This document shows, in pieces, positions 1-64,000 of a stretch of 64,000 nucleotides of DNA. The first letter of the stretch is position 1; every line of letters starts with the position of its first letter. The notes beneath the pieces are model-generated. The model was not told where the DNA came from. It saw nothing but the letters and a program-made list of their open reading frames with translations, and did not search any database. The position numbers were made by a program, and so were the translations under genes. The DNA is from Phellopilus nigrolimitatus (Eukaryota; Basidiomycota; Agaricomycetes; Hymenochaetales; Hymenochaetaceae): contig JAJOHG010000075.1 of NCBI GenBank assembly GCA_021029095.1, forward strand, positions 1 through 64,000, read 5' to 3'.

Positions 1-3000
1 ACCGTGCCAATATTACTACGCGTCCAACATTTGCATGGAGCAGAACGGTCCGCGGCCGAGGAAGTCGAGGACCATTATATCTATGTCAGGTAGCTGAGGT
101 GCTCCGCGCTGGGAGTGGACTTGGCTAACATATTCTGTAGGGTTCAGACAAGCAAATGCGTCGCGATAAGAATGCATAGGTATCATGCATAGGCGATAAA
201 GCGGGTGTATTTGGTCGATCAAGTACAGATGTCTATGTTCGACGTGCTAAAGAACAACTTGAAGACGATGAACGCGAGACCGAGAATCACGAGAAAGACA
301 ACGGACTCACGGATGCTAATATTCCAGCCCGAGCCTCGCTGCTGTCTCCGCGCCTTCAGAACCTCTGCCCGGTGTCGGTCAATGGGTCACCACCTGTCGG
401 CTGGTGCCGGTGAGTATAGGGCCGGTTATTGTTCGCTTACGGAACCCGGCCGGCAAAAAAGACATTTGCCGGTCATAGAGACCGTGTCCACGGATGCTCG
501 GCTTACGGTACGATGAACTATGAAGTCATCCTGCCCCCAGCCTCCGGCGTCCGTTATGACCTCCGTCAAGAACGACCGCCCGTCGACACGCAGCTCGATT
601 CCAGTTCGACCGCCGGGCATGCCCTGACAGCCTCCGCCGTGTGCAGAGCCGCCAAGACGACTCCTCCGGTACCGCGAGCTCGGCTGCCCGTGCGGAACCA
701 CCGCGCGAGAACGCGCAGAACGGCGTCTCAATCTTTGAGTAGGTTCTGCTCGCCGTCTGTCTCATTTCGTATACTGATGACATCCCTCCATTTCTCTCGT
801 TGTAGACCCGACGTCTATCGCCCAAACCCGCCGTCTCAGACACCCCCAGTGCGGCTTCCATCGCGGCGCGCACCCCACTCCCCAGCTTCGAGCCCGCCTG
901 CAGCAGCAGCAGCCACGCCGCTCCTCAGCACCGAGCGTGCCATTTCGGCATCCATCCCGCCAGGCCCTCTAATGAGCGGGCAAAACGCGCTGTGCCCGGG
1001 TGGACGTTCCGCAATGCCATCTGTACTTCTGCTAGTCGACCACCGCCACGCAACGGGCAGCCATCCCGGACTCCCGGATGCCGCCGCGTCCGGCCCGCTG
1101 ACTTGCTCATCCCGTCCGAGCCCGGAGACAGGAACAGAAACCGACGAGGGCGTCTACGTGAAAACTTAATGCACACAAGCTACAGGAGTTCTCACCGCCT
1201 TTGTCCTAGAAAGTGAAGGACGCGCGGTGAGAGCAGGCTCCTCCGAATCCCAGTGCATTTCCCTTCGCTTCTTGTCTCTCACTGGCGACAGATAGAACTT
1301 CTAGGCCCTGACCGCGTCGTCGTTAACGTCCTCTACCCGCACGGCGCACTCCACCTCCCGTGCACAACGTCAAGCTCAATAGGTCCCAGTTTCGAGCTTG
1401 TCCACACGGCGCTCCAACGGTTGGCGAGCTCGATCGATGAGGACACCAAGTGATGACGTCAGCACCAATCTTTCAGCCGGGTGCGCGCGAGCCGAGCGGC
1501 GTGTGCTCTCTGTTCGCCTCCGTTATTCCTGCCTGTCGAGAGAGGAGCTAGCGTGCGTCTCTTTTCTTTCTTCGAGTTCGAGATGCCGCTGCTGATGGAG
1601 ACCATATATTTGGACCTATAGAAGGAGAAGAAAAACGATGTACGTGCGGCATCGCGTCAACCTGTCCGACAGGAGCTGCGCCATCGAGGGCGCCTCAGAG
1701 TTAGTCGATCTACTTTTTTCTTCTTTTGCGTTACTCATATACTTATTTACGTTGCTGGTTGTTGGCGTCATTCGACCAGGCGGTTGCGCACAGGACGAAC
1801 GTATTTCTCAGAAAGTAGTATGTCGACGGACTTGACCGCGCAAGACACTCTGGCGCAGCAACGTTCGTATCTATTTTCTCGCTTTCGAAAAAAGCAAGCT
1901 AATTGAAGCGGTCGTTTGTCTAGCTACCATGGAAAGACCAGCCGCCGAGCCTCATATCGAATACACAAAAGCGCATCGCGGCGAAGGCCTGGGTGGCGGT
2001 TCGGTGCGGTGCATGCACTTGTCCTCATTTCTCCCCCATCTCTTTGATATAATTTCCACGCTGTCTTTAATGGCAACGCGAAGCCCGAGTAGTTCCCCTT
2101 TCGTTCTATTTCCACATCTTCGCTTCGTTCCTGTCGCTAGCAAGACCGCGTTTCTCGGTCGCTCCGACAGCAGCAACCTCCATGGCTGCGGCCACTCTCC
2201 TCCTGCTAAGCATTATCCGATGCGGGAAGCAGGAAAGGCAGACGCGTCCTGGAGACAAAGATGAAAGACAAAGACCCATATTTGGACGTGCGGCGCGCGC
2301 CGCGCGCATAACTGTCCAAGCGTGTCGCGGGCGCGCTCGGTGCTATCCCGCGTGAGCAACCTCGCATTTCCCTTCCCCTCCCGCCTCTGAATCGGCGTTT
2401 CGTTTCAGCAGCTGTGAACACGACAAACACAGACACCGTCGAGACGCGCTCGACCCCACCTCAACCGCCAGCCTGTTCAGGTCGCCGAGCCGCGATTGGC
2501 TGCCTCCGACACGCGCACGAGCGTCGACAATGCGTCGACGACTGCGCAGAGCTCCAGAACGACTTCTCCAGCACTGCGAGCTGAGATACCGGCGTGGGGC
2601 CGCCGGAGGCGCGCGAGCCGAGCGGCGTCGCAGAATATTTGGGTGCGCTCTCTGCTTGTCTTCCGCCACATTCCCGCTTCATTTTCGTATCCTGACGGCT
2701 TCTCTTTCTTGCTCTTTCTGCAGAACAGACGTCCACCACCGTCCCAGGCACCCCCAACGTGCCCCTTTCCGCTGCGGCGCGTGCCCTGCCCCTAGCCCCG
2801 CGCACCCCATCCGTAGGTCCCGCACCATCACACCGAGCGGTCATCCCCGCCGCTCTCGGTAACTCGGACACGGATGACGCGAGCGCGCCTGCAGCAGCAG
2901 CAGCCGCCCCGCTCCCTGGCACCATGAGCATCGTTCCGGTCCGGCCCCACCGCGTCCCCAAGGAGTGCGCCGCGCGCAGTGTGCCCGCGGCGGACGGGGG

Positions 3001-3220
3001 CCCCAGCTCCACGTCGCCCCCGCCAAAGGATGAGCCGCTGGGAACGAGCACGCGCCTGCACTGGGTGTCGAGGATAGACGCTCTGCGGGCGCGCAGAGCG
3101 TCGAGTGCATGTAGCGTGCCGACGGCGGCAGCGGCGGCGGGGAGGGGAGGGGATGAGGTGGGAAAGGAAAAGAGGATGGTCGAGAAGGTCATGAACGAGC
3201 TGTACCACCGCGGGAACTGA
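1..3220 (+). pseudogene. GC-rich Ala/Ser/Thr-rich repeat gene, unit 1 (degenerate)
   Basis: This is the first copy of a multi-exon gene that recurs in each unit of the array. Recognisable exons are a block near 2273-2370 (conserved core YLPERVAGALGAIL in the sister copies), a block at about 2420-2650 ending in a splice donor after VAEYLG-like coding, and a last exon at about 2728-3220. The conserved end KVMNELYHRGN is followed by a stop at 3218-3220. In this copy the core is broken by an in-frame TAA where the sisters have a Tyr codon. The predicted protein is low-complexity, rich in Ala, Ser, Thr and Pro, and matches no family I know. The first 200 bases also match the ends of the alpha spacers further right, so the unit probably starts left of the window. 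Exon frames cannot be joined reliably because the copies carry different indels. Confidence 0.5.
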
Positions 3221-4247
3221 CTGGCCGCCCCTCCCCCCTGGCGCGTGCGCGTCTCTGCGCCGCACGCACTGTTACTGCTTCTGCAGGTTTTGGTTTCGCA
3301 TCTAGTATTGCTATGATTCTGTATGCTCCCGCCTAGTATTTAAGCGTCGGTGCTGCTCAAATTCCGCCGGGTCCTCTTTGATTATCATTGGCTGTGCGTG
3401 CCGACTCCGCAGTTTGCTCATGGAACCGTGATTGCAAATGGCGCCGTATCTTTGCTTTGCTTTGCGACTCCACACGCGTTATTGGTGAGCCTTTCAAAAA
3501 GAACATTCATTCCGCGCAGGGGTTGATTATACACAAACAGAAAATAAAACGGGAGTCATTACAGCCCACAGAATAATAGTCTCCCAAACAGAAGCCGCGG
3601 AGCCTGGACCAAAATAGATGGGGAATGCGAGTCTCAGCGCGTGTAGAACAATGAGCGCGCTAGTGCAGTCGGAGCGCACACCGTCGGCGTCAGTGCAAGA
3701 TGCAAGAAGAGAACTGTGCCGGCGCTTCCTGATCTGAAAATACATTCGCCCGAAGGCGCTGCACAGAACGCTAGCATTCGCGCCGCTCGAGCAGACATCG
3801 CGCGCAGTGTGTGGGCCCGTGTACAAAAAAACCTTAGTTCTGAGTGCGAGTACCGAACCTCAGGACGCGCACGCAAGTCGGTTCGCTTTCACTTCGCCTC
3901 CCCTACTTATGTTTCTTGCCGTCCTTGGCGCCAACGGGATGTGCTGGATGCACTGGTAAGCCGGCACGGCTCATCAACGTTCGTTCCCGAAGCACTGAGG
4001 CAAGCCGAATGAGCAATACAGCAATACATGCACACTGTTGATGTATTGGGTAACTGCATCTATCTATTACATTTTGATATATAAATTTCTAGAGGGGGGC
4101 AATCACAGTGAGCTCGTATGTATAAACAAACTGGAATTTATTCACACAGTGAAGATTCTCTATACTGAAATGGTGATTATGTAATGGAGAATGAGAAGCC
4201 AAAAATGAAAAAGAACAAATTGAATAGGAGTGGAAGTGTGTTTGACT
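3221..4247. other. convergent intergenic region, unit 1
   Basis: This stretch lies between the stop of the GC-rich gene and the end of the membrane-protein gene and holds no supported gene. Its order is the same in all five units: a 3'-UTR-like run, a block around 3500-3600, and an AT-rich block starting near 4090. Base composition falls sharply from GC-rich to AT-rich across it. Confidence 0.6.
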
Positions 4248-5078
4248 AGGTGCGTTCAAAGTAGGAACGGAACGACATTCCATTCCTGTCGGCTACCCGG
4301 AAAGGAAGGGATTGTTCAGCATAGTGTTAGCGGCGTTACATCTTGCTTGTCATTCCAAATTTTCACTGATCTAGCCTCAACCACTCTTTGCTTCAGCTTT
4401 TGAAAATTAAAGATATTATCTGAGATGTACTATATATAATGAACTTCTGAGAGTAAAATAAAATGTATAGCACTGTCAAATTTAATGATGGTGGTTGAAT
4501 CCTCCTAAGCAACCGGGTTTAATTTCCTAGCTCACTCTTTGACTACAATGCATTGACATGCTGGATGGACATGCTGGATGTATTTTCTGTGTGTATCAAG
4601 TCTTTCTCTGACTGTTTTATAAAGTTTTAGTATTTTTATTGTTTATGAAACCCCAAGGCTAGAGCATGTATTTTAACTATTTGAGCACAACTATACCATT
4701 GACCAGTCATTTGTAGACATTAGAAGTACAGCATCACAGAAGTAATAATTATGAATATGGCAGGTGTTCGTCAAGAAAAAGTTGTGTTATGTGCAAAGGG
4801 ACAAAATATGTTTTGCAAAAGGTGTCGGTTTACAAATTGATGCGCATAAGGAAACATCCGGAACACCCCATTAGGACAAAAGCATCCTAATCTATGACAT
4901 ATGATGAGATATATTTGTTGGGTTCTAGTGGACTTGGATGGTAAAGAGTATTGAGAAGATGCATATATTCTCGCCGCCGCGGCGGATGTGTGACCATCTG
5001 TGACTCAGGGATATAAGCTGAAGTAACCATTTCCTTCTTTGGTAGCCGACAGGAACGGAACGATGTTTGAACGCCCCT
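4248..5078. mobile_element. non-autonomous TIR element (831 bp) with 3-bp target duplication
   Basis: Units 2 and 5 read straight through TTTGACTGTCC, whereas unit 1 has 831 extra bases here, flanked on both sides by ACT (4245-4247 and 5079-5081). The ends are inverted: AGGTGCGTTCAAA on the left against AGGGGCGTTCAAA on the right, and a further inward match ends in CCTGTCGGCTACC on both sides. No ORF of useful length lies inside. The 3-bp duplication and the G-rich ends suggest a PIF/Harbinger-type MITE. That family call is an inference, but the insertion itself is seen directly from the empty sites. Confidence 0.75.
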
Positions 5079-5177
5079 ACTGTCCTACAGAGCTTCTACA
5101 CAACTATTATCATATTAGTCAGCAAATCCATTAAAACAAATAGAGCAATGGAATTACCTTGAAATGCCCTCACAAAA

Positions 5178-6800
5178 TCAGGAAAACTCAATGCCACTCA
5201 TGGTCTTCATCCTGTAGCTGGTCCCTCCATTGGCTCCCCTCTCTCCAGCTTCCTTCAGATGGACCAGCAGGTGACTCCCAAGGACACATAGAAGGCTTGG
5301 ACTTCCCAGAACATTTAGAAGATGAGCCAGAAGGACATTTGTGATGGACAACTGGTCTGAAACTATATGCATAACACTGCAAAATATGACCCTGTTAGAG
5401 TGGTCAGCTCATATACCACTGGGTATGCATGAGGGAAAACATACATAATAAAATAAATGGCCTGATCTTGGATCAGCACCTTGACAAGGGTGAACTGGAT
5501 GAAGCCAGCTGTCTCCCTCCAGTGTTCTGCAGCCTTATAAAGTGCTAGAACCATTAGGATAAGCTCATACAGAATTGGAGGAGCCCTGTTCCAAGTTGAA
5601 GGTCAGTCCAAGTGCTTTTCCAAGAATACCAGTACTAACCAAATCAAAGAACTCCACACTTTTGGAGTGGCTCTATTGGCTCCACAAAATGTCACACCTT
5701 CTGCAAGCTCCTCTACAATAACTGAAACCCATTATTAGAGAACACTGCTGTAGGGTGAACAAAATGTCTTACTCTCTTCATATATGGTGTCATATATAAC
5801 CATAGTCAAACTAAATGCTGCACCCAGTCCAAATAGAGTCCTCAGGAATGCAGCCAGCCTGTTGTCTGTTGTTTATTAGACATTAGAAATGATTGACAGT
5901 ATTAGGAATTCTCACCCTGGTGGTACAGTGCAAGGACACACATCAGAAGAATATCTGTAATACAATTAATGTGGGATGAATACATTGAATATTATAAGTT
6001 GGGAGACATTACAGTCAATTAAAGCAATGGTCATCCAGCCTTTTCTGCAATGAGCCAAATGATGCTCTGTGCAAAATTGAAAACTCACTAGTCAGAACCT
6101 GAATCCAGATAAAGTTGTGGCCTTTCAATATTATCAGTAGAGAATGGAATGTAGTATCAGGGTGCTTACACCTGTAAACATAGTTTAGAGTTAGCTATGG
6201 TAAGCTATAGTATGGTGATCAGAAATTGCTTACAGTGTTTCATTTGCTTGAAGAGTATTATTTAATAAAAGAAGTATCAATGGACATTCTTTGTTTTGAC
6301 GCATACCCAGTAAAGATTTGGCTTACACACTATAATTGAGATAGCTCCAAAACTTCCAATGTAACAATTCTGCAACATGTTAGAGCAGTTTATTAGAAGA
6401 AACTGTAAATTAATACTTGCTGCAAAGTAAACCAAGCTGACAAAGCTGCGAGGTGAGCTCTTCGTTCCACATGGCAAGTAAGTGTATGCCTCGTGCCGAT
6501 ATCAAGCAAACGACATACCCAAAAGTATTTAATCTAAATGAAGCAATTATCAGTTTCGACACGAAGATGATAATGCCAGGCCATATTCACCTCCTTTTCC
6601 ATTGTGATAACTGAAAGATAATACATCATTAAAATCCAAAAATGTCGGTATTTCAAGCCAAGACGCGAAGCTTACCGGTATTGTAGACCAAGAGAGTTAG
6701 CATTGCCACTTGAGTGTAGAGTGAAATATCTTTTTCGGAGATGATAAAGAGACACAAGGCTTGCATCAACAGACTCAATGTCAGAGCGTACTGAATGCAT
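5178..6800 (-). pseudogene. DUF6533-like membrane protein gene, copy 1 (frameshifted)
   Basis: This is a multi-exon minus-strand gene with the same layout as copies 2-5. Exon 1 starts at the ATG at 6800-6798, a short exon codes VITMEKE, later exons code KSSPRSFVSL and CYIGSFGAIS, and the last exon ends in a conserved EFS stop at 5178. The family has several membrane helices and is known from basidiomycetes, with no proven role. Near 6741-6750 exon 1 carries one extra base relative to the four sister copies, so the frame is lost before the first helix. The downstream exons (5178-5372 and about 5400-5560) remain open. The Arg of the family motif NRYIGI is Cys in this copy. It is probably a recent pseudogene. 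Confidence 0.65.
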
Positions 6801-8216
6801 ATTGGAACGGGTGTAACCGATTCCAACGAAGTTGCAGAAGGTCGACTCGAAGGGACGTGTTGAAGGGCTCACGAGCTCAAAGACATTTAAAGTAACGAGA
6901 GCCGGTCACGAGATTTTTTTTTTGATAGGATCTTCGAGGCTTCAGTGAGGAATCGGAAAGCCATCGTGATACAATCATCGAAGGGCTTCGGGTGCCGACC
7001 TGTGCGACATACATCTCGCAAAGAAGTGTTTCTGTAACATTGACAGCGCACCGTTAACAAATAAGAGCGAAACCCGCTAAAGAAATACTAAAAGCACACA
7101 GTAGTACAATGGTGAAACATCTATAACCTGCCAAACATGTTAGAAATGCTTGATGGCCCCTTTCTACTAACTCCGATCTGGAAATCAACTGTTGCACATA
7201 GCTTCATCGTTTGGCTCAGGTTATAAAGAGCAGTCAATGAGACTTTTTCGGTGAAGGAAGATGCATGAATACCGCTGGGAATGAGATAATCATATTGAAT
7301 AATGTTCTGCTGAAATCATAAGATATGAACGCACGCGTGCTCCCCTCAATTAGTGTGATCCGACTCAAATGTAAGCGGTTTTAGACAGACTCGTGAGATT
7401 CGCTAGCGGAAAAGAGAAGACGGGTTATCAGATACGAAATAGTACACTGGGATCCTCACTGCACCGATTTATACTAAACTCAGACAAGTTGAGACGTTGA
7501 AGAGTGATATTGATACTGATACAACATAATGTTTGCGTCTGACAATCGCAGGTTACCTTTGATTACCAGTCAGCTGCTTTCCTTTACTCACGATCAGACG
7601 AAACAGGGAGATCGGACTTACAAGGCGGGCTGTCCTTTCTAGTTGATGCCCACAGCGCATCTGCGAGCCTTTGTAGCTTCAAGAAGGCGTCCTCCCGGAT
7701 AACCATATTTAAATTGACGATATTGCAAGTAACAAGAGGACTATGCATGGGGTGAAGAGAAGTCTGTGCAAGGTAGGAGAATACAAAAACGACTGTATCG
7801 AACGCGTATCCAAGAATGTGCTGCGCTGGAGAACAGATGAGTAATCTGCGGCTAGATGAGCTTTCGCATCGGAGAGTATAAAACGAGACATGGAGGCGAG
7901 TGCTCTGTTTGCAGTCGTCGAGAATGGCGGGGGGTATTCAGATATGTATGTCTTGCTTCAGCGGGAACACAGCCGAGCAGATGCTTGCGGCAGCATCCTG
8001 CTTCAGCCAAGAAAAAAAGATGAGATAGACGAGTTGCGTGTCAGGCCAAGGGCTAAGAGTCGGGCCACAATAGCAAAAGAGAAATCTTGTACAAAAGAGA
8101 CACACAGCTCGATATGTTAAAACAGCAGAAAACAGTGATACCTCACAAACATATTTAACACACAGCAGGCAAAGTATACTCTAGCATATCCGGCAATGTC
8201 AGAAAGGCAGCTGTAG
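6801..8216. repeat. beta-type spacer, copy 1
   Basis: This stretch matches 30,100-31,570 along most of its length. It contains the upstream region of the membrane-protein gene. It also holds short minus-strand frames conserved in both copies, such as the hydrophobic run CIVLLLLAISSI near 7712-7745 and KLQRLADALWAST near 7630-7690. These hint at an eroded membrane-protein gene, but no complete reading frame can be assembled. Confidence 0.5.
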
Positions 8217-8801
8217 GTGTCAAAGTTTCGCCGACGTCAGGTAGAGCAGGCGTTCCTATCAACGACGATGCAAGACGCCCCAAGAGGTCCAGAGAAGCAT
8301 ACAAAGCTGGGCGAAACGTTAGCTCAAGGCAGACAAAACGGCCGATACGTACACCTGCTGTCCGTTATGGCCTCCATCAACATCGACCCGCCTGTCGACG
8401 CGCAGCTCGATTCCATCTCGACCGCCCGGCACTCCCCAACTCCGAGCGCGCTGTGCTCGCCGCCTCCGACCGTTCGGCCACGGACAACGCGAGCGTGTTC
8501 GCAGCTGCAGCAGCAACAGTAACACTGTAACAGCAACATCCGCCGCCACCCCGCTCCCCGGCACCGAGCGCGCCATGCCGCCGTCACCGGCATCAATCCG
8601 TGCAAAACGCGCTGTGCCCGCAACGGACAGGGTCCCCGGCTCCGCAACGCCGTCTACGTTTACGGTGCTCGGCTAACGGAGCTCTCAGCCGATTACCGCC
8701 TGGACTCCCAAATGCTGCCGCGTCCAGCGATCCGCCCCGTCCGAGCTTGGAGAAACGCACGCAGGAACAGAAACCGACGGGGGCGTCTACGTGAAAAGTT
8801 A

Positions 8802-8960
8802 CAGGCTTTCCGGAAAACCTTGTCAGTACGCACTTTTTTTTCCAACTTTTGTACCGTATCTCCATTTGGCAATAGTTGCTATGTATAATAATAGTTGCTA
8901 AAATCAGTAATAGTTGCTTAATGCGGACACTGCCATTTGCGGGTGATCGGCGCATGGACA
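8802..8960 (+). repeat. left terminal inverted repeat
   Basis: It matches the reverse complement of 12,221-12,378 with only a handful of differences: one base in the T-run, one in the second 19-bp repeat and a few at the inner edge. It begins CAGGCTTTCCGG and contains the perfect palindrome TTTCCGGAAA at 8808-8817. Confidence 0.95.
8871..8918 (+). promoter_or_regulatory. three phased direct repeats inside the left TIR
   Basis: AATAGTTGCT occurs at 8871, 8890 and 8909, exactly 19 bp apart. The same trio occurs in mirror orientation in the right TIR. Such phased repeats inside long TIRs are plausible binding sites for the transposase or the second protein. The binding role is inferred. Confidence 0.6.
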
Positions 8961-8997
8961 CGACAAGTTCGAGTCATGAAAGACTTCAGCAGTACCC

Positions 8998-10140
8998 ATG
9001 CCCTTCCGAAAGATCAGTGAAGACATAAAAATGCGCGGAATTTGGCTATATGACAATGGCTATGTTCCTGATGACATCTGTGAAATACTTGACTTCTCTG
9101 AACGCAGTCTTCACCGCTGGCAGCACAATCTGGATACTCATGGTTCAGTAATCCCTCTAATCAATCCATCTCGTGGCCGTCCGAAGCTGCTCCGAGCTGA
9201 TATGGCTCATGATATCTTCACACTCCTTGAGGAGTCACCAGAACTATACCTTGATGAAATCCAGGAGTGGATTCTACTGTCCCATGATGTTGGAATTTCT
9301 CGCTCAGCACTCGACGAAAATCTACGTGATGCAGGCATTACCCACAAATTGCTTCGCAAGGCTGCCTCTGAGCGAGATGAAGAGGCTCGAGAAGCATTTT
9401 CCCAGTATGCACGAGACAATTGGGTGGCAGAGCAGCTGGTTTTTGTTGATGAAACCAGCAAAGACGAGCGGACGATTTACAGACACTATGGGCGTTCTGT
9501 TCTTGGGAGCCAGGCTACAACCAGTGCTCCATTTGTGCGCGGACAGCGATACAGCCTTGTTGCAGCTATTTCAGTTGATGGATACGTAATCCAGAAAGTT
9601 GTAGAAGACTCAGTTGATGGAGATATGTTCATGGAGTTCATTATTGATGATGTGGTGAGTATGAACACCTATATATTCTGAAGAAGCTTCTCATCTGTTA
9701 TAAAGCTACCTCGAATGAACCCTTGGCCAGCAGAACAAAGTGTTCTTATCATGGACAATTGTGCAATACACAAAGCGGATGAGCTCAGAGAAGCCATAGA
9801 AGGAGCAGGTATGGACATTTATTGAAGACTTCTATTGCCTTTACTTATAAGATTCTTACTAGGTTGTCGATTGGTTTATCTACCTCCATATTCCCCTGAT
9901 TTCAATCCTATTGAAGAGAGCTTCAGTACCTGTAGGTGTCTCTTGAGATTAAAGTGGCTATTTGAAATCTCTGATGATGATGTAGTGAAATCACATTTGC
10001 GGCGTAACTGGAGAAAACTACGGGATGCTGGTGACCCAGAGTTTGCTTTGCATGAAGCATGCACAAATATAACTGCAGACATGGCCAGGGGTTGGTTTAG
10101 ACATGCTGGGTATAAATTGCAGGAGCATGTATTTGTATAA
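8998..10140 (+). CDS. DD34E transposase (IS630/Tc1-mariner superfamily)
   Basis: Three exons, 8998-9654, 9706-9808 and 9863-10,140, join in frame to 345 residues; both introns are GT-AG, 51 and 54 bp. Residues 1-130 form a helix-turn-helix region (ICEILDFSERSLHRW, then GRPKLL and a second winged-helix-like part). The catalytic DDE_3-type domain follows, with Asp151 in VFVDETSKDERT, Asp236 in LIMDNCAIHK and Glu271 in YSPDFNPIEES. The 34 residues between the last two match the Tc1/IS630 spacing. The enzyme would cut and paste the surrounding element at TA sites, which fits the observed TA duplication. The ATG at 8998 is chosen because the nearest upstream ATG (8979) is out of frame. All catalytic residues are present and there is no stop or frameshift. 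Confidence 0.93.
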
Positions 10141-10403
10141 TCACACAGTATGTTGAAGTTGTCAAAGAATGTACTCTGTTGAAGGACTGCCTATACTAGC
10201 TCCTACATGATGATTATGTTATGCCTGCTATACAATGCAGAAATTATACATGCAGTTGAATGCATGCCAGGAGATAAGGCTGAAGAAAGCTATGCAACAG
10301 AATTATAGAAGAATATACAGTGTTGAGATTAGATGGGAAATCATTGAAAAATAAAAGGAAAAATACCAGTTCAAGTATAAGAGAATAAGCAAAAGGTGAT
10401 AGC
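10141..10403. other. convergent gap between the two transposon genes
   Basis: This 263 bp AT-rich stretch separates the stop codons of the two convergent genes. It contains no further gene and presumably provides overlapping 3' ends for both transcripts. Confidence 0.6.
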
Positions 10404-12128
10404 CTAGGTGTGTGGCAGCACAGAACAGCGATAATGCTTGTTAGCCTTCACAACAACAGACCAAGATAGGCTCGTAAAGCCAGCCTCCTTCAACTCCTCC
10501 TTCTGCACATGATTTACGTTGACTCCAGGTGTGAACCCAAGTGCCTCGAGCTTCGGAATCAAATTAGCATTGAGTTTGTACTCATGGACGAACTCCTCAA
10601 TGCTAATAGTCCCATCAAGAAGTGGCGAAGACGAACGTATGTCAGAAAAGCGATCCAATGAGCTCGGAGATGAGCACTTCCTGCTTTTCCTACCCATCAA
10701 AGGTGTCTCAGGAGAGCGCCCCCTTTTTGGTGTCTCACCTTGAGACGGGCCTGCAGCCACTGGCATGATAAGCGGCGGAATATCGGTGACAGGGCTTGCT
10801 TTCTTCATCCGATTTTCGGGCTTGAAAAATGCAGTACCAATCGGAATGGTGTAAATGTCGCAATGATCAGGATCCTCATCCTTGTAATATACTCAGCTCA
10901 GAATATATATGGAAGATAAAGCAATTACTTACACATAGCTTTCCCCAAGCCATCATTCGCGGGCCATGAACATCGAAGTGGCGGCCAGTAGGCCTGTGGA
11001 CCACACAGCGAACTTTTGGATGCAAATGACACTGACCGACAGGATATTGCTTTTTGAGTCTCTCAACAGAGCTCTCCTGCGCACTCGTGAGTCTTCCCTA
11101 TAGATAATATTAGCCAAGCATCCAGGTGTAGAGAGAATACTTACTTTGTTGAGCATGGGTTGATCCTTTCCATCTGCGTGCTGCGCAGCGTTCAGCAAGG
11201 CAGCCGGGTCAGTGGCGGATGTGCCAGAAGTTGGTCCAGACGCTTCCCAGGGCTACATTTATTTAATCTATATTAGCTTTCCATTTAATAATTATACATT
11301 ATAACATACCATGAGAGAGGAGTCAGTTCTCGGAGCAGGAAGTAGAATGTTGATCACGGGAATTGCTTTTCTTGCACGCTCGCAAACTTGCGCAAGCATG
11401 ACAGAAAAGCCATTCTGCGTGCCCAAAGGGTTGGGTTCTGCTTTGGCAGGTGTAATGAATTTCCATTCCAGTCTCGAAAGATCAATCAAATCCGCGCGCG
11501 TATGAATTTCGCGGGCAAGGTCGAAAAGATACTCATCATATGTCACAGCGAGGCCATGCGTCAATGGGCCTCGCTTGACAGCCCTCTGAGCCTTCAGCTT
11601 CGCCCTCTTCCCAACTCCAACAACTACGTCAGGAAGCTGGACGTAGATGTATGAGTGAAAAGACGCGGGTTTGGCCTTCCCAGGCGTCTGGTCCAAGTCC
11701 GTCTCCGTCTTCGCAACCTGTCTTCGCTTTTTTGGGACCTTCGGAGTCTCCGGAGCATCAGAGGTTGAGTCGTTGTCATCACTGAGCGTAGTCGGCATGT
11801 TGTCAGGAGAACTCAGCATCGACGTGTCGGCCAGTTTTGTTGTCACAGTGGGCCTTGACTTCATATTTGGTCCGGGCAGAGCTGGTGTTGCGAGCTTCGG
11901 AGCAGCAAGACCAGCAAAAGAATTTGAAGTGTCGAACATTGGATTGGGATCATAATGAAAATTGAATTGAGAAAAGGTATCTATGCGTGCAGTCAGCCAA
12001 GCGCAAATATGAAAAGGTAAGATGAGCTTACCGTTGTTTCCGGCCTTGAACTGCCTTTCCACCACAAATCCGTCTTCTGCGCCAAACTGGAGGAGGTGAG
12101 ACGAGTTGCTTGGTTGAAGATTGCTCAT
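10404..12128 (-). CDS. transposon second protein (505 aa), Cys/His cluster and possible SAM-like end
   Basis: Five exons (12,128-12,032; 11,980-11,310; 11,252-11,145; 11,097-10,933; 10,880-10,404) join in frame to 505 residues through four GT-AG introns of 47-57 bp. Residues about 40-115 are Ser/Pro/Asp-rich, with a basic patch KVPKKRRQ near 113-120 that could be a nuclear signal. Residues about 135-255 are a folded-looking region with SYIYVQLPDVVVG and LEWKFITPAKAE. Residues 313-340 hold a dense Cys/His cluster, GQCHLHPKVRCVVHR and GRHFDVH. After a second basic patch (RKSRK), residues about 438-500 (ISIEEFVHEYKL to VVVKANKHYRC) resemble a SAM-like helical bundle. I recognise no named family. 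The position inside the TIRs and the intact state argue for a role in transposition or its control, for example binding the TIR repeats. Confidence 0.85.
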
Positions 12129-12220
12129 ATCAATGAAATAAAGAAGTAAGAAAGTGCCAGAAGAAAGACCAGAGTAAGACTCGAGACTGAAAGTGAAATC
12201 TCGAAACGTCGCGCTTGACT

Positions 12221-12378
12221 GTCCACGCGCCGATCACCCGCAAATGGCAGTGTCCGCATTAAGCAACTATTACTGATTTTAGCAACTATTACTATACATA
12301 GCAACTATTGCCAAATGGAGATACGGTACAAAAGTTGAAAAAAAAAGTGCGTACTGACAAGGTTTTCCGGAAAGCCTG
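12221..12378 (-). repeat. right terminal inverted repeat
   Basis: This is the inverted partner of 8802-8960. The mirror-image direct repeats AGCAACTATT lie at 12,262, 12,281 and 12,300, again exactly 19 bp apart. The outer end is followed by the TA duplication at 12,379-12,380. Confidence 0.95.
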
Positions 12379-14577
12379 TAATGCACACCCTTGTCCTAGA
12401 AAACGAAGGACGTACGATGAGAGCAACCTCCTCCCAGCGTCTTTCCCCTCGCTTCGTATTTCTCACAATGGGCGACAGATAGAACTCCTAGCTGGGCGGA
12501 TAGGCCTTGTCCTCCGACTCCCGAGTTCTCTTGGACCAAACTGCGTCTTCTCTACCCGCACAGCGCACTTGCTGCGTCTCCACCTCCCGCGCGCCGTGCA
12601 CGACGTCAGAGTCGATAGGTCCCAGCCTCAAGCTTCTCCACACGGCCTCTCAGCAGGCGGCGAGGTCGATCGATGAGAGTTAGAGGAGCTGTGTGTGTTT
12701 CGTAGAGATGAGCTGGAGGACGGTTCAAGCGATGACGTCAGCACCGGTCTTTCAGCCGAGTGCGGGCTCGGCTGCCGGCGCGGACGTGCCCGAGCTGAGT
12801 GTGTTTGGTTCCGCTCTCTGGTCGTCTCCTCTTCGGAGCTGGCAGTGGGAGGCGAATGTACTCGAGCGAGGAGCTAGAGCGCGTCCCTTTTCTTTCTTCG
12901 AGCTTGAGATGCCGCTGCTGATGAAGGCAATATGTTTGGACTTATAGAAGGAGAACATGCGATGTACGTGCGGTGTCGCGTCAACCTGTCCGACAGGAGC
13001 TGCGCCATCGAGGGCGCCTCAGAGTTAGTCGATCTACTTTTTTCTTCTTTTGCGTTGCTCATATACTTATTTATCTTGTTGGCTACTGGCGTCATTCGAT
13101 CAGGCGGTCGTACACAGGACGGGCGGCCTTCTCAGAAAGCAGCATGTCGACGGTCTTGTCCGCGCAAGACGCTTGACACAGCAATGTGTGAATTTTGTTT
13201 TCTCGCTCTCGAGAAAAGCAAGCTAATTGAAACGGTCTTTTGTTTAGTCGGCTACAATTCGTGGAGAAACCAGCCGCCGAGCCTCCTATCGAATACACGA
13301 AGGCACATCGCGGCGAAGGTCTGGTTGGCGAAGTGGTGCGTGCGCTTACCTTCCTTTGTCTTTCATCTCTTTGATATCCTTTCCTCGCTATATTTAAAAG
13401 CAGCGCGAAGCCCGCGCAGTGCCCTTTCGAACTAATTCCAAATATTTGCTTCGTTCCTGTCACTAGTGAGGCCGTGTTTCTCGATCGCTCCGACAGCAAC
13501 CTTTACTGCGACCACTCTCCTTCTGCTTACATCGTCCGATGCGGGGAGACGAATATGAAGGACAAGGTGCCATGTTTAGATGTGCAGCGCGCGGCGCGCG
13601 CATACCTGCCCGAGCGCGTCGCGGGCGCGCTCGGCGCTATCCTGCGTGAGCAGCCCCGTATTTCCCTTCCCCTCTCGCCTCTGAATTGGTGTTTCATTTC
13701 AACAGTTGTGAGCACGACAGGCGCCGTCGACGCGCAGCTAGACCCTACCTCAATGGCCCGGCCTGTCCAGGCCGTCGAGCCGCGGTTGGCCGCCTCCCAC
13801 ACTCGCACGAGCGTCGACGATCGCACAGAGCCTCCAGAACGACTTCTCCAGCCCCGCGAGGGACCGTGCGAGCCGAGCAGCGTCACAGACTATTTGGGTG
13901 CGCTCTCCACTTGTCTTCCACCATATTCCCGCTTCATTTTCGTATCCTGACAGCTTCCCTTTCTTTCTCTTGCTGCAGACCAAACGTCCACCGCCAAATC
14001 CGCGTCTCATACACACCCAACATGCCCTTCTCCGCTGCGGCGCGCGCCCCGGCTTTGGCCCTGCACACCCCATCCCCACCACCTCCAGCAGCGAGCGCGC
14101 CCCCGCGGGTTCCTCCATTGCACCGAGCGGACCATCTCCGCCGCTTTCGGTTACTCGGACACGGATGACGCGAGCGCTCCTGCAGCAGCAGCAGCCGCCC
14201 CGCTCCCTCCCCGGCACCACGTGCACCGTTCCGGCCCCGGCCTCACCACGTCCCCAAGGAGTGCGCCACTCCCGGAAACCGCGTGCCCGCGGCGGACGGG
14301 AGTCCCCAGTTCCGCTACGCCGTCTGCGTCAGTGCAGACATTCATGAAGAGCGAGCGCGCGCGCGCCGACGCCGCAGCCAAAGGACGAGCCGCTGACGGA
14401 CGAGCATGCATCTGTACTGGGTGTTAAGGATAGACGTGCTGCGGGCGCGCAGAGTGTTGAGGGCATGCAGTGTGTCGACGGCGGCAGCGGCAGGGAGGGG
14501 AGGAAGAAGGCAGGGCAGGGCAAATATGATGGTCGGTCGAGAAGGTGATGAACAAGCTGTACCACCTCGGGAACTGA

Positions 14578-15688
14578 CTGGTCGCCCCTCGCCCTGGAGG
14601 TGCGCGTGCCTGCGCCGCACGCACTGTTACTGCTTCTGCAAGTTTTGGTTTCGCATCTGGTATTGCTATGATTCTGTATGCTCCCGCCTAATATTCAAAC
14701 GTTGGTGTTGCTCAGATTCTGCCAAGTCCTCTCTGATTACTATTGCATGTACGTACGTACCGACTACGCGGTTCGTTCATGGAGCTGCGATTGCAAACTT
14801 TGTTGTATATTTCCGCTATTTTTGCTTTGTTTCGCAACTCCACACGCGGTCTCGGTGAGTCTTTCAAAGAGAACATATATTCCGCGCGGGGGTTGATTAT
14901 ACACAAACAGAAAGTAAAACGGGAGTAATTACAGCCGACAGAACAATAGTTTCCGAAAAACAAGCCGCAGTCGATGGGGAACACGAGTCGCAGCACATCT
15001 AGCACTATGAGTGCACTAGTGCGGTCGGAGTGCACACAGTCGGCGTCAGTGCAAGAAGGGGACTGTGCCGGCGCCCCTGCGCAGGTCTGGTCTGAAATTG
15101 CATTTTCCCGATGGCACTGCACAGGACGTGCGACGTGGGCGCTAGTGTCCATGCCGCTAGAGAGAGCATCGCGCGCAGGGTGCGGGATCGTGTACGAACA
15201 TTCCTTCGTTCTGGCTGCGAGTACAGAGCCTCAAGACGCACATGCAAATCGGTTCGCTTTCACTCCGGCTCCTCTCCTTGTGTTTCTCGCCGTCCTTTGC
15301 ACCAGCGGGATGTGTCGTCTGCACTGGTGAGCCAGCACGGCCCATCGACATTCGTTCCCTGTGCACTGTGACAAGCCGAGTGCGCAATACATGCGCACCG
15401 TTGATGTACTAGACTAATTGAATCTGTCTTTCTAGAGGGGGACGATCGCACTGAGCTCGTATGCATAAACAAACTGGTATTTCTTCACACAGCGAAGATT
15501 ATTTACATTGCAATGGCAATTAAATAAGGGCAGAATGAGAAACCAAAAGTGAAAAATAGCAAATAGAATAGGAGTGGATGTGTGTTTGACTGTCCTACAG
15601 ATCTTCTGCACAATGGTTATTATATCAGTCATCAAAGCTATTAAAATAAATAGAACAATGAAAACACCTTAAAATCCCCTTCACAAAA
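14578..15688. other. convergent intergenic region, unit 2
   Basis: This stretch is homologous to 3221-4247 and the other intergenic gaps of the array. It has a 3'-UTR-like run after the GC-rich gene and then an AT-rich block from about 15,430. The site occupied by the 831 bp element in unit 1 is empty here (TTTGACTGTCC near 15,587-15,597). Confidence 0.6.
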
Positions 15689-17299
15689 TCAAGAAAACCC
15701 AATATTGCTCATGGTTGGCATCCTGTAGCTGGTCCCTCCATTGGCTCCCCTCTCTCCGGCTTCCTTCAGATGGACCAGCAGGTGACTCCCAAGAATGCAG
15801 AGAAGGCTTGGACTTCCCAGAATATTTAGGACATCAGCAAGAACAATGTTTGAGATGACCAACTGGTCTGAAACTATCTCCATAACACTGCAAAATATGA
15901 CCCTGTCAGAGTAGTTAGCTTCTCAACCACTATCCATGCATAAAGGAAAGCAAACATAATAAAATAAATGGCCTGATCTTGGATCAGCACCTTGACAAGG
16001 GTGAACTGGCTGAAGCCAGCTGTCTCCCTCCAGTGTTCTGCAGCCTTATAAAGTGCTAGAACCATTAGGATAATCCCATACAGCATTGGAGCAGCCCTGT
16101 TCCAACTTCCAAGTCAATTTAAGTGCTTTCCCAAGAACACCAGTACTAACCAGGATAAAGCAGCCCACACTTTTGGAGAGTCTCTATTGAACCCACAGAC
16201 TGTTACACCTTCTGCAAGCTTTCCCACAGCAACTGGAACCCATGATCAGAGAATGTCACTGTAGGACAAACAAATCTGCTTACTCTCTTCATATAGCATG
16301 TTATATATAAGGATACCCAGGCCAAATGCTGTGTCCAGTCCAAATAGAGTCCTCAAGCATCTAGCTAGCTTCTCATCTGTTGTTTATTATACATTAGAAA
16401 TCATTGGCAGTATTTGGAATGCTGACCCTGGTGGTACAGTGCAAGGACACGCATCAGAAGAATATCTGTAATACAATTAGTTCAGGATGAATGTGTTGAG
16501 TATTTGAAGTAGGAAGACATTACAGTCAATTAAAAGGATGGTCATCCAGCCTTCCGTGCACTGAGCAAGATGTTTTTCTGTGCAAAGTTCAGAAACTCAC
16601 TAGCCAAATCCTGAATCCAGTAAAAGCCAATGCCTTTCAATATTATCAGCAGAGACTCGAATGCAGTATCTGGGTGCTTACACCTATAAACAAAGTTGAG
16701 AGTTAGCCACAGTAAGCTATAGTGCAGTGATGAGATATTGCTTGCAATGTTTCATTTGCTTGAAGAGTCCCAACTATAAAAGAAGTGTCAATGACATTCC
16801 CGGTGTTGGTGCACTGTATAACTTTGACTTACCCACTGGTTTTGAGACAGCTCCAAGAATCCCAATGTAGCGAATCTGAGTTTATGTGTTAAAGCAGTCG
16901 ATCAGAGGAAATTGTAAGATATTATTTACTGCAAAGTAAATCAAGCTAACAAAGCTGCGAGGAGAGCTCTTCATTTTGCGCGACAAATAAGCGTATACCT
17001 CGTGCTAATATCAAGCAAACGACGTACCCAAAAGTATTTAACCTAAATGACACAATGATTAATTTCGACATGAAGACGATATTTCCAGGTTCTATTTACC
17101 TCCTTGTCCATAGTGATAACTGAAAGATGATACGTCATTAAAATCCGAGATAGTCGGTATCTCATCGAAGCTTACCGGTATTGTAGACCAAGAGAGTTAG
17201 AATTGCCACTTCAGCGTAGAGTCCGATGTCTATCTCTGAGATGAGAAGAGGCACAAGGCTTGGATCAACAGGCTCGACGTCAGAGCGTATAGAATGCAT
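15689..17299 (-). CDS. DUF6533-like multi-pass membrane protein, copy 2
   Basis: The gene runs from the ATG at 17,299-17,297 to the stop at 15,689. Exon 1 codes MHSIRSDVEPVDPSLVPLL, then a helix ending in LLVYNT. A 20-base exon gives VITMDKE, followed by KSSPRSFVSLIYFA and IRYIGILG, together resembling the DUF6533 pattern YDxxxTxDxEIxYxW...NRYIGI. The exon at about 15,950-16,090 codes a helix (LYGIILMVLALYKAAEHW) and the loop TLVKVLIQDQAIYF. The last exon codes LGSPSLLCILGSHLLVHLKE and ends in GFS. Such proteins have about seven helices, and their role is unknown. The exons I could follow are open. Middle exons near 16,300-16,700 are poorly defined, so the full splice pattern is uncertain. 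Confidence 0.65.
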
Positions 17300-19439
17300 A
17301 GTGAATGCGTGGAAAAAGGTTTAAACAAGTTTCTAAAGGTCGATCGGGAATGTGTCGAGACAGTCTCGCGACCTCAGTGACATTTTTAAAGCAAAGAGAG
17401 CCAGGCAAACGAACAAACGCTCTGATAGGATCTTCGAGGCATTTTTGTTGATCAATATTTCGCGTGAGCTGCTAACGGAGTTGATCCGCTGGTAGAGGCC
17501 TCAGACGATATCATCAGACAGAAATAGAGACGAACAGGGTCATAAAGCTCGAAGATCATACTTCGCCGCGGCGATCGAGATACTTACTATTTGAGTCGCG
17601 TTCGGTAGTCGTCGCCAAGGATGTGTATACAGCTTTTAAGAATAGAGCGGAGTTCCGCGCCCTTGACATATAGGAAAATTGAAGCCAAATGGCATTTTAA
17701 TTCGTGGATCTCAAAATAAGTATGTGGATAGCACCGATCAAATAGCCCAGTAAGGAATATGCTTGGGGGCAGTCGAGCCGCCCGTTGCTCGCTGCATCGA
17801 ACCCATCGATAGTTTCGCTCGAAAACTGCGTCGCAGGTTCGCTTGTACACACAGAACGTTTTTCTCACCCGTAGAACGAGGGGCGCACGCGTCATGCTTA
17901 TGTAAAATGTTCATCATTAGCACGTGTAAATGTATAAAAAACACTAGATGCGCCCGTAACTAAAAGCGACGTGGCAGTGCTCGCAAGAGGAACAAGCGTT
18001 GTCTTTGGCTCGGCACGCTCAAAAACGATCTGGTCAATCTGGTTGTTAGGACCTGGAGACAGCGCCGATACCGACGGGTTTCTCCAATGCGTACTTGTGT
18101 AATATGTAGCTTAGGATTGCGGATCCCACACTCTGTGAAATAAAATAAGTCACATAAATCAACAACAAACCGTACCCGTTCGTACGCGACACACCAAGGC
18201 GACCAACCAAACTCACGCATCGATTGGTCCATGCAACGCAAGCGAACCGCGCCATAGAAGCCGCAGCCGCGGAACTCTCCAATGCATCAGACCTCTAAAC
18301 CAGAAGGCCGATTTCGAGCATACGCTGCCAAGCCGCGAAAAGGACCTGGGCCGAGTGCACAAACGCCGCTCCAAATCCGATCCTATCCGACCGACGAGCC
18401 GCCCTGTCTAGACCACGCGCCACGCGCGCGTCCCGGGCTACCTCCGCGTCTTGCTGCGAGTTGTGCACGGTAGGTCTGTACGGGGCTGCGTGTTGTCTGT
18501 AACTCGGGACTTGCGAGTGGAGCAGGAGCCCATGCGGTATGTCAGTAGTGGAACATTTTTGCGCCTGGAAACGGCGCGCAAGGCTGGTGAGGCAATTTGA
18601 ATAAGCGCGTCTGTTAGCGAGGATCTGAATCAAAATAATGATTGTTCACTACACATACTTGACGGGCGACCGTGTTGATGCACAACGCGGCACCCCTACA
18701 ACCCCCAAAACACAGCGGCTTCTTCGTATCTTCAAATAGTGGCACGGGTATGAACAAAGCGCCTCTTCGCTTTCGTCCCGTTGAGCTCTCGCCCGCCTTC
18801 GCTGCTTTGATGGGAACGACGTAGTATGCGACTGCGGTTGGACTGTAGAATGCGGAGTGGGACACTCAGATATGAATGTAAAAGAAGAGTATGTGAGGAG
18901 AATGCTAACATGCCTAGTTTCGCACCGATATGCTTTCCACGCCCAAGCAACTCAGGCTCGCGTTCGGCTGTGAGACGAGACGCTCTCGATGCAATTGACC
19001 ACCTCGTAGCAGCAGAGACAGGTAGACCGAATGTAGCACGTAAAGCGAGTGGGTTGTATCTTGAAACGTGTCCTGAAAGGCGCGGGTTTATACGTCGTCT
19101 GAGGGCGGGACAGTGGTAAGCGAGCTCAGCAAGAGGCGAGAGCTGCAAAGGGACACGAGACAGAAGAAAAGAGAAGGGATCTCCTGGATATGCCAACTTC
19201 GCCCACGATGATTGATATTACGGCAAGAGAAGAAACTAGTACCGTGCCAATAGTCACTACGCGTCCAAGATTTGTATGCAGAGAACGGTCCACGACCGAG
19301 AACCATTATACAGCATACCTATGTCAGGTTGCTGATGCACTCCGCGCTGGTCATGGACTTGGAAAACATATTATGGGGGATTTTGACAAGCGAATGCGTC
19401 GCAACAAGCATGCATAAACATCATGCATAGGCGATAAGC
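17300..19439. repeat. alpha-type spacer, copy 1
   Basis: This stretch is homologous to about 23,300-25,610 and 38,400-40,300. It holds the upstream region of the membrane-protein gene and then a run of short minus-strand frames conserved among copies, such as EREPELLGRGKHIGAKLG (about 18,905-18,985) and PLFEDTKKPLC (18,705-18,750). These suggest an eroded minus-strand multi-exon gene, but frame and family cannot be settled. Confidence 0.5.
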
Positions 19440-20811
19440 GGGTGTGTTTGGTCGATTAAGTACAGGTATCTATGTAGACGTGCTAAGGAACAACTTGAAG
19501 ACGATGAGCGCGAGATCGAGAAACACGCGAAAGATGACGGACTCACGGGTGCTAGTCTTCCAGCCCAAGCCTCGCTTCGAGTCTCCGCGTCTTCAGAACC
19601 TCTGTCCGGTGTCGGTCAATGGTGATAATGACGAGGTTGTCGGCTGGTGCAGCGAGTATAGGGCCGGTTATTGCTCGCTTACGGAACCCGGCCGGCAAAG
19701 GAGACATTTGCCGGAGATGTTGCTGACCGAGACCGTGTCCATGGATGGAACGGCCGATACTCTTGCTGAACCGATCTTTGAAGTCATCCCGCCCCCAGCG
19801 TTATGACCTCCGTCAACATCGCCCCACCCGTCGACGCGCAGCTCGCTTCCAATTCGGCCGCCTGGCACGCCCAGACAGACTCCGTCGTGTGCAGAGCCGC
19901 CAAGACGACGTGGAACCACCTGGCGAGCGCGCGCTGAACGGCGTCGCAGAAACTTTCTTTTGGTGCGTTCTGTGCTCGCCGTCTGTCTCATCTTCGTATA
20001 CTGACGGCATCCCTTCCTTTCTCTTGTTGCAGACCAGCAGGGTTACCCGCGCGCCGTGCACGACGTCAAGCTCGATAGGGTCCCAGCCTGGAGCTTCTCC
20101 GCACGGCTTTCCCAACAAGCGGCATGCTCGATCGATGACCGAGTTAGGCCTGCTGGGACTGGACGTCGTCATCGTCCAAGCGAGGACGTCATCACCGGTC
20201 TAACTCAACCCAGCCGGGCGCGCGCGAGCCGAGCGACGTCGTAGAATATTTGGGTGCGCATCCTGCTTGTCTTCCGCCAAATTCCCGCGTCTATCTTGCA
20301 AAGTTTCACTTTCGTATCCTGATGGCATCCCTTTCTCTGTCTTGCAGCAGCCCAAACATCCACCGCCAAACCCGCCGCCTCAGGCACACCCAACGCGCCC
20401 TCATACTGCTGCGGCGCGCGCCCCGCTCGCTAGCCCCGCACACCCCATCCCATCAGCGAGCGCGTCCCCGGGGTCCCGCACTATCGCACCGAGCGGCTCA
20501 TCCCCGCGAGTTCGCCCACAGCAGCAACAGCCGCCCCATTCCCCACACCATGTTCACCGTTCCGGTCCCAGTCCCGGTCCCGTCCCCACTACGTCCCCAA
20601 GGAGTGTGTTGCCCCCGGGCGGCGCGCGCGGTGTGCCAGCGGCGGACGGGGGCCCCGGCTCCTCGACGCCGTCTGCGCCGGTGCAAGCATTTTTTTCACG
20701 AAGAGCGCGCGATGCCGCCGCCAAAGGATGAGACGCTGGGAACGAGCGCGCGCCGGCGCTGGGTGTCGAGGATAGACGCGCTGCGGGCGCGCAGAGCGTG
20801 GAGGCGGTGAG
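19440..20811 (+). pseudogene. GC-rich repeat gene, unit 3 (internally deleted)
   Basis: The third copy keeps the 5' part found in unit 1 (frame FDVLRNNLKTMSAR... near 19,465-19,560) and the exon after the conserved intron (from about 20,350). It lacks most of the middle of the gene, including the YLPERVAGALGAIL core. It also lacks the last coding stretch, because the sequence passes from the RIDALRARRAW frame at about 20,805 straight into the downstream intergenic block. It is therefore a deletion derivative. The predicted protein is low-complexity and unrecognised. Confidence 0.5.
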
Positions 20812-21655
20812 CCTTTCAAGCAGAACATTTATTCCGCGCGGCGGTTGATAGCACGAACAGAAATTAAAACGGGATTAATTACAGCCCACAGAACAGTAGT
20901 CTCTGAAACACAAGCCGCGGAGCCGGGACTGGAATAGTTGGGGAACACGAGTCGCAGTGCGTCTAGCATCGGAGGGCACACAGTCGGCGTCAGCGCAAGA
21001 AGGGAACCATGCCGGCGCAGCTGCGCAGGTCTGATCTGAAATTACATTTGCACGACGGCGCTGCACAAGACATGCGAAGTGGTCGCTATTGTTCGTGCCA
21101 CTCGAACAGGGGCATCGCATACAGGGCGCAGACTCGAAAATGAAAATTCCTTAGTTCCGGCTACGAGTATCGAGCCTCAAGGCGTACATGCGAATTGCTT
21201 CGCTTTCACTCCGCCTCCTCTCCTCTCCGTGTGTTTCGCGCCATCATTAGCGCCAACGGGATGTGTCGGTCGCGTTAGTAAGCCAGCACGGGCCATTGAC
21301 ATTCTCTTCCGGTGCACTGTGGCAAGCCGAGTGAGTAATACATGCGCACCGTTGATGTATTGGGGTAACCGCATCTATGTGTTACGTTCTGACATATACA
21401 TTTCTAGAGGGGGACGATCGCACTGAGCTCGTATGTATAAATAAACTGGTATTTCTCCGCCACAGCGAAGACTCTTCACATTGGAATGGCAGTTAAATAA
21501 GGGCAGAATGAGAAACCAAAAGCGAAAAATAACAAATAGACTAGGAGTGGATGTGTGTTTGACCGTCATCTTCTGTATGACTGTTATTGTATTAGTCAGC
21601 AAAGTTATCAAAAGAAATAGAACAATGAAAACACCTTGACATTCCCTTCACAAAC
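20812..21655. other. convergent intergenic region, unit 3
   Basis: This is the shortest version of the conserved intergenic block, starting with the GCCTTTCAAGCAGAACATTT run. No gene is seen. The AT-rich part begins near 21,400. Confidence 0.6.
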
Positions 21656-23293
21656 TCAGGAAAACTTGATGTTGCTCATGGTCTTCAGACTCTTCACCCT
21701 GTAGCTGGTCCCACCATTGGCACCCCTCTCTCCAGCTTCCTTCAGATGGACCAGCAGGTGACTCCCAACGATACAGAGAAGGCTGGGGCTTCCCAGAATA
21801 GCTAGGAGATCAGCCAGAAGAACATTTCGGATGTTCAACTGGTCTGAAACTATCTCCATAACACTGCAAAATATGACCCTGTCAGAGTAGTTAGCTTCTC
21901 AACCACTAGCCATGCATAAGGAAAACAAACATAATAAAATAAATGGCCTGATCTTGGATCAGCACCTTGACAAGGGTGAACTGGTTGAAGCCACCCATCT
22001 CCCTCCAGTGTTCTGCAGCTTTATAAAGTGCTAGAACCATCAGGATAATTCCATACAGCACTGGAGTAGCCCTGTTCCAACATCCAAGTCAGTCTGAATG
22101 CTTTCCCAAGAACACCAGTACTAACCAAGATAAAGCACCCCACACTTTTGGAGTAGTTCTATTCTCTCCACAAAGTGTTATGCCTTCTGCAAGCTCCCCT
22201 ACAGCAACTGGAATTCATGATCAGAGAATGCCACTGTAGGACAAACAAATATGCTTACTCTCTTCATATATGATACTATATATGAGGATACCCAGCAGAA
22301 ATGCTGCCTCCAGTCCAAATAGAGTCCTCAGACATGCAGCTAGCCTCTTATCTGTTGTTTATTATACATTATACATTAGAAGTGATTGGCAGTATTGGAA
22401 ATGCTCACCCTGGTGGTACAGTGCAAGGACCCTTATCAGGAGAATATCTGTCAGACAATTGGTGTGGGATGAATACATTGAATATTATAAGTAGGGAGAC
22501 ACTACAGTCAATCAAAAGGACAGTCATCAAGTCTTCCCTGCAATGAGCAAGTTGCTGCTCAGTGCAAAATTGAGAAACTCACTGGCCAAAGTCTGAATCC
22601 AGAAAAAGCTGAGGCCTTCTAATACTATCAGTAGAGACTGGAATGCAGTATCTGGGTGCTTACACCTATCAATAAAATTTAGGGTCAGCCACAATAAGTT
22701 ATAGTACAGTGATCAGAATCTGCTTGCAGTGTCTCATTTGCTTGAAGAGTCTCAACTACAAAAGAAGTGTCAACGGACTGAATTGTTTCTATTACAACAG
22801 CCAGTGAAGTTTTCACTTACGCACTATGCTAGACATGGCTCCCAAAATTCCAATGTAGCGATTCTGCAACATGTTAGAGCTAGTTTCCAAGAAAAAGTGT
22901 AAAATATTATCTACTGCAAAGTAAATCAAGCTAACAAAGCTGCGAGGAGAGTTCTTCGTTCCACACGGCAAGTAAGCATATGCCTAGTGCTAATATCGAA
23001 GAAACGACGAACCCAAAAGTATTTGATCTAAGCGATGCAATGATTAATTTCGACATGAAGACAATATTGCCAGGTTCTATTTACCTCCTTGTCCATAGTG
23101 GTAACTGAAAGTTAATATATCATTTAAACATCGAATAGTCGCTATCTCAAGCTAAGATGCGAAGCTTACCGGTATTGTAGACCAAGAGAGTTAGAATTGC
23201 CACTTCAGTATAGAGTGAGATAGAGGTGTCTGAGATGAGAAGAGGCACAAGGCTTGGATCAACAGGCTCGACGTCAGAGCGTATGGAATGCAT
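21656..23293 (-). CDS. DUF6533-like multi-pass membrane protein, copy 3
   Basis: It reads from the ATG at 23,293-23,291 to a stop at 21,656. Exon 1 codes MHSIRSDVEPVDPSLVPLL, then SISLYTEVAILTLLVYNT. The small second exon gives VTTMDKE, and later exons give RSFVSLIYFA and NRYIGILGAMSSIV, the full NRYIGI signature. The penultimate recognised exon is open (VLYGIILMVLALYKAAEHW, then FTLVKVLIQDQAIYF). The last exon codes LGSPSLLCIVGSHLLVHLKE and has a four-residue insertion (KSLK) before the conserved TMSNIKFS end. It is closest to copy 2. No break was found in the exons examined. Location is predicted to be a membrane; the function is unknown. Confidence 0.65.
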
Positions 23294-25609
23294 AGTGGAA
23301 CGGGCGCAGAAGATTTCAACGAGGTTTCGAAAGGTCGACTCCGGGGGACGTGTCGAGACAGTCTCGCGACCTCAGCGATATTTAAAGCAAAAAGAGCTAG
23401 CCAAAAGAACAAACACTTTGATAGGATCTTTGAGGCATGTTCGCTTGATCTGTACTTTCCGCGAGCTGCTAACGGAGCTGATACGTTGGTAGCGGCCTCA
23501 GACGATGTCTCACCAGACAGAAATAGAGATGAACAGGGATTCTACAACTCGAAGATCATACTGCGTCGCGGTGATCGAGATATTTGCGTCTTCGACCAAG
23601 ATATGGCGCGAGCCACATTCTTGATAGCGAGATGGAACTGCAGGAGAACAAAGGTGCCATCTCTATCGTTATTCGAAGCTCAAGATCGTATCAAAGCGAG
23701 TTTCTAAAATTTATTATTCTTGTGTCGACTGAGATGCGAAAGGACTACAGGACATCGAGACACGAACTGCTCGGAGACCCGCACCTAAAAGCATTTGAGA
23801 CGCGTTCGATAATTGTTGGCAAGATCTCGTATACAACGTCCATTAACAGAGAGCGGGGTTCTCGCAACCTTGGTGTACAGATAAGGTAAAGGCGAACCAC
23901 ATTTCATTCGCGGATTTGGAAACAGGTTCGAGGATAGCGCTGATGGTCAGACGCGTCCAGAGCTCGATAAGGTATACACCTAGGGCAGTCGCATAGAGTT
24001 CGCAAGAGGAGCATGAGGCGTCTTTGGTTTGGCCGTGCGCGCGCAGAAGATGGATGATCCGGTCTGGTCGTCGAAGCCTGGAAACAGAGTCAATACTCAC
24101 GACTTTCTCCAATGTGTACTCGTACGATGTGTATCTTAGTCTTGAGGATTCCGTTCTCTGTAACATCAATAAGAGCTAAGAAAAAACATGCGCGATCGTA
24201 TACGAATCCCAAGGCGGCCAGCGGGAACCGGAAGCCGCGCACCGACAGGTCTATGATCGCTAGCGGACCGTGTTATATAACCGCCACAGCAAAAGCTGCA
24301 GAATCCCACAATGCCAGACCTGAAACCCCGACCCCAAGCACACGCAATCAAGCCGCCGAAAACACCCGGTTCGAGTGCACCAACACCGCCCCGGATCCGA
24401 TTCCAGTTGACGGATGAGCCGCTCTGTCTAGATCATGCGCGTGTCCTGGGTTATCTCCACCTGCACGCCAGGGCGGCCTGCGGGAGCATGCCGATTTGAG
24501 AATGCCGCCGTCTGAGCTGAGATACTGCATTCCTATTCCACACAGGGAAGATGAAAGCGCCGCGCACTTCCGGCGCAAGTAAATTCGAGATACTACGCCC
24601 GTGAGTGCGCGGCGGGTGTGTCAGGAATTGCGTGCAGTTTATACGGTTCGGGGCCTGCGAGAAGAGCGGCGCGCTTCGTTGTCGCGAACAGCCTGGGAGT
24701 GCCGGATGTTTCATCACCTGGGAAGCAACAAGCACGAGGAAGCAGTAAGTACGAGTGTCAGTGCAAATTTGGACCGAAAGCGCTCGCTCACCGTAACGGA
24801 TCGACGGACGAGCTCTGCTAACACTTAACGCAGCACCTACAATCCCCAAGCGGCTTCTTCGCGCCTTCAAACAACGGAGCCCGCGCAATCTGCATACGAA
24901 CAAGCGCCTCTTCCAATTCCACCCATCGAGCTCACGTTTACCTTCGCCGCTCTGGTCCCGACGTCATTATCTGTGAAGGCGGCTGGACTGTAAAGCACCG
25001 GGCAGAATTCTCAGATACGTTTGGAAAAGAAGTATATGTAGGAAGAATGCTAACATACATAATTTCGTCTTGACGTGCTTTCCACGCCCAAGGAACTCCG
25101 GCTCGCATCCCACTGTCAGACGATATGCCCTCGCCGCACTTGATTACCGCGCAACAGAAGAAGAAACCGGTAGAGCCAAATGTAGCACGCAGAGTGAGCG
25201 AGTTGCATACCAAAACACGTCCCGAAAGGCGCGAGGTTTGGTGTGGTCTGGGAAACATAGACGGGCAGCAAGGGTGACCGGTAAACGAGCTGAATGGAAT
25301 GCGTGAGCTTAGAAAGGGCAAGATCTGTAAACGGACATGAGCTGATGAAGAGGGAGAAAAGATATCGTGCGCACTTCGCGGATCTGATGAGATCCCAGAT
25401 ATGTCGACCTCGTCCAGAAAGATGGAGGTTACGGTAAGATGAATAAACACGCATCATGTCAATAGTTACCACATACCGAATATTTGCATGGAGTAGAGAA
25501 CACTACACGTTTCTGCTGTGCGCGGTTGACACGCTCCGCATTCAGCATGAACTTCAGAGACATATCCTGAAGGTTTTGGCAAGCCGACGAGTCGCAATAA
25601 GCGTGAATA
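23294..25609. repeat. alpha-type spacer, copy 2
   Basis: This is the longest alpha spacer, homologous to 17,300-19,440. Conserved minus-strand frames include CENPAL...LMDVVYEILPT (about 23,800-23,880) and EEALVRMQIARAPLFEGAKKPLG (about 24,855-24,925). No intact gene can be assembled from them. Confidence 0.5.
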
Positions 25610-27357
25610 GGGAATAAGCGGGTGTATTTGGTCGATTAAGTACAGATGTCTATGTTCGACATGCTAAGGTACAACTTGAAGACGATGAGCGCGAGGACGA
25701 GAAATACGAGAAAGACGACGGACTTACGGAGCTAGCCTTCCAGCCCGAGCCTAGTATGAAATCATCCCTCCCCAGCTACCGGCGTCCATCATCAACATTG
25801 ACCCGCCCGTCGACGCGCAGTTCGATTCCATCTCGACCGCCCGGCACGCCCAGGCAGCCTCCGCCGAGTGCAGAGCCTCCAAGACGACTTCTCCAGCACC
25901 GCAAGTTCGGTTGCCGGTGCGGAACTATCGGGCGAGCGCACGCCGAACGGCGTCGCAGAAACGTTGCGTGCGTTCTCTGCTCGCCGTCTGTCTCATCCTC
26001 GTATACTGACAGACAACCCTTCCTTTCTCTTGTTGCAGACAGGACGTCCGCCGACAAACCCGCAGTTTCAGACACCCCCAGTGCGGCCTCTTCCACGGCA
26101 GCGCGCACCCCACTCCCCAGCTCCGAGCGCGCCGTGCCCACCACCTCCGGCCGTTCGGACACGAATGACGCGAGCGTGTCTACAGCTGCAGCAGCAGCAG
26201 CAACAGCCGCCGCCGCCCCGCTCCCCAGCACCGAGCGCGCCATTCCGCCCGTCACCGGCATCAACCTCGCCATGCCCTCCGATGAGTGTGAAAAGCGCGC
26301 TGTGTCCGCGGCGGACGGGGCCCCGGCCCCACGACGCCGTCTGTACCTGTGCTAGCGTTTACGAAGCTCAGCTGACGGAGCTCTCAGCCGACCCCCGACT
26401 GGACTCCCGGACACTGCCGCGTCGGGCCCGTCGCCTAGCTCATCCCCTCCGAGCCCAGAGAAACGCACACAGAAAATCGACGGGGCGTCTACGAGAACCG
26501 TTAATGCACACCCACCGCCCTCGTCCTAGAAAGCAAAGGACGTACGGGAAGAGCATGCTCCTCCCAGTGCCTTTCCCTCCGCTTCACGTTTTTCGCGGGC
26601 GACAGATGTTGAGCAGTTAGGCTTGTCCTCCGACTCCGAGTTCTCTTGGACCAAATTGTGTCGTCTCTACCCGCACGGCGAACTTGACACGACATCAAGA
26701 TCGACAGGTTCCAGCGTCGAGTTTCTCCACACGGCCTTCCCAACAGGCAGCGGGCTCGACCGATGAGCAAGTTAGACGAAGCTACGTGTGTTCCGTTGAG
26801 CTGGAGAACGTCGCCGATGACGTCAGCACCGGTAACTTTCAGCAAGCCGGCCCGCTCTGGCACGACGCTCGACCGCACCTCGCCCGGCCTGTCCAGGCCC
26901 CCGACGCGGCTGGCCGCCTCCGACACGCGCGTCGACAATGCGTCCACAGCCGCGCAGAGCCTCCAGAACGATTTAACCAGCACAGCGAGCTCGGATGCCG
27001 GCGCGGGGGCGGCTTCGCGCGCACAGCCGAGCGTCGCAGATACTTTGGGTGCGATCTCTGTTCGTCGTCTGTCCCATTTTCGTATCCTGGTGGTGTCTTC
27101 TATTTTCTCTTGTTTCAGATCCGACGTCCACCGCCGTCTCAGACCCCCAACGCACCCTTTTCCACTGCGGCGTGCGCCCCGCTCCCTAGCCCCACTTCCA
27201 GCAGCGAGCGTATCGCGGGTCCCGCTCCATTGCACAGAGTGCAGAGCGTTGAGGACATGCAGCGTGTCGACAGCGGCAGCGGCGGGGAGAGGAAGGGAAG
27301 GAAGAGGGAGGGCAGGGCAAAGAGGATGGTTGAGAAGCTGCATCCCCGCGGTACCTG
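25610..27357 (+). pseudogene. GC-rich repeat gene, unit 4 (degenerate)
   Basis: The fourth copy keeps the PVDAQ/DSIST exon (about 25,800-25,960), the conserved intron ending near 26,039, and an exon in the frame DKPAVSDTPSAASS...ATAAAAPLPSTERAI to about 26,355. A second, partly duplicated exon-intron-exon set (26,880-27,357) ends in MVEKLHPRGT. That end is an in-frame shortened form of the KVMNELYHRGN terminus. The YLPERVAGALGAIL core is missing. The TA at 26,502-26,503 is the empty counterpart of the transposon site in unit 2. Protein function is unknown. Confidence 0.5.
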
Positions 27358-28414
27358 ACTGGTCGACCCTTTCTCTGGCCGTGCGAGTGTCTGCGCCGCG
27401 CGCACTGTTATGCTTCTGCAAGCTCTTGTCTCACATCTGGTATTGCCAGGATTCTGAATGCTCCCGCCTCATATTCAAACGTCTGTCCTGCTCAGACTCT
27501 GCTGAGTCCTCTTTTATTGCGTGTACATACCGACTCTGCAGTTCACTCGCGATTGCAAATTGCATCGTATTGTTTAGCTTTGCTGAGCCTTTCAAACGGA
27601 ACATTTATTCCGCGCGGCGGTTGTTTATACACGAACGGGAATTAAGACGGGAGTAATTACAGCCCACAGAACAATAGTCTCCGAAACACAAGCCGCCGAG
27701 CCGGGGCTGGAAATACATCGGGATGCGAGTCGCAGCGCGTCTATCACGAGTGTGGTTGGCCACATACAGTCGGCATCAGTGCAAGAAGGGAACTGTGCCG
27801 GTCAGCTGCGCAGGTCTGATCTGAAATTGTATTTTTTGCCCAAAGGCGCTGCACAGAACGTGCGAAGTGGACGCTAGTGCTCGCGGCACTCGAGCAGGCA
27901 TCTTGCGCATGATGCGGACTCGTGTACGAAAATTCCTCAGTTCTGACTACGAGAACCGAGCCTCAATACGCACATGCAAGTTGGTTCGCTTTTACTCCGC
28001 CTACTCTCCTTGTGTTACTCGCCGTCCTTGATGCCAACGGGATGTGTCGGTCACACTGGTGAGCCGGAACGGCCCGTCGACATTCGCTCTCGGTGCACTG
28101 TGGCAAGCATACATGCGCACTGTTGATGTATTGGGCTAACTGTATTTATCTATTGCGTTTTGACATTTACTTTTTTATAGGGGACAATCACACTGAACTC
28201 GTATTTGGTATTCTTCGCACAGCGAAGATTCTTTACATTGCAATGGCAATTAAATAATGGCAGAATGAGAAGCAAAAGCAGAAAATAACAAATTGAATGG
28301 GAATGGAGTGTTTGACCATCCTACAGTTCTTCTGCACAACTGTTATTATATCAGTTAGCAAAACTATTAAAATAAATAGAACAATGAAATCACCTTGAAA
28401 TCCCCTTCACAAAA
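27358..28414. other. convergent intergenic region, unit 4
   Basis: This is the conserved intergenic block of the array, with its AT-rich part starting near 28,180. No gene is seen. Confidence 0.6.
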
Positions 28415-30041
28415 TCAGGAAAACTCAATGTTGCTCATGGTATTCATCCTGTAGCTTGTCCCTCCAGCTCCAATCTCTCCAGCCTCCTTCAGATGGACCA
28501 GCAAACGGCTCCCAAGAAGACAGAGAAGGCTTGGACTTCCCAGAACATCTAGGAGGTCAGCCACAACAGTGCTTGAGATGAGCAACTGGATTGCCATTAT
28601 CTCCGTAACACTACAAAATATGACCCTGTTAGAATGGTCAGTTCATATACCACTGGTTATGCATGACAGAAAAAAAAATACATAATAAAATAAATGGCCT
28701 GGTCCTGGATGAGCACCTTGACAAGGGCAAACTGGCTGAAACCACCTGTCTCCCTCCAGTATTCTGCAGCCTTATAGAGTGCTAGAACCATGAGGATAAT
28801 CTCATACAGCATTGGAGCAGCCCTGTTCAAACTTCCAAATCAGCCCAAACACTTTCCAAGGACACCAATACTCACCAGGATAAAGAACCCCATACTATTG
28901 GAGAACCTCTATTGACTCCACATATTGTCACACTTTTTTCAAAATCCAATACAACAACTGGAACCCAGGATCAGAGAATGCCACAATAGGATGACTAAGT
29001 ATGCTTACTCTCTTGATATATGTTGCCATATATAAGGATACCCAGCAGAAATGCTGCCTCCAGTCCAAAGAGAGTCCTCAGGCATGCAGCTAGCCTTTTG
29101 TCTGTTGTTTATTAGACATTAAAAGTGGTTGACGGTATTGGAAATACTCACCCTGGTGGTATAGTGCAAGTACCCTCATCAGAAGAATATCTGTCAGACA
29201 ATTAGTGTGAGATGAGTGTGTTGAATATAATAATTAGGGAGACACTACAGTCAATCAAAAGGACAGTCATCAAGTCTTCCCTGCAATGAGCAAGTTGCTG
29301 TTCAGTGCAAAATTGAGAAACTCACTAGCCAGTTCCTCAATCCAGAAAAAGCCAAAGCCTTTCAATATTATCAGTAGAAACTCGAATGCAGTATCTGGGT
29401 GCTTACACCTATTAATGAAATTTAGAGTCAGCCACAGTAAGTTATAGTACAGTGATCAGAAATTGCTTGCAATGTTTCATTTGCTTGATGAGTATTATCT
29501 ATAAAAGAAGTATCAGCGGACATTCCATGTTTTAGTGCATACCCAATAAAGATTTGACTTACACACCATACCAGAAAGGGTTGCAAGGATGCCAATGTAA
29601 CGATTCTACAATGTGTTAGAGTGGTTTATCAGAAGAAACTGTAAAATATCATTTACTGCAAAGTAAATCAAGCTAACAAAGCTGCGAGGAGAGCTCTTCA
29701 TTCCGCGCAGCAAGTAAGCATATGCCTCGTGCTAATATTAAGCAAGTGACGTACCCAGAAATATTTAACCTGAATGACGCAATGATTAGCTTGGACATGA
29801 AGACAATAACACCAATCCCTACTCACCTCCTTGTCCATAGTGATAACTAAAGATTAACATGTCATTAAAATTTGAAACAATTGGTATCTGACATGTCAAC
29901 CGAGATGCAAGACGTACGCATGTCGTAGACCAGAAGAGTTAGAAGTGCCACACCGGTATATTGTGTGATATCTATCTCCGAGATGTAAAGTGGAAGGAGG
30001 CTCGGATCAACAGACTCGACGTCAGAACGTATGGAATGCAT
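28415..30041 (-). CDS. DUF6533-like multi-pass membrane protein, copy 4
   Basis: The gene runs from the ATG at 30,041-30,039 to the stop at 28,415. Exon 1 is open (MHSIRSDVESVDPSLLPLY, then YTGVALLTLLVYDM). The second exon gives VITMDKE, and later exons give RSFVSLIYFA and NRYIGILATLSGMV. The LYEIILMVLALYKAAEYW helix and the FALVKVLIQDQAIYF loop are intact. The last exon gives LGSPSLLCLLGSRLLVHLKE, a three-residue shorter loop (GERGANG of the sisters is GEIGAG here) and an EFS end. An uninterrupted run of 24 G lies 55 bp upstream of the ATG. Overall it looks like a functional member of the family; the role is unknown. Confidence 0.65.
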
Positions 30042-31569
30042 AGTGGAACAGGTGCAAAAGATTCCAACGAAGTTTCAAAAGGTCGACTTGGTGGTGGGGG
30101 GGGGGGGGGGGGGGGGGGGCGTGTCGAAAGGCTCACGATCTCAAAGACATTTAAAGTAACGAGAGCCGGTCAAGAAAAGAAAAGATCTGATAGGATCTTC
30201 GAAGCTTTATGAGGAGGTCTGAGATTCAATGATACATCATACCTGTCTATCGGAATCAGCGGCGTTGAATGACGATGATACAGATCTTACATGTATATGC
30301 GAGGAATCGCAAAGCCATCGTGATGCGACCATCGAAGGGGTTCAAGTGCCAAACTGTGTGGCATATATCTCGCAAAGAAGTGTCTGTAACATATTGACAG
30401 CGCACCGTTGACAATCAAGAGCGAAAACAGCTAAAGAAATACTAAAATCGCACAGTAGTGCACTGGCGGGACATCTAGATCCTGTCATGCGCGTCAGAAG
30501 TGCTTGATGTCCACTTCCTACTAACTCCGATCTAGAAATCAGTGTCTGTTGCGCATAGCTTCATCATTTGGCTCAGTTTATAAACAGCAGTCAGTGGTTT
30601 TATTTCGGTAAAGGAAGATGTGCGAATACCGCTGGGAATGAGATGATCAAATCAAATAATATTGAGCAACAATTGCGACATACGAGTGCACACATACCTC
30701 TCTCGATAGTCTAATCTGACTAAGATGTAAGCGGTTCTAGACAGACTCGTGAGATTCGCCGGCGGAACAGAGAAGGTTACCAGATATAAAAGAGTACATC
30801 GCACCATCAAAATACCATCAAGTAACCGCACCTGGATCCTTGTTGCACAGATTTATACTTATACTTAGACGAGTTGTCGCGTTGGAGCGCGATTGATGCT
30901 GATACAACTAAGTATTTGCGTCTGACCATCACAGTTCATCTTTGATTACCAATCAGCTGCTTTTCCTTACTCGCGATCCGAGGAAACAGGAAGATCGGAC
31001 TTACAAGGCGTGCTGTCCTCTTTCGTTGACGCCCACAACGCATCTGCGAGTTTTTGTAGCTTCAAGAAGGCGCCCTCCCGGGTCCCCACATATAAATTGA
31101 CGATATTGCAAGTAACAAGAGGACTATGCACGAGGTGAGAAATCTGTGCAAGGTAAAAAAAACACGAAAACGGACTGTATCAAACGCGTATCCAAGGATG
31201 CGGTGCGCTGGAGCACGGGTGGGTAAATATGCGGCTGGATGGACTTTCGAATCGGGGAGTGTAAAAAGAGTCATAGAGGCGAGTGCGGTATTCAGATATG
31301 TATGTCTTGCTTCAGCGAGAATGCAGTCGAGCAGATGTTTGCGGCAGCGTTCTAGATTAGCCAAGGAAAAACAATGAGGTAGACAAGTTGGGTCTCAGGC
31401 CAAGGGCTCAGAGTCGGGCCACGATCGCAAAAGAGAAGACTTGTACAATAGACACACGGCGCGATATGATAAAACAGCAGGAAGCAGTGATACCTCACAA
31501 AGATGTTTAATGCACAGCAGGCGAAGTATAGCATATCCGGCAATGTCAGAAGGGCAGTTGTAGGTGTCA
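30042..31569. repeat. beta-type spacer, copy 2
   Basis: This stretch is homologous to 6801-8216. It contains the G24 tract (30,096-30,119). It also has conserved minus-strand frames such as CIVLLLLAISSIYMW (about 31,083-31,127) and KLQKLADALWAST (about 31,030-31,065), as in the first copy. No complete gene can be supported. Confidence 0.5.
30096..30119 (+). repeat. homopolymer of 24 G
   Basis: Twenty-four consecutive G lie in the upstream region of membrane-protein copy 4. The same place in the sister copies has only two to five G, so it is a local expansion, or an assembly uncertainty. Confidence 0.9.
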
Positions 31570-32766
31570 AAGTTTCTCCGACGTCGGGTAGAGCAGGTTC
31601 TTATCAACGAAGATGCGAGAGGCCCAAGAAGCATTACGAAGCTGGGAGAAACGTTGACTTTCGAGTATGAAGTCATCCCGCCCCCAGCTGTCGGAGTCCG
31701 TTATGACCTCATCAACATCGACCGGCCCATCTCCTCCCTCGCCGACGTTCACCGCCTCACCTCCACCGCGCCTGCCAAACCGGACATGCTCTGCGCCGCC
31801 GGCAGCGGAGACCTCGACACGTCTCGACACGCCGCGCGCGTACCTGCCGAGCGCGCCCGCGACGCGCTCGGCATTGTCCTGGTGAGTAGTTGTGTATTTC
31901 CTCTTCCTGATTGGGTGTTGCGGCTCAGCAGCTGTGAGCGCGACAGATGCAAACGCCGCCGACGCGCAGCTTGATTCCATCTCGACCGCCCGGCACCCCC
32001 CAGCTCCGAGCGCGCCGTACCCACTGCCCCCGGCCGTTCGAAAATGGATGACGCGAGCGCGCCTACAGCTGCAGAAGCAAAAGTAAAAGCATCAGATGCC
32101 GCCTCGCTCCCCGGCTCCGAATGCGCCATTCCGCCCGTTCGCGATGTGCCCACGGAGGACGGGGCCCCCGGCTCCGCGACGCCCTAGCGTTTACGAAGCT
32201 CAGCTAACGGAGCTCTCAGTCGACCGCCACCCGAATTCCCAGATGCCGCCATGTCGGGCCCGCCAACTTGCTCATCCCGTCGGAGCCAAGAGAAACGCAC
32301 GCAGGAACAGAAAACGACGGGGCCGTCACTACCTGGGAAGGTATTGCACACCCGTTAGCAGGAGATCTCACCGCCCTTGTCCTAGAAAGTGAAGGACGTA
32401 CGGTGAGTGCAAGCTCCTCCCAATGCCTTTCCTTCCGCTTCGTGTTTCCCGCTGGCGACAGATAAAACTCCTAGGCCCTGACCACATTGCCGTTCACGTC
32501 TTTTACCCACACGGCGCACTTGCTGCGTCTCCACCTCCCACGCGCCGTCCACGACGTCAAGCTCGATAGGTTCCAGCCTCGATCTTCTGCGCACGGCCTC
32601 CCGAATAGCGATTCGATTTATGAGCGAGCTGCATATGTTTCGTACGGTCCCAGGAGCCGGTGATGAGCGCGTCTGGAATCTGGAAGCGAATTTCTATTAG
32701 CGAGATGAGAGGTGCGAGAAAAAAGGCGCGTACTGGCGTGCTTGGAGAAGGACGTGCGCGAGACAG

Positions 32767-33237
32767 GAGTGCTGGCCCAGATGGCGGAATGTCTCAGTTT
32801 CGAGGTCGAACCTTCGGAGCTAGGCCGTCAGTTCGACATCATGATATTGTAATGGACACGTACTCGCGAACGGAGGTGTCAAGTTCGCCACTGAACGCAC
32901 GGCGGCCATCGGGAGAGAAGCAACAGTCGGGCACAGGAGCACGGTGGTCGAACTTGCATTTTTGCTCGTTCGCGGCGACGTCGTAGAAGCGTACTGTCTA
33001 TTCCGGATTGAGGTACCCCGTCAGCGCGTTCGTATCGAGATTAGAGAAACGTTGGCGCGTACTGAATCTCAGGAAGAGACGAGGAGATGGTCGGGGCTGT
33101 TCGGGGAGAACATGACTGAGGAGACGTTACCGAAAGAAAGGACATCTCTGTCTGCGAGTCTATAGGCCCACCAAACATATTTAGTGAAGTTCCGCCTGAG
33201 ACGCCTTCGTGGACTTACCTTTGCCTTTGCCCGCCAT
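32767..33237 (-). pseudogene. BUB3-like WD40 gene fragment (5' exons)
   Basis: On the minus strand, three exon-like blocks spell the start of the mitotic checkpoint protein BUB3: NVSSVMFSPNSPDHLLVSS, then TVRFYDVAANEQKCKFDHRA with DCCFSPDG, then FDLETETFRHLGQH. The blocks are joined by intron-like GT-AG gaps. A possible start MAGKGK lies at 33,237 before a further intron. The Trp of the SSWDS motif is a TGA stop (33,069-33,071). A small frame slip lies just after the start, and similarity ends at about 32,767, in the second WD repeat. This is a dead partial copy, inserted inside the unit-5 GC-rich gene. The family assignment rests on recognising the WD40 sequence. Confidence 0.75.
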
Positions 33238-33499
33238 TTTACTCTATTTTCTGCATGGACGGAGTCACCTTGTTTTTGGTTCAAGTCCAACACGCGTCTG
33301 GAATGAACTGAGAGGGTCGAATTGCGAGCTCGTTCACGTTGTTTTGGAAGTAGCGCTGCCTTTCTCTTCTCTTCTTCGTAGTAGGAGTAGCCTTTGAGTT
33401 GATTGCGAGCAGAAGCAAAGTGGAAGTCTAAGTCGACGTCGAACGCCAACGGTGGACCGAGCCCGTCGCGTATCCTGACCGTGTCCGTTCAGCCTCATA

Positions 33500-33735
33500 T
33501 GAGGAATAGAAAAGACAGAAAAGCAAGCGGCAGACGCACCCTGCCCGTCGACCATGCACCCGAGCGCGCGCGTGAGGAACTTGAAGCTGCTCTCGCGCTT
33601 CTGCATGGGCGCACCCATGCGGCGCACGCCGTAGATGTTGAATAGCCAGCTCGCGAGCGCGACGACGAGCGTCGTGCCGCACCGCCCCCCAGCGGTGACC
33701 ATATTGTGCACGTGCTCCGGGAGCGTGCCGTCGAA
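33500..33735 (-). pseudogene. unrecognised gene fragment beside the BUB3 piece
   Basis: A minus-strand frame here codes HNMVTAGGRCGTTLVVALAS, then WLFNIYGVRRMGAPMQKRES and FLTRALGCMVDGQG, ending at a plausible splice donor. It is absent from the sister units and ends exactly where homology to the repeat resumes near 33,735. It includes one hydrophobic stretch. I do not recognise the protein. It arrived in the same insertion as the BUB3 fragment. Confidence 0.45.
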
Positions 33736-35605
33736 GTGATGACGTCAGCACCGATGCTCTTCTCGAGTCGAGCGTCGCAAAATATGTAGGTGCGCTCTTT
33801 GCTCGCCTCCGTTATTTCTCCCGCTTCTGCCCGTCTGTACGAAGACATGGCCCTTCAAACGTCGTCTCTTCGATGACTGAGCAAGGGTGCATCCCTTTTT
33901 TTTTTCCAAGTTCGAGACGCTGCTGCTGATAGAGACCGTGTCTGATTTGGGTGATCTCCCGCAGACATAGTGCCAGGCATACCTGGACTTATAGAAGGAG
34001 AAAATGCGATGACCGCGCGGCGTCGCGTCAAGCTGTTGGCGTCATTCGATCAGGCAGTTGTACACAGGGTGGACGGCCTTCTCAGAAAGCAGCGTGTCGA
34101 CAGCCTTGACAGGTAAAGACGCTTTGGCGCAGCAACGTGCGAATTTTATTTTCTCGCTTTCCAGAAAAGCAAGCCAATTGAAACGATTAGTTTTTCAGTT
34201 AGATACAATGGGTTGATAAGCCAGCAGTAGAGCTCATACCGAATACACAAAAGCGCATCGCGGCGAAGGCCTGCGTGCAGACACGGTGCGTGCGCTCGTC
34301 TTCTTTCTCCTCCATTTCTTTAATATAATTTTGTCGCTATCTTTAACAGTAACGCGAAGCCCGAGCAGTGCCCCTTTTGCTCTACTTATACATCTTCTCT
34401 TCGTTCATGTCGCTAGCGAGACCGTGTTTCTCGATCGTTCCGACAGCAACCTCCACCACTACGGCTATTCTCCTTCTGCTAAAAGTCGCCCGACGCGGGA
34501 AGCAAGAAACAGGAAATGTAGATGCGTCCTGGAGACGAAGATAAAAGACAAGGACCCATATTTGGACGTGCAGCGCGCGTCGCGCGCATACCTGCCCGAG
34601 CGCGTCGCGGGCGCGCTCGGCGCTATCCTGCGTGAGCAGTCTCGTATTTCATTTCCCTCCTCGCTTCTGAATCGGTGTTGTGTTTCAGCAGCTATGAGCA
34701 CAACATATCTAGACGCCGTCGGCACGTAGCTCGACCCCGCCTCAACCACCCGGTCTGTCCAGGCCACCGAGCCGCGGATAGCCGCCCCCGACACGCGCAC
34801 GAACGTCGACAATGTGTCCACGACCGCGCAGAGCCTCCAAACGACTTCTCCAGCACTGCGGACTCGGCTGCCGGCGCGGGGCCGCCGGGAGAGCGTGTGC
34901 CGAGTTGCATCGCAGAATATTTGGGTGCGCTCTCTGCTTATTTCCCGCCATATTCCCGCGTCTATCAGGCAGAGTCTCATTTTCGTATACTGATGACATC
35001 GCTTTCTTTCTCTTACTGCAGACCCGACGTCCACCGCCAAGCACGCCGTCTCAGGCACACCCAATGTTCCCGTTTCCACTGCGGCGCGGCCCCCGCTCCC
35101 TAGCCCCGTGCACCCCATCCCCACCACCTCCAGCATCAAGCGTGTCCCCGCGGGTCCCACTCCATCACACGAAGCGGCCCATCCCCGCCGCTCTCGGTTA
35201 CTCGGACACGGACGACGCGAGCGTGCCTGCAGCAGCAGCAGCCCCGTCTCTCGGCACGATGTGCGCCGTTCTGGCCCTGGCCCGGCCCCACCACCTCCCC
35301 AAGGAGTGCGCCGCTCCCGAGCGCCGTGCGCGGTGTGTCCGCGGCGGGGCCCCGGCTTCGCGACACCATCTGCGCTGGTGCAAGCATTCGCGAAGAGCGC
35401 CCGCGCGCCGACGACGCCGCTGCCGCCAAAGGATGAGCCACTGGGAACGAGCACGCGCTTGCACTAGGTGTCGAGGATAGATACGCTGCGGGCGTGCAGA
35501 ACGTTGAGGGCATGCAGTGTGTCGACTGCGGCTGCGAGGGAGGAAAGAGGGAAGGGCAGAGCGAAGGGGAAGGTGATGAACAAGCTGCACCACCGCGGAA
35601 ACTGA

Positions 35606-36745
35606 CTGGTCTTCCCTTGTCCTAGCCGTTCGCGTGTCTGCGTCGCGTGCGCTGTCAGTGTTAGTATTACTGCAAGCTTTTGTTTCGTGTCTGGTATTGC
35701 CAAGATTCTGTATGCTCCCGCCTAATATTCAAATGTCTGTGTTGCTCACATTCTATCGAGCCCTCCTTGATTATTGTTGCGTGTACGTACTGACTCCGCA
35801 GTTCACTCATGGAGCCGCGATTGCAAATTTCGCCGTATCTTTCCACTATTTTTGCTTTGTTTCGCAGCTTCACACACGTTCTCGGTGAGCCTTTCAAACA
35901 GAACATTCATTCCGCGCGGGGTTAATTATACACAAACAGAAAGTAAAAGGGAATAATTGCAGCCCATAGAGCAATAGTCTCCGAAACACAAGCCGCGGAG
36001 CCGGGACTGAAATAGATGGGGAACGCGAGTCGCAGCGCGTCTAGTACAAGGAGGGCGCTAGTGCGGTCGGAGCGCACACAATTGGCGTCGGCGCAAGAAG
36101 GGAACTGTGCCGGTGCCCCTGCGCAGGTCTGATCCGAAATTACATTTTCCCAAAGGCGCTGCACAGAACGTGCGAAGTGGATGCTAGTGTTCGCGCCACT
36201 CGAGCAGACATCGCGCGCAGGGTGCGGACTCCTGTACGAAAATCTTTATTTCTGGCTGCGAGTACCGAGCCTCGAGACTCATATGCAAGTCGGTTCGCTT
36301 TCACTCCGCCCTCCTTTCCCTGTGTTTTTCGCCGTCCTTGACGCCAACAGGATGTGTCGCTCGCGCTGGTGAGCCAGCACGGCCCATCGACATTCGCTCC
36401 CGGTGCACTGTGGCAAGCCGAATGAGCAATACATGCGCACTGCTGATGTATTAGGCTAACCGCATCTGTCTATTACGGACATATGCATTTCTAGAGGGGG
36501 GCGATTGCACTGAGCTCGTATGTATAAACAAACTGGTATTTCTTCGCACAGCGAAGATTCTTTACATTGCAATAGCAATTAAATAGTGGCAGAATGAGAA
36601 GCAAAAACAGAAAATAACAAATTGAATGGGAATGGAGTGTGTTTGACTGTCCTACAGATCTTCTGCACGACTGTTATTATATTAGTGAGCAAAGCTATTA
36701 AAACAAATAGAACAATGAAATTACCTTGAAATCCCCTTCACAAGA
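35606..36745. other. convergent intergenic region, unit 5
   Basis: This is the conserved intergenic block of the array. The site used by the 831 bp element in unit 1 is empty here (TTTGACTGTCC near 36,641-36,651). No gene is seen. Confidence 0.6.
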
Positions 36746-38373
36746 TCACGAAAACTGGATGTCGCTCATAATCTTCATCCTGTAGCTGGTCCCTCCATTG
36801 GCTCCCCTCTCTCCAGCTTCCTTCAGATGGACCAGCAGGTGACTCCCAAGCACACAGAGAAGGCTTGGATTTCCCAGAATAGTTAGAAGATCAGCAAGAA
36901 GAACATTTGGGATGTACAACTGGAATGAAATTATCTGCATAACACTGCAAAATATGACCCTGTTAGAGTGGTCAGCTCATATACCACTGGTTATGCATGA
37001 AGGAAAAATTACATAATAAAATATATGGCCTGATCTTGGATCAGCACCTTGACAAGGGTGAACTGACTGAAGCCAGCTGTCTCCCTCCAGTGTTCTGCAG
37101 CCTTATAGAGTGCTAGAATCATTAGGGTAATTCCATACAGCATTGCAGCAACCCTGTTCCAACTTCCAAGTAAGTCCAAGTGCTTTTCCAAGACATTTTC
37201 CAAGAAAAGCAGTACTAACCAGGGTAAAGCACCCCACACTTTTGGAGGGCTCCTATTGTATCCACAAAGTGTTATGCCTTCTGAAAGCTTCCCTACAACA
37301 ACTGAAACCCATGATTAGACAATGCCACTGTAGGACAAACTTGAACAAATATGCTTGCTCTCTTCATATATGGTGCCATATACAAGGATACCCAGTGTAA
37401 ATGCTGCCTCCAGTCCAAATAGACTCCTCAGGCATGCAGCTAGCCTCTTATCTGTTGTATATTAGATATTAGAAGTGATTGGCAGTACTGGGAATGCTCA
37501 CCCTGATGGTACAGTGCAAGAACCCTTATCAGAAGAATATCTGTCAGACAATTAGTGTGGGATGAATACATTGAATATTATAGGTAGGGAGACATTACAG
37601 TCAATCAAAAGGACAGTCATCAAGTCTTCCCTGCAATGAGCAAGATGTCGTTCAGTGCAAAGTTCAGAAACTCACCAGCCAGAGCCATGGATCCAGTTAG
37701 AGCTGAGGCCTTTCAATATTATCAGTAGAGACTGGCATGTAGGATCTGGGTGCTTACACCTATAAGGGATGTCCTAGAGTCAGCCACAGTAAGTTATATT
37801 ATAGTGATCAGAAATGGCTTGCAGTGTTTCATTTGCTTGATGAGTCTCAGCTACAAAAGAAGTGTGAGTGGACAGACTTGTTTTGATGCATCTCCGCTAA
37901 TATCTTGACTCACATGCAATACCAGAAAGGGCTCCAAGGATCCCAATGTAGCGATTCTACAATGTGTTAGAGTGGTTTATCAGAAGAAACTGTAAACCAT
38001 CATTTACTGCGAAGTAAATCAAGCTAACAAAGCTGCGAGGAGAGCTCTTCATTCCGCATGGCAAGTAAGCATATGCCTGGTGTTAATGCAAACAAATGAT
38101 GTACCCAGAAGTATTTAATCTAATATGCAATAATTGGTTTACGCATAAAGCTGATAATGTCAGGCACTATTTACCTCCTTGTCCGTGGTGATAACTAAAA
38201 GATAATATGTCATTTAAATTCGACATACTAACGAAGAAGCAAAACTTACACATGTCATAGACTAAGAGAGTTAGAATTGTCACCTCAATGTAGAGTGAGA
38301 TGTTTAGCTCTGATATCAAAAGCGGAACGAGGCTCGGATCAACAGATTCGACGTCAGAGCGTATTAAATGCAT
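36746..38373 (-). CDS. DUF6533-like multi-pass membrane protein, copy 5
   Basis: It reads from the ATG at 38,373-38,371 to the stop at 36,746. Exon 1 codes MHLIRSDVESVDPSLVPLL, then a helix SLYIEVTILTLLVYDM. The small exon gives VITTDKE, and later exons give RSFVSLIYFA and NRYIGILGALSGIA. The LYGITLMILALYKAAEHW helix, the FTLVKVLIQDQAIYF loop and the final LGNPSLLCVLGSHLLVHLKE exon with a QFS end are all open. A small duplication around 37,180-37,205 (repeated TTTTCCAAGA) lies in the neighbouring intron. It is the right-most full copy in the array. Function is unknown; a membrane role is inferred. Confidence 0.65.
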
Positions 38374-40299
38374 AGTGAACGCGCGTAGTAGGTTTCAGCA
38401 AGCTATTGAAGGTCGACTCGGGGAATGTGTCGAAAAAGCCCCACAACCTCAGCGACATTTAAAGCGAAGAGAGCGAGGCAAAAGAACAACAGCTCTGATA
38501 GGATCTTCGAGGCATTTTGTTGATCAGTACTTCGCGTGAGCTGCTAACGGAGCTGATACGTTGGTAGCGGCCTCAGACGATATAACCAGAGATACCAAGA
38601 AGTAGAGACGAACAGGGGTTCTACAACTCGAAGATCATATTGCGTCGCAGCGATCAAGATACTTGCATCATCGACGAGTTATGACGCGGCCTACATTCTT
38701 GATACTGAGATATAACTGCAGGAGAACAAGGTAGCATCTGCGTCGTAAAAAGAAGCTCGAGGCCGTATCAAAGTGAGATGCTACAATTTTATTCTTCTTG
38801 TGTCGACTGAGATGCGAAGGGACATCGAGACAACTGCTCGGAGACCCGCACCCTAAAAACATTTGAGACCCGTTCGATGTTCGTTGGCAAGATCTCATAT
38901 ACAACGTCCATAAACAGAGCGGGGTTCTCGCAACTTGGTAACGGCGAACTACATTTCATTCGCGGATTTGGATACAAGTTCGTGGATAGCGCTGATGGTC
39001 AGACGCGTCCAGAGCTCGATAGGGTTTACACCTAGGGCAGTCGCATTGCACCATACGTATATATAATCTCGTGCGAAAACCGCATCGCAGGTCTATTTGT
39101 ATTCCTTGCCGGCAGAAGGGGGAGCTCACGCACCATACCGCTGTACAAATTCTGTCATTAGCATACGCAAATGTAGATGCATGGGCGACTAGAAGATCTG
39201 CGAGCGCGATGTGCCAGTGTTCACAAGAGGGTCATGGGGCGTCTTTGATTTGATCGTGTGCACACAGAAGATGGACGGACCTATCTGGTGGTCGGAGCCT
39301 GGAAACAGAGCCAATACTCATGACTTTCTCCAATGCGTACTCGTACGATATGTAGCATAGGATTGAAAATTCAATAATCTGTAACATCAACAAGTCAGAA
39401 AAAGAGCTTAGAAAAGAATGCACGCTCGTACACGAATCCAGCGGATACCGGAAGCCGCGTACCGACAAATCCATGTCTCGCTAGCGGACTGCGCTGTGTA
39501 AGCGTTACCAGCGAAAGCCGCAGAATCCCCCAATGCCAGACCTGAAACCCCGACTCCGAACACACGCAATCAAGACGCCAAGAATACCCAGTCCGAGTGC
39601 ACCAACGCCGCTCCGGATCCGATTCCAGCTGACGGATGTTTCATCGCCTGGGCGGCAACACAAAGGAGGAAGCAGTAAGTACGACTGTCAATAAGAATTC
39701 CGGACCAAAGATACTTGCTCACCGTACGTACTCGACGGGCGACCACTGTTGACACCCAGCGCGGCACCTACAGCCCCCAAACGCAGCGACTTCTTCGCGC
39801 CTTCAGATGACGGCACGCACGCAATCCGAATACGAGCAAGCGTTTCTTCGCATTCTACCCATAAAGCTCCTGCCCGCCTTCGCTGCTCTGGGAAGTCATT
39901 ATTTGTGAGCGCGGCTGGACTGTCAAGTACCTGACGAAATGCTTAGAAATAAATAAAAACCTAATACATGCAAGTGAGTAGAATGCCAACATACCTAGTG
40001 TCAAACAGCTCCGGCTTGCGCTTGGCTGTTGGACGAGACACTCTCGACGCGAGCAATCACCGCATAACAGCAAAAGGTGAACTACAGTGTATCAGGTAAG
40101 ATATCACGCATCATGGCAATAGATACCACATACCGAATATTTGCATGGGTAGAGAGCACTACACGCCCGACGAAGTCGAGGACCACTATGCAGCATACCT
40201 ACGCGAGGTTTCTGCTGCGCGGTTGACACGCTCCGCACTCGGCATGAGCTTGAGAAACATACCCTGGAGGTTTCGACAAGCGGACAAGTCGCGATAAGC
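38374..40299. repeat. alpha-type spacer, copy 3
   Basis: This stretch is homologous to 17,300-19,440 and 23,294-25,609, with several internal deletions. The frames conserved in the other alpha copies are present but broken, for example MDVVYEILPTNIERVSNVF near 38,850-38,910. Confidence 0.5.
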
Positions 40300-41300
40300 A
40301 TGTATAGGCGGTAAGTGGGTGTATCTAGTCGATTAAGCACAGATGCCTACGTTCGACGTGCTAAGAACAACTTGAAGACGGTGAGCGCGAGGTCGAGAAA
40401 CACGAGAGAGACGACGGACTCACGGATGCTAATCTTCCAGCCGACCTAGTATGAAGCCATCCCGACTCCAGCTACTGCCGTCCGATATGACCTCCATCAA
40501 CATCGACCCGGCCGTCGACGCGCAGCTCGATTCCATCTCGACACCGCCTGGCACGCCCAGACAGCCTCCCCTGTGTGCAGAGCCGCTGAGGCGAACTCGA
40601 TCCCAGTCAACCGATGAGTCGCTCTCCCTAGACCACGCGCGCAATTCGGGCTATCTCCCGCCTTCTCCCGCGCAAGAAATTCTGTACGACCTTCCGAGAA
40701 GCACCACGCTGCGAGAGCGCGCGAGGCGCGTCAGACGTTGTCGAATTGTCTGTACAAATCGGAACCTACGAGCGGAGTGACGAGCCTGCCGTCGCGGCTG
40801 GCCTTGGAGTGCCGGAAGCCTCAGCGTATGTCTGGGAGATAATAAGAAGTTAGGCAGTGAAAATCTTGACCAAGAGACCTTGCCCACCGCGAATGCACGA
40901 CAAACGACCTCTAGAGACTCACGTGGTGTGTCTCTAGTCTCCATGTCCCGCGCGGCTCCCCCATGAAGCTGAGATGAAGAGTCAGAGCAGCCCTCTGGAA
41001 ACGTATACTTCTTCGCGTTCTGCAGGTCGAATTTTCGCGCATTTCAGCCGCATCGCGATTAAAGCGCGCCTAAGCAGCACCGAGATTAGGGATTCAGACA
41101 GTATTGTCGAGCGCGTTCTGAAAACTGTACAGCAATGAGCGGAATGTGCACGAAGGGAAGAAGATGTATGCAAGAAGAATGCCACATACCTAGTTTCGCG
41201 CTATCGTGCGTTCCAGACACGTAAAGCACCCTCGACCCACGCGAAATTAACCACTGACACAAGTCCATGTCAATGAATACCAGAAAAACCTGATAGGCCA
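40300..41300 (+). pseudogene. unit 6: truncated GC-rich gene fused to an alpha-spacer piece
   Basis: The sixth unit starts like units 1, 3 and 4 (TTCGACGTGCTAAGAACAAC near 40,350) and runs through the NIDPAVDAQLDSIST exon to about 40,590. There it switches directly into sequence from inside an alpha spacer (frame TDESLSLDHARNSGYLPPSP, homologous to about 18,395-18,450 and 24,405-24,470). Homology to the alpha spacer continues to about 41,250. There is no membrane-protein gene. This is the right edge of the array. Confidence 0.5.
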
Positions 41301-43010
41301 GGCGCTCGCGGGGTGAGCGATTGTCCAGCGCGAGCTAACACCTGAAAGCCATAAGTCTAGTCGTGATGGCGGAAATGAAGCCGGTGATGAACAAGATGGG
41401 CATGTTCGGAATGACGCAAGAACTGCAAAATGGTGTGAAACAAAAGGCGAAGAAGAAATCATGCGAGCCACGCACCTTGAGTATCCGAATGCCTCTCAAC
41501 GATGCCTCACGTGTTCGAAGATGAAGGCGAACGACGACGAAAGCGAAACGCCGATCCCAAGCGCTCAGCGCGCAGCGTCGTAGGCGCGAACGACGTCAGA
41601 GGCCGGAAGGGACCAGTGGGTTGAGGGCTGGCCAAGCAGGAGTCAGGCTTCGAAACCACCCGTGAGTGAGCGTGCGTGCTAGACACACGAAGATGGGTAT
41701 ACGGGAGCCGTGCGCCTCTGTGATCGCGCTAGATATCGACCAAGTCGCAGAGTCGCAGAACCAGGAGAAGTTGCGGGAAAACGCGTATTCTACCATCCGC
41801 ACGCAAAGCGGACGTGTTCATGAAGGGCGATGTAAGGGTTATGATGGTATATTCAGAGGATGGAATACAAAACGATTGCAGTTATATACATAGAATCTGT
41901 GTCGACGTGCCGGGATACGAGACAATGAGCGCGCTTTCAAGAAAGAGACGGATGGCGGACTTACAAGGAATTATACTACTTCAGCTGTCCGTTATCTGCG
42001 CGTTTCGACTGCCCCTGGTGTCAAACGATGTCGAGCGTGCGGAGGATGTTGGTGTTGTCGTTAGTTTAGGGCCGGTCAGTATCGACGCGGTTAGTCACAT
42101 GACCTCTGATCCGGCTTTACAGAAAAAGTGCGACAACGCTGCTTTGCTGTTCCGTGCAGATGCTCGCTTGGTACTGTGTCCGTCACTGGCCGCCGTCAAT
42201 GCGCCAGACACGGGAAGAGAGCCCATACAACTATCTATTCCTGTCTCGCAGCGTCCTCGAGGCCGCCCTTTCTTTTCTTTTTTCTTCTTCCTTGCTTTGT
42301 ACGCAGCAGCAGCAGCAACAGAAGCAGTTCCCGCAAGAGTTGGCATCAAAATTCGTTACAAATTAGCAGCAGGCACAGGTACTTCAACTTCTACTATCGA
42401 CGCGGCCTTATTATAAGCTGCGGTTTCAAATGCACTCGAGACTGGGCTTACCGAATTGCGCCGCTGTTCAACGTCCCCCGAAAGGCTACAATCCTGGACA
42501 ATTTGCTAGGATCCATAATCCTGTCAAACGCACTACTTCAACACTCGGCAAGATGGTTAAAAACGTTTCAAAACAGCAAGCGCTTTCCTGTTTTACTTTT
42601 ATTGTACATTAGATTATCTGACAATCTGCATACATAGGCGTGACACATCCTAACTTTAGGACCGTTTCCAGAGCCAAGAGGCCGACATTTGATTTGACTT
42701 TGGGGAACCTCACAGAAGTATCGCGGAGCTGAGTACAACTTCTACCTATGCGCTTTGCAAGTTCGCTGATTAAAAATCAGCAAAAGGATTGTGACAACGG
42801 TACGTACATCGACATTTATTCTTCGTTTCCTGACTTGATAGATTGATAATATGTTTTCAAGATTGACTTGATAGAAAGAAGACGGCGACTCCTGCAATCG
42901 CCGACGCTAGTTTTCATTCGTTGCATGTGCTGAGACAAGTGTAGAGTGCTGCGAATGACATTAGGACTCGATTCGCGGCTTCTCTGCGTAAGTTGCAGTA
43001 GCAGGAAGCT
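41301..43010. other. no supported gene
   Basis: A minus-strand frame near 41,345-41,460 codes the hydrophobic stretch NMPILFITGFISAITTRLMAF before a splice-donor-like site. A plus-strand frame runs from 41,814 to 42,416. Neither shows a family or conserved partner in the window, so I list no gene. A run of CAG/CAA codons lies at about 42,303-42,325. Confidence 0.5.
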
Positions 43011-43658
43011 ATGTGTGCTCGTATTAAGAATACGTGGATATCGCCTGTCGACAACGGAAATATGCCGCAAGTAGGCATGCAACCAGATTATATGGATCCG
43101 ACGGCTGGTATCGACCGTCGTCCCACCGCACATCAGCGACCGCCTCAGCCTCTACCTCAGAATCAAGCTCTACCTTGTCAGACGCTCCCTCCTGTCCTCC
43201 TTCTATTATTCGAGCGAAGCCAAATGGGATGTTGTCGGCGTCTTCGTCTATTGCAGACTGAGTCCAAGGTGCAATGGCAGTGGAGAGCGTCGAAGGCTGC
43301 CCCTCTGACTACACCTCTGGCGCCTGCGTCTGTATCCGAGCCCGCGCCGAGTCAAATACAAGCAACTCGTTCATGCTCGGGATTCTTTCTGAAGAGGCCT
43401 CGTGAAGAAGAGGCGCTGGTCCAGTCAACGAGTACTGGTGCGCCCAGGAGCACTGCAAGCGATGAGACGTCTCTGAAGCGGGCAAGGGGCGAGTTAGCTG
43501 AGGTGTCGGAAGCAAAGCCGCCAAACAGACAGATTGACGAGTCCGAAGAGTATCAGTCCTCTCTTCTCTCTTCGCAACAATGCGCCTACCTCGCTATTTC
43601 CAATTGCGATCCTCAGTGGCGTACTCACACAGAGAAAGAAAAGCATGCAGACGCGTAG
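43011..43658 (+). CDS. hypothetical protein, possible
   Basis: This is a 215-codon plus-strand frame without introns. Its second half (residues about 115-190) is charged and Ser/Thr-rich, with the basic patch KRPREEE and SLKRARGELAE, as in a disordered nuclear protein. The first 70 residues are Pro/Gln-rich. It converges with the minus-strand gene at 43,708. No family is recognised, and the frame could be partly fortuitous. Confidence 0.3.
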   Translation: MCARIKNTWISPVDNGNMPQVGMQPDYMDPTAGIDRRPTAHQRPPQPLPQNQALPCQTLPPVLLLLFERSQMGCCRRLRLLQTESKVQWQWRASKAAPLTTPLAPASVSEPAPSQIQATRSCSGFFLKRPREEEALVQSTSTGAPRSTASDETSLKRARGELAEVSEAKPPNRQIDESEEYQSSLLSSQQCAYLAISNCDPQWRTHTEKEKHADA

Positions 43659-43707
43659 TTTGCGGGCTGCTCCGCAGGCTACAAAACTTTAATTACAATA
43701 CTATAAG

Positions 43708-44244
43708 TCACATAACGCCTGTAGCAGCGAGTTCATTGTATGTTATTTCCACCTCCTCCAAGTCGCGCTTAATAGCGCGCTCCGCTTCCAGTAGGACCGG
43801 ATTCACCTGTCCTCGCCCCTCTGGACTCTTCAGAGCCTCCTCTCCGAGGCATCGCAGCGCTACGTCATGCGCCCGCTTAGCATCTTCAACCGCGGTTGTG
43901 GCCGATTGCATTGCATCTTCCGTAGATGTACGTGCTCCTGACTCTACGAGCGCTTCTTCTGCAGCCTTCAGATTTTCTTCTGCGTTGCTTGCAGCCTCCC
44001 TCAAGCTTGGATTCGCTTGCCAATTACGCATTCTCATACTCTCTTTGCCGACCTTTCGCAGCAGTATATTGTAGTTGCGCTCAGAGATGTCCTTTACAAG
44101 CGAAGCGTGGAGTAATAGATCGAGGACAAGACCTAATTCGGAGGTGTTTGGGTTACTCGCCTCACGGCGGAGTGCAGCCATCCGTCTGTATTCCTAATCT
44201 GAGACCCATTCATGCTGAGGGTCATTATTCAGATTGGCTGACAT
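43708..44244 (-). pseudogene. small helical/coiled-coil protein with an early stop
   Basis: The frame opens with MSANLNNDPQHEWVSD (ATG at 44,244-44,242) and meets an in-frame TAG at codon 17 (44,196-44,194). It then continues EYRRMAALRREASNPNTSEL to a stop at 43,708. Starting from the downstream Met at 44,181 gives 157 residues. The sequence is rich in Ala, Glu and Arg and is probably helical or coiled-coil throughout (LREAASNAEENLKAAEEALV, and later KRDLEEVEITYNELAATGVM). I do not recognise it. Either the upstream Met is not used and the gene is intact, or a nonsense change removed the original start. No intron fits across the TAG. Confidence 0.5.
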
Positions 44245-44641
44245 GTTGGATTTCTGGAAGTGGATTATCGCAGGGGAAGACAGATATGAATGTGGGTAAG
44301 TAGTTGAGCTGATGCAAGAAGACCGACAACTTCAGTGCGTCTTATATAGAAAATGATCCGCAAAGTGACTTTGGTTGGGCCATTGCTGCGCATGGCATGT
44401 TACGATTCCTTTTTTTTTCAGTTCTTTTTTGTAACATTTGCTTTAGTATACATGTACATTAAGTGATCTAGGGCAAATGCATATCTGACATGATTATCTT
44501 CGGAGCACAACGAGTGGCGTGCTGCTCGGGGGCTGGTCTACTAGCGTAGCCTGCAAAACAAACAGGAAATTCGACCATTTTCAACCTCTTTTCTTCAGTC
44601 AAAAGTCTATTTTCATGGTTATGTATGTACATCATGTCTAT
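44245..44641. other. intergenic
   Basis: An upstream and downstream region between two minus-strand genes. No gene, repeat or RNA is recognised. Confidence 0.5.
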
Positions 44642-46055
44642 TTACGCGACGTGTATCCACTCTGTGTCCGACCTTGGCGAGGCCCGCATTTTCTTCGGCG
44701 ACTTGATCTCGACCCACGCTTCGTGCTTCAGCACCGTCGGCGACGATTGGTCGCCCGTCATGGACGAGGGTGTCGGCGCTTGGTCCTGTTGGATGTTAAG
44801 CGCGCGGAGCGCCACGGTGCCGCCTTGCTTTTTTGTGCTCGCCTTGGCCCGCTCGCCCTCCATTTTGAGGTTGATGCAGAATTCCGCGTCGGTATTGTAC
44901 TCCACAGATCGTGGCCGACGATGGCGATGCCAGAATTTGCCTTGCATGAAGTGTCAGTTTTGCAAAGTACGGAAGGACAGAGTCGCTCTCACCGCATGCA
45001 CCGCACTGAGATTTGTCTTCAAGCTGGCCCTTTCGACGTCCGATAGCGATACTATCAGGACAACCGCAGTTCGAGCAATGCCAGATGCCATCAATCATGT
45101 TCGCACGCTGTCCATCTGCATACTCGCGCTCCTTCGCCTCCTTCTCGAGTTCTCTTCGTCTTCGTGCCGAGACTATCCTTGAGGCCTTCGAGTCCTGCGC
45201 CGAGGCAGAAGTCTTAGAAATGGGCAGCGGCAAGTCGCCCTCCAGCGGCTCGAATGTCGACGAGTCCGCCACCGTTGATGGCGTCGCCGCGGTGACGTTT
45301 GCACGCGCCTTCAAATTCGACTGTGTGTACTTCGGCGCTTTGAACGAACCCTTCGCCTTCGATAGCGGGACCGCAGGTGCCGACGGAGTGCTCGAGACCG
45401 TCGGAATAATAGCCGTCCCGTTCTCGGATGCCACCATATTCGTAATGGTGACGGACGCCGCGGCTGTCGCCCTGCGTGATGTCGGCGCAGCTGCCGCCGC
45501 CGCGAGCGCGATAGTCGACGGGTCGACCTCGGGGAACCCGATCGCCAGCGTGCGGTGTGTCTTAAGCGGCTCGCGTTTTGGCAGTGGTGCGCTTCCGCCG
45601 CTTGTTCGCCTCCTTTTCGCGCTCCTTGTCGAGCCGGTCAAGCTCGCCGTCGCTGAGATAGCTGATGATTGGCTGGCACGACTGTGTCTCTACGGCGGAG
45701 CTCGCACTGGACCCTTGATCCATCGGAGGGGTGCCCGACGAGGCAAAGAGACTTTTGGTAGTTACCAATTTGTTCTCGTATTTACTGTGGGCGGTTCTAT
45801 GGAAATAATAAGAAAATTGCGTGCAAAAAGAATAAAAATGCAACACTTGCTTGAATTCCGATTGAAGTGCAAGACCGCGCTGCCCTCACCACGCACGCCC
45901 GCGGTGGTGCCTGTGGCGCTGTGCCTACCCGCGCCGAACTGGTAGTTCAGGAGCTCTTCCTCCGAGAGCCTGGGCGCCGTCTGCTGCGGGTGTCCGAGGG
46001 CGGGGGCGTCCGCCGAGAGGGTGTGTGTATTGGCGCCGCTGAAGCATGCGTGCAC
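44642..46055 (-). pseudogene. GATA-like zinc-finger protein gene, frameshifted
   Basis: The last two exons (about 45,575-44,993 and 44,940-44,642, 52 bp intron) code a Lys/Ala/Ser-rich protein with a zinc finger: HCSNCGCPDSIAIGRRKG, then SQCGACGKFWHRHRRPR. The spacing C-x2-C-x20-C-x2-C fits the type-IVb GATA-like fingers of fungi and plants, which bind DNA or act in chromatin proteins. Upstream coding (SCQPIISYLSDGELDRLDKE, then REKEANKRRKRTTAKTRAA) is in another frame and stops at 45,562. The change of frame near 45,560-45,590 has no GT-AG intron to explain it. A further exon (APRLSEEELLNYQFGAG) lies at about 45,900-46,000. The gene is either disrupted or carries sequence errors. It ends in KSPKKMRASPRSDTEWIHVA. 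Confidence 0.65.
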
Positions 46056-46216
46056 CTCCGCGAGGGCGCTGCTCGCGGCGCTCGAGAAGGCACCTACGGA
46101 CGCGGCATTCGCTGGGGGCTATGGTGAGCCGAAGACGAAGGGCGTGGTGCGCGGCGGCGGGGAGAGCGCTGCGCCTGCGTCCGCGTGCGCGTCCGTATTT
46201 GCGTCTGTGTTTATGT

Positions 46217-47463
46217 TTACGTCCGCATCCATTTCGGCGTCAAGGCTCGGCCACAGCGTGCGCGCGCCGCACTCGGGCGACAGCGGCCATTCGCGCAGCG
46301 AGCTGCGGCCGGATGTGGGCGAGACGAGGTCGAACGCGGGTGTACAGACGCCAGCCTGGGCGGGCTCATTATCCCCGGCCCGCCGACGTCGTTGTGCGTG
46401 CTCGTGCTCGTGATGAGGCGGATCGTGCCGCCGACGCCTCCGTCGAGATCGAGGTTGATGTCCGCGCGCGCGGCGCCAACGCCGGGCACGGGCCGGTCGA
46501 GCGACGCGACGGACTCAGCGAGCGAGGTGTCGCCCGCGCCGTCGCTGCCGCAGGAAAACGCGAAGGGCTCGCTGCGCAGGAGACACGGGCGGGATCGTGC
46601 TGTATGGGATGGCGTGCGCGGTGAGCGAATCACGGGGGTGTGCGTTGGCGGTTGTTGGGGCGGGGGCTGTAATGGGGAAGGTGCTGATGTCCTGCGTGCT
46701 GAGAGCGCCTTGCGCGAGCCGGACGCGCTAGTCTTCGTGCTGCTCTTGAGCGAGCCCGCGTCGCCGTCGTCACCGCCGCCGCCGCCCTCCGCGCGCTTGA
46801 GCCCGAGCGAGTTCGCGAGTGCCTTGAACATCGTCGCTGCATTGACGAAAAAGGGGAGAAACAGAGTATTACAGTTAGCTTTAGCGCGCTTTCTGTGCGG
46901 AAAGAAAAATGAAAAGCGGACCTCTCCGTTGATGTTTTTTATCGTTCTGGGGAGAGACACACATTTGGAGCTGCCTGCGGTTGCCGAACTCCTGGCTGCT
47001 GCTGCCGCTGGCGAGCACGCTCTTCGCGCTCATGGAGCCCGAGCGCGCGCGCAGGAAGACGTCCTCCGTGTCTTCCTCGGGGATGTCGTCCATGACCATC
47101 TCCCACATCTCGCTCGGGCGCGCGTCCCGCCGCCGCTCCAGCGCGCGCGCGTGCTCGCAGGCCCAGCAGCGAGCTCTGCCTTCGCGCGCCCGGCCATCCC
47201 GCGGAAGCGCGCCTCGTACGCGCGGTCCGCCGCCATCCACCCCTGGACCTCTGGGATCTCGCCCGCGGACAGCTCCGGGATGCGCGCGCGAGCGGCACCA
47301 TCGACATGCGCGTCACGGACGGGTTGAACTGCACGTTCGCGGGAAGTGGCGGCAGGTCGGTGGCGGACGCCCCGCCGCTGCCACTGGGCACGGTGTCGCC
47401 ATTCACGGGGTCGGAGGGTGTAGGGCCGCTGCTCGAGGACGACCCGCTCGTCGTGGGCGGCAT
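46217..47463 (-). pseudogene. possible N-terminal part of the zinc-finger gene, several frameshifts
   Basis: Minus-strand coding starts at MPPTTSGSSSSSGPTPSDPV (47,463) and reaches VQFNPSVTRMSMVPLA. It then continues in a second frame as IPELSAGEIPEVQGWMAADR and YEARFRGMAGRAKAELAAGP, and in a third frame as PSEMWEMVMDDIPEEDTEDV and FLRARSGSMSAKSVLASGSS. After an intron it runs MFKALANSLGLKRAEGG and a Ser/Pro-rich tail. The pieces are protein-like and collinear but need frame changes between them. They may belong to the same gene as the zinc-finger exons downstream. The long plus-strand ORF over the same bases (46,185-47,327) looks like an antisense shadow of GC-rich coding DNA. Family unknown. 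Confidence 0.45.
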
Positions 47464-47538
47464 TTCTTGGATGTGAGCGAGCGCAACAAGTCCGGCAGGC
47501 GAGCCCGCGGCCGAACTCGGCCGCACAGGCTACGCCCA

Positions 47539-49490
47539 TTATTCCCCCGCCCAGCCGGACAGCGGGACGCTAGTATCGGTGGACGACCGTGGAGAGGCTG
47601 ATTTGACAGATGACGGAGATTGTGGAGTCCTGTCTAGTTTATCTTGGATCTACAGTGAAATTTAAATAAGTTGTTTCACGGGAGATTAAGGAGTAAGCCT
47701 TACGTGATAGGCAAGTTTTTTCGCTCACAAAAACCTGCTTGTGGACAACTTCTATTGACAGCTAATAGAAACGAGCCGATAATCAGACATGAGCTTTAGA
47801 CACAATTACGAGAAGGTACGTACGTGTTCAATAGCTCCTGAAGCGTTTCGCCATACTCTGCCCTCAATCCCGGAGGTATTTGAGCAGGCAACAGTATAAA
47901 GCTCAACTTCGTCACTTGAACGGCCGGCGCCTTGTTTGTGAGTAATAATTCGAGTAGCCAAGACGGCAAAGCTTCCTCGAGCGCTTGCACGTCGGCTCCA
48001 ACGTTACCTACTAACCCGCGGTAAACTGGCATCCATCCTGATGGTAACTCTTCTGATTTTATGACGGCAACATCAGAAGGGATAGGAAGGGGCAGCGCTT
48101 CTGCGGTTAATGGAGGCGAAATCTGGGATTTGAGGTGTTGGACGAACGTCTGGGGCGACAATGTCGAATCCTACGAGACCATATTAACCCCGACTCCGGA
48201 CTGGAATGGTTGAAGAAAATACAGTAGCAAACCCTTACCTCGCCTTCGTCTTCATTAGACCCGCTAGATGGCTGCCCCGCGGCAGACGGAGTTTCGACCT
48301 CAGTCGCAGCTCTCCGCGTGTTCTTTCCCAAGTTCTTCAGACGACCCATGAACCCACCCGGCATGCTTGGTATCGGCGAACCGAGCTCATTCAGCGCATG
48401 GTTTTTCGCGCTCCCGGGACCTCACCATCCAGAGAAGTCGTCGTCCGCCGCAGCAGTTTGGCTTGTCGAAGATGCAGATTGCGATGTAGACGGCCGGCGG
48501 CGAAGAGAGAAATAGTCTGAACTCGCCGGCACCATTGCCGTCGATGTGGACGGTGTCGTACTCGTAGACGGCGATTTCGGCATGGGCGGTGCACTTGCTC
48601 CCGGGCCTATGCTGGCGCTCCTGCCAGAGGGATTCGACCCGTCAGCTGTACATGGCGTAGTTGCAAGCCCTAAACGACCGTAACTCATAGGCCGTGGGGG
48701 GAGAGCCTCGCTTCCAACAGTCTCCGCAGGAGATTGCGCGATGGGTAAGAAATCTTGGAGGTTTAGTGCAGAGAGATGCGCACCAGGCGCACTCGCATCT
48801 GGTGGCAAGGCCGGCACAGGAGGTATAGATGAGGGCGACGTCAAGGGACCTAGGGTACGGTCGCCTATGAGAGATTCTGAAACTGTCAGTGGATGCGCGC
48901 TGTTACGGTGATTGCCCTTGTAGGATGATGGCTAACTCTTCTCGTGCGAAAGCTTTGTAGCCATACGCTGTTCCTCCCGAATAAACCCAACAAAATGATT
49001 ACGCAAGACCCACTTCCCGATATTTACTATCCAAAATGGCATTAGAAAATCGCCGCAAAGCCGAACAATTGCATCACGCACAGCGTAAATCGTCTGGATG
49101 CGTTCGGTCCGTCCCATAGCCTGCTTCATCCGCGAAGATTTCCGACTCGAAGCATCTATCCAGGATATGGACAGTGATCGAAGGCTCGTGCGCGTGGCGA
49201 TCTTGATCGACCGTATACACGCAGTGACAGTTGATACCTCCGGCATGGTTGCAGTATGGGACATGGTCCGTGGACTGTGCGTGGTGCATTCGCGCAGGGG
49301 GATGTGCGGAGCGCGAGCGCAGCATCCAGTCCATCTAGCGATGTCGCAACATGCAATGATGCGGAGAAGATTTTGCCGCGGCAAGCGCTCGAGATCGTCC
49401 GCAGTCGCATCGAGGGAGAGGCTATCGTTCTCGCATGGGCGAGTGCCGACACACGAATTGGAGAGCTGACTAAGTCGGGCGCAGCGCAGA
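47539..49490 (-). pseudogene. WDR48/Bun107-like gene, 3' part, with stops and a micro-inversion
   Basis: Read on the minus strand, this is the C-terminal half of a WDR48-type protein (UAF1/Bun107, the WD40 activator of ubiquitin-specific proteases). It runs TVHILDRCFESEIFADEAGY, then LNIGKWVLRNHFVGFIREEQ, a Pro/Ser linker, PGGFMGRLKNLGK, and the DUF3337-like end (SGWMPVYRGLVGNVGADVQA, WLLELLLTNKAPAVQVTKLS, KLSTSRFL, IQDKLDR), with a stop at 47,539. In-frame TGA codons interrupt it after DDFSGW (48,422-48,424) and after KLSTSRFL, where family members have Arg. The adjacent upstream part (DRIHAVTVDTSGMVAVWDMV and EIVRSRIEGEAIVLAWASAD) lies on the opposite strand at about 49,210-49,472, so roughly 295 bp is inverted. 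The N-terminal WD repeats are missing. Confidence 0.82.
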
Positions 49491-49821
49491 GCGGTACCGC
49501 ATTGACAGCGACGTCCCGGTCCTCGTGCGCGGCACACGCTCTGGTTACAGTGTAGAACATCGGGTCAGGCACAAGTGGACTGAGGGTGTCCCTACGGCCT
49601 ATGTTGGCCGTGTAGCCACTGGCCTGGCCCTGAGATTGCGAGTAAGCATGGCCCAGAAACGTCCCATCAGATGGAGAGCGTGCCTGGCGCTCCTTCCCGT
49701 CACGGCGGCGACGGGCACGTTGAGACGCACGAGAGTGCCTTTCAGCGGCGGCCTGACGCTGCATCTGCTGTTGATGATGTGCGGCAAGCGTGATCGCCTT
49801 GCGTTCCTGCATGGCCTGCAT
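49491..49821 (-). pseudogene. unrecognised N-terminal gene fragment
   Basis: A minus-strand frame starting at 49,821 codes MQAMQERKAITLAAHHQQQM, then RQAAAERHSRASQRARRRRD, and continues to RRDTLSPLVPDPMFYTVTRA. The Gln/Arg-rich start and its coherence suggest real coding sequence of unknown type. It runs into the inverted WDR48 segment and so is truncated. Confidence 0.35.
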
Positions 49822-49848
49822 TCACACCAGATGTATCGCATTAGAAGT

Positions 49849-50079
49849 TCTATTGCGAAGTGGAGAGAAACGCACGTATTGCTCATTCGTCACTGTTCCG
49901 CTATCTGTCTCGGCCGTAAGGTTGAGACACATCCACACATCCGTAGCATTCGAACCTGCGGGTAGTATCGAGTCAAAGCCGGAAGCCTCGAATATCAGAC
50001 TGTTGTTCAGCGTCGGGATAGTGAAATTGTGCACACTCGAATTGAGCTCCTTTCCACTCCAATCGAACCAAGTGAGCTG
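49849..50079 (-). pseudogene. beta-mannosidase (GH2) C-terminal fragment
   Basis: The minus-strand frame codes TWFDWSGKELNSSVHNFTIP, then NNSLIFEASGFDSILPAGSN and ATDVWMCLNLTAETDSGTVT, with NEQYVRFSPL. This matches the C-terminal beta-sandwich region of fungal beta-mannosidases of glycoside hydrolase family 2, which remove terminal mannose from plant mannan oligosaccharides. Only about 75 residues are present, with no catalytic domain. Similarity stops abruptly on both sides. It is a displaced gene fragment, not a working gene. Confidence 0.72.
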
Positions 50080-50141
50080 GGCCGACTGCATCTGGCTCTG
50101 GCTCAACCCGCGGCCCATGTGTTCTTCATCTGGCTCAAACT

Positions 50142-50168
50142 ACTCGTGTCCGTACTACAGACACGAGT
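50142..50168. other. short perfect hairpin
   Basis: ACTCGTGTC and GACACGAGT form 9-bp inverted arms around a 9-base loop, beside the edge of the beta-mannosidase fragment. It could be a rearrangement junction mark; no function is shown. Confidence 0.4.
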
Positions 50169-50199
50169 TTCTAAGCCAGATTTTCCTTCTTCTTCCCAG

Positions 50200-50430
50200 T
50201 TGACGGTGTGTGGTCGGCGTGCACGAGAGTAGGCTGCGACAAGGGAGCGTGGCGGCGGAAACGAGAAAGGGTGACGGCGAGGACATCGGAGGGCCGCGGC
50301 GAGGACGAGGGCGGCAGCGGGGACGAGGGACGGGGGCGGCGGTGGGAACGACGAGGACGAGGTTCTGGCAGCGGCAGCGGCGACGATAACGATGACATGA
50401 GGGTATGGTGATGAGGAAGAAGAAAGGGCG
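50200..50430 (+). repeat. purine-rich low-complexity tract
   Basis: A G-rich plus strand made of irregular GAGGACGAGGG, GGCGGCGG and GGCAGCGGC motifs. The long overlapping ORFs on both strands here are composition artefacts. Confidence 0.6.
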
Positions 50431-50844
50431 GGGGGAAGGGCTTGAACCACGCGTCACGCAGCGTGTGCACATCATATCGATTTTTCATGAAGTACAGGTA
50501 CAACATAAGTACATCATTTTTACATGCAAACGTAGCCTAGACACAGGCCATACCAAAAGAAAAGAAAGAAAGGAGACACGAGCAAAAAATAAATCAAAAA
50601 CGTGAAAATACGTAGCGAAAAGCTCGCGAGGAAAAGTGTGACCCGTGGCGGTGCTATGTGGCTATGTTGACACCCCCCTGTAACAAAATATTTTGTACAC
50701 TTTTTGTACACTTACGGCACTTTCCGGGCCACTTTTTGTATTGTGACCGTGACAAAATACACAGCCACTGCTGGTGAAAACGCTAAGTGTGAAAGAACGC
50801 TTCCCTTTGAGGAATCGTAAAGCACAGACAAATTTGCCAGGACA

Positions 50845-51130
50845 CAAGCTGCACTCACTGCTACAGGTCGCATATCCAGCACAGAATGCATTGTGTGCGC
50901 AGCCTGAAAATTGGTAGACATAATATTTCCTGCAGAGCACGGAGCATTGCATGCAATCTTGTGACCGGTAGACGAAAGATTGCCTGTGGAACATGCAACA
51001 CGGGCAAGTTTGACACCAAAACTGCACTCATTGCTGCAGGTGCATATCTAGTAAAGAAAGCATTGTGCGTGGCTTGGTAATTGGCAGACAGAAAAACGCT
51101 CGCAGAGCATGCAACATTGTTGCTGCAATC
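50845..51130. repeat. two diverged direct repeats about 175 bp apart
   Basis: CTGCACTCACTGCTACAGGT (from about 50,850) and CTGCACTCATTGCTGCAGGT (from about 51,024) each begin roughly 100 bp of similar sequence, including a GCATTGTG..GC core and GCAGAGCA(C/T)G. It looks like an old tandem duplication. Confidence 0.5.
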
Positions 51131-53788
51131 ACGTCCTTGGCGGAAAAGCTGGCAGTGTTTTCAAGACGACGCAATTGCATTACAGTGTACCATTGCAGCT
51201 TCTGGTCGCCAGTGCAGAACGTGAGTGCCGGTGTGCGGCAGGCGCAGCTCCTCCCGGCGCGTCCACATCCGCACCACCTCCCGCTCCCTCGCGCCGCGTC
51301 GGCCGTCAAAATCGCTATGGCACACTTCTGCCTCCTGATTTCCTTGTCTGGTGACAAACGGCTGCGTGCGCGGAGACGACATTGCGCGGGGGAAAACGAG
51401 ATGCGAAACGTGCTTCGCATGTACCTCGCGCCGTCGCGGCGTTCTGGTTGATGCAAGAAACGGCAGCCAGAGTTGCCTGCTCAACATGGCTGCGGAGGCT
51501 GGAACGAGTGGTTGGTGAACAGGATGAGCGGGTTAGATGGCCTATGCGGGCCTCGTAGAGATAAAATAGAACTGTAGGCCGACATGAGACGAGGATGAAG
51601 AATACAGCGCTCACACCGCGCACCTGATTCGCAATGACAATGGCACAATTTGGGAGAGGCACCCGAAAGACGAATGAGGAGTAAGAAGGCGCACCGTTCC
51701 TAAAGCTACGCATATGGAGGGAGATTCGTATGAGTGGGTGGATGACCTTTCTGTCCTCTCTTTGTCTCTTCCTCCGTCCCATTTGTTTATGAGTTACTTC
51801 GGTTGCGCCGCGCATCATTGCGCGTATTAGGATCGCAATGGAACCGAAAGTAAAGTCATCGAGGAGTCGAAGCCGCTCACACATTATCTTCGGGGTTCCC
51901 TTGTTTATAACCCTCCGACCCTGGGCTCGTCTGGAAGGGCAAGACTCTGTGAAACAAGAAAGCCGCTTGTCAGCGCAGGAAGTGGATAGGACGTATCTCT
52001 CCATGACTTGGTTAGCTTGCAGGTGAATAAAGAATACTTGAGATCCAGATTCCAGACTAATCAGCTGACGATCAGCGCGATCGCTGTCAACCTCACTATA
52101 CAGAGCGGCGAGTCCATGCCATGTGCGAAGAGGATCGCTGACAGCACATTACCCCTCCCCAAAATGACTCACACTTCATATGTCTTTAAATTTCTCTCCA
52201 AACTAGAAACTTACATATATCAAACCAATACGAATATGCTTCTGCTACTCTAATCGAATACACTACACGAAACATGCAAACCGTGCTGTCAACCATGCTT
52301 CTGCGAGACCAAAGCACTCGAGCCCACGCACGCCCTATCGACGTCAAAGTAGTACAGGAGAATTCGGAGACCGGTACCAAACATATAAGCGCATGCTGGG
52401 TCGGCAGCCGATTCCAAATGATGGATAGGCGCACGCGTGGGGTCAAAGTGAATGGACCAGGGTTTGACGAGCAGCACGGAGAATGAGGAAGTCCGGCGGG
52501 AATCCACACCCGTATACGAAAAAAATGTTCTTTCCAGATTCTGCATACGAGCTTTGCGGTACATCGCGGCACCGCATCGCGAGTACACCGCCCAAGGCAC
52601 ATATCCTTTTATTGTAATCCCCTGGACTTGCCACGGCCACTTAATCTCGAGGTACGTCCATTTTCGGCCGCGGAATATACAAGTACGTCGAGAGGTAGAA
52701 CGTAACAGTGCAGGGGGCTTGGATCCGGCCTCGAGTATAAAGCATGGAAAGATACGAAGAGAGGACAGTGGGAACAACCTGCGTTTGTTGGTAAGGACAG
52801 AAAGCGAAGTAGTACTTAGCAAACAAACAAAAGTAACGTAAACCCACAAAACAGACAAACATCACGATGAGCACACTCTTCGCATGATGCATTTGCGACG
52901 TGCTCAGGGAATTTTGTAAGTCAGCATCTGACGGTGTTGTGCATTGTGTCATAGAGAAAACAGCAGCAACGAATAACTTGAGTGCGAGGCTCTAGGGGGG
53001 GCCGAGAGGTTAGGGCGGGCTCGAGCGACATCGGAGGCGAAACTGGAAGCTGATCTATTTAGCACATAGACGTTTCCGACACAAACTTACCAGAGAACTA
53101 GTGTGTCGATCAGTACGCCGAATGCGACGCGTATGTTTCCGTGCTTTATGGTATGTCGCGGACAGATCTGGCGGGAAAAGAGAAGGAAATATGAAGGGCG
53201 AAACCGTATACTCCGCTATGCCCCAGCAAGTCCATCATGGTAAAACATTCGAGCTCTGCCTGTCAAGATCCGGAGTGCGTCTGAGGCCAGAGCACGTCTC
53301 AAGTCCGGACACCCGTGGTTCGGCGGAGATTCGGCCACGCGGAGGAGTGATGCGCTATGCTGTGGGTTGCTGGTCGACGGCGCGAGCACGACGGTGCAAG
53401 CAGAGGAAAAGTGATCAAGCAAGGAAAGGGTGATCGCGATCGATTGCGATAGCCAGTAGTTTAGGGCCGGTCACTCTGGCTCCTCGCTCTAATGATTTTT
53501 GACCGTGGGTTGTGGTGCGAAGGTGAGTCCCTTCGGGGTCAATGAGCGATACAGCATCAAAGAACATCCCGTCCTCACATCCGCAGCAAAGCATTACGAG
53601 AGATAATATATTACATAAAGATATAAATTACAAAAGTACACGGCGAAAATCTATCATCCTGCTCGAGTCCAACATTGCCGGGCTTTTCGGACCCTAAAGT
53701 CGAGCATCCCAACATCCCAGCATGGTGCTTAACATACTCATCCGATACCCATGAGGAGCCAGCGCAGATGTAAAGGCTCACATCTGAT
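51131..53788. other. no supported gene
   Basis: Frames of up to 229 codons occur on the minus strand (51,315-52,004), but none shows a family, repeat partner or convincing splice context. I see no structural RNA. Confidence 0.5.
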
Positions 53789-53899
53789 TTAGCATGATGG
53801 AGCAGTGAAACACGCGAAAGCGCGAAGAGAACAGGAGACGTCGCGCAAGAGAGAGAAAGAAAAGCGCACATTGAGTGTAACACTGAAGAGAGAGAGCAC

Positions 53900-54200
53900 G
53901 TAGTGGAAACATAACGGCGCAGAAGAGACGGAAGCGCTTGCGGTTGTCACCGCCCGCGCCTTGCCAACAAATACACGTGATATACGCTCGTCGAGCCCGC
54001 GCCAGATATCCTCAATGAAGACTTGGCTTGATTCTTCATTAGCTTTCTCCAAAGCGGCCACAATTGGCGGATGTGCATGACAGGTTGTGCATGGCAAGAA
54101 GTTGCGTAGAGGACCAGAGCGGGACAGGCGATACCACAATCGCAAGAAAACTTCAACGCTGTTGAAGAGGGAGATGGGCTCGACATTGCATGAGCATAAA
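53900..54200 (-). other. possible coding exon
   Basis: A minus-strand frame codes EVFLRLWYRLSRSGPLRNFL, then PPIVAALEKANEESSQVFIE and DIWRGLDERISRVFVGKARA. It is protein-like in composition, but I could find neither a start nor neighbouring exons and do not recognise it. Confidence 0.3.
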
Positions 54201-55250
54201 ACGAGTAAGAAGAGAATGAGGTCGTGCGTATCCGCGACCGGCTATCTTTTCCCCACTGTGTAAGTAATGAAATGGTGGCAATGAACGGTAGAACAGAACG
54301 GTAGAACAGCGAGAGCTCACGCTACAGTACCCGCGCCAAGCCCGAAGTTAAATTACAACCCATGAGAAAGAAACCATTGCGTCGCTCGTTCGTTACCGCA
54401 ACCGTAAGAAAATCAACAAAAAAGCGTAAAGATGCGATTTATTAGGGATGCTTACCTTTATAGGGACAACGATTCACCCATAGTCCCGCTCGGCAAGGAT
54501 ATGCGATCAGATGTGTTGGCAAGTTGGAACGATGAGCGGTGGTGGCGTGTGCCATCAGTGCGCCAATTGAATGGCAGTTTCAGCCCTCTTCGCCACTTGA
54601 GCATCTCAATATTTCTTGCCAATATTGAGTCAACGTCGACTCCAGCTGTCGACGTACGTGTGTACTTTTCTTCCATACCGTGGCCCATGGAAGTTTGAAT
54701 TGAGTCGATCGTAATTCATGACGTCGAAGTTGAGCTTGATGACACAGGAGAGCGTAGCCAAAGGAGTCCCAAGTGCATATCGAGAGGAAAGAGAAACAGG
54801 ACAGACGTGATTTAGCAGGACACCTGGCTTCTCTGCATGTGAACCCATATGTAGCCCTCAATTTGCCACCGATGAGATGCAGGTGAGGATGTCGTGTCCG
54901 CGCATGCATTGAGATAAGAAAAAGATTGATTGCAACGAAAGGTAGTACACTCACCAACCGGACGCTTTGCTAGCGCTTTGACCGGTGTACCCATGGCGGC
55001 ACGTCAGGTCCCAAGTTATCGCGCCACGAACATGTTATCTCGCCGGGTGGACTTCAGTTACCATCGATGGGATAGCCAACATCGAGCTGTGCATGGTGAT
55101 TTGACACCGAAGGTATCGGATGGAACGAGTCGAGCGATTACGAGCGATGTTGCAGCTGAGCTTGATGATAGATGTCTGTAAAAGCAAAAGGTCGACGCCT
55201 CGAGGCGCGACTCCCACGGTTGACGGTTGACACGTGTCGCGCTCGCTCGA
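54201..55250. other. no supported gene
   Basis: Short frames exist on both strands, but none is convincing. A tandem GAACGGTAGAACA duplication lies near 54,282-54,310. Confidence 0.5.
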
Positions 55251-55284
55251 CAGCCGTTTCTTGAGCATTTCGTTGTTTCCTCGC

Positions 55285-56074
55285 GCTATCTCGAAGGCGC
55301 TTGCTGTGTACGTACCTTGTGTTCATACAAATCACGAGTAAGCTCAAATGGTATCTTCAGCCAGGTATGCAATGCATTTATGCAATTCGGCGCACGTGGT
55401 ATATCTGTCTTGGTACCTTCTGGGGATGGTGGTGTTTCAGGGGCTTCAAACTCGAGCTGCACCGAATTCGTGCCGACTTTCCCGTCTGGCTGCCCATTTG
55501 TGACCTCTGTCGGGGCAACGACAGGTTTCGAGGAGATTGCAGCGCCTTCCTCTGCAGGTGGCTTCTCCAACTATTTCGCTACGCCATCATACCAGTTGCC
55601 CGCAGTTAATTCATACCTGTCGGCGCTTGACTCGAGATATGACGGGCTCTTCAACCGTTCAGGGCGTGGATACCCGGACATTTCAGCGTTAGGTGCGAAC
55701 ATCAAGACCGTGGTCAACGGAGAGGTGTCGACCTTGAATGGCACTAGCGGCGCAACTACAATCGTCGCAAGTGCTGTCGCCTTGCTGAACGACCGCCTCA
55801 TCTCCGCAGGAGGCCCATCGGTTGGCTACCTTAATGATTGCATTAATAATGATGATGCGGTTTCGGGATTGACAGATATCAATACCGGTTCGTATCTTTT
55901 TTACTCTGCGAAGTAAGATCACTAACTTATCGTATGCCTTTAGGAAGTAATCCCGGATGCGGCACTGACGGATTCCCTACACTTTCAGGAGCTTGGGATC
56001 CTGTTACTGGTCTTGGTACACCTTACTTCCCCGAGCTCCTGAAGGCGGCGCTAGGTGCTGGTATACATGTGTAA
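55285..56074 (+). pseudogene. sedolisin (S53 serine-carboxyl peptidase), 3' half only
   Basis: Three blocks join in frame: coding ending ISKALAV at 55,307, then 55,361-55,887, then 55,944-56,074 (introns 53 and 56 bp, GT-AG). The encoded part has VCNAFMQFGARGISVLVPSG with DGG (the oxyanion Asp), TSVGATTGFEE, RGYPDISALG, the Ser motif NGTSGATTIVAS, and the calcium-site end GCGTDGFPTLSGAWDPVTGL. These are all hallmarks of the fungal tripeptidyl-peptidase type of sedolisin, a secreted acid protease. The propeptide and first half of the catalytic domain are missing. The reading frame upstream of ISKALA loses family similarity. The missing half is on the other strand at 63.16 kb. The retained part is itself undamaged. 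Confidence 0.88.
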
Positions 56075-56690
56075 TAATCGAAAATGAAGTTGGCTAGATT
56101 TGTATTTCTCTTGAAAGGCTTGATCCGGGATTTTTAAATCGGAGACGGTAGTCAACATTGTTGCTAAATTAGAAGGAGACGAGAAAATGGATTATCTCTA
56201 GATGTTAAGCTCAATCCGCATGAATGGTTGGCGAAGCAGTTTCAGTGCCCTAATTTTGAGACTGCTTTCAGGTAGAAACTGCTCACACGTGAAATCAGTT
56301 CATTGCTTAAGTAGTTACTTAGTATCTCAATTTTTACGGAACAGCAGGTAAATGGCAAATCGGGCGGTAAGGAATGACTTCAGAAATTATTTAGACGGCG
56401 TGTAGGGAAACGTGCATGTAGATATAAATTGAGGAAGGTAATCATGAATAGAAAGAATATACATATTGGGACCGCCTAAGGCAACGCCATCGACAAAGGA
56501 TAGAAAGCAGTAGACTTATGTATTCAATGGAAAATGGGAAGGAGTGGGCAGCGCATTGAGTGCGCAAATATTCAAGACGTATTACACTTACGTGTAGCGT
56601 CGATGAGTGAACAGGAGGGAGGATTGGGTGAGTAGGCGCAGAAAACGAGCCCTTTATGTCATATTATGGTTGAATGATGGTACGCCGTAC
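56075..56690. other. intergenic
   Basis: Between the end of the sedolisin fragment and the stop of the 562-residue gene. AT-rich, with no gene seen. Confidence 0.6.
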
Positions 56691-58379
56691 TCAGAAGCCC
56701 CCGCGTCTAGCCCGGCGTACGGCGGACCTTGTCCTCATAGCAGCCCCCATATCCTCGCGGGCGCGGGCACGCGTCAGCCTCATCTCAATGCTCGGCCGCA
56801 CTTGCCTACGTGGCGTGGGTGGCCTAGGGCACGATGAAGTGACGCTCCTGCGCGTTGGTGTCATTTCCAAAGTCGCAAGTTGCGCCGCTCTGCGGGACGG
56901 GCCAGAGGCTTCCTCTAGCGGGACAGACCTACTCGGCCCAGCCTGTGGAGTTGTGTCGCGGAAACTAACGGAGTGAGGATGAGGGAACTCGTTCTGTGTA
57001 GGAAAAGGATGTAGCGTCTGCGGAGGAAATAGACCCCGATTCTTAGCGTCCTCGCGCATTTCTTTCATGCGTGCCTCCACCTGTGCTTGTGTGTCTGGGT
57101 GCTCAAAGTCAAAGTCGCGCGGCTCCGCCGACTCAGAGCGCCTGCTAAGAGCCTTCTTCGTACTAAGTCCCGAGAAATCTGTCTGAACGTCACGTTCGAG
57201 TCCGGGTTGGACGGCAGTCTGGACTTGTTGGTGATAGTGGGGTGTACTGGATACTGTCTCCGTCGTCATACCTGAGAGATCTGTCATAGCACCGACGCTC
57301 GTTTCGCGTTCAAACGCGGGGCGGATTTGTTGGCGGGAAAAGTGAGGCGTGCTTGATACTGTCTCCGTCGTAATTCCCGAGAGGTTGGTCATAACACTAA
57401 CGCTCTTTTCACGTTCAAGCTGGGAGGATCCGTGAGACTGGAGTTGGAGCGGTTGAGCTTGCTGGTTGTGATGGTCTCGGGTGGAGGACTCAGCCGAAGG
57501 AAGTGGATTTCCTTGCGCGTCGCACTCAATTATCTCGCTAGGATCCTCCGAGACTGCCCGGCGGGTGCACCGAGTCGACGATGCCAACATATGGGATGCG
57601 CTCGCCAGGGTCGGGTTCGCGGTCGAGAACATACGCTGGGTGGGTGTCCGAGCGCGTGGCCCATCTTCGTCCATGTCCTCGTCCGCGTCCATGTCATCGC
57701 CCGCAATATCGTCGAGACTTCCAGCCGAGATACTACTCGCACCTTGCAGCTGTCTGGCGTAGACGTCCACATCACCCATCTCGCTGTCGCCGCTGGAGAC
57801 AGAGCTGCCTGATACCGAGCCTTCGCGCTCGCGCTTAGCCATGGCTTCCTCGAGTTCTGCAAGACGTCGGTACACCTCGTCACGTTTCTTCGCGAGTATT
57901 GCAAGTTCCCTCTTGTGGATATGTTCTTCGAGCCGTTCATAATAGACTCTTGCCTGCTCACGTTGCCTTTCATCCTCCGTCGCGAGTGCGCGGTTGACAT
58001 CAAGCATCTCAAGGGCTCCAGTAGAAAGTCGCGCGGGAGCAAGCGCGCCGGACGACGTACTATCGAAGCGTTGCGCATGCGCAACACTGTTGAGAGGATG
58101 GTTCGTCACCGTGTGAGCGGTCGTGGAAGCCTGGTCAGGCGGCGGGGCGCTGAGCTCCCTCGCGCCATTGTTGTCAAGTAGGTTCGTGTAGAGATTCTGC
58201 CCAGCGGAGATTCCGGGGATGTCGTAGAAAACATTAAGACGCGTGGCTTCGCTTAGAGTACCCGTGGCTGCCTGGATGAGGAAACCTTTGCTGTCAATTT
58301 CATGGCGTATCGAACCGGCCTCGCCCATGCTACTTGGGGTGACGGGGAGCGAAGCTGGATGGTCGGAAGAGGTAGGCAT
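56691..58379 (-). CDS. hypothetical coiled-coil protein (562 aa)
   Basis: This single-exon minus-strand ORF starts with MPTSSDHPASLPVTPSSMGE. Residues about 22-75 form a folded-looking part (HEIDSKGFLIQAATGTLSEA, ending LLDNNGAREL). Residues about 128-190 are a strongly charged coiled coil (RLEEHIHKRELAILAKKRDE and RRLAELEEAMAKRERE). An acidic Met/Asp-rich stretch follows. Then come three imperfect copies of a unit with a core like VMTNLSGITTETVSSTPH at about 330-425, and an Arg-rich end. No enzyme motif is visible and I do not recognise a family. Gene and P450 are collinear on the minus strand inside the segment proposed to be inverted. Confidence 0.75.
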   Translation of the reverse strand: MPTSSDHPASLPVTPSSMGEAGSIRHEIDSKGFLIQAATGTLSEATRLNVFYDIPGISAGQNLYTNLLDNNGARELSAPPPDQASTTAHTVTNHPLNSVAHAQRFDSTSSGALAPARLSTGALEMLDVNRALATEDERQREQARVYYERLEEHIHKRELAILAKKRDEVYRRLAELEEAMAKREREGSVSGSSVSSGDSEMGDVDVYARQLQGASSISAGSLDDIAGDDMDADEDMDEDGPRARTPTQRMFSTANPTLASASHMLASSTRCTRRAVSEDPSEIIECDAQGNPLPSAESSTRDHHNQQAQPLQLQSHGSSQLEREKSVSVMTNLSGITTETVSSTPHFSRQQIRPAFERETSVGAMTDLSGMTTETVSSTPHYHQQVQTAVQPGLERDVQTDFSGLSTKKALSRRSESAEPRDFDFEHPDTQAQVEARMKEMREDAKNRGLFPPQTLHPFPTQNEFPHPHSVSFRDTTPQAGPSRSVPLEEASGPSRRAAQLATLEMTPTRRSVTSSCPRPPTPRRQVRPSIEMRLTRARAREDMGAAMRTRSAVRRARRGGF

Positions 58380-59895
58380 CGTACGAATATGGCGTTGGTA
58401 GTCGTTGGTTTTGGTTGATTTAGTATGAGCTGGGAGAAATGAGGGAGATGTTTAGCATTAGTCAAGTATAACGAATTCCATTGGAATCAGACGCACAGTA
58501 AGATCCAGATATACTAGAAGTCCAACTCTTTACAATTCCGAGTCTAAAAGTCGATGGTCTTGAGGTGGTTAGTATCCAAACTGGCGTGAAACAGCTCGAA
58601 CTTATATACCTCAGTATCGACCACATGCACGTGGTGAGTGGCTCCATCAACAGGTGCACGCCTAGACCGTGGGTGAATGAACGAGCCCGGGGACCCCGAA
58701 CTTCGGAAGTCAAGGCTATAGACGTCAAAGCAAGCCACATCAGTTGCCTTCGTGGAAACCATTGTATAATAATGTGAGAAAAAGATCATAATCAAAGCGC
58801 AATAGGAGTGCAGAGTAGCTTAGGCCTCGAGCCAAACATACACATACATGAACGTACCCAGACTGAAAATCGAATTTCGTTGCAACATGGACGATGTAGA
58901 CTTCAAACGCAGCTCGTGACTGAATTAATTCACCGCGAACTTCCTAAGAAGAACATGTTAAATGTCACAGCTACTGAGTTGTTCTTTTTTTCAGACGAGG
59001 CCAATTGCAGCGCGCCAGCAAAAAAGCTTTACCAGCAGAGTCAGGAGCAGAGCAAGCAACAACGGTAGGTGCGCACAGCATGTTATTCCACGCGGTTTGA
59101 GTGAGAGGCTAGGGAAAGCATATTTGATGACTGAAACATCCACTGAGTTTTGTGGGAAGACGCTTTACGTGGTCGTACGAAAACAGGAGCAGTTCCGAAG
59201 ACCTAGCAAGCAGTCGTCGACGCCAGTGAAAACGGTGGAATACACATCAATTCGCTGAACACGCAGAATCAGGGTAACTTGACCATGAATGCTTGCGTCG
59301 ACATAAGTGCTCAGCAATATGGTCGTCTGCGCCTTGCTTGGTCCCGAGGAAAATAACTGTTCGCGATGACACAAAGCTTCGAAGCTCGGCAATCACGAGC
59401 TTTATCTCAAGAGTCGACGAAACATGACCTTCAGAAATGGTCTATATCTATCGACGTAAATTCGACAGCTTGTTGTTCCTTCATCAGAAACCATAACTCT
59501 GATTTTTATTTATTAAAATACGAGGGGCGTGATCACCAGAAATTGCACACAGAGTATCAATTTGTCGCATTCGCAGTGGTGAGCCGAGGGCAAACACGAT
59601 ACATAAGGAGATTCAAAATATCAACCGATCCGTCCGTATCCCCGAAACAGTTTCTGCATGTTCACCGAAACTCCAATATTACTCCTACTCACTCTCGTCG
59701 TGGTTGTAGGTGAACTGCATTTCAAAATCCTGCACCAGCGGAACAGCGACCGTACGTACTGTATCCCGACACAGTATTGCTTATGTGGAAGATTCTGCGG
59801 AAAAGAAGGAAAACTACAATTTATAAACGTATATGAGAACAAAGAGATTGGTTCCATGTAGTCATGTTCAGTGGTGCGAGCCGAAAACACATCCT
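58380..59895. other. intergenic
   Basis: Between the 562-residue gene and the end of the P450 gene. A minus-strand frame at 58,544-58,795 and a few short plus-strand frames lack any supporting motif. Confidence 0.5.
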
Positions 59896-62196
59896 TCAAA
59901 TTCTCGATTCCAACACGACGGGCAATTTGCCAGTCTTCATTGTAAACCAATCCTCCAACTTTTCCTCCCACTCATGTGGGTCGTAACCATCGGTGAAATG
60001 GACCTCGAAGCGCTGGATAATCAGGGCAACGACCATGCGTAACTCTGTAAGCGCAAGACTACGCCCTGCACAGTTTGCTGGGCCATACGAGAAGGGAATG
60101 AACGCCGCCGTGTTCGTAATCACTTCTAGGTCACCCGACTTCGAGTTGGTCAAGATTTCTGAGGCCTTCTTTTGTGAGTCCTTCATAGCGCTCGAGCGAA
60201 GCCAGCGTTCCGGCCAAAACGCGTCAGGTGAGGGATGGAAGTAGCGTGGGTCGCGGTGGAGAGCGTACGGTGGAACGACGATAGCTGTGCCCTCAGGGAT
60301 GAATCTATGAACACAACGGAGATAAGTAAAATCGGCAATTGAAGCTGTGTTGTTTCGAACCTGTCTCCTACCCATTTCCCTCCGCTTCCTGCTTCTGGAG
60401 CGCGCTGTAAAGAGGTGGCCACCGCAGGTTGGAGGCGCATACTTTCGTTACTTTCACGCTGCCTTTCAGTAAAAAGGCTCAAACGATATAAGCAGAAACA
60501 AATAGGCTCACATAATGGCGTTGAGGAATTCCATTTCAATGAGCTTCGTGGAGTCTAGTGGATCGCCCTCGCCAGGAGGGAAAACCGAGTCTACTTCCTT
60601 TTGGAGGCGCATGTAGTCGCTCGGATGCGTGAGCAAGTAGTAAAAAATCCCGCCGAGTGTCGAGGAAGTCGTATCAGATCCGGCAACAACAGCGAGCGCG
60701 CCATTTGAGACGATCTCTGCTTCCACGGGCGGCGTCTTCTCGACCCCATCTTCGTCAATCTACGATTACGGGCGTAAGCGCACAAATACACACTTTACTC
60801 GGAGAAATCTCAAAACAAATGTTGCTCACGAGATAAGAAAATAAGTCTTTCAGAAGAGATCCATTCCTCAAACGTATTCGAGCCTTCTCACTACAGAATG
60901 CGCGAAAGCGATCTATGTTTTCTGTGAGGCTCGGAATACTGTAAAAGAGGTACGATAGCCACGGAAGATGCTGCAAGACAGCGAGGGGTCTAAATACAAA
61001 TGTTAGCTGAATGTCTGCGCGTTGTCAGGAATAACACGCACTCTAAAGCAGCTTGTAACATTGTAAATACTCCTTCTTTGTCTCCGCCTTCGCGCATAAG
61101 TTCAAACCCGCCCCCAAAGCTGCAGTATTCAAATAAGTAAGAGTTTAAGATAGACGGTTTAGAACAGATTGATCCTTACGCCATGTCACCCATGAAATCC
61201 GTTCTGTTGAGAGTGATCAATATGCATTTTCCTTTCAAATCAAACAAGGATAAGACAAGATCGATTACTTACGTAAAGAAGATAAACCAGGATGCTAAGT
61301 CGACCTCGAGCTTACGTTTCTCTAATTCTCCTACAAGCTGTAAAGCACGCCTCACTACAATGGGTTCGTAACCTTTGACACCTGCTGTATTGAACGCGCG
61401 ATTCCACGGCTTCCGACTCCGTGCATGCTCGTGCGCACTGCGAATCGCAATGAGTGGCGGCGTAGTACCCGGACGAGTACGACCAGACCAAACTAAATGG
61501 ACAGGGATCACAAGGGCGGGAATAAAAACATAATTCGGTATTCTCGCAAATATAGGTTACTTACTCGGTCCTTTCGCCATACCGTCTGCGCCTAGGATAT
61601 CTGGAATCGCGCTCGCATCTGCTACAGAGAGCTCATTCGGTCCTAGCGATGCAGAAAGAAGTTTTTCATAGACACCGGGATGAAGGGAAGTAATACGTCA
61701 ACTTACCAGCACGGACATACGGCCCATATCGATCGTGAAGCTGTTTATGATAGACGTGGTTCTTTCCTTTTGCCATCATCCACGCGGCCCAGAATTTTGA
61801 GACCTTCGCGAGCAGCGGCCCTGGGTACTGTGCGAGTGGGTGCCATGGGGAGAGGCGATAGACGACTATACTCGTAGCCAACGCTAAGTAGAATAAGGCG
61901 AAGGAGCTCAAACATGCAAGGAGAGCGGATTTGGGAAAGTGACTGATGTAGAAGAACGCAGGAAGAGTAGGGGCAACGACTAGCAGGAGTATGTTGACGA
62001 ACAGATGACGGGTATCAATATCGTATCGCTTGTAGATTGCATGCACGATCTATAATAGTGAGAGATTCGTGATCAGAAATTTGTTAAGAGACGACGAGAA
62101 ACCAATACTCGCCAGAGCACACGCCACGTCGGAGACAAGCGCATCACGGAGTGGAAGGTTTGGCAGGTCGAATACGGGGGGCAACGCGATATCCAT
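59896..62196 (-). CDS. cytochrome P450 monooxygenase
   Basis: This is a complete-looking fungal P450 of about ten exons. An N-terminal part with two or three hydrophobic helices (LFVNILLLVVAPTLPAFF, then ALFYLALATSIVVYRL) anchors it in the ER membrane and is followed by the Pro-rich hinge HPLAQYPGPLL. Next come PNELSVADASAIPDILGADG, RKPWNRAFNTAGVKGYEP, the oxygen-binding I-helix motif AGSDTTSS, the ExxR motif in ESMRLQP, VVPPYALHRDPRYFHP with PERW, and the heme-thiolate motif FSYGPANCAGRSLA. The chain ends GKLPVVLESRI. All key residues are present, so it is probably active. Such enzymes hydroxylate small hydrophobic substrates; the substrate and CYP family cannot be told. The first exon (ATG at 62,196) is the least certain, as its splice site into the helix exon is unclear. 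Confidence 0.92.
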
Positions 62197-63159
62197 ACCG
62201 CCAAATTAATACCTAACCAGGTTCTACCGCTGATGACACTTCAGAGATTCAAAGACTTTCCAAAAGGTCAGACAAGCTGCAGACTGGATTTGACTTCTAC
62301 AAATTCTCGTTTTCTCGTTTATATTGGGCGCTGTCTCGGGCATCGGTCAACAGTCATACGCATCCCGGAAGCAATTTGTCACGAATGACTGACAGATGCG
62401 CCGTCTATGCGCCGAGAGAAGGCTTCCCGCTTAGTGTTAAACGTCGCAGCTAGACTGCAGGCGCCGCCTACCGCGGAGTACATGACTACAAACGCTCTGT
62501 CTTCAGTATTGCATGTATCCGGAGGCTTCATAGACAATACCATCAGTCATCGATGAACTTTATATAGGTCCTTGAAGACAAATCAAGTTACTCACTTGGC
62601 AATCAGCTTGTACTAACAATAGTTGTGGCGAGTCAATTGTGTATTCCTGACGTATCTACCTTCGGCCATGCTGCAGAGAATGCCGATTTCCGAGCTTATG
62701 AGCACCAATAGCCCGTAAAACGTAATGAATGAGCTGGTAAAAGTGGACGGCAACATACGCATTTCAAACGATCCTCAAATAATGTCTATTCCTCGTTACG
62801 TATGAGATTGAGGCATGCTAGGAAACGTTCGTAAGAACCATGGTATTAATGAGATCGCTCCTTTAGAATAAAAGCAATATTTACCATCGTAAGGTGAACG
62901 TATGCAATATAACTGAACCATGTGCCTCAGCCCGCTTCTCTTTTCATATCTTGACAAGAACCTTTCTGAGCTGGTGTCATTAAAGATTTCTACTGCTGTC
63001 GGTTCTGTGTCGTTAGGTCGTCAGTCAGCTATACTCTGAAACCAAATTGACCTTCTCACGCCATTTCTGTAGAATCATGACCCAATAGCCGCTGCAAGCA
63101 CAGAAAAAGTCAGACAGCAGCGACGAGGAGACATATGATTAGGACGCAGACAAGTTATA
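62197..63159. other. intergenic, with the proposed inversion edge at its right end
   Basis: The upstream region of the P450 gene, followed by about 0.6 kb with no coding potential that I can support, up to the breakpoint of the sedolisin gene. Confidence 0.5.
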
Positions 63160-64000
63160 ACCTTCAGGAGTATTCTCGTTCTGAACATATGAAGTCGTGA
63201 GAGTATGAGGCGGGTTGGTTTCATTCAGAAGGAAATTGACTGCATCAAGTAATCCATCAAGCGCGTCCGAGACATTAGATTTCACGCCGACAGAGATGAA
63301 CGTTGTTGGCACATCGCTAAGTGATCCATTCGAGGACTGCGTCGCCAGCGTGGCTGGAAACCCGTAGAGTGCCTGAAGGCAGGCGGGAGTGATTTTGAAG
63401 TTGCAGGAAGAAGGCACATTCTGACGCGCGGTAAGGGATTTCTCTGATACGATAATGTTTGAAAGAGGCGAGGAGATGATAGGACCGTGAGAAACGGGGT
63501 TTTCGAACCTAATAAATGGTTAGAGTGGATTCACCATTTGATAGAAGAAGCATACGTGATTGTCGGATGAACAAGTTCGAGATGGGCCCGGAGCTCAGTG
63601 GGGATGGAGTAAGCGAGGGTACGGACAAATTTCTTTCCAGTCTCGACGTGCTGAAAGACGGAGAAATTCGCATGGAACATCTCATTGGCCTTGCTGACGG
63701 GTACAGAGAACGCGAGCCAATCCCCTGCAGGAGATATAGGCTTTGCTGACACGCCATAGGATGCAAGGAACTCGTTTACAATCGAGACCGACTTTGAGGT
63801 AGGTTTCACGAACGCCTCCACCTATACTGCTTGTCAGATGCTGACATAAAAAGTGAAATTTAGTTATACTCACCTCTTCCTTCGTAAGGTAATAACCACG
63901 GAATGGGCCGCCGTGCAAGCTGACATTATAGAAAGCCTGTTCGAGACCTGCGATATCACTGTTCAAAAGAGCAAGACGCAGGTTGAGAACGTGTTCCGCA
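63160..64000 (-). pseudogene. sedolisin (S53 peptidase), 5' half only, internally deleted
   Basis: The frame enters at the right edge (the start is outside the window) in the pro-kumamolisin activation domain: NLRLALLNSDIAGLEQAFYN, GYYLTKEE, then VEAFVKPTSKSVSIVNEFLA and VSKANEMFHANFSVFQHVET. Introns are 63,822-63,873 and 63,509-63,555. After the propeptide (PTITFENPVSHG) the mature enzyme starts ITPACLQALYGFPATLATQS. It jumps at about 63,318 from SSNGSLS to DVPTTFISVG, leaving out some 60 residues that normally carry the catalytic Glu and Asp (the EANLD motif). It then runs LLDAVNFLLNETNPPHTLTT, with SYVQNENTPE after it, to about 63,160, where similarity ends. The following residues match those at 55,290 on the other strand. 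Confidence 0.88.

Follow-up and report, generated by a model that had tools for sequence, protein, structure and literature searches.

An apparently intact two-gene transposon of the IS630/Tc1/mariner group in Phellopilus nigrolimitatus

The window analysed here, the first 64,000 nucleotides of contig JAJOHG010000075.1 of the wood-rotting fungus Phellopilus nigrolimitatus, contains a TA-flanked element with two genes and terminal inverted repeats (TIRs) of 159 bp. An earlier note on this DNA had placed an intact two-gene, TA-inserting transposon at 8800-12380, and both the coordinates and the description hold, as the element is an apparently intact member of the IS630/Tc1/mariner group with a TA duplication and both frames open. 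Comparison of the inverted arms (8799-8960 and 12220-12381; 3 mismatches over 162 positions) delimited the left TIR at 8802-8960 on the plus strand, beginning with CAGGCTTTCCGG, and the right TIR at 12220-12378 on the minus strand. Their length, counted from the CAGG inside the TA, is close to the approx. 158 bp originally proposed. The termini read TA-CAGGC...GCCTG-TA, the duplicated TA being located at 8800-8801 and 12379-12380. Each arm carries three subterminal repeat units at a spacing of 19 bp. In the left arm the unit AATAGTTGCT occupies 8871-8880, 8890-8899 and 8909-8918 (+72, +91 and +110 from the TA; plus strand), and in the right arm units 1, 2 and 3 are found at 12300-12309, 12281-12290 and 12262-12271 (minus strand). 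The start codons of the transposase gene and of gene 2 lie 37 bp and 91 bp inward of the inner TIR edges, respectively, and the convergent stop codons are separated by a 263-bp spacer (10141-10403), in which 260 of 263 bases are the same in a second copy on contig C544.

The transposase gene on the plus strand encodes 345 amino acids, has two introns and contains no internal stop. Exon 1 (8998-9654) comprises the HTH region and the first catalytic Asp, D151 (codon 9448-9450), exon 2 (9706-9808) the second, D236 (codon 9754-9756), and exon 3 (9863-10140) the catalytic Glu, E271 (codon 9913-9915), and the stop codon. The 34 residues separating D236 and E271 define a DD34E transposase. Together with matches above cut-off to Pfam DDE_3 (E 6.6e-26, 91.4 bits; cut-off 28.6) and to the NCBIfam IS630 family transposase (transpos_IS630, 153.4 bits; cut-off 100), this bears out the proposed intact DD34E enzyme, and the element belongs to the IS630/Tc1/mariner group. 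The two-gene elements of the PIF/Harbinger, CACTA and MULE types have transposase families of their own and longer target duplications, and are ruled out by the DDE_3/IS630 transposase and the 2-bp TA. Members of the pogo/Fot branch possess a DDxD transposase, ending in Asp, and a CENP-B-type DNA-binding region. This branch, defined in part after PMC7325037, was rejected because the last catalytic residue is Glu and the Pfam search at E 1 returned DDE_3 and HTH-type families and no match to CENP-B or DDE_1.

Gene 2 on the minus strand consists of five predicted exons, with splice sites picked by eye, and encodes 505 amino acids. Exon 1 with the start codon (12032-12128), the part of the gene least conserved between copies, is followed by exon 2 (11310-11980), exon 3 (11145-11252), exon 4 (10933-11097) and exon 5 with the stop codon (10404-10880). 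The four introns measure 47-57 bp and have GT..AG ends in 4/4 cases, in agreement with the convergent 505-residue gene anticipated in the earlier note, and NCBI annotates the second copy with a model (P0001) that resembles ours. Whole protein 2 matched no Pfam family at E 1, and neither the Pfam PB1 domain in the protein nor SAM in its C-terminal piece was detected. Pieces of the protein searched at E 10 gave just two matches, FeoA (0.036) and EF-hand (0.17), which we attribute to chance. No PDB sequence matched protein 2, and the joint alignment yielded five weak PDB matches (best 0.019, in its poorly aligned N-terminal part). Only the second copy was matched among the 7,992 candidates listed for the whole protein, and likewise with residues 296-385. 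A structure model of the second copy's protein, which aligns with two of the window exons, was useless (pLDDT 31.9).

Protein 2 is a distant homologue of five unannotated Mycena proteins, P0002-P0006 (21-26% identity, hhalign E 5e-15), and aligns with them collinearly over residues 137-370, a stretch that reaches from exon 2 to within exon 5. The statement that it belongs to no recognised family therefore stands with respect to Pfam and falls with respect to these unnamed relatives. Similarity extends over the putative PB1-like domain and the YPV..C..P..R motif, part of the exon 4 signature YPVGQC..HP..R..H..TGRHF...W common to the Mycena proteins, and the C-terminal motif I-[ED]-E-[YF]...LG[YF].PG occupies the same position. 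At E 1, Pfam gave no match for P0002 and three weak, unrelated ones for all five Mycena proteins (best E 0.0027). The structure model of P0002 contains a PB1/ubiquitin-like domain at low model confidence, with PB1 domains as best structural matches, and a confident C-terminal helical domain with four confident helices within 321-383. A viral structure library contained no significant match to the model, and a scan of viral and prokaryote contigs with the Mycena family found no relative, as expected. Residues 141-249 of protein 2 (11331-11657, minus strand) are homologous to the modelled PB1/ubiquitin-like domain, and residues 437-497 (10431-10613, minus strand), possibly SAM-like on the basis of a motif, align to the helical one. 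In our view protein 2 probably serves as a factor in protein assembly, its relatives being unnamed proteins of mushrooms.

In the assembly we found the two-gene element inserted independently at two places, in the window and on C544. The two copies are 93% identical, the C544 copy is broken in both genes, and in 2/2 gene 2 is enclosed by the same TIRs. A locus on C69 (34698-43091) was rejected as a third, older copy: its flanks are those of C544, to which it is 98.7-99.7% identical at both ends. It is a rearranged version of the C544 insertion with approx. 7.6 kb replacing the middle and was left out of the count; DNA of gene 2 exon 1 is retained. Sixteen deletion-derived MITEs with related TIRs are present in the assembly, and the candidate long element on C578 proved to be a MITE interrupted by a copia-type retrotransposon. 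As outcomes speaking against its reading, the earlier note had named copies devoid of gene 2 as the autonomous norm, or protein 2 as the product of a common host gene captured once. In this genome we found neither a copy of the family with the catalytic region and without gene 2 nor a relative of gene 2 elsewhere, i.e. no host paralogue. With its TIRs, TA duplication, both intact frames and MITE derivatives, the element is autonomous-looking.

Empty sites had been proposed as well, and DNA spanning the junction was matched for 5/5 insertions searched (window, C544 and three MITEs). The 8 targets aligned for 4 of these insertions (2 targets for the window insertion) contained a single TA in 8/8 cases, which proves insertion into TA. 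Two MITEs have empty counterparts that are 99% identical over 220 bp. The best empty targets of the window insertion are diverged paralogous repeats (87%) and not an allele, and hence recency of this insertion itself is not demonstrated. TIR identity was rejected as a clock, as TIR similarity alone does not date an insertion. The claim of recent movement applies to the MITEs, from which the evidence for recent activity comes, and not to the window copy.

Selection was assessed with a CpG-aware neutral model in a single comparison, window versus C544, the latter being itself broken. The deficit of amino-acid changes was clear for the transposase (P 0.0025), and gene 2 gave a marginal result (P 0.05); in neither gene did stop codons fall significantly below expectation. 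The idea that conserved frames imply selection on gene 2 is therefore not supported in that form. Taking the element as a whole, the copies diverge more strongly at its two ends, and protein 2 diverges most in its N-terminal part (81% versus 93-97% elsewhere). At CpG sites, C544 shows 50 C-to-T/G-to-A differences versus 19 in the opposite direction. The repeat units keep fixed positions while their motif differs between lineages: AATAGTTGCT is found in both arms of the window element and of the MITE-A on C32, and AGTAATTACT in C544, where it occupies the right arm, as well as in the MITE-B on C614, which has two plus one copies of it. CpG content is 0.97-1.32 in MITE-B, 0.73-0.89 in MITE-A, 0.72 in the window element and 0.59 in C544.

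On the best reading of these data, which we hold with slightly better than even confidence, the transposase moves the element by ordinary cut-and-paste and protein 2 is an accessory factor that assembles with itself. By analogy to its family, the transposase would bind the TIRs at both ends by means of its N-terminal HTH region, excise the element and paste it into a TA, and MITEs retaining both ends would be moved in trans. The layout suggests inward transcription of both genes, from promoters located within or next to the TIRs, with the two genes meeting at their 3' ends. Less certainly, protein 2 with its putative PB1-like self-association fold and helical C-terminal domain might be a nuclear scaffold assembling on the element ends, perhaps via the three 19-bp-spaced repeats, whether by direct contact or with the transposase as intermediary, and might raise transposition or expression and be kept by the element for this reason. 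The second gene may aid movement, expression or escape from silencing.

That gene 2 is an artefact, either a frame open by chance or a wrongly spliced model, might be argued from the splice sites picked by eye, yet the GT..AG ends of four introns, the collinear Mycena homology and the NCBI model on the second copy make this highly improbable. The main rival is that an ancestor of both copies captured gene 2 once, from the host or another mobile element, as a passenger without a role in transposition. The family also occurs in Mycena, where nothing in this analysis ties it to a transposon; just two insertions, 93% identical, are at hand; constraint on gene 2 is marginal, its stop codons show no significant deficit, and MITEs have spread without the gene in cis. 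However, no host paralogue was found in the genome, the distant Mycena homologues offer no visible recent source, the window gene retains five splice-able exons, and gene 2 fills the element from TIR to transposase with its start adjoining the TIR. We regard a mere passenger as possible, clearly short of an even chance.

Protein 2 might instead counteract silencing by acting on the subterminal repeats in a sequence-specific manner, as in the two-component VANDAL/VANC system. The lineage-specific motifs at fixed positions and the diverged N-terminal part of protein 2 would fit, and the CpG bias of C544 is as expected of a methylated copy. On the other hand, the repeats could equally be read by the transposase HTH region, the whole element shows elevated divergence at its two ends, and PB1-like domains are not known to bind DNA. 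VANC targets, often tandem repeats, are described in PMC5735166 as varying between related elements, in line with this reading. CpG content of the MITE groups does not track the motif in the direction that anti-silencing would predict. For this reason anti-silencing was downgraded as the leading explanation, and we consider it unlikely.

Beyond the accessory-factor reading of this element, a little-noticed agaricomycete branch of IS630-type elements might be truly two-component, combining a DD34E transposase with a PB1-like self-assembling partner from a hypothetical-protein family, convergent from long, repeat-bearing TIRs, with partner and repeats changing together between lineages; we propose this only tentatively. 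A dedicated second gene in an autonomous-looking fungal DD34E element would give a nameless mushroom protein family, one with a probable fold for self-assembly, its first functional hypothesis. It would also provide a compact and testable model for the acquisition of helper or anti-silencing genes by transposons of the cut-and-paste type beyond plants and ciliates.

Tc1/mariner elements serve in textbooks as the example of transposition that needs a single protein, and members of this class seldom carry additional genes. The element shares with the group (ITm) its DDE_3/IS630 transposase, DD34E triad, TIRs, TA duplication and MITE derivatives, and differs in the second, convergent gene, the spliced transposase and the 159-bp TIRs with internal repeats. 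Maize MuDR (mudrA/mudrB) likewise has two genes that converge, each of them beginning at a long TIR, but a MULE transposase, 9-bp duplications and an unrelated second protein. VANDAL elements have a Mutator-type transposase and target site, unlike the element here. The Arabidopsis VANDAL/VANC system resembles it in its accessory gene and in target repeats arranged in tandem, which differ from one related element to another (PMC5735166). We found no earlier description of a two-ORF fungal element of the IS630/Tc1/mariner group in the literature searched, which included passages of PMC7325037, PMC7386202 and PMC4724952. The earlier statement that classical elements carry only a transposase holds as a rule, with exceptions in ciliates: as described in passages of PMC7325037 and PMC4724952, TBE of Oxytricha and Tec of Euplotes are Tc1/mariner elements with a DD34E transposase and additional genes, one of them reversed, Tec having long TIRs, and a PB1-like partner is not mentioned there. 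Membership in Tec/TBE, with three ORFs and a zinc-finger or recombinase partner in ciliate hosts, was rejected for the present element, which has two genes, a fungal host and a protein 2 without Pfam match.

The assembly searched comprises 56.4 Mb in 635 contigs, with the window covering bases 1-64000 of C609. Its inverted arms at 8799-8960 and 12220-12381 differ by three mismatches in 162 positions. With TA taken as the duplicated target, the element spans 8802-12378 (3,577 bp) and is bounded by TIRs of 159 bp each that start with CAGGCTTTCCGG. Both arms contain subterminal repeats (8871-8918 and 12262-12309), in which AATAGTTGCT occurs three times per arm at +72, +91 and +110 from the TA. 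The transposase gene (8998-10140, plus strand) encodes 345 aa and is interrupted by two introns (51 and 54 bp); gene 2 (12128-10404, minus strand) encodes the 505 aa of protein 2 in five exons separated by four GT..AG introns of 47-57 bp. The two stop codons are opposed with 263 bp between them. The start codon of the transposase lies 37 bp, and that of gene 2 91 bp, inward of the inner edge of the adjacent TIR, so that a promoter is probably carried by, or adjoins, each TIR.

The transposase matched DDE_3 (6.6e-26) and helix-turn-helix families, exceeded the cut-off of the NCBIfam IS630 model and has the catalytic residues D151, D236 and E271, the last two spaced by 34 residues. Judged by the sequence of transposase and target, the element is a member of the IS630/Tc1/mariner group. 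Given this membership and its anatomy, the transposase would move the element into TA and would transfer the related MITEs too.

The flank joins of five insertions were searched, and DNA unbroken across the junction was found for all five; the eight empty-site targets aligned, from four insertions, each have a single TA. Targets for the window insertion are paralogous repeats of 87% identity. The targets of the C195 and C32 MITEs show 99% identity across the 220-222 bp compared and are collinear for about 1.3-1.5 kb per side (97-99% on one side, 92% on the other), so that they likely represent either the alternative haplotype or a duplicated copy that lacks the insertion. A paralogue of the repeat flanking the window element (8690-8801/12379-12490) at C135:106081-106785 carries a MITE of a different group at the same TA, which may reflect same-site insertion or replacement.

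A genome-wide DNA search with the element gave at least 95 matches. Among those listed, the copy at C544:3078-6337 (92-93% identity) is the one other that retains both genes along with both ends. Both of its genes are broken: in the transposase, codon 4 is a stop and the stretch bearing D236 and E271 is missing; gene 2 carries a 9-bp deletion, and its codon 339 is a stop. The NCBI gene-2 protein of this copy, DFH11DRAFT_1732016 (P0001; P. nigrolimitatus, C544, 171,202 bp), omits 36 residues of exon 4, apparently avoiding the premature stop, so that a broken gene appears in the record as a shortened protein of 466 aa. Because C69 shares its flanks with C544 and both element ends are 98.7-99.7% identical, it is, on sequence comparison, another version of the C544 insertion in which about 7.6 kb replaces the middle of the element. 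At this locus (C69:33500-43499), the replacement segment contains repeated pieces of flank. When the assembly was searched with the complete protein 2, with three parts of it and with a distant Mycena homologue, gene 2 turned up in no further place. A DDE_3 search listed 16 matches including that of the window, and 13 of the 15 others have no stop within the match; since gene 2 is found only in the two copies, these 15 have no detectable gene-2 relative alongside. As both independent insertions carry gene 2 and none was found elsewhere, it is a regular part of the element family in this genome, as judged from only two insertions.

Nineteen places were tabulated (C544 and C69 separately), 18 of them with both ends and one, C603, without one end. 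Most are deletion-derived MITEs. The seven MITE-A copies consist of element positions 1-329 and about the last 163 bp, and are 97-100% identical among themselves and 95-97% to the window element. At C578:38000-45600, a copia-type retrotransposon, which has a single open frame of 1515 aa, interrupts a MITE-A copy. The eight MITE-B copies (90-100% among themselves) are 74-76% identical to the window element. In four of the eight the match extends beyond the inner edge of the right TIR by 37-44 bp, toward gene 2, which hints, without proving it, that their parent may also have had gene 2. A single MITE, on C624, falls outside both groups. At least two further MITE groups on various contigs (420-490 bp, TIRs of 113-162 bp, TACAG ends) resemble the element at their ends and include the beginning of a related transposase; neither was traced to an autonomous parent.

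We slightly favor an accessory role of protein 2 in transposition or expression. That gene 2 is a captured passenger appears possible though doubtful, and the more specific proposal of a VANC-like anti-silencing factor is improbable. In the comparison of the window copy with C544, the transposase has a dN/dS of 0.26 and gene 2 one of 0.39. A neutral simulation (2000 runs), with CpG transitions, remaining transitions and transversions each fixed in number, predicted 24.0 ± 2.6 amino-acid changes in the transposase versus 16 observed (P 0.0025), and 55.3 ± 4.3 in gene 2 versus 48 observed (P 0.05). Changes that create a stop codon, when each was scored on its own, showed no significant deficit in either the transposase (1 vs 2.02 expected) or gene 2 (2 vs 1.92).

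CpG-type C-to-T/G-to-A differences number 50 toward C544 versus 19 the opposite way, an excess as would be expected for a methylated copy. The observed/expected CpG ratio is 0.59 in C544, 0.72 in the window element, 0.73-0.89 in MITE-A (six copies, without C603), and 0.97-1.32 in MITE-B (eight copies), compared with 1.08 for the window overall. These values across copies are at odds with a simple rule by which one repeat motif protects from methylation. The intergenic spacer differs at only three of 263 bases between window and C544 and three of the four gene-2 introns are near-identical, unlike synonymous sites, about 10% of which differ. CpG content accounts for part of this low divergence; beyond that, there is a gradient toward both ends.

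The motif in matching TIR slots varies by lineage, being AATAGTTGCT in the window element and MITE-A and the palindrome AGTAATTACT in the C544 right arm and MITE-B (MITEs scanned with one copy per group, C614 for MITE-B). The N-terminal quarter of protein 2 is 81% identical between window and C544 versus 93-97% elsewhere. Together, these sequence differences invite a co-evolution reading. They may also reflect a mere exchange of ends, because the element as a whole is more diverged toward its two ends (identity by block 83-91% in the outer and 94-99% in the middle parts).

Within the open-licence literature searched, as far as its text was accessible, we found neither a two-gene fungal member of the IS630/Tc1/mariner group nor a PB1-type partner in this group. 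Extra genes as such are already known in this group. According to two reports (PMC7325037, PMC4724952), the ciliate TBE elements contain three ORFs, one of them reversed and all under purifying selection, and the ciliate Tec elements contain three ORFs between TIRs of about 700 bp.
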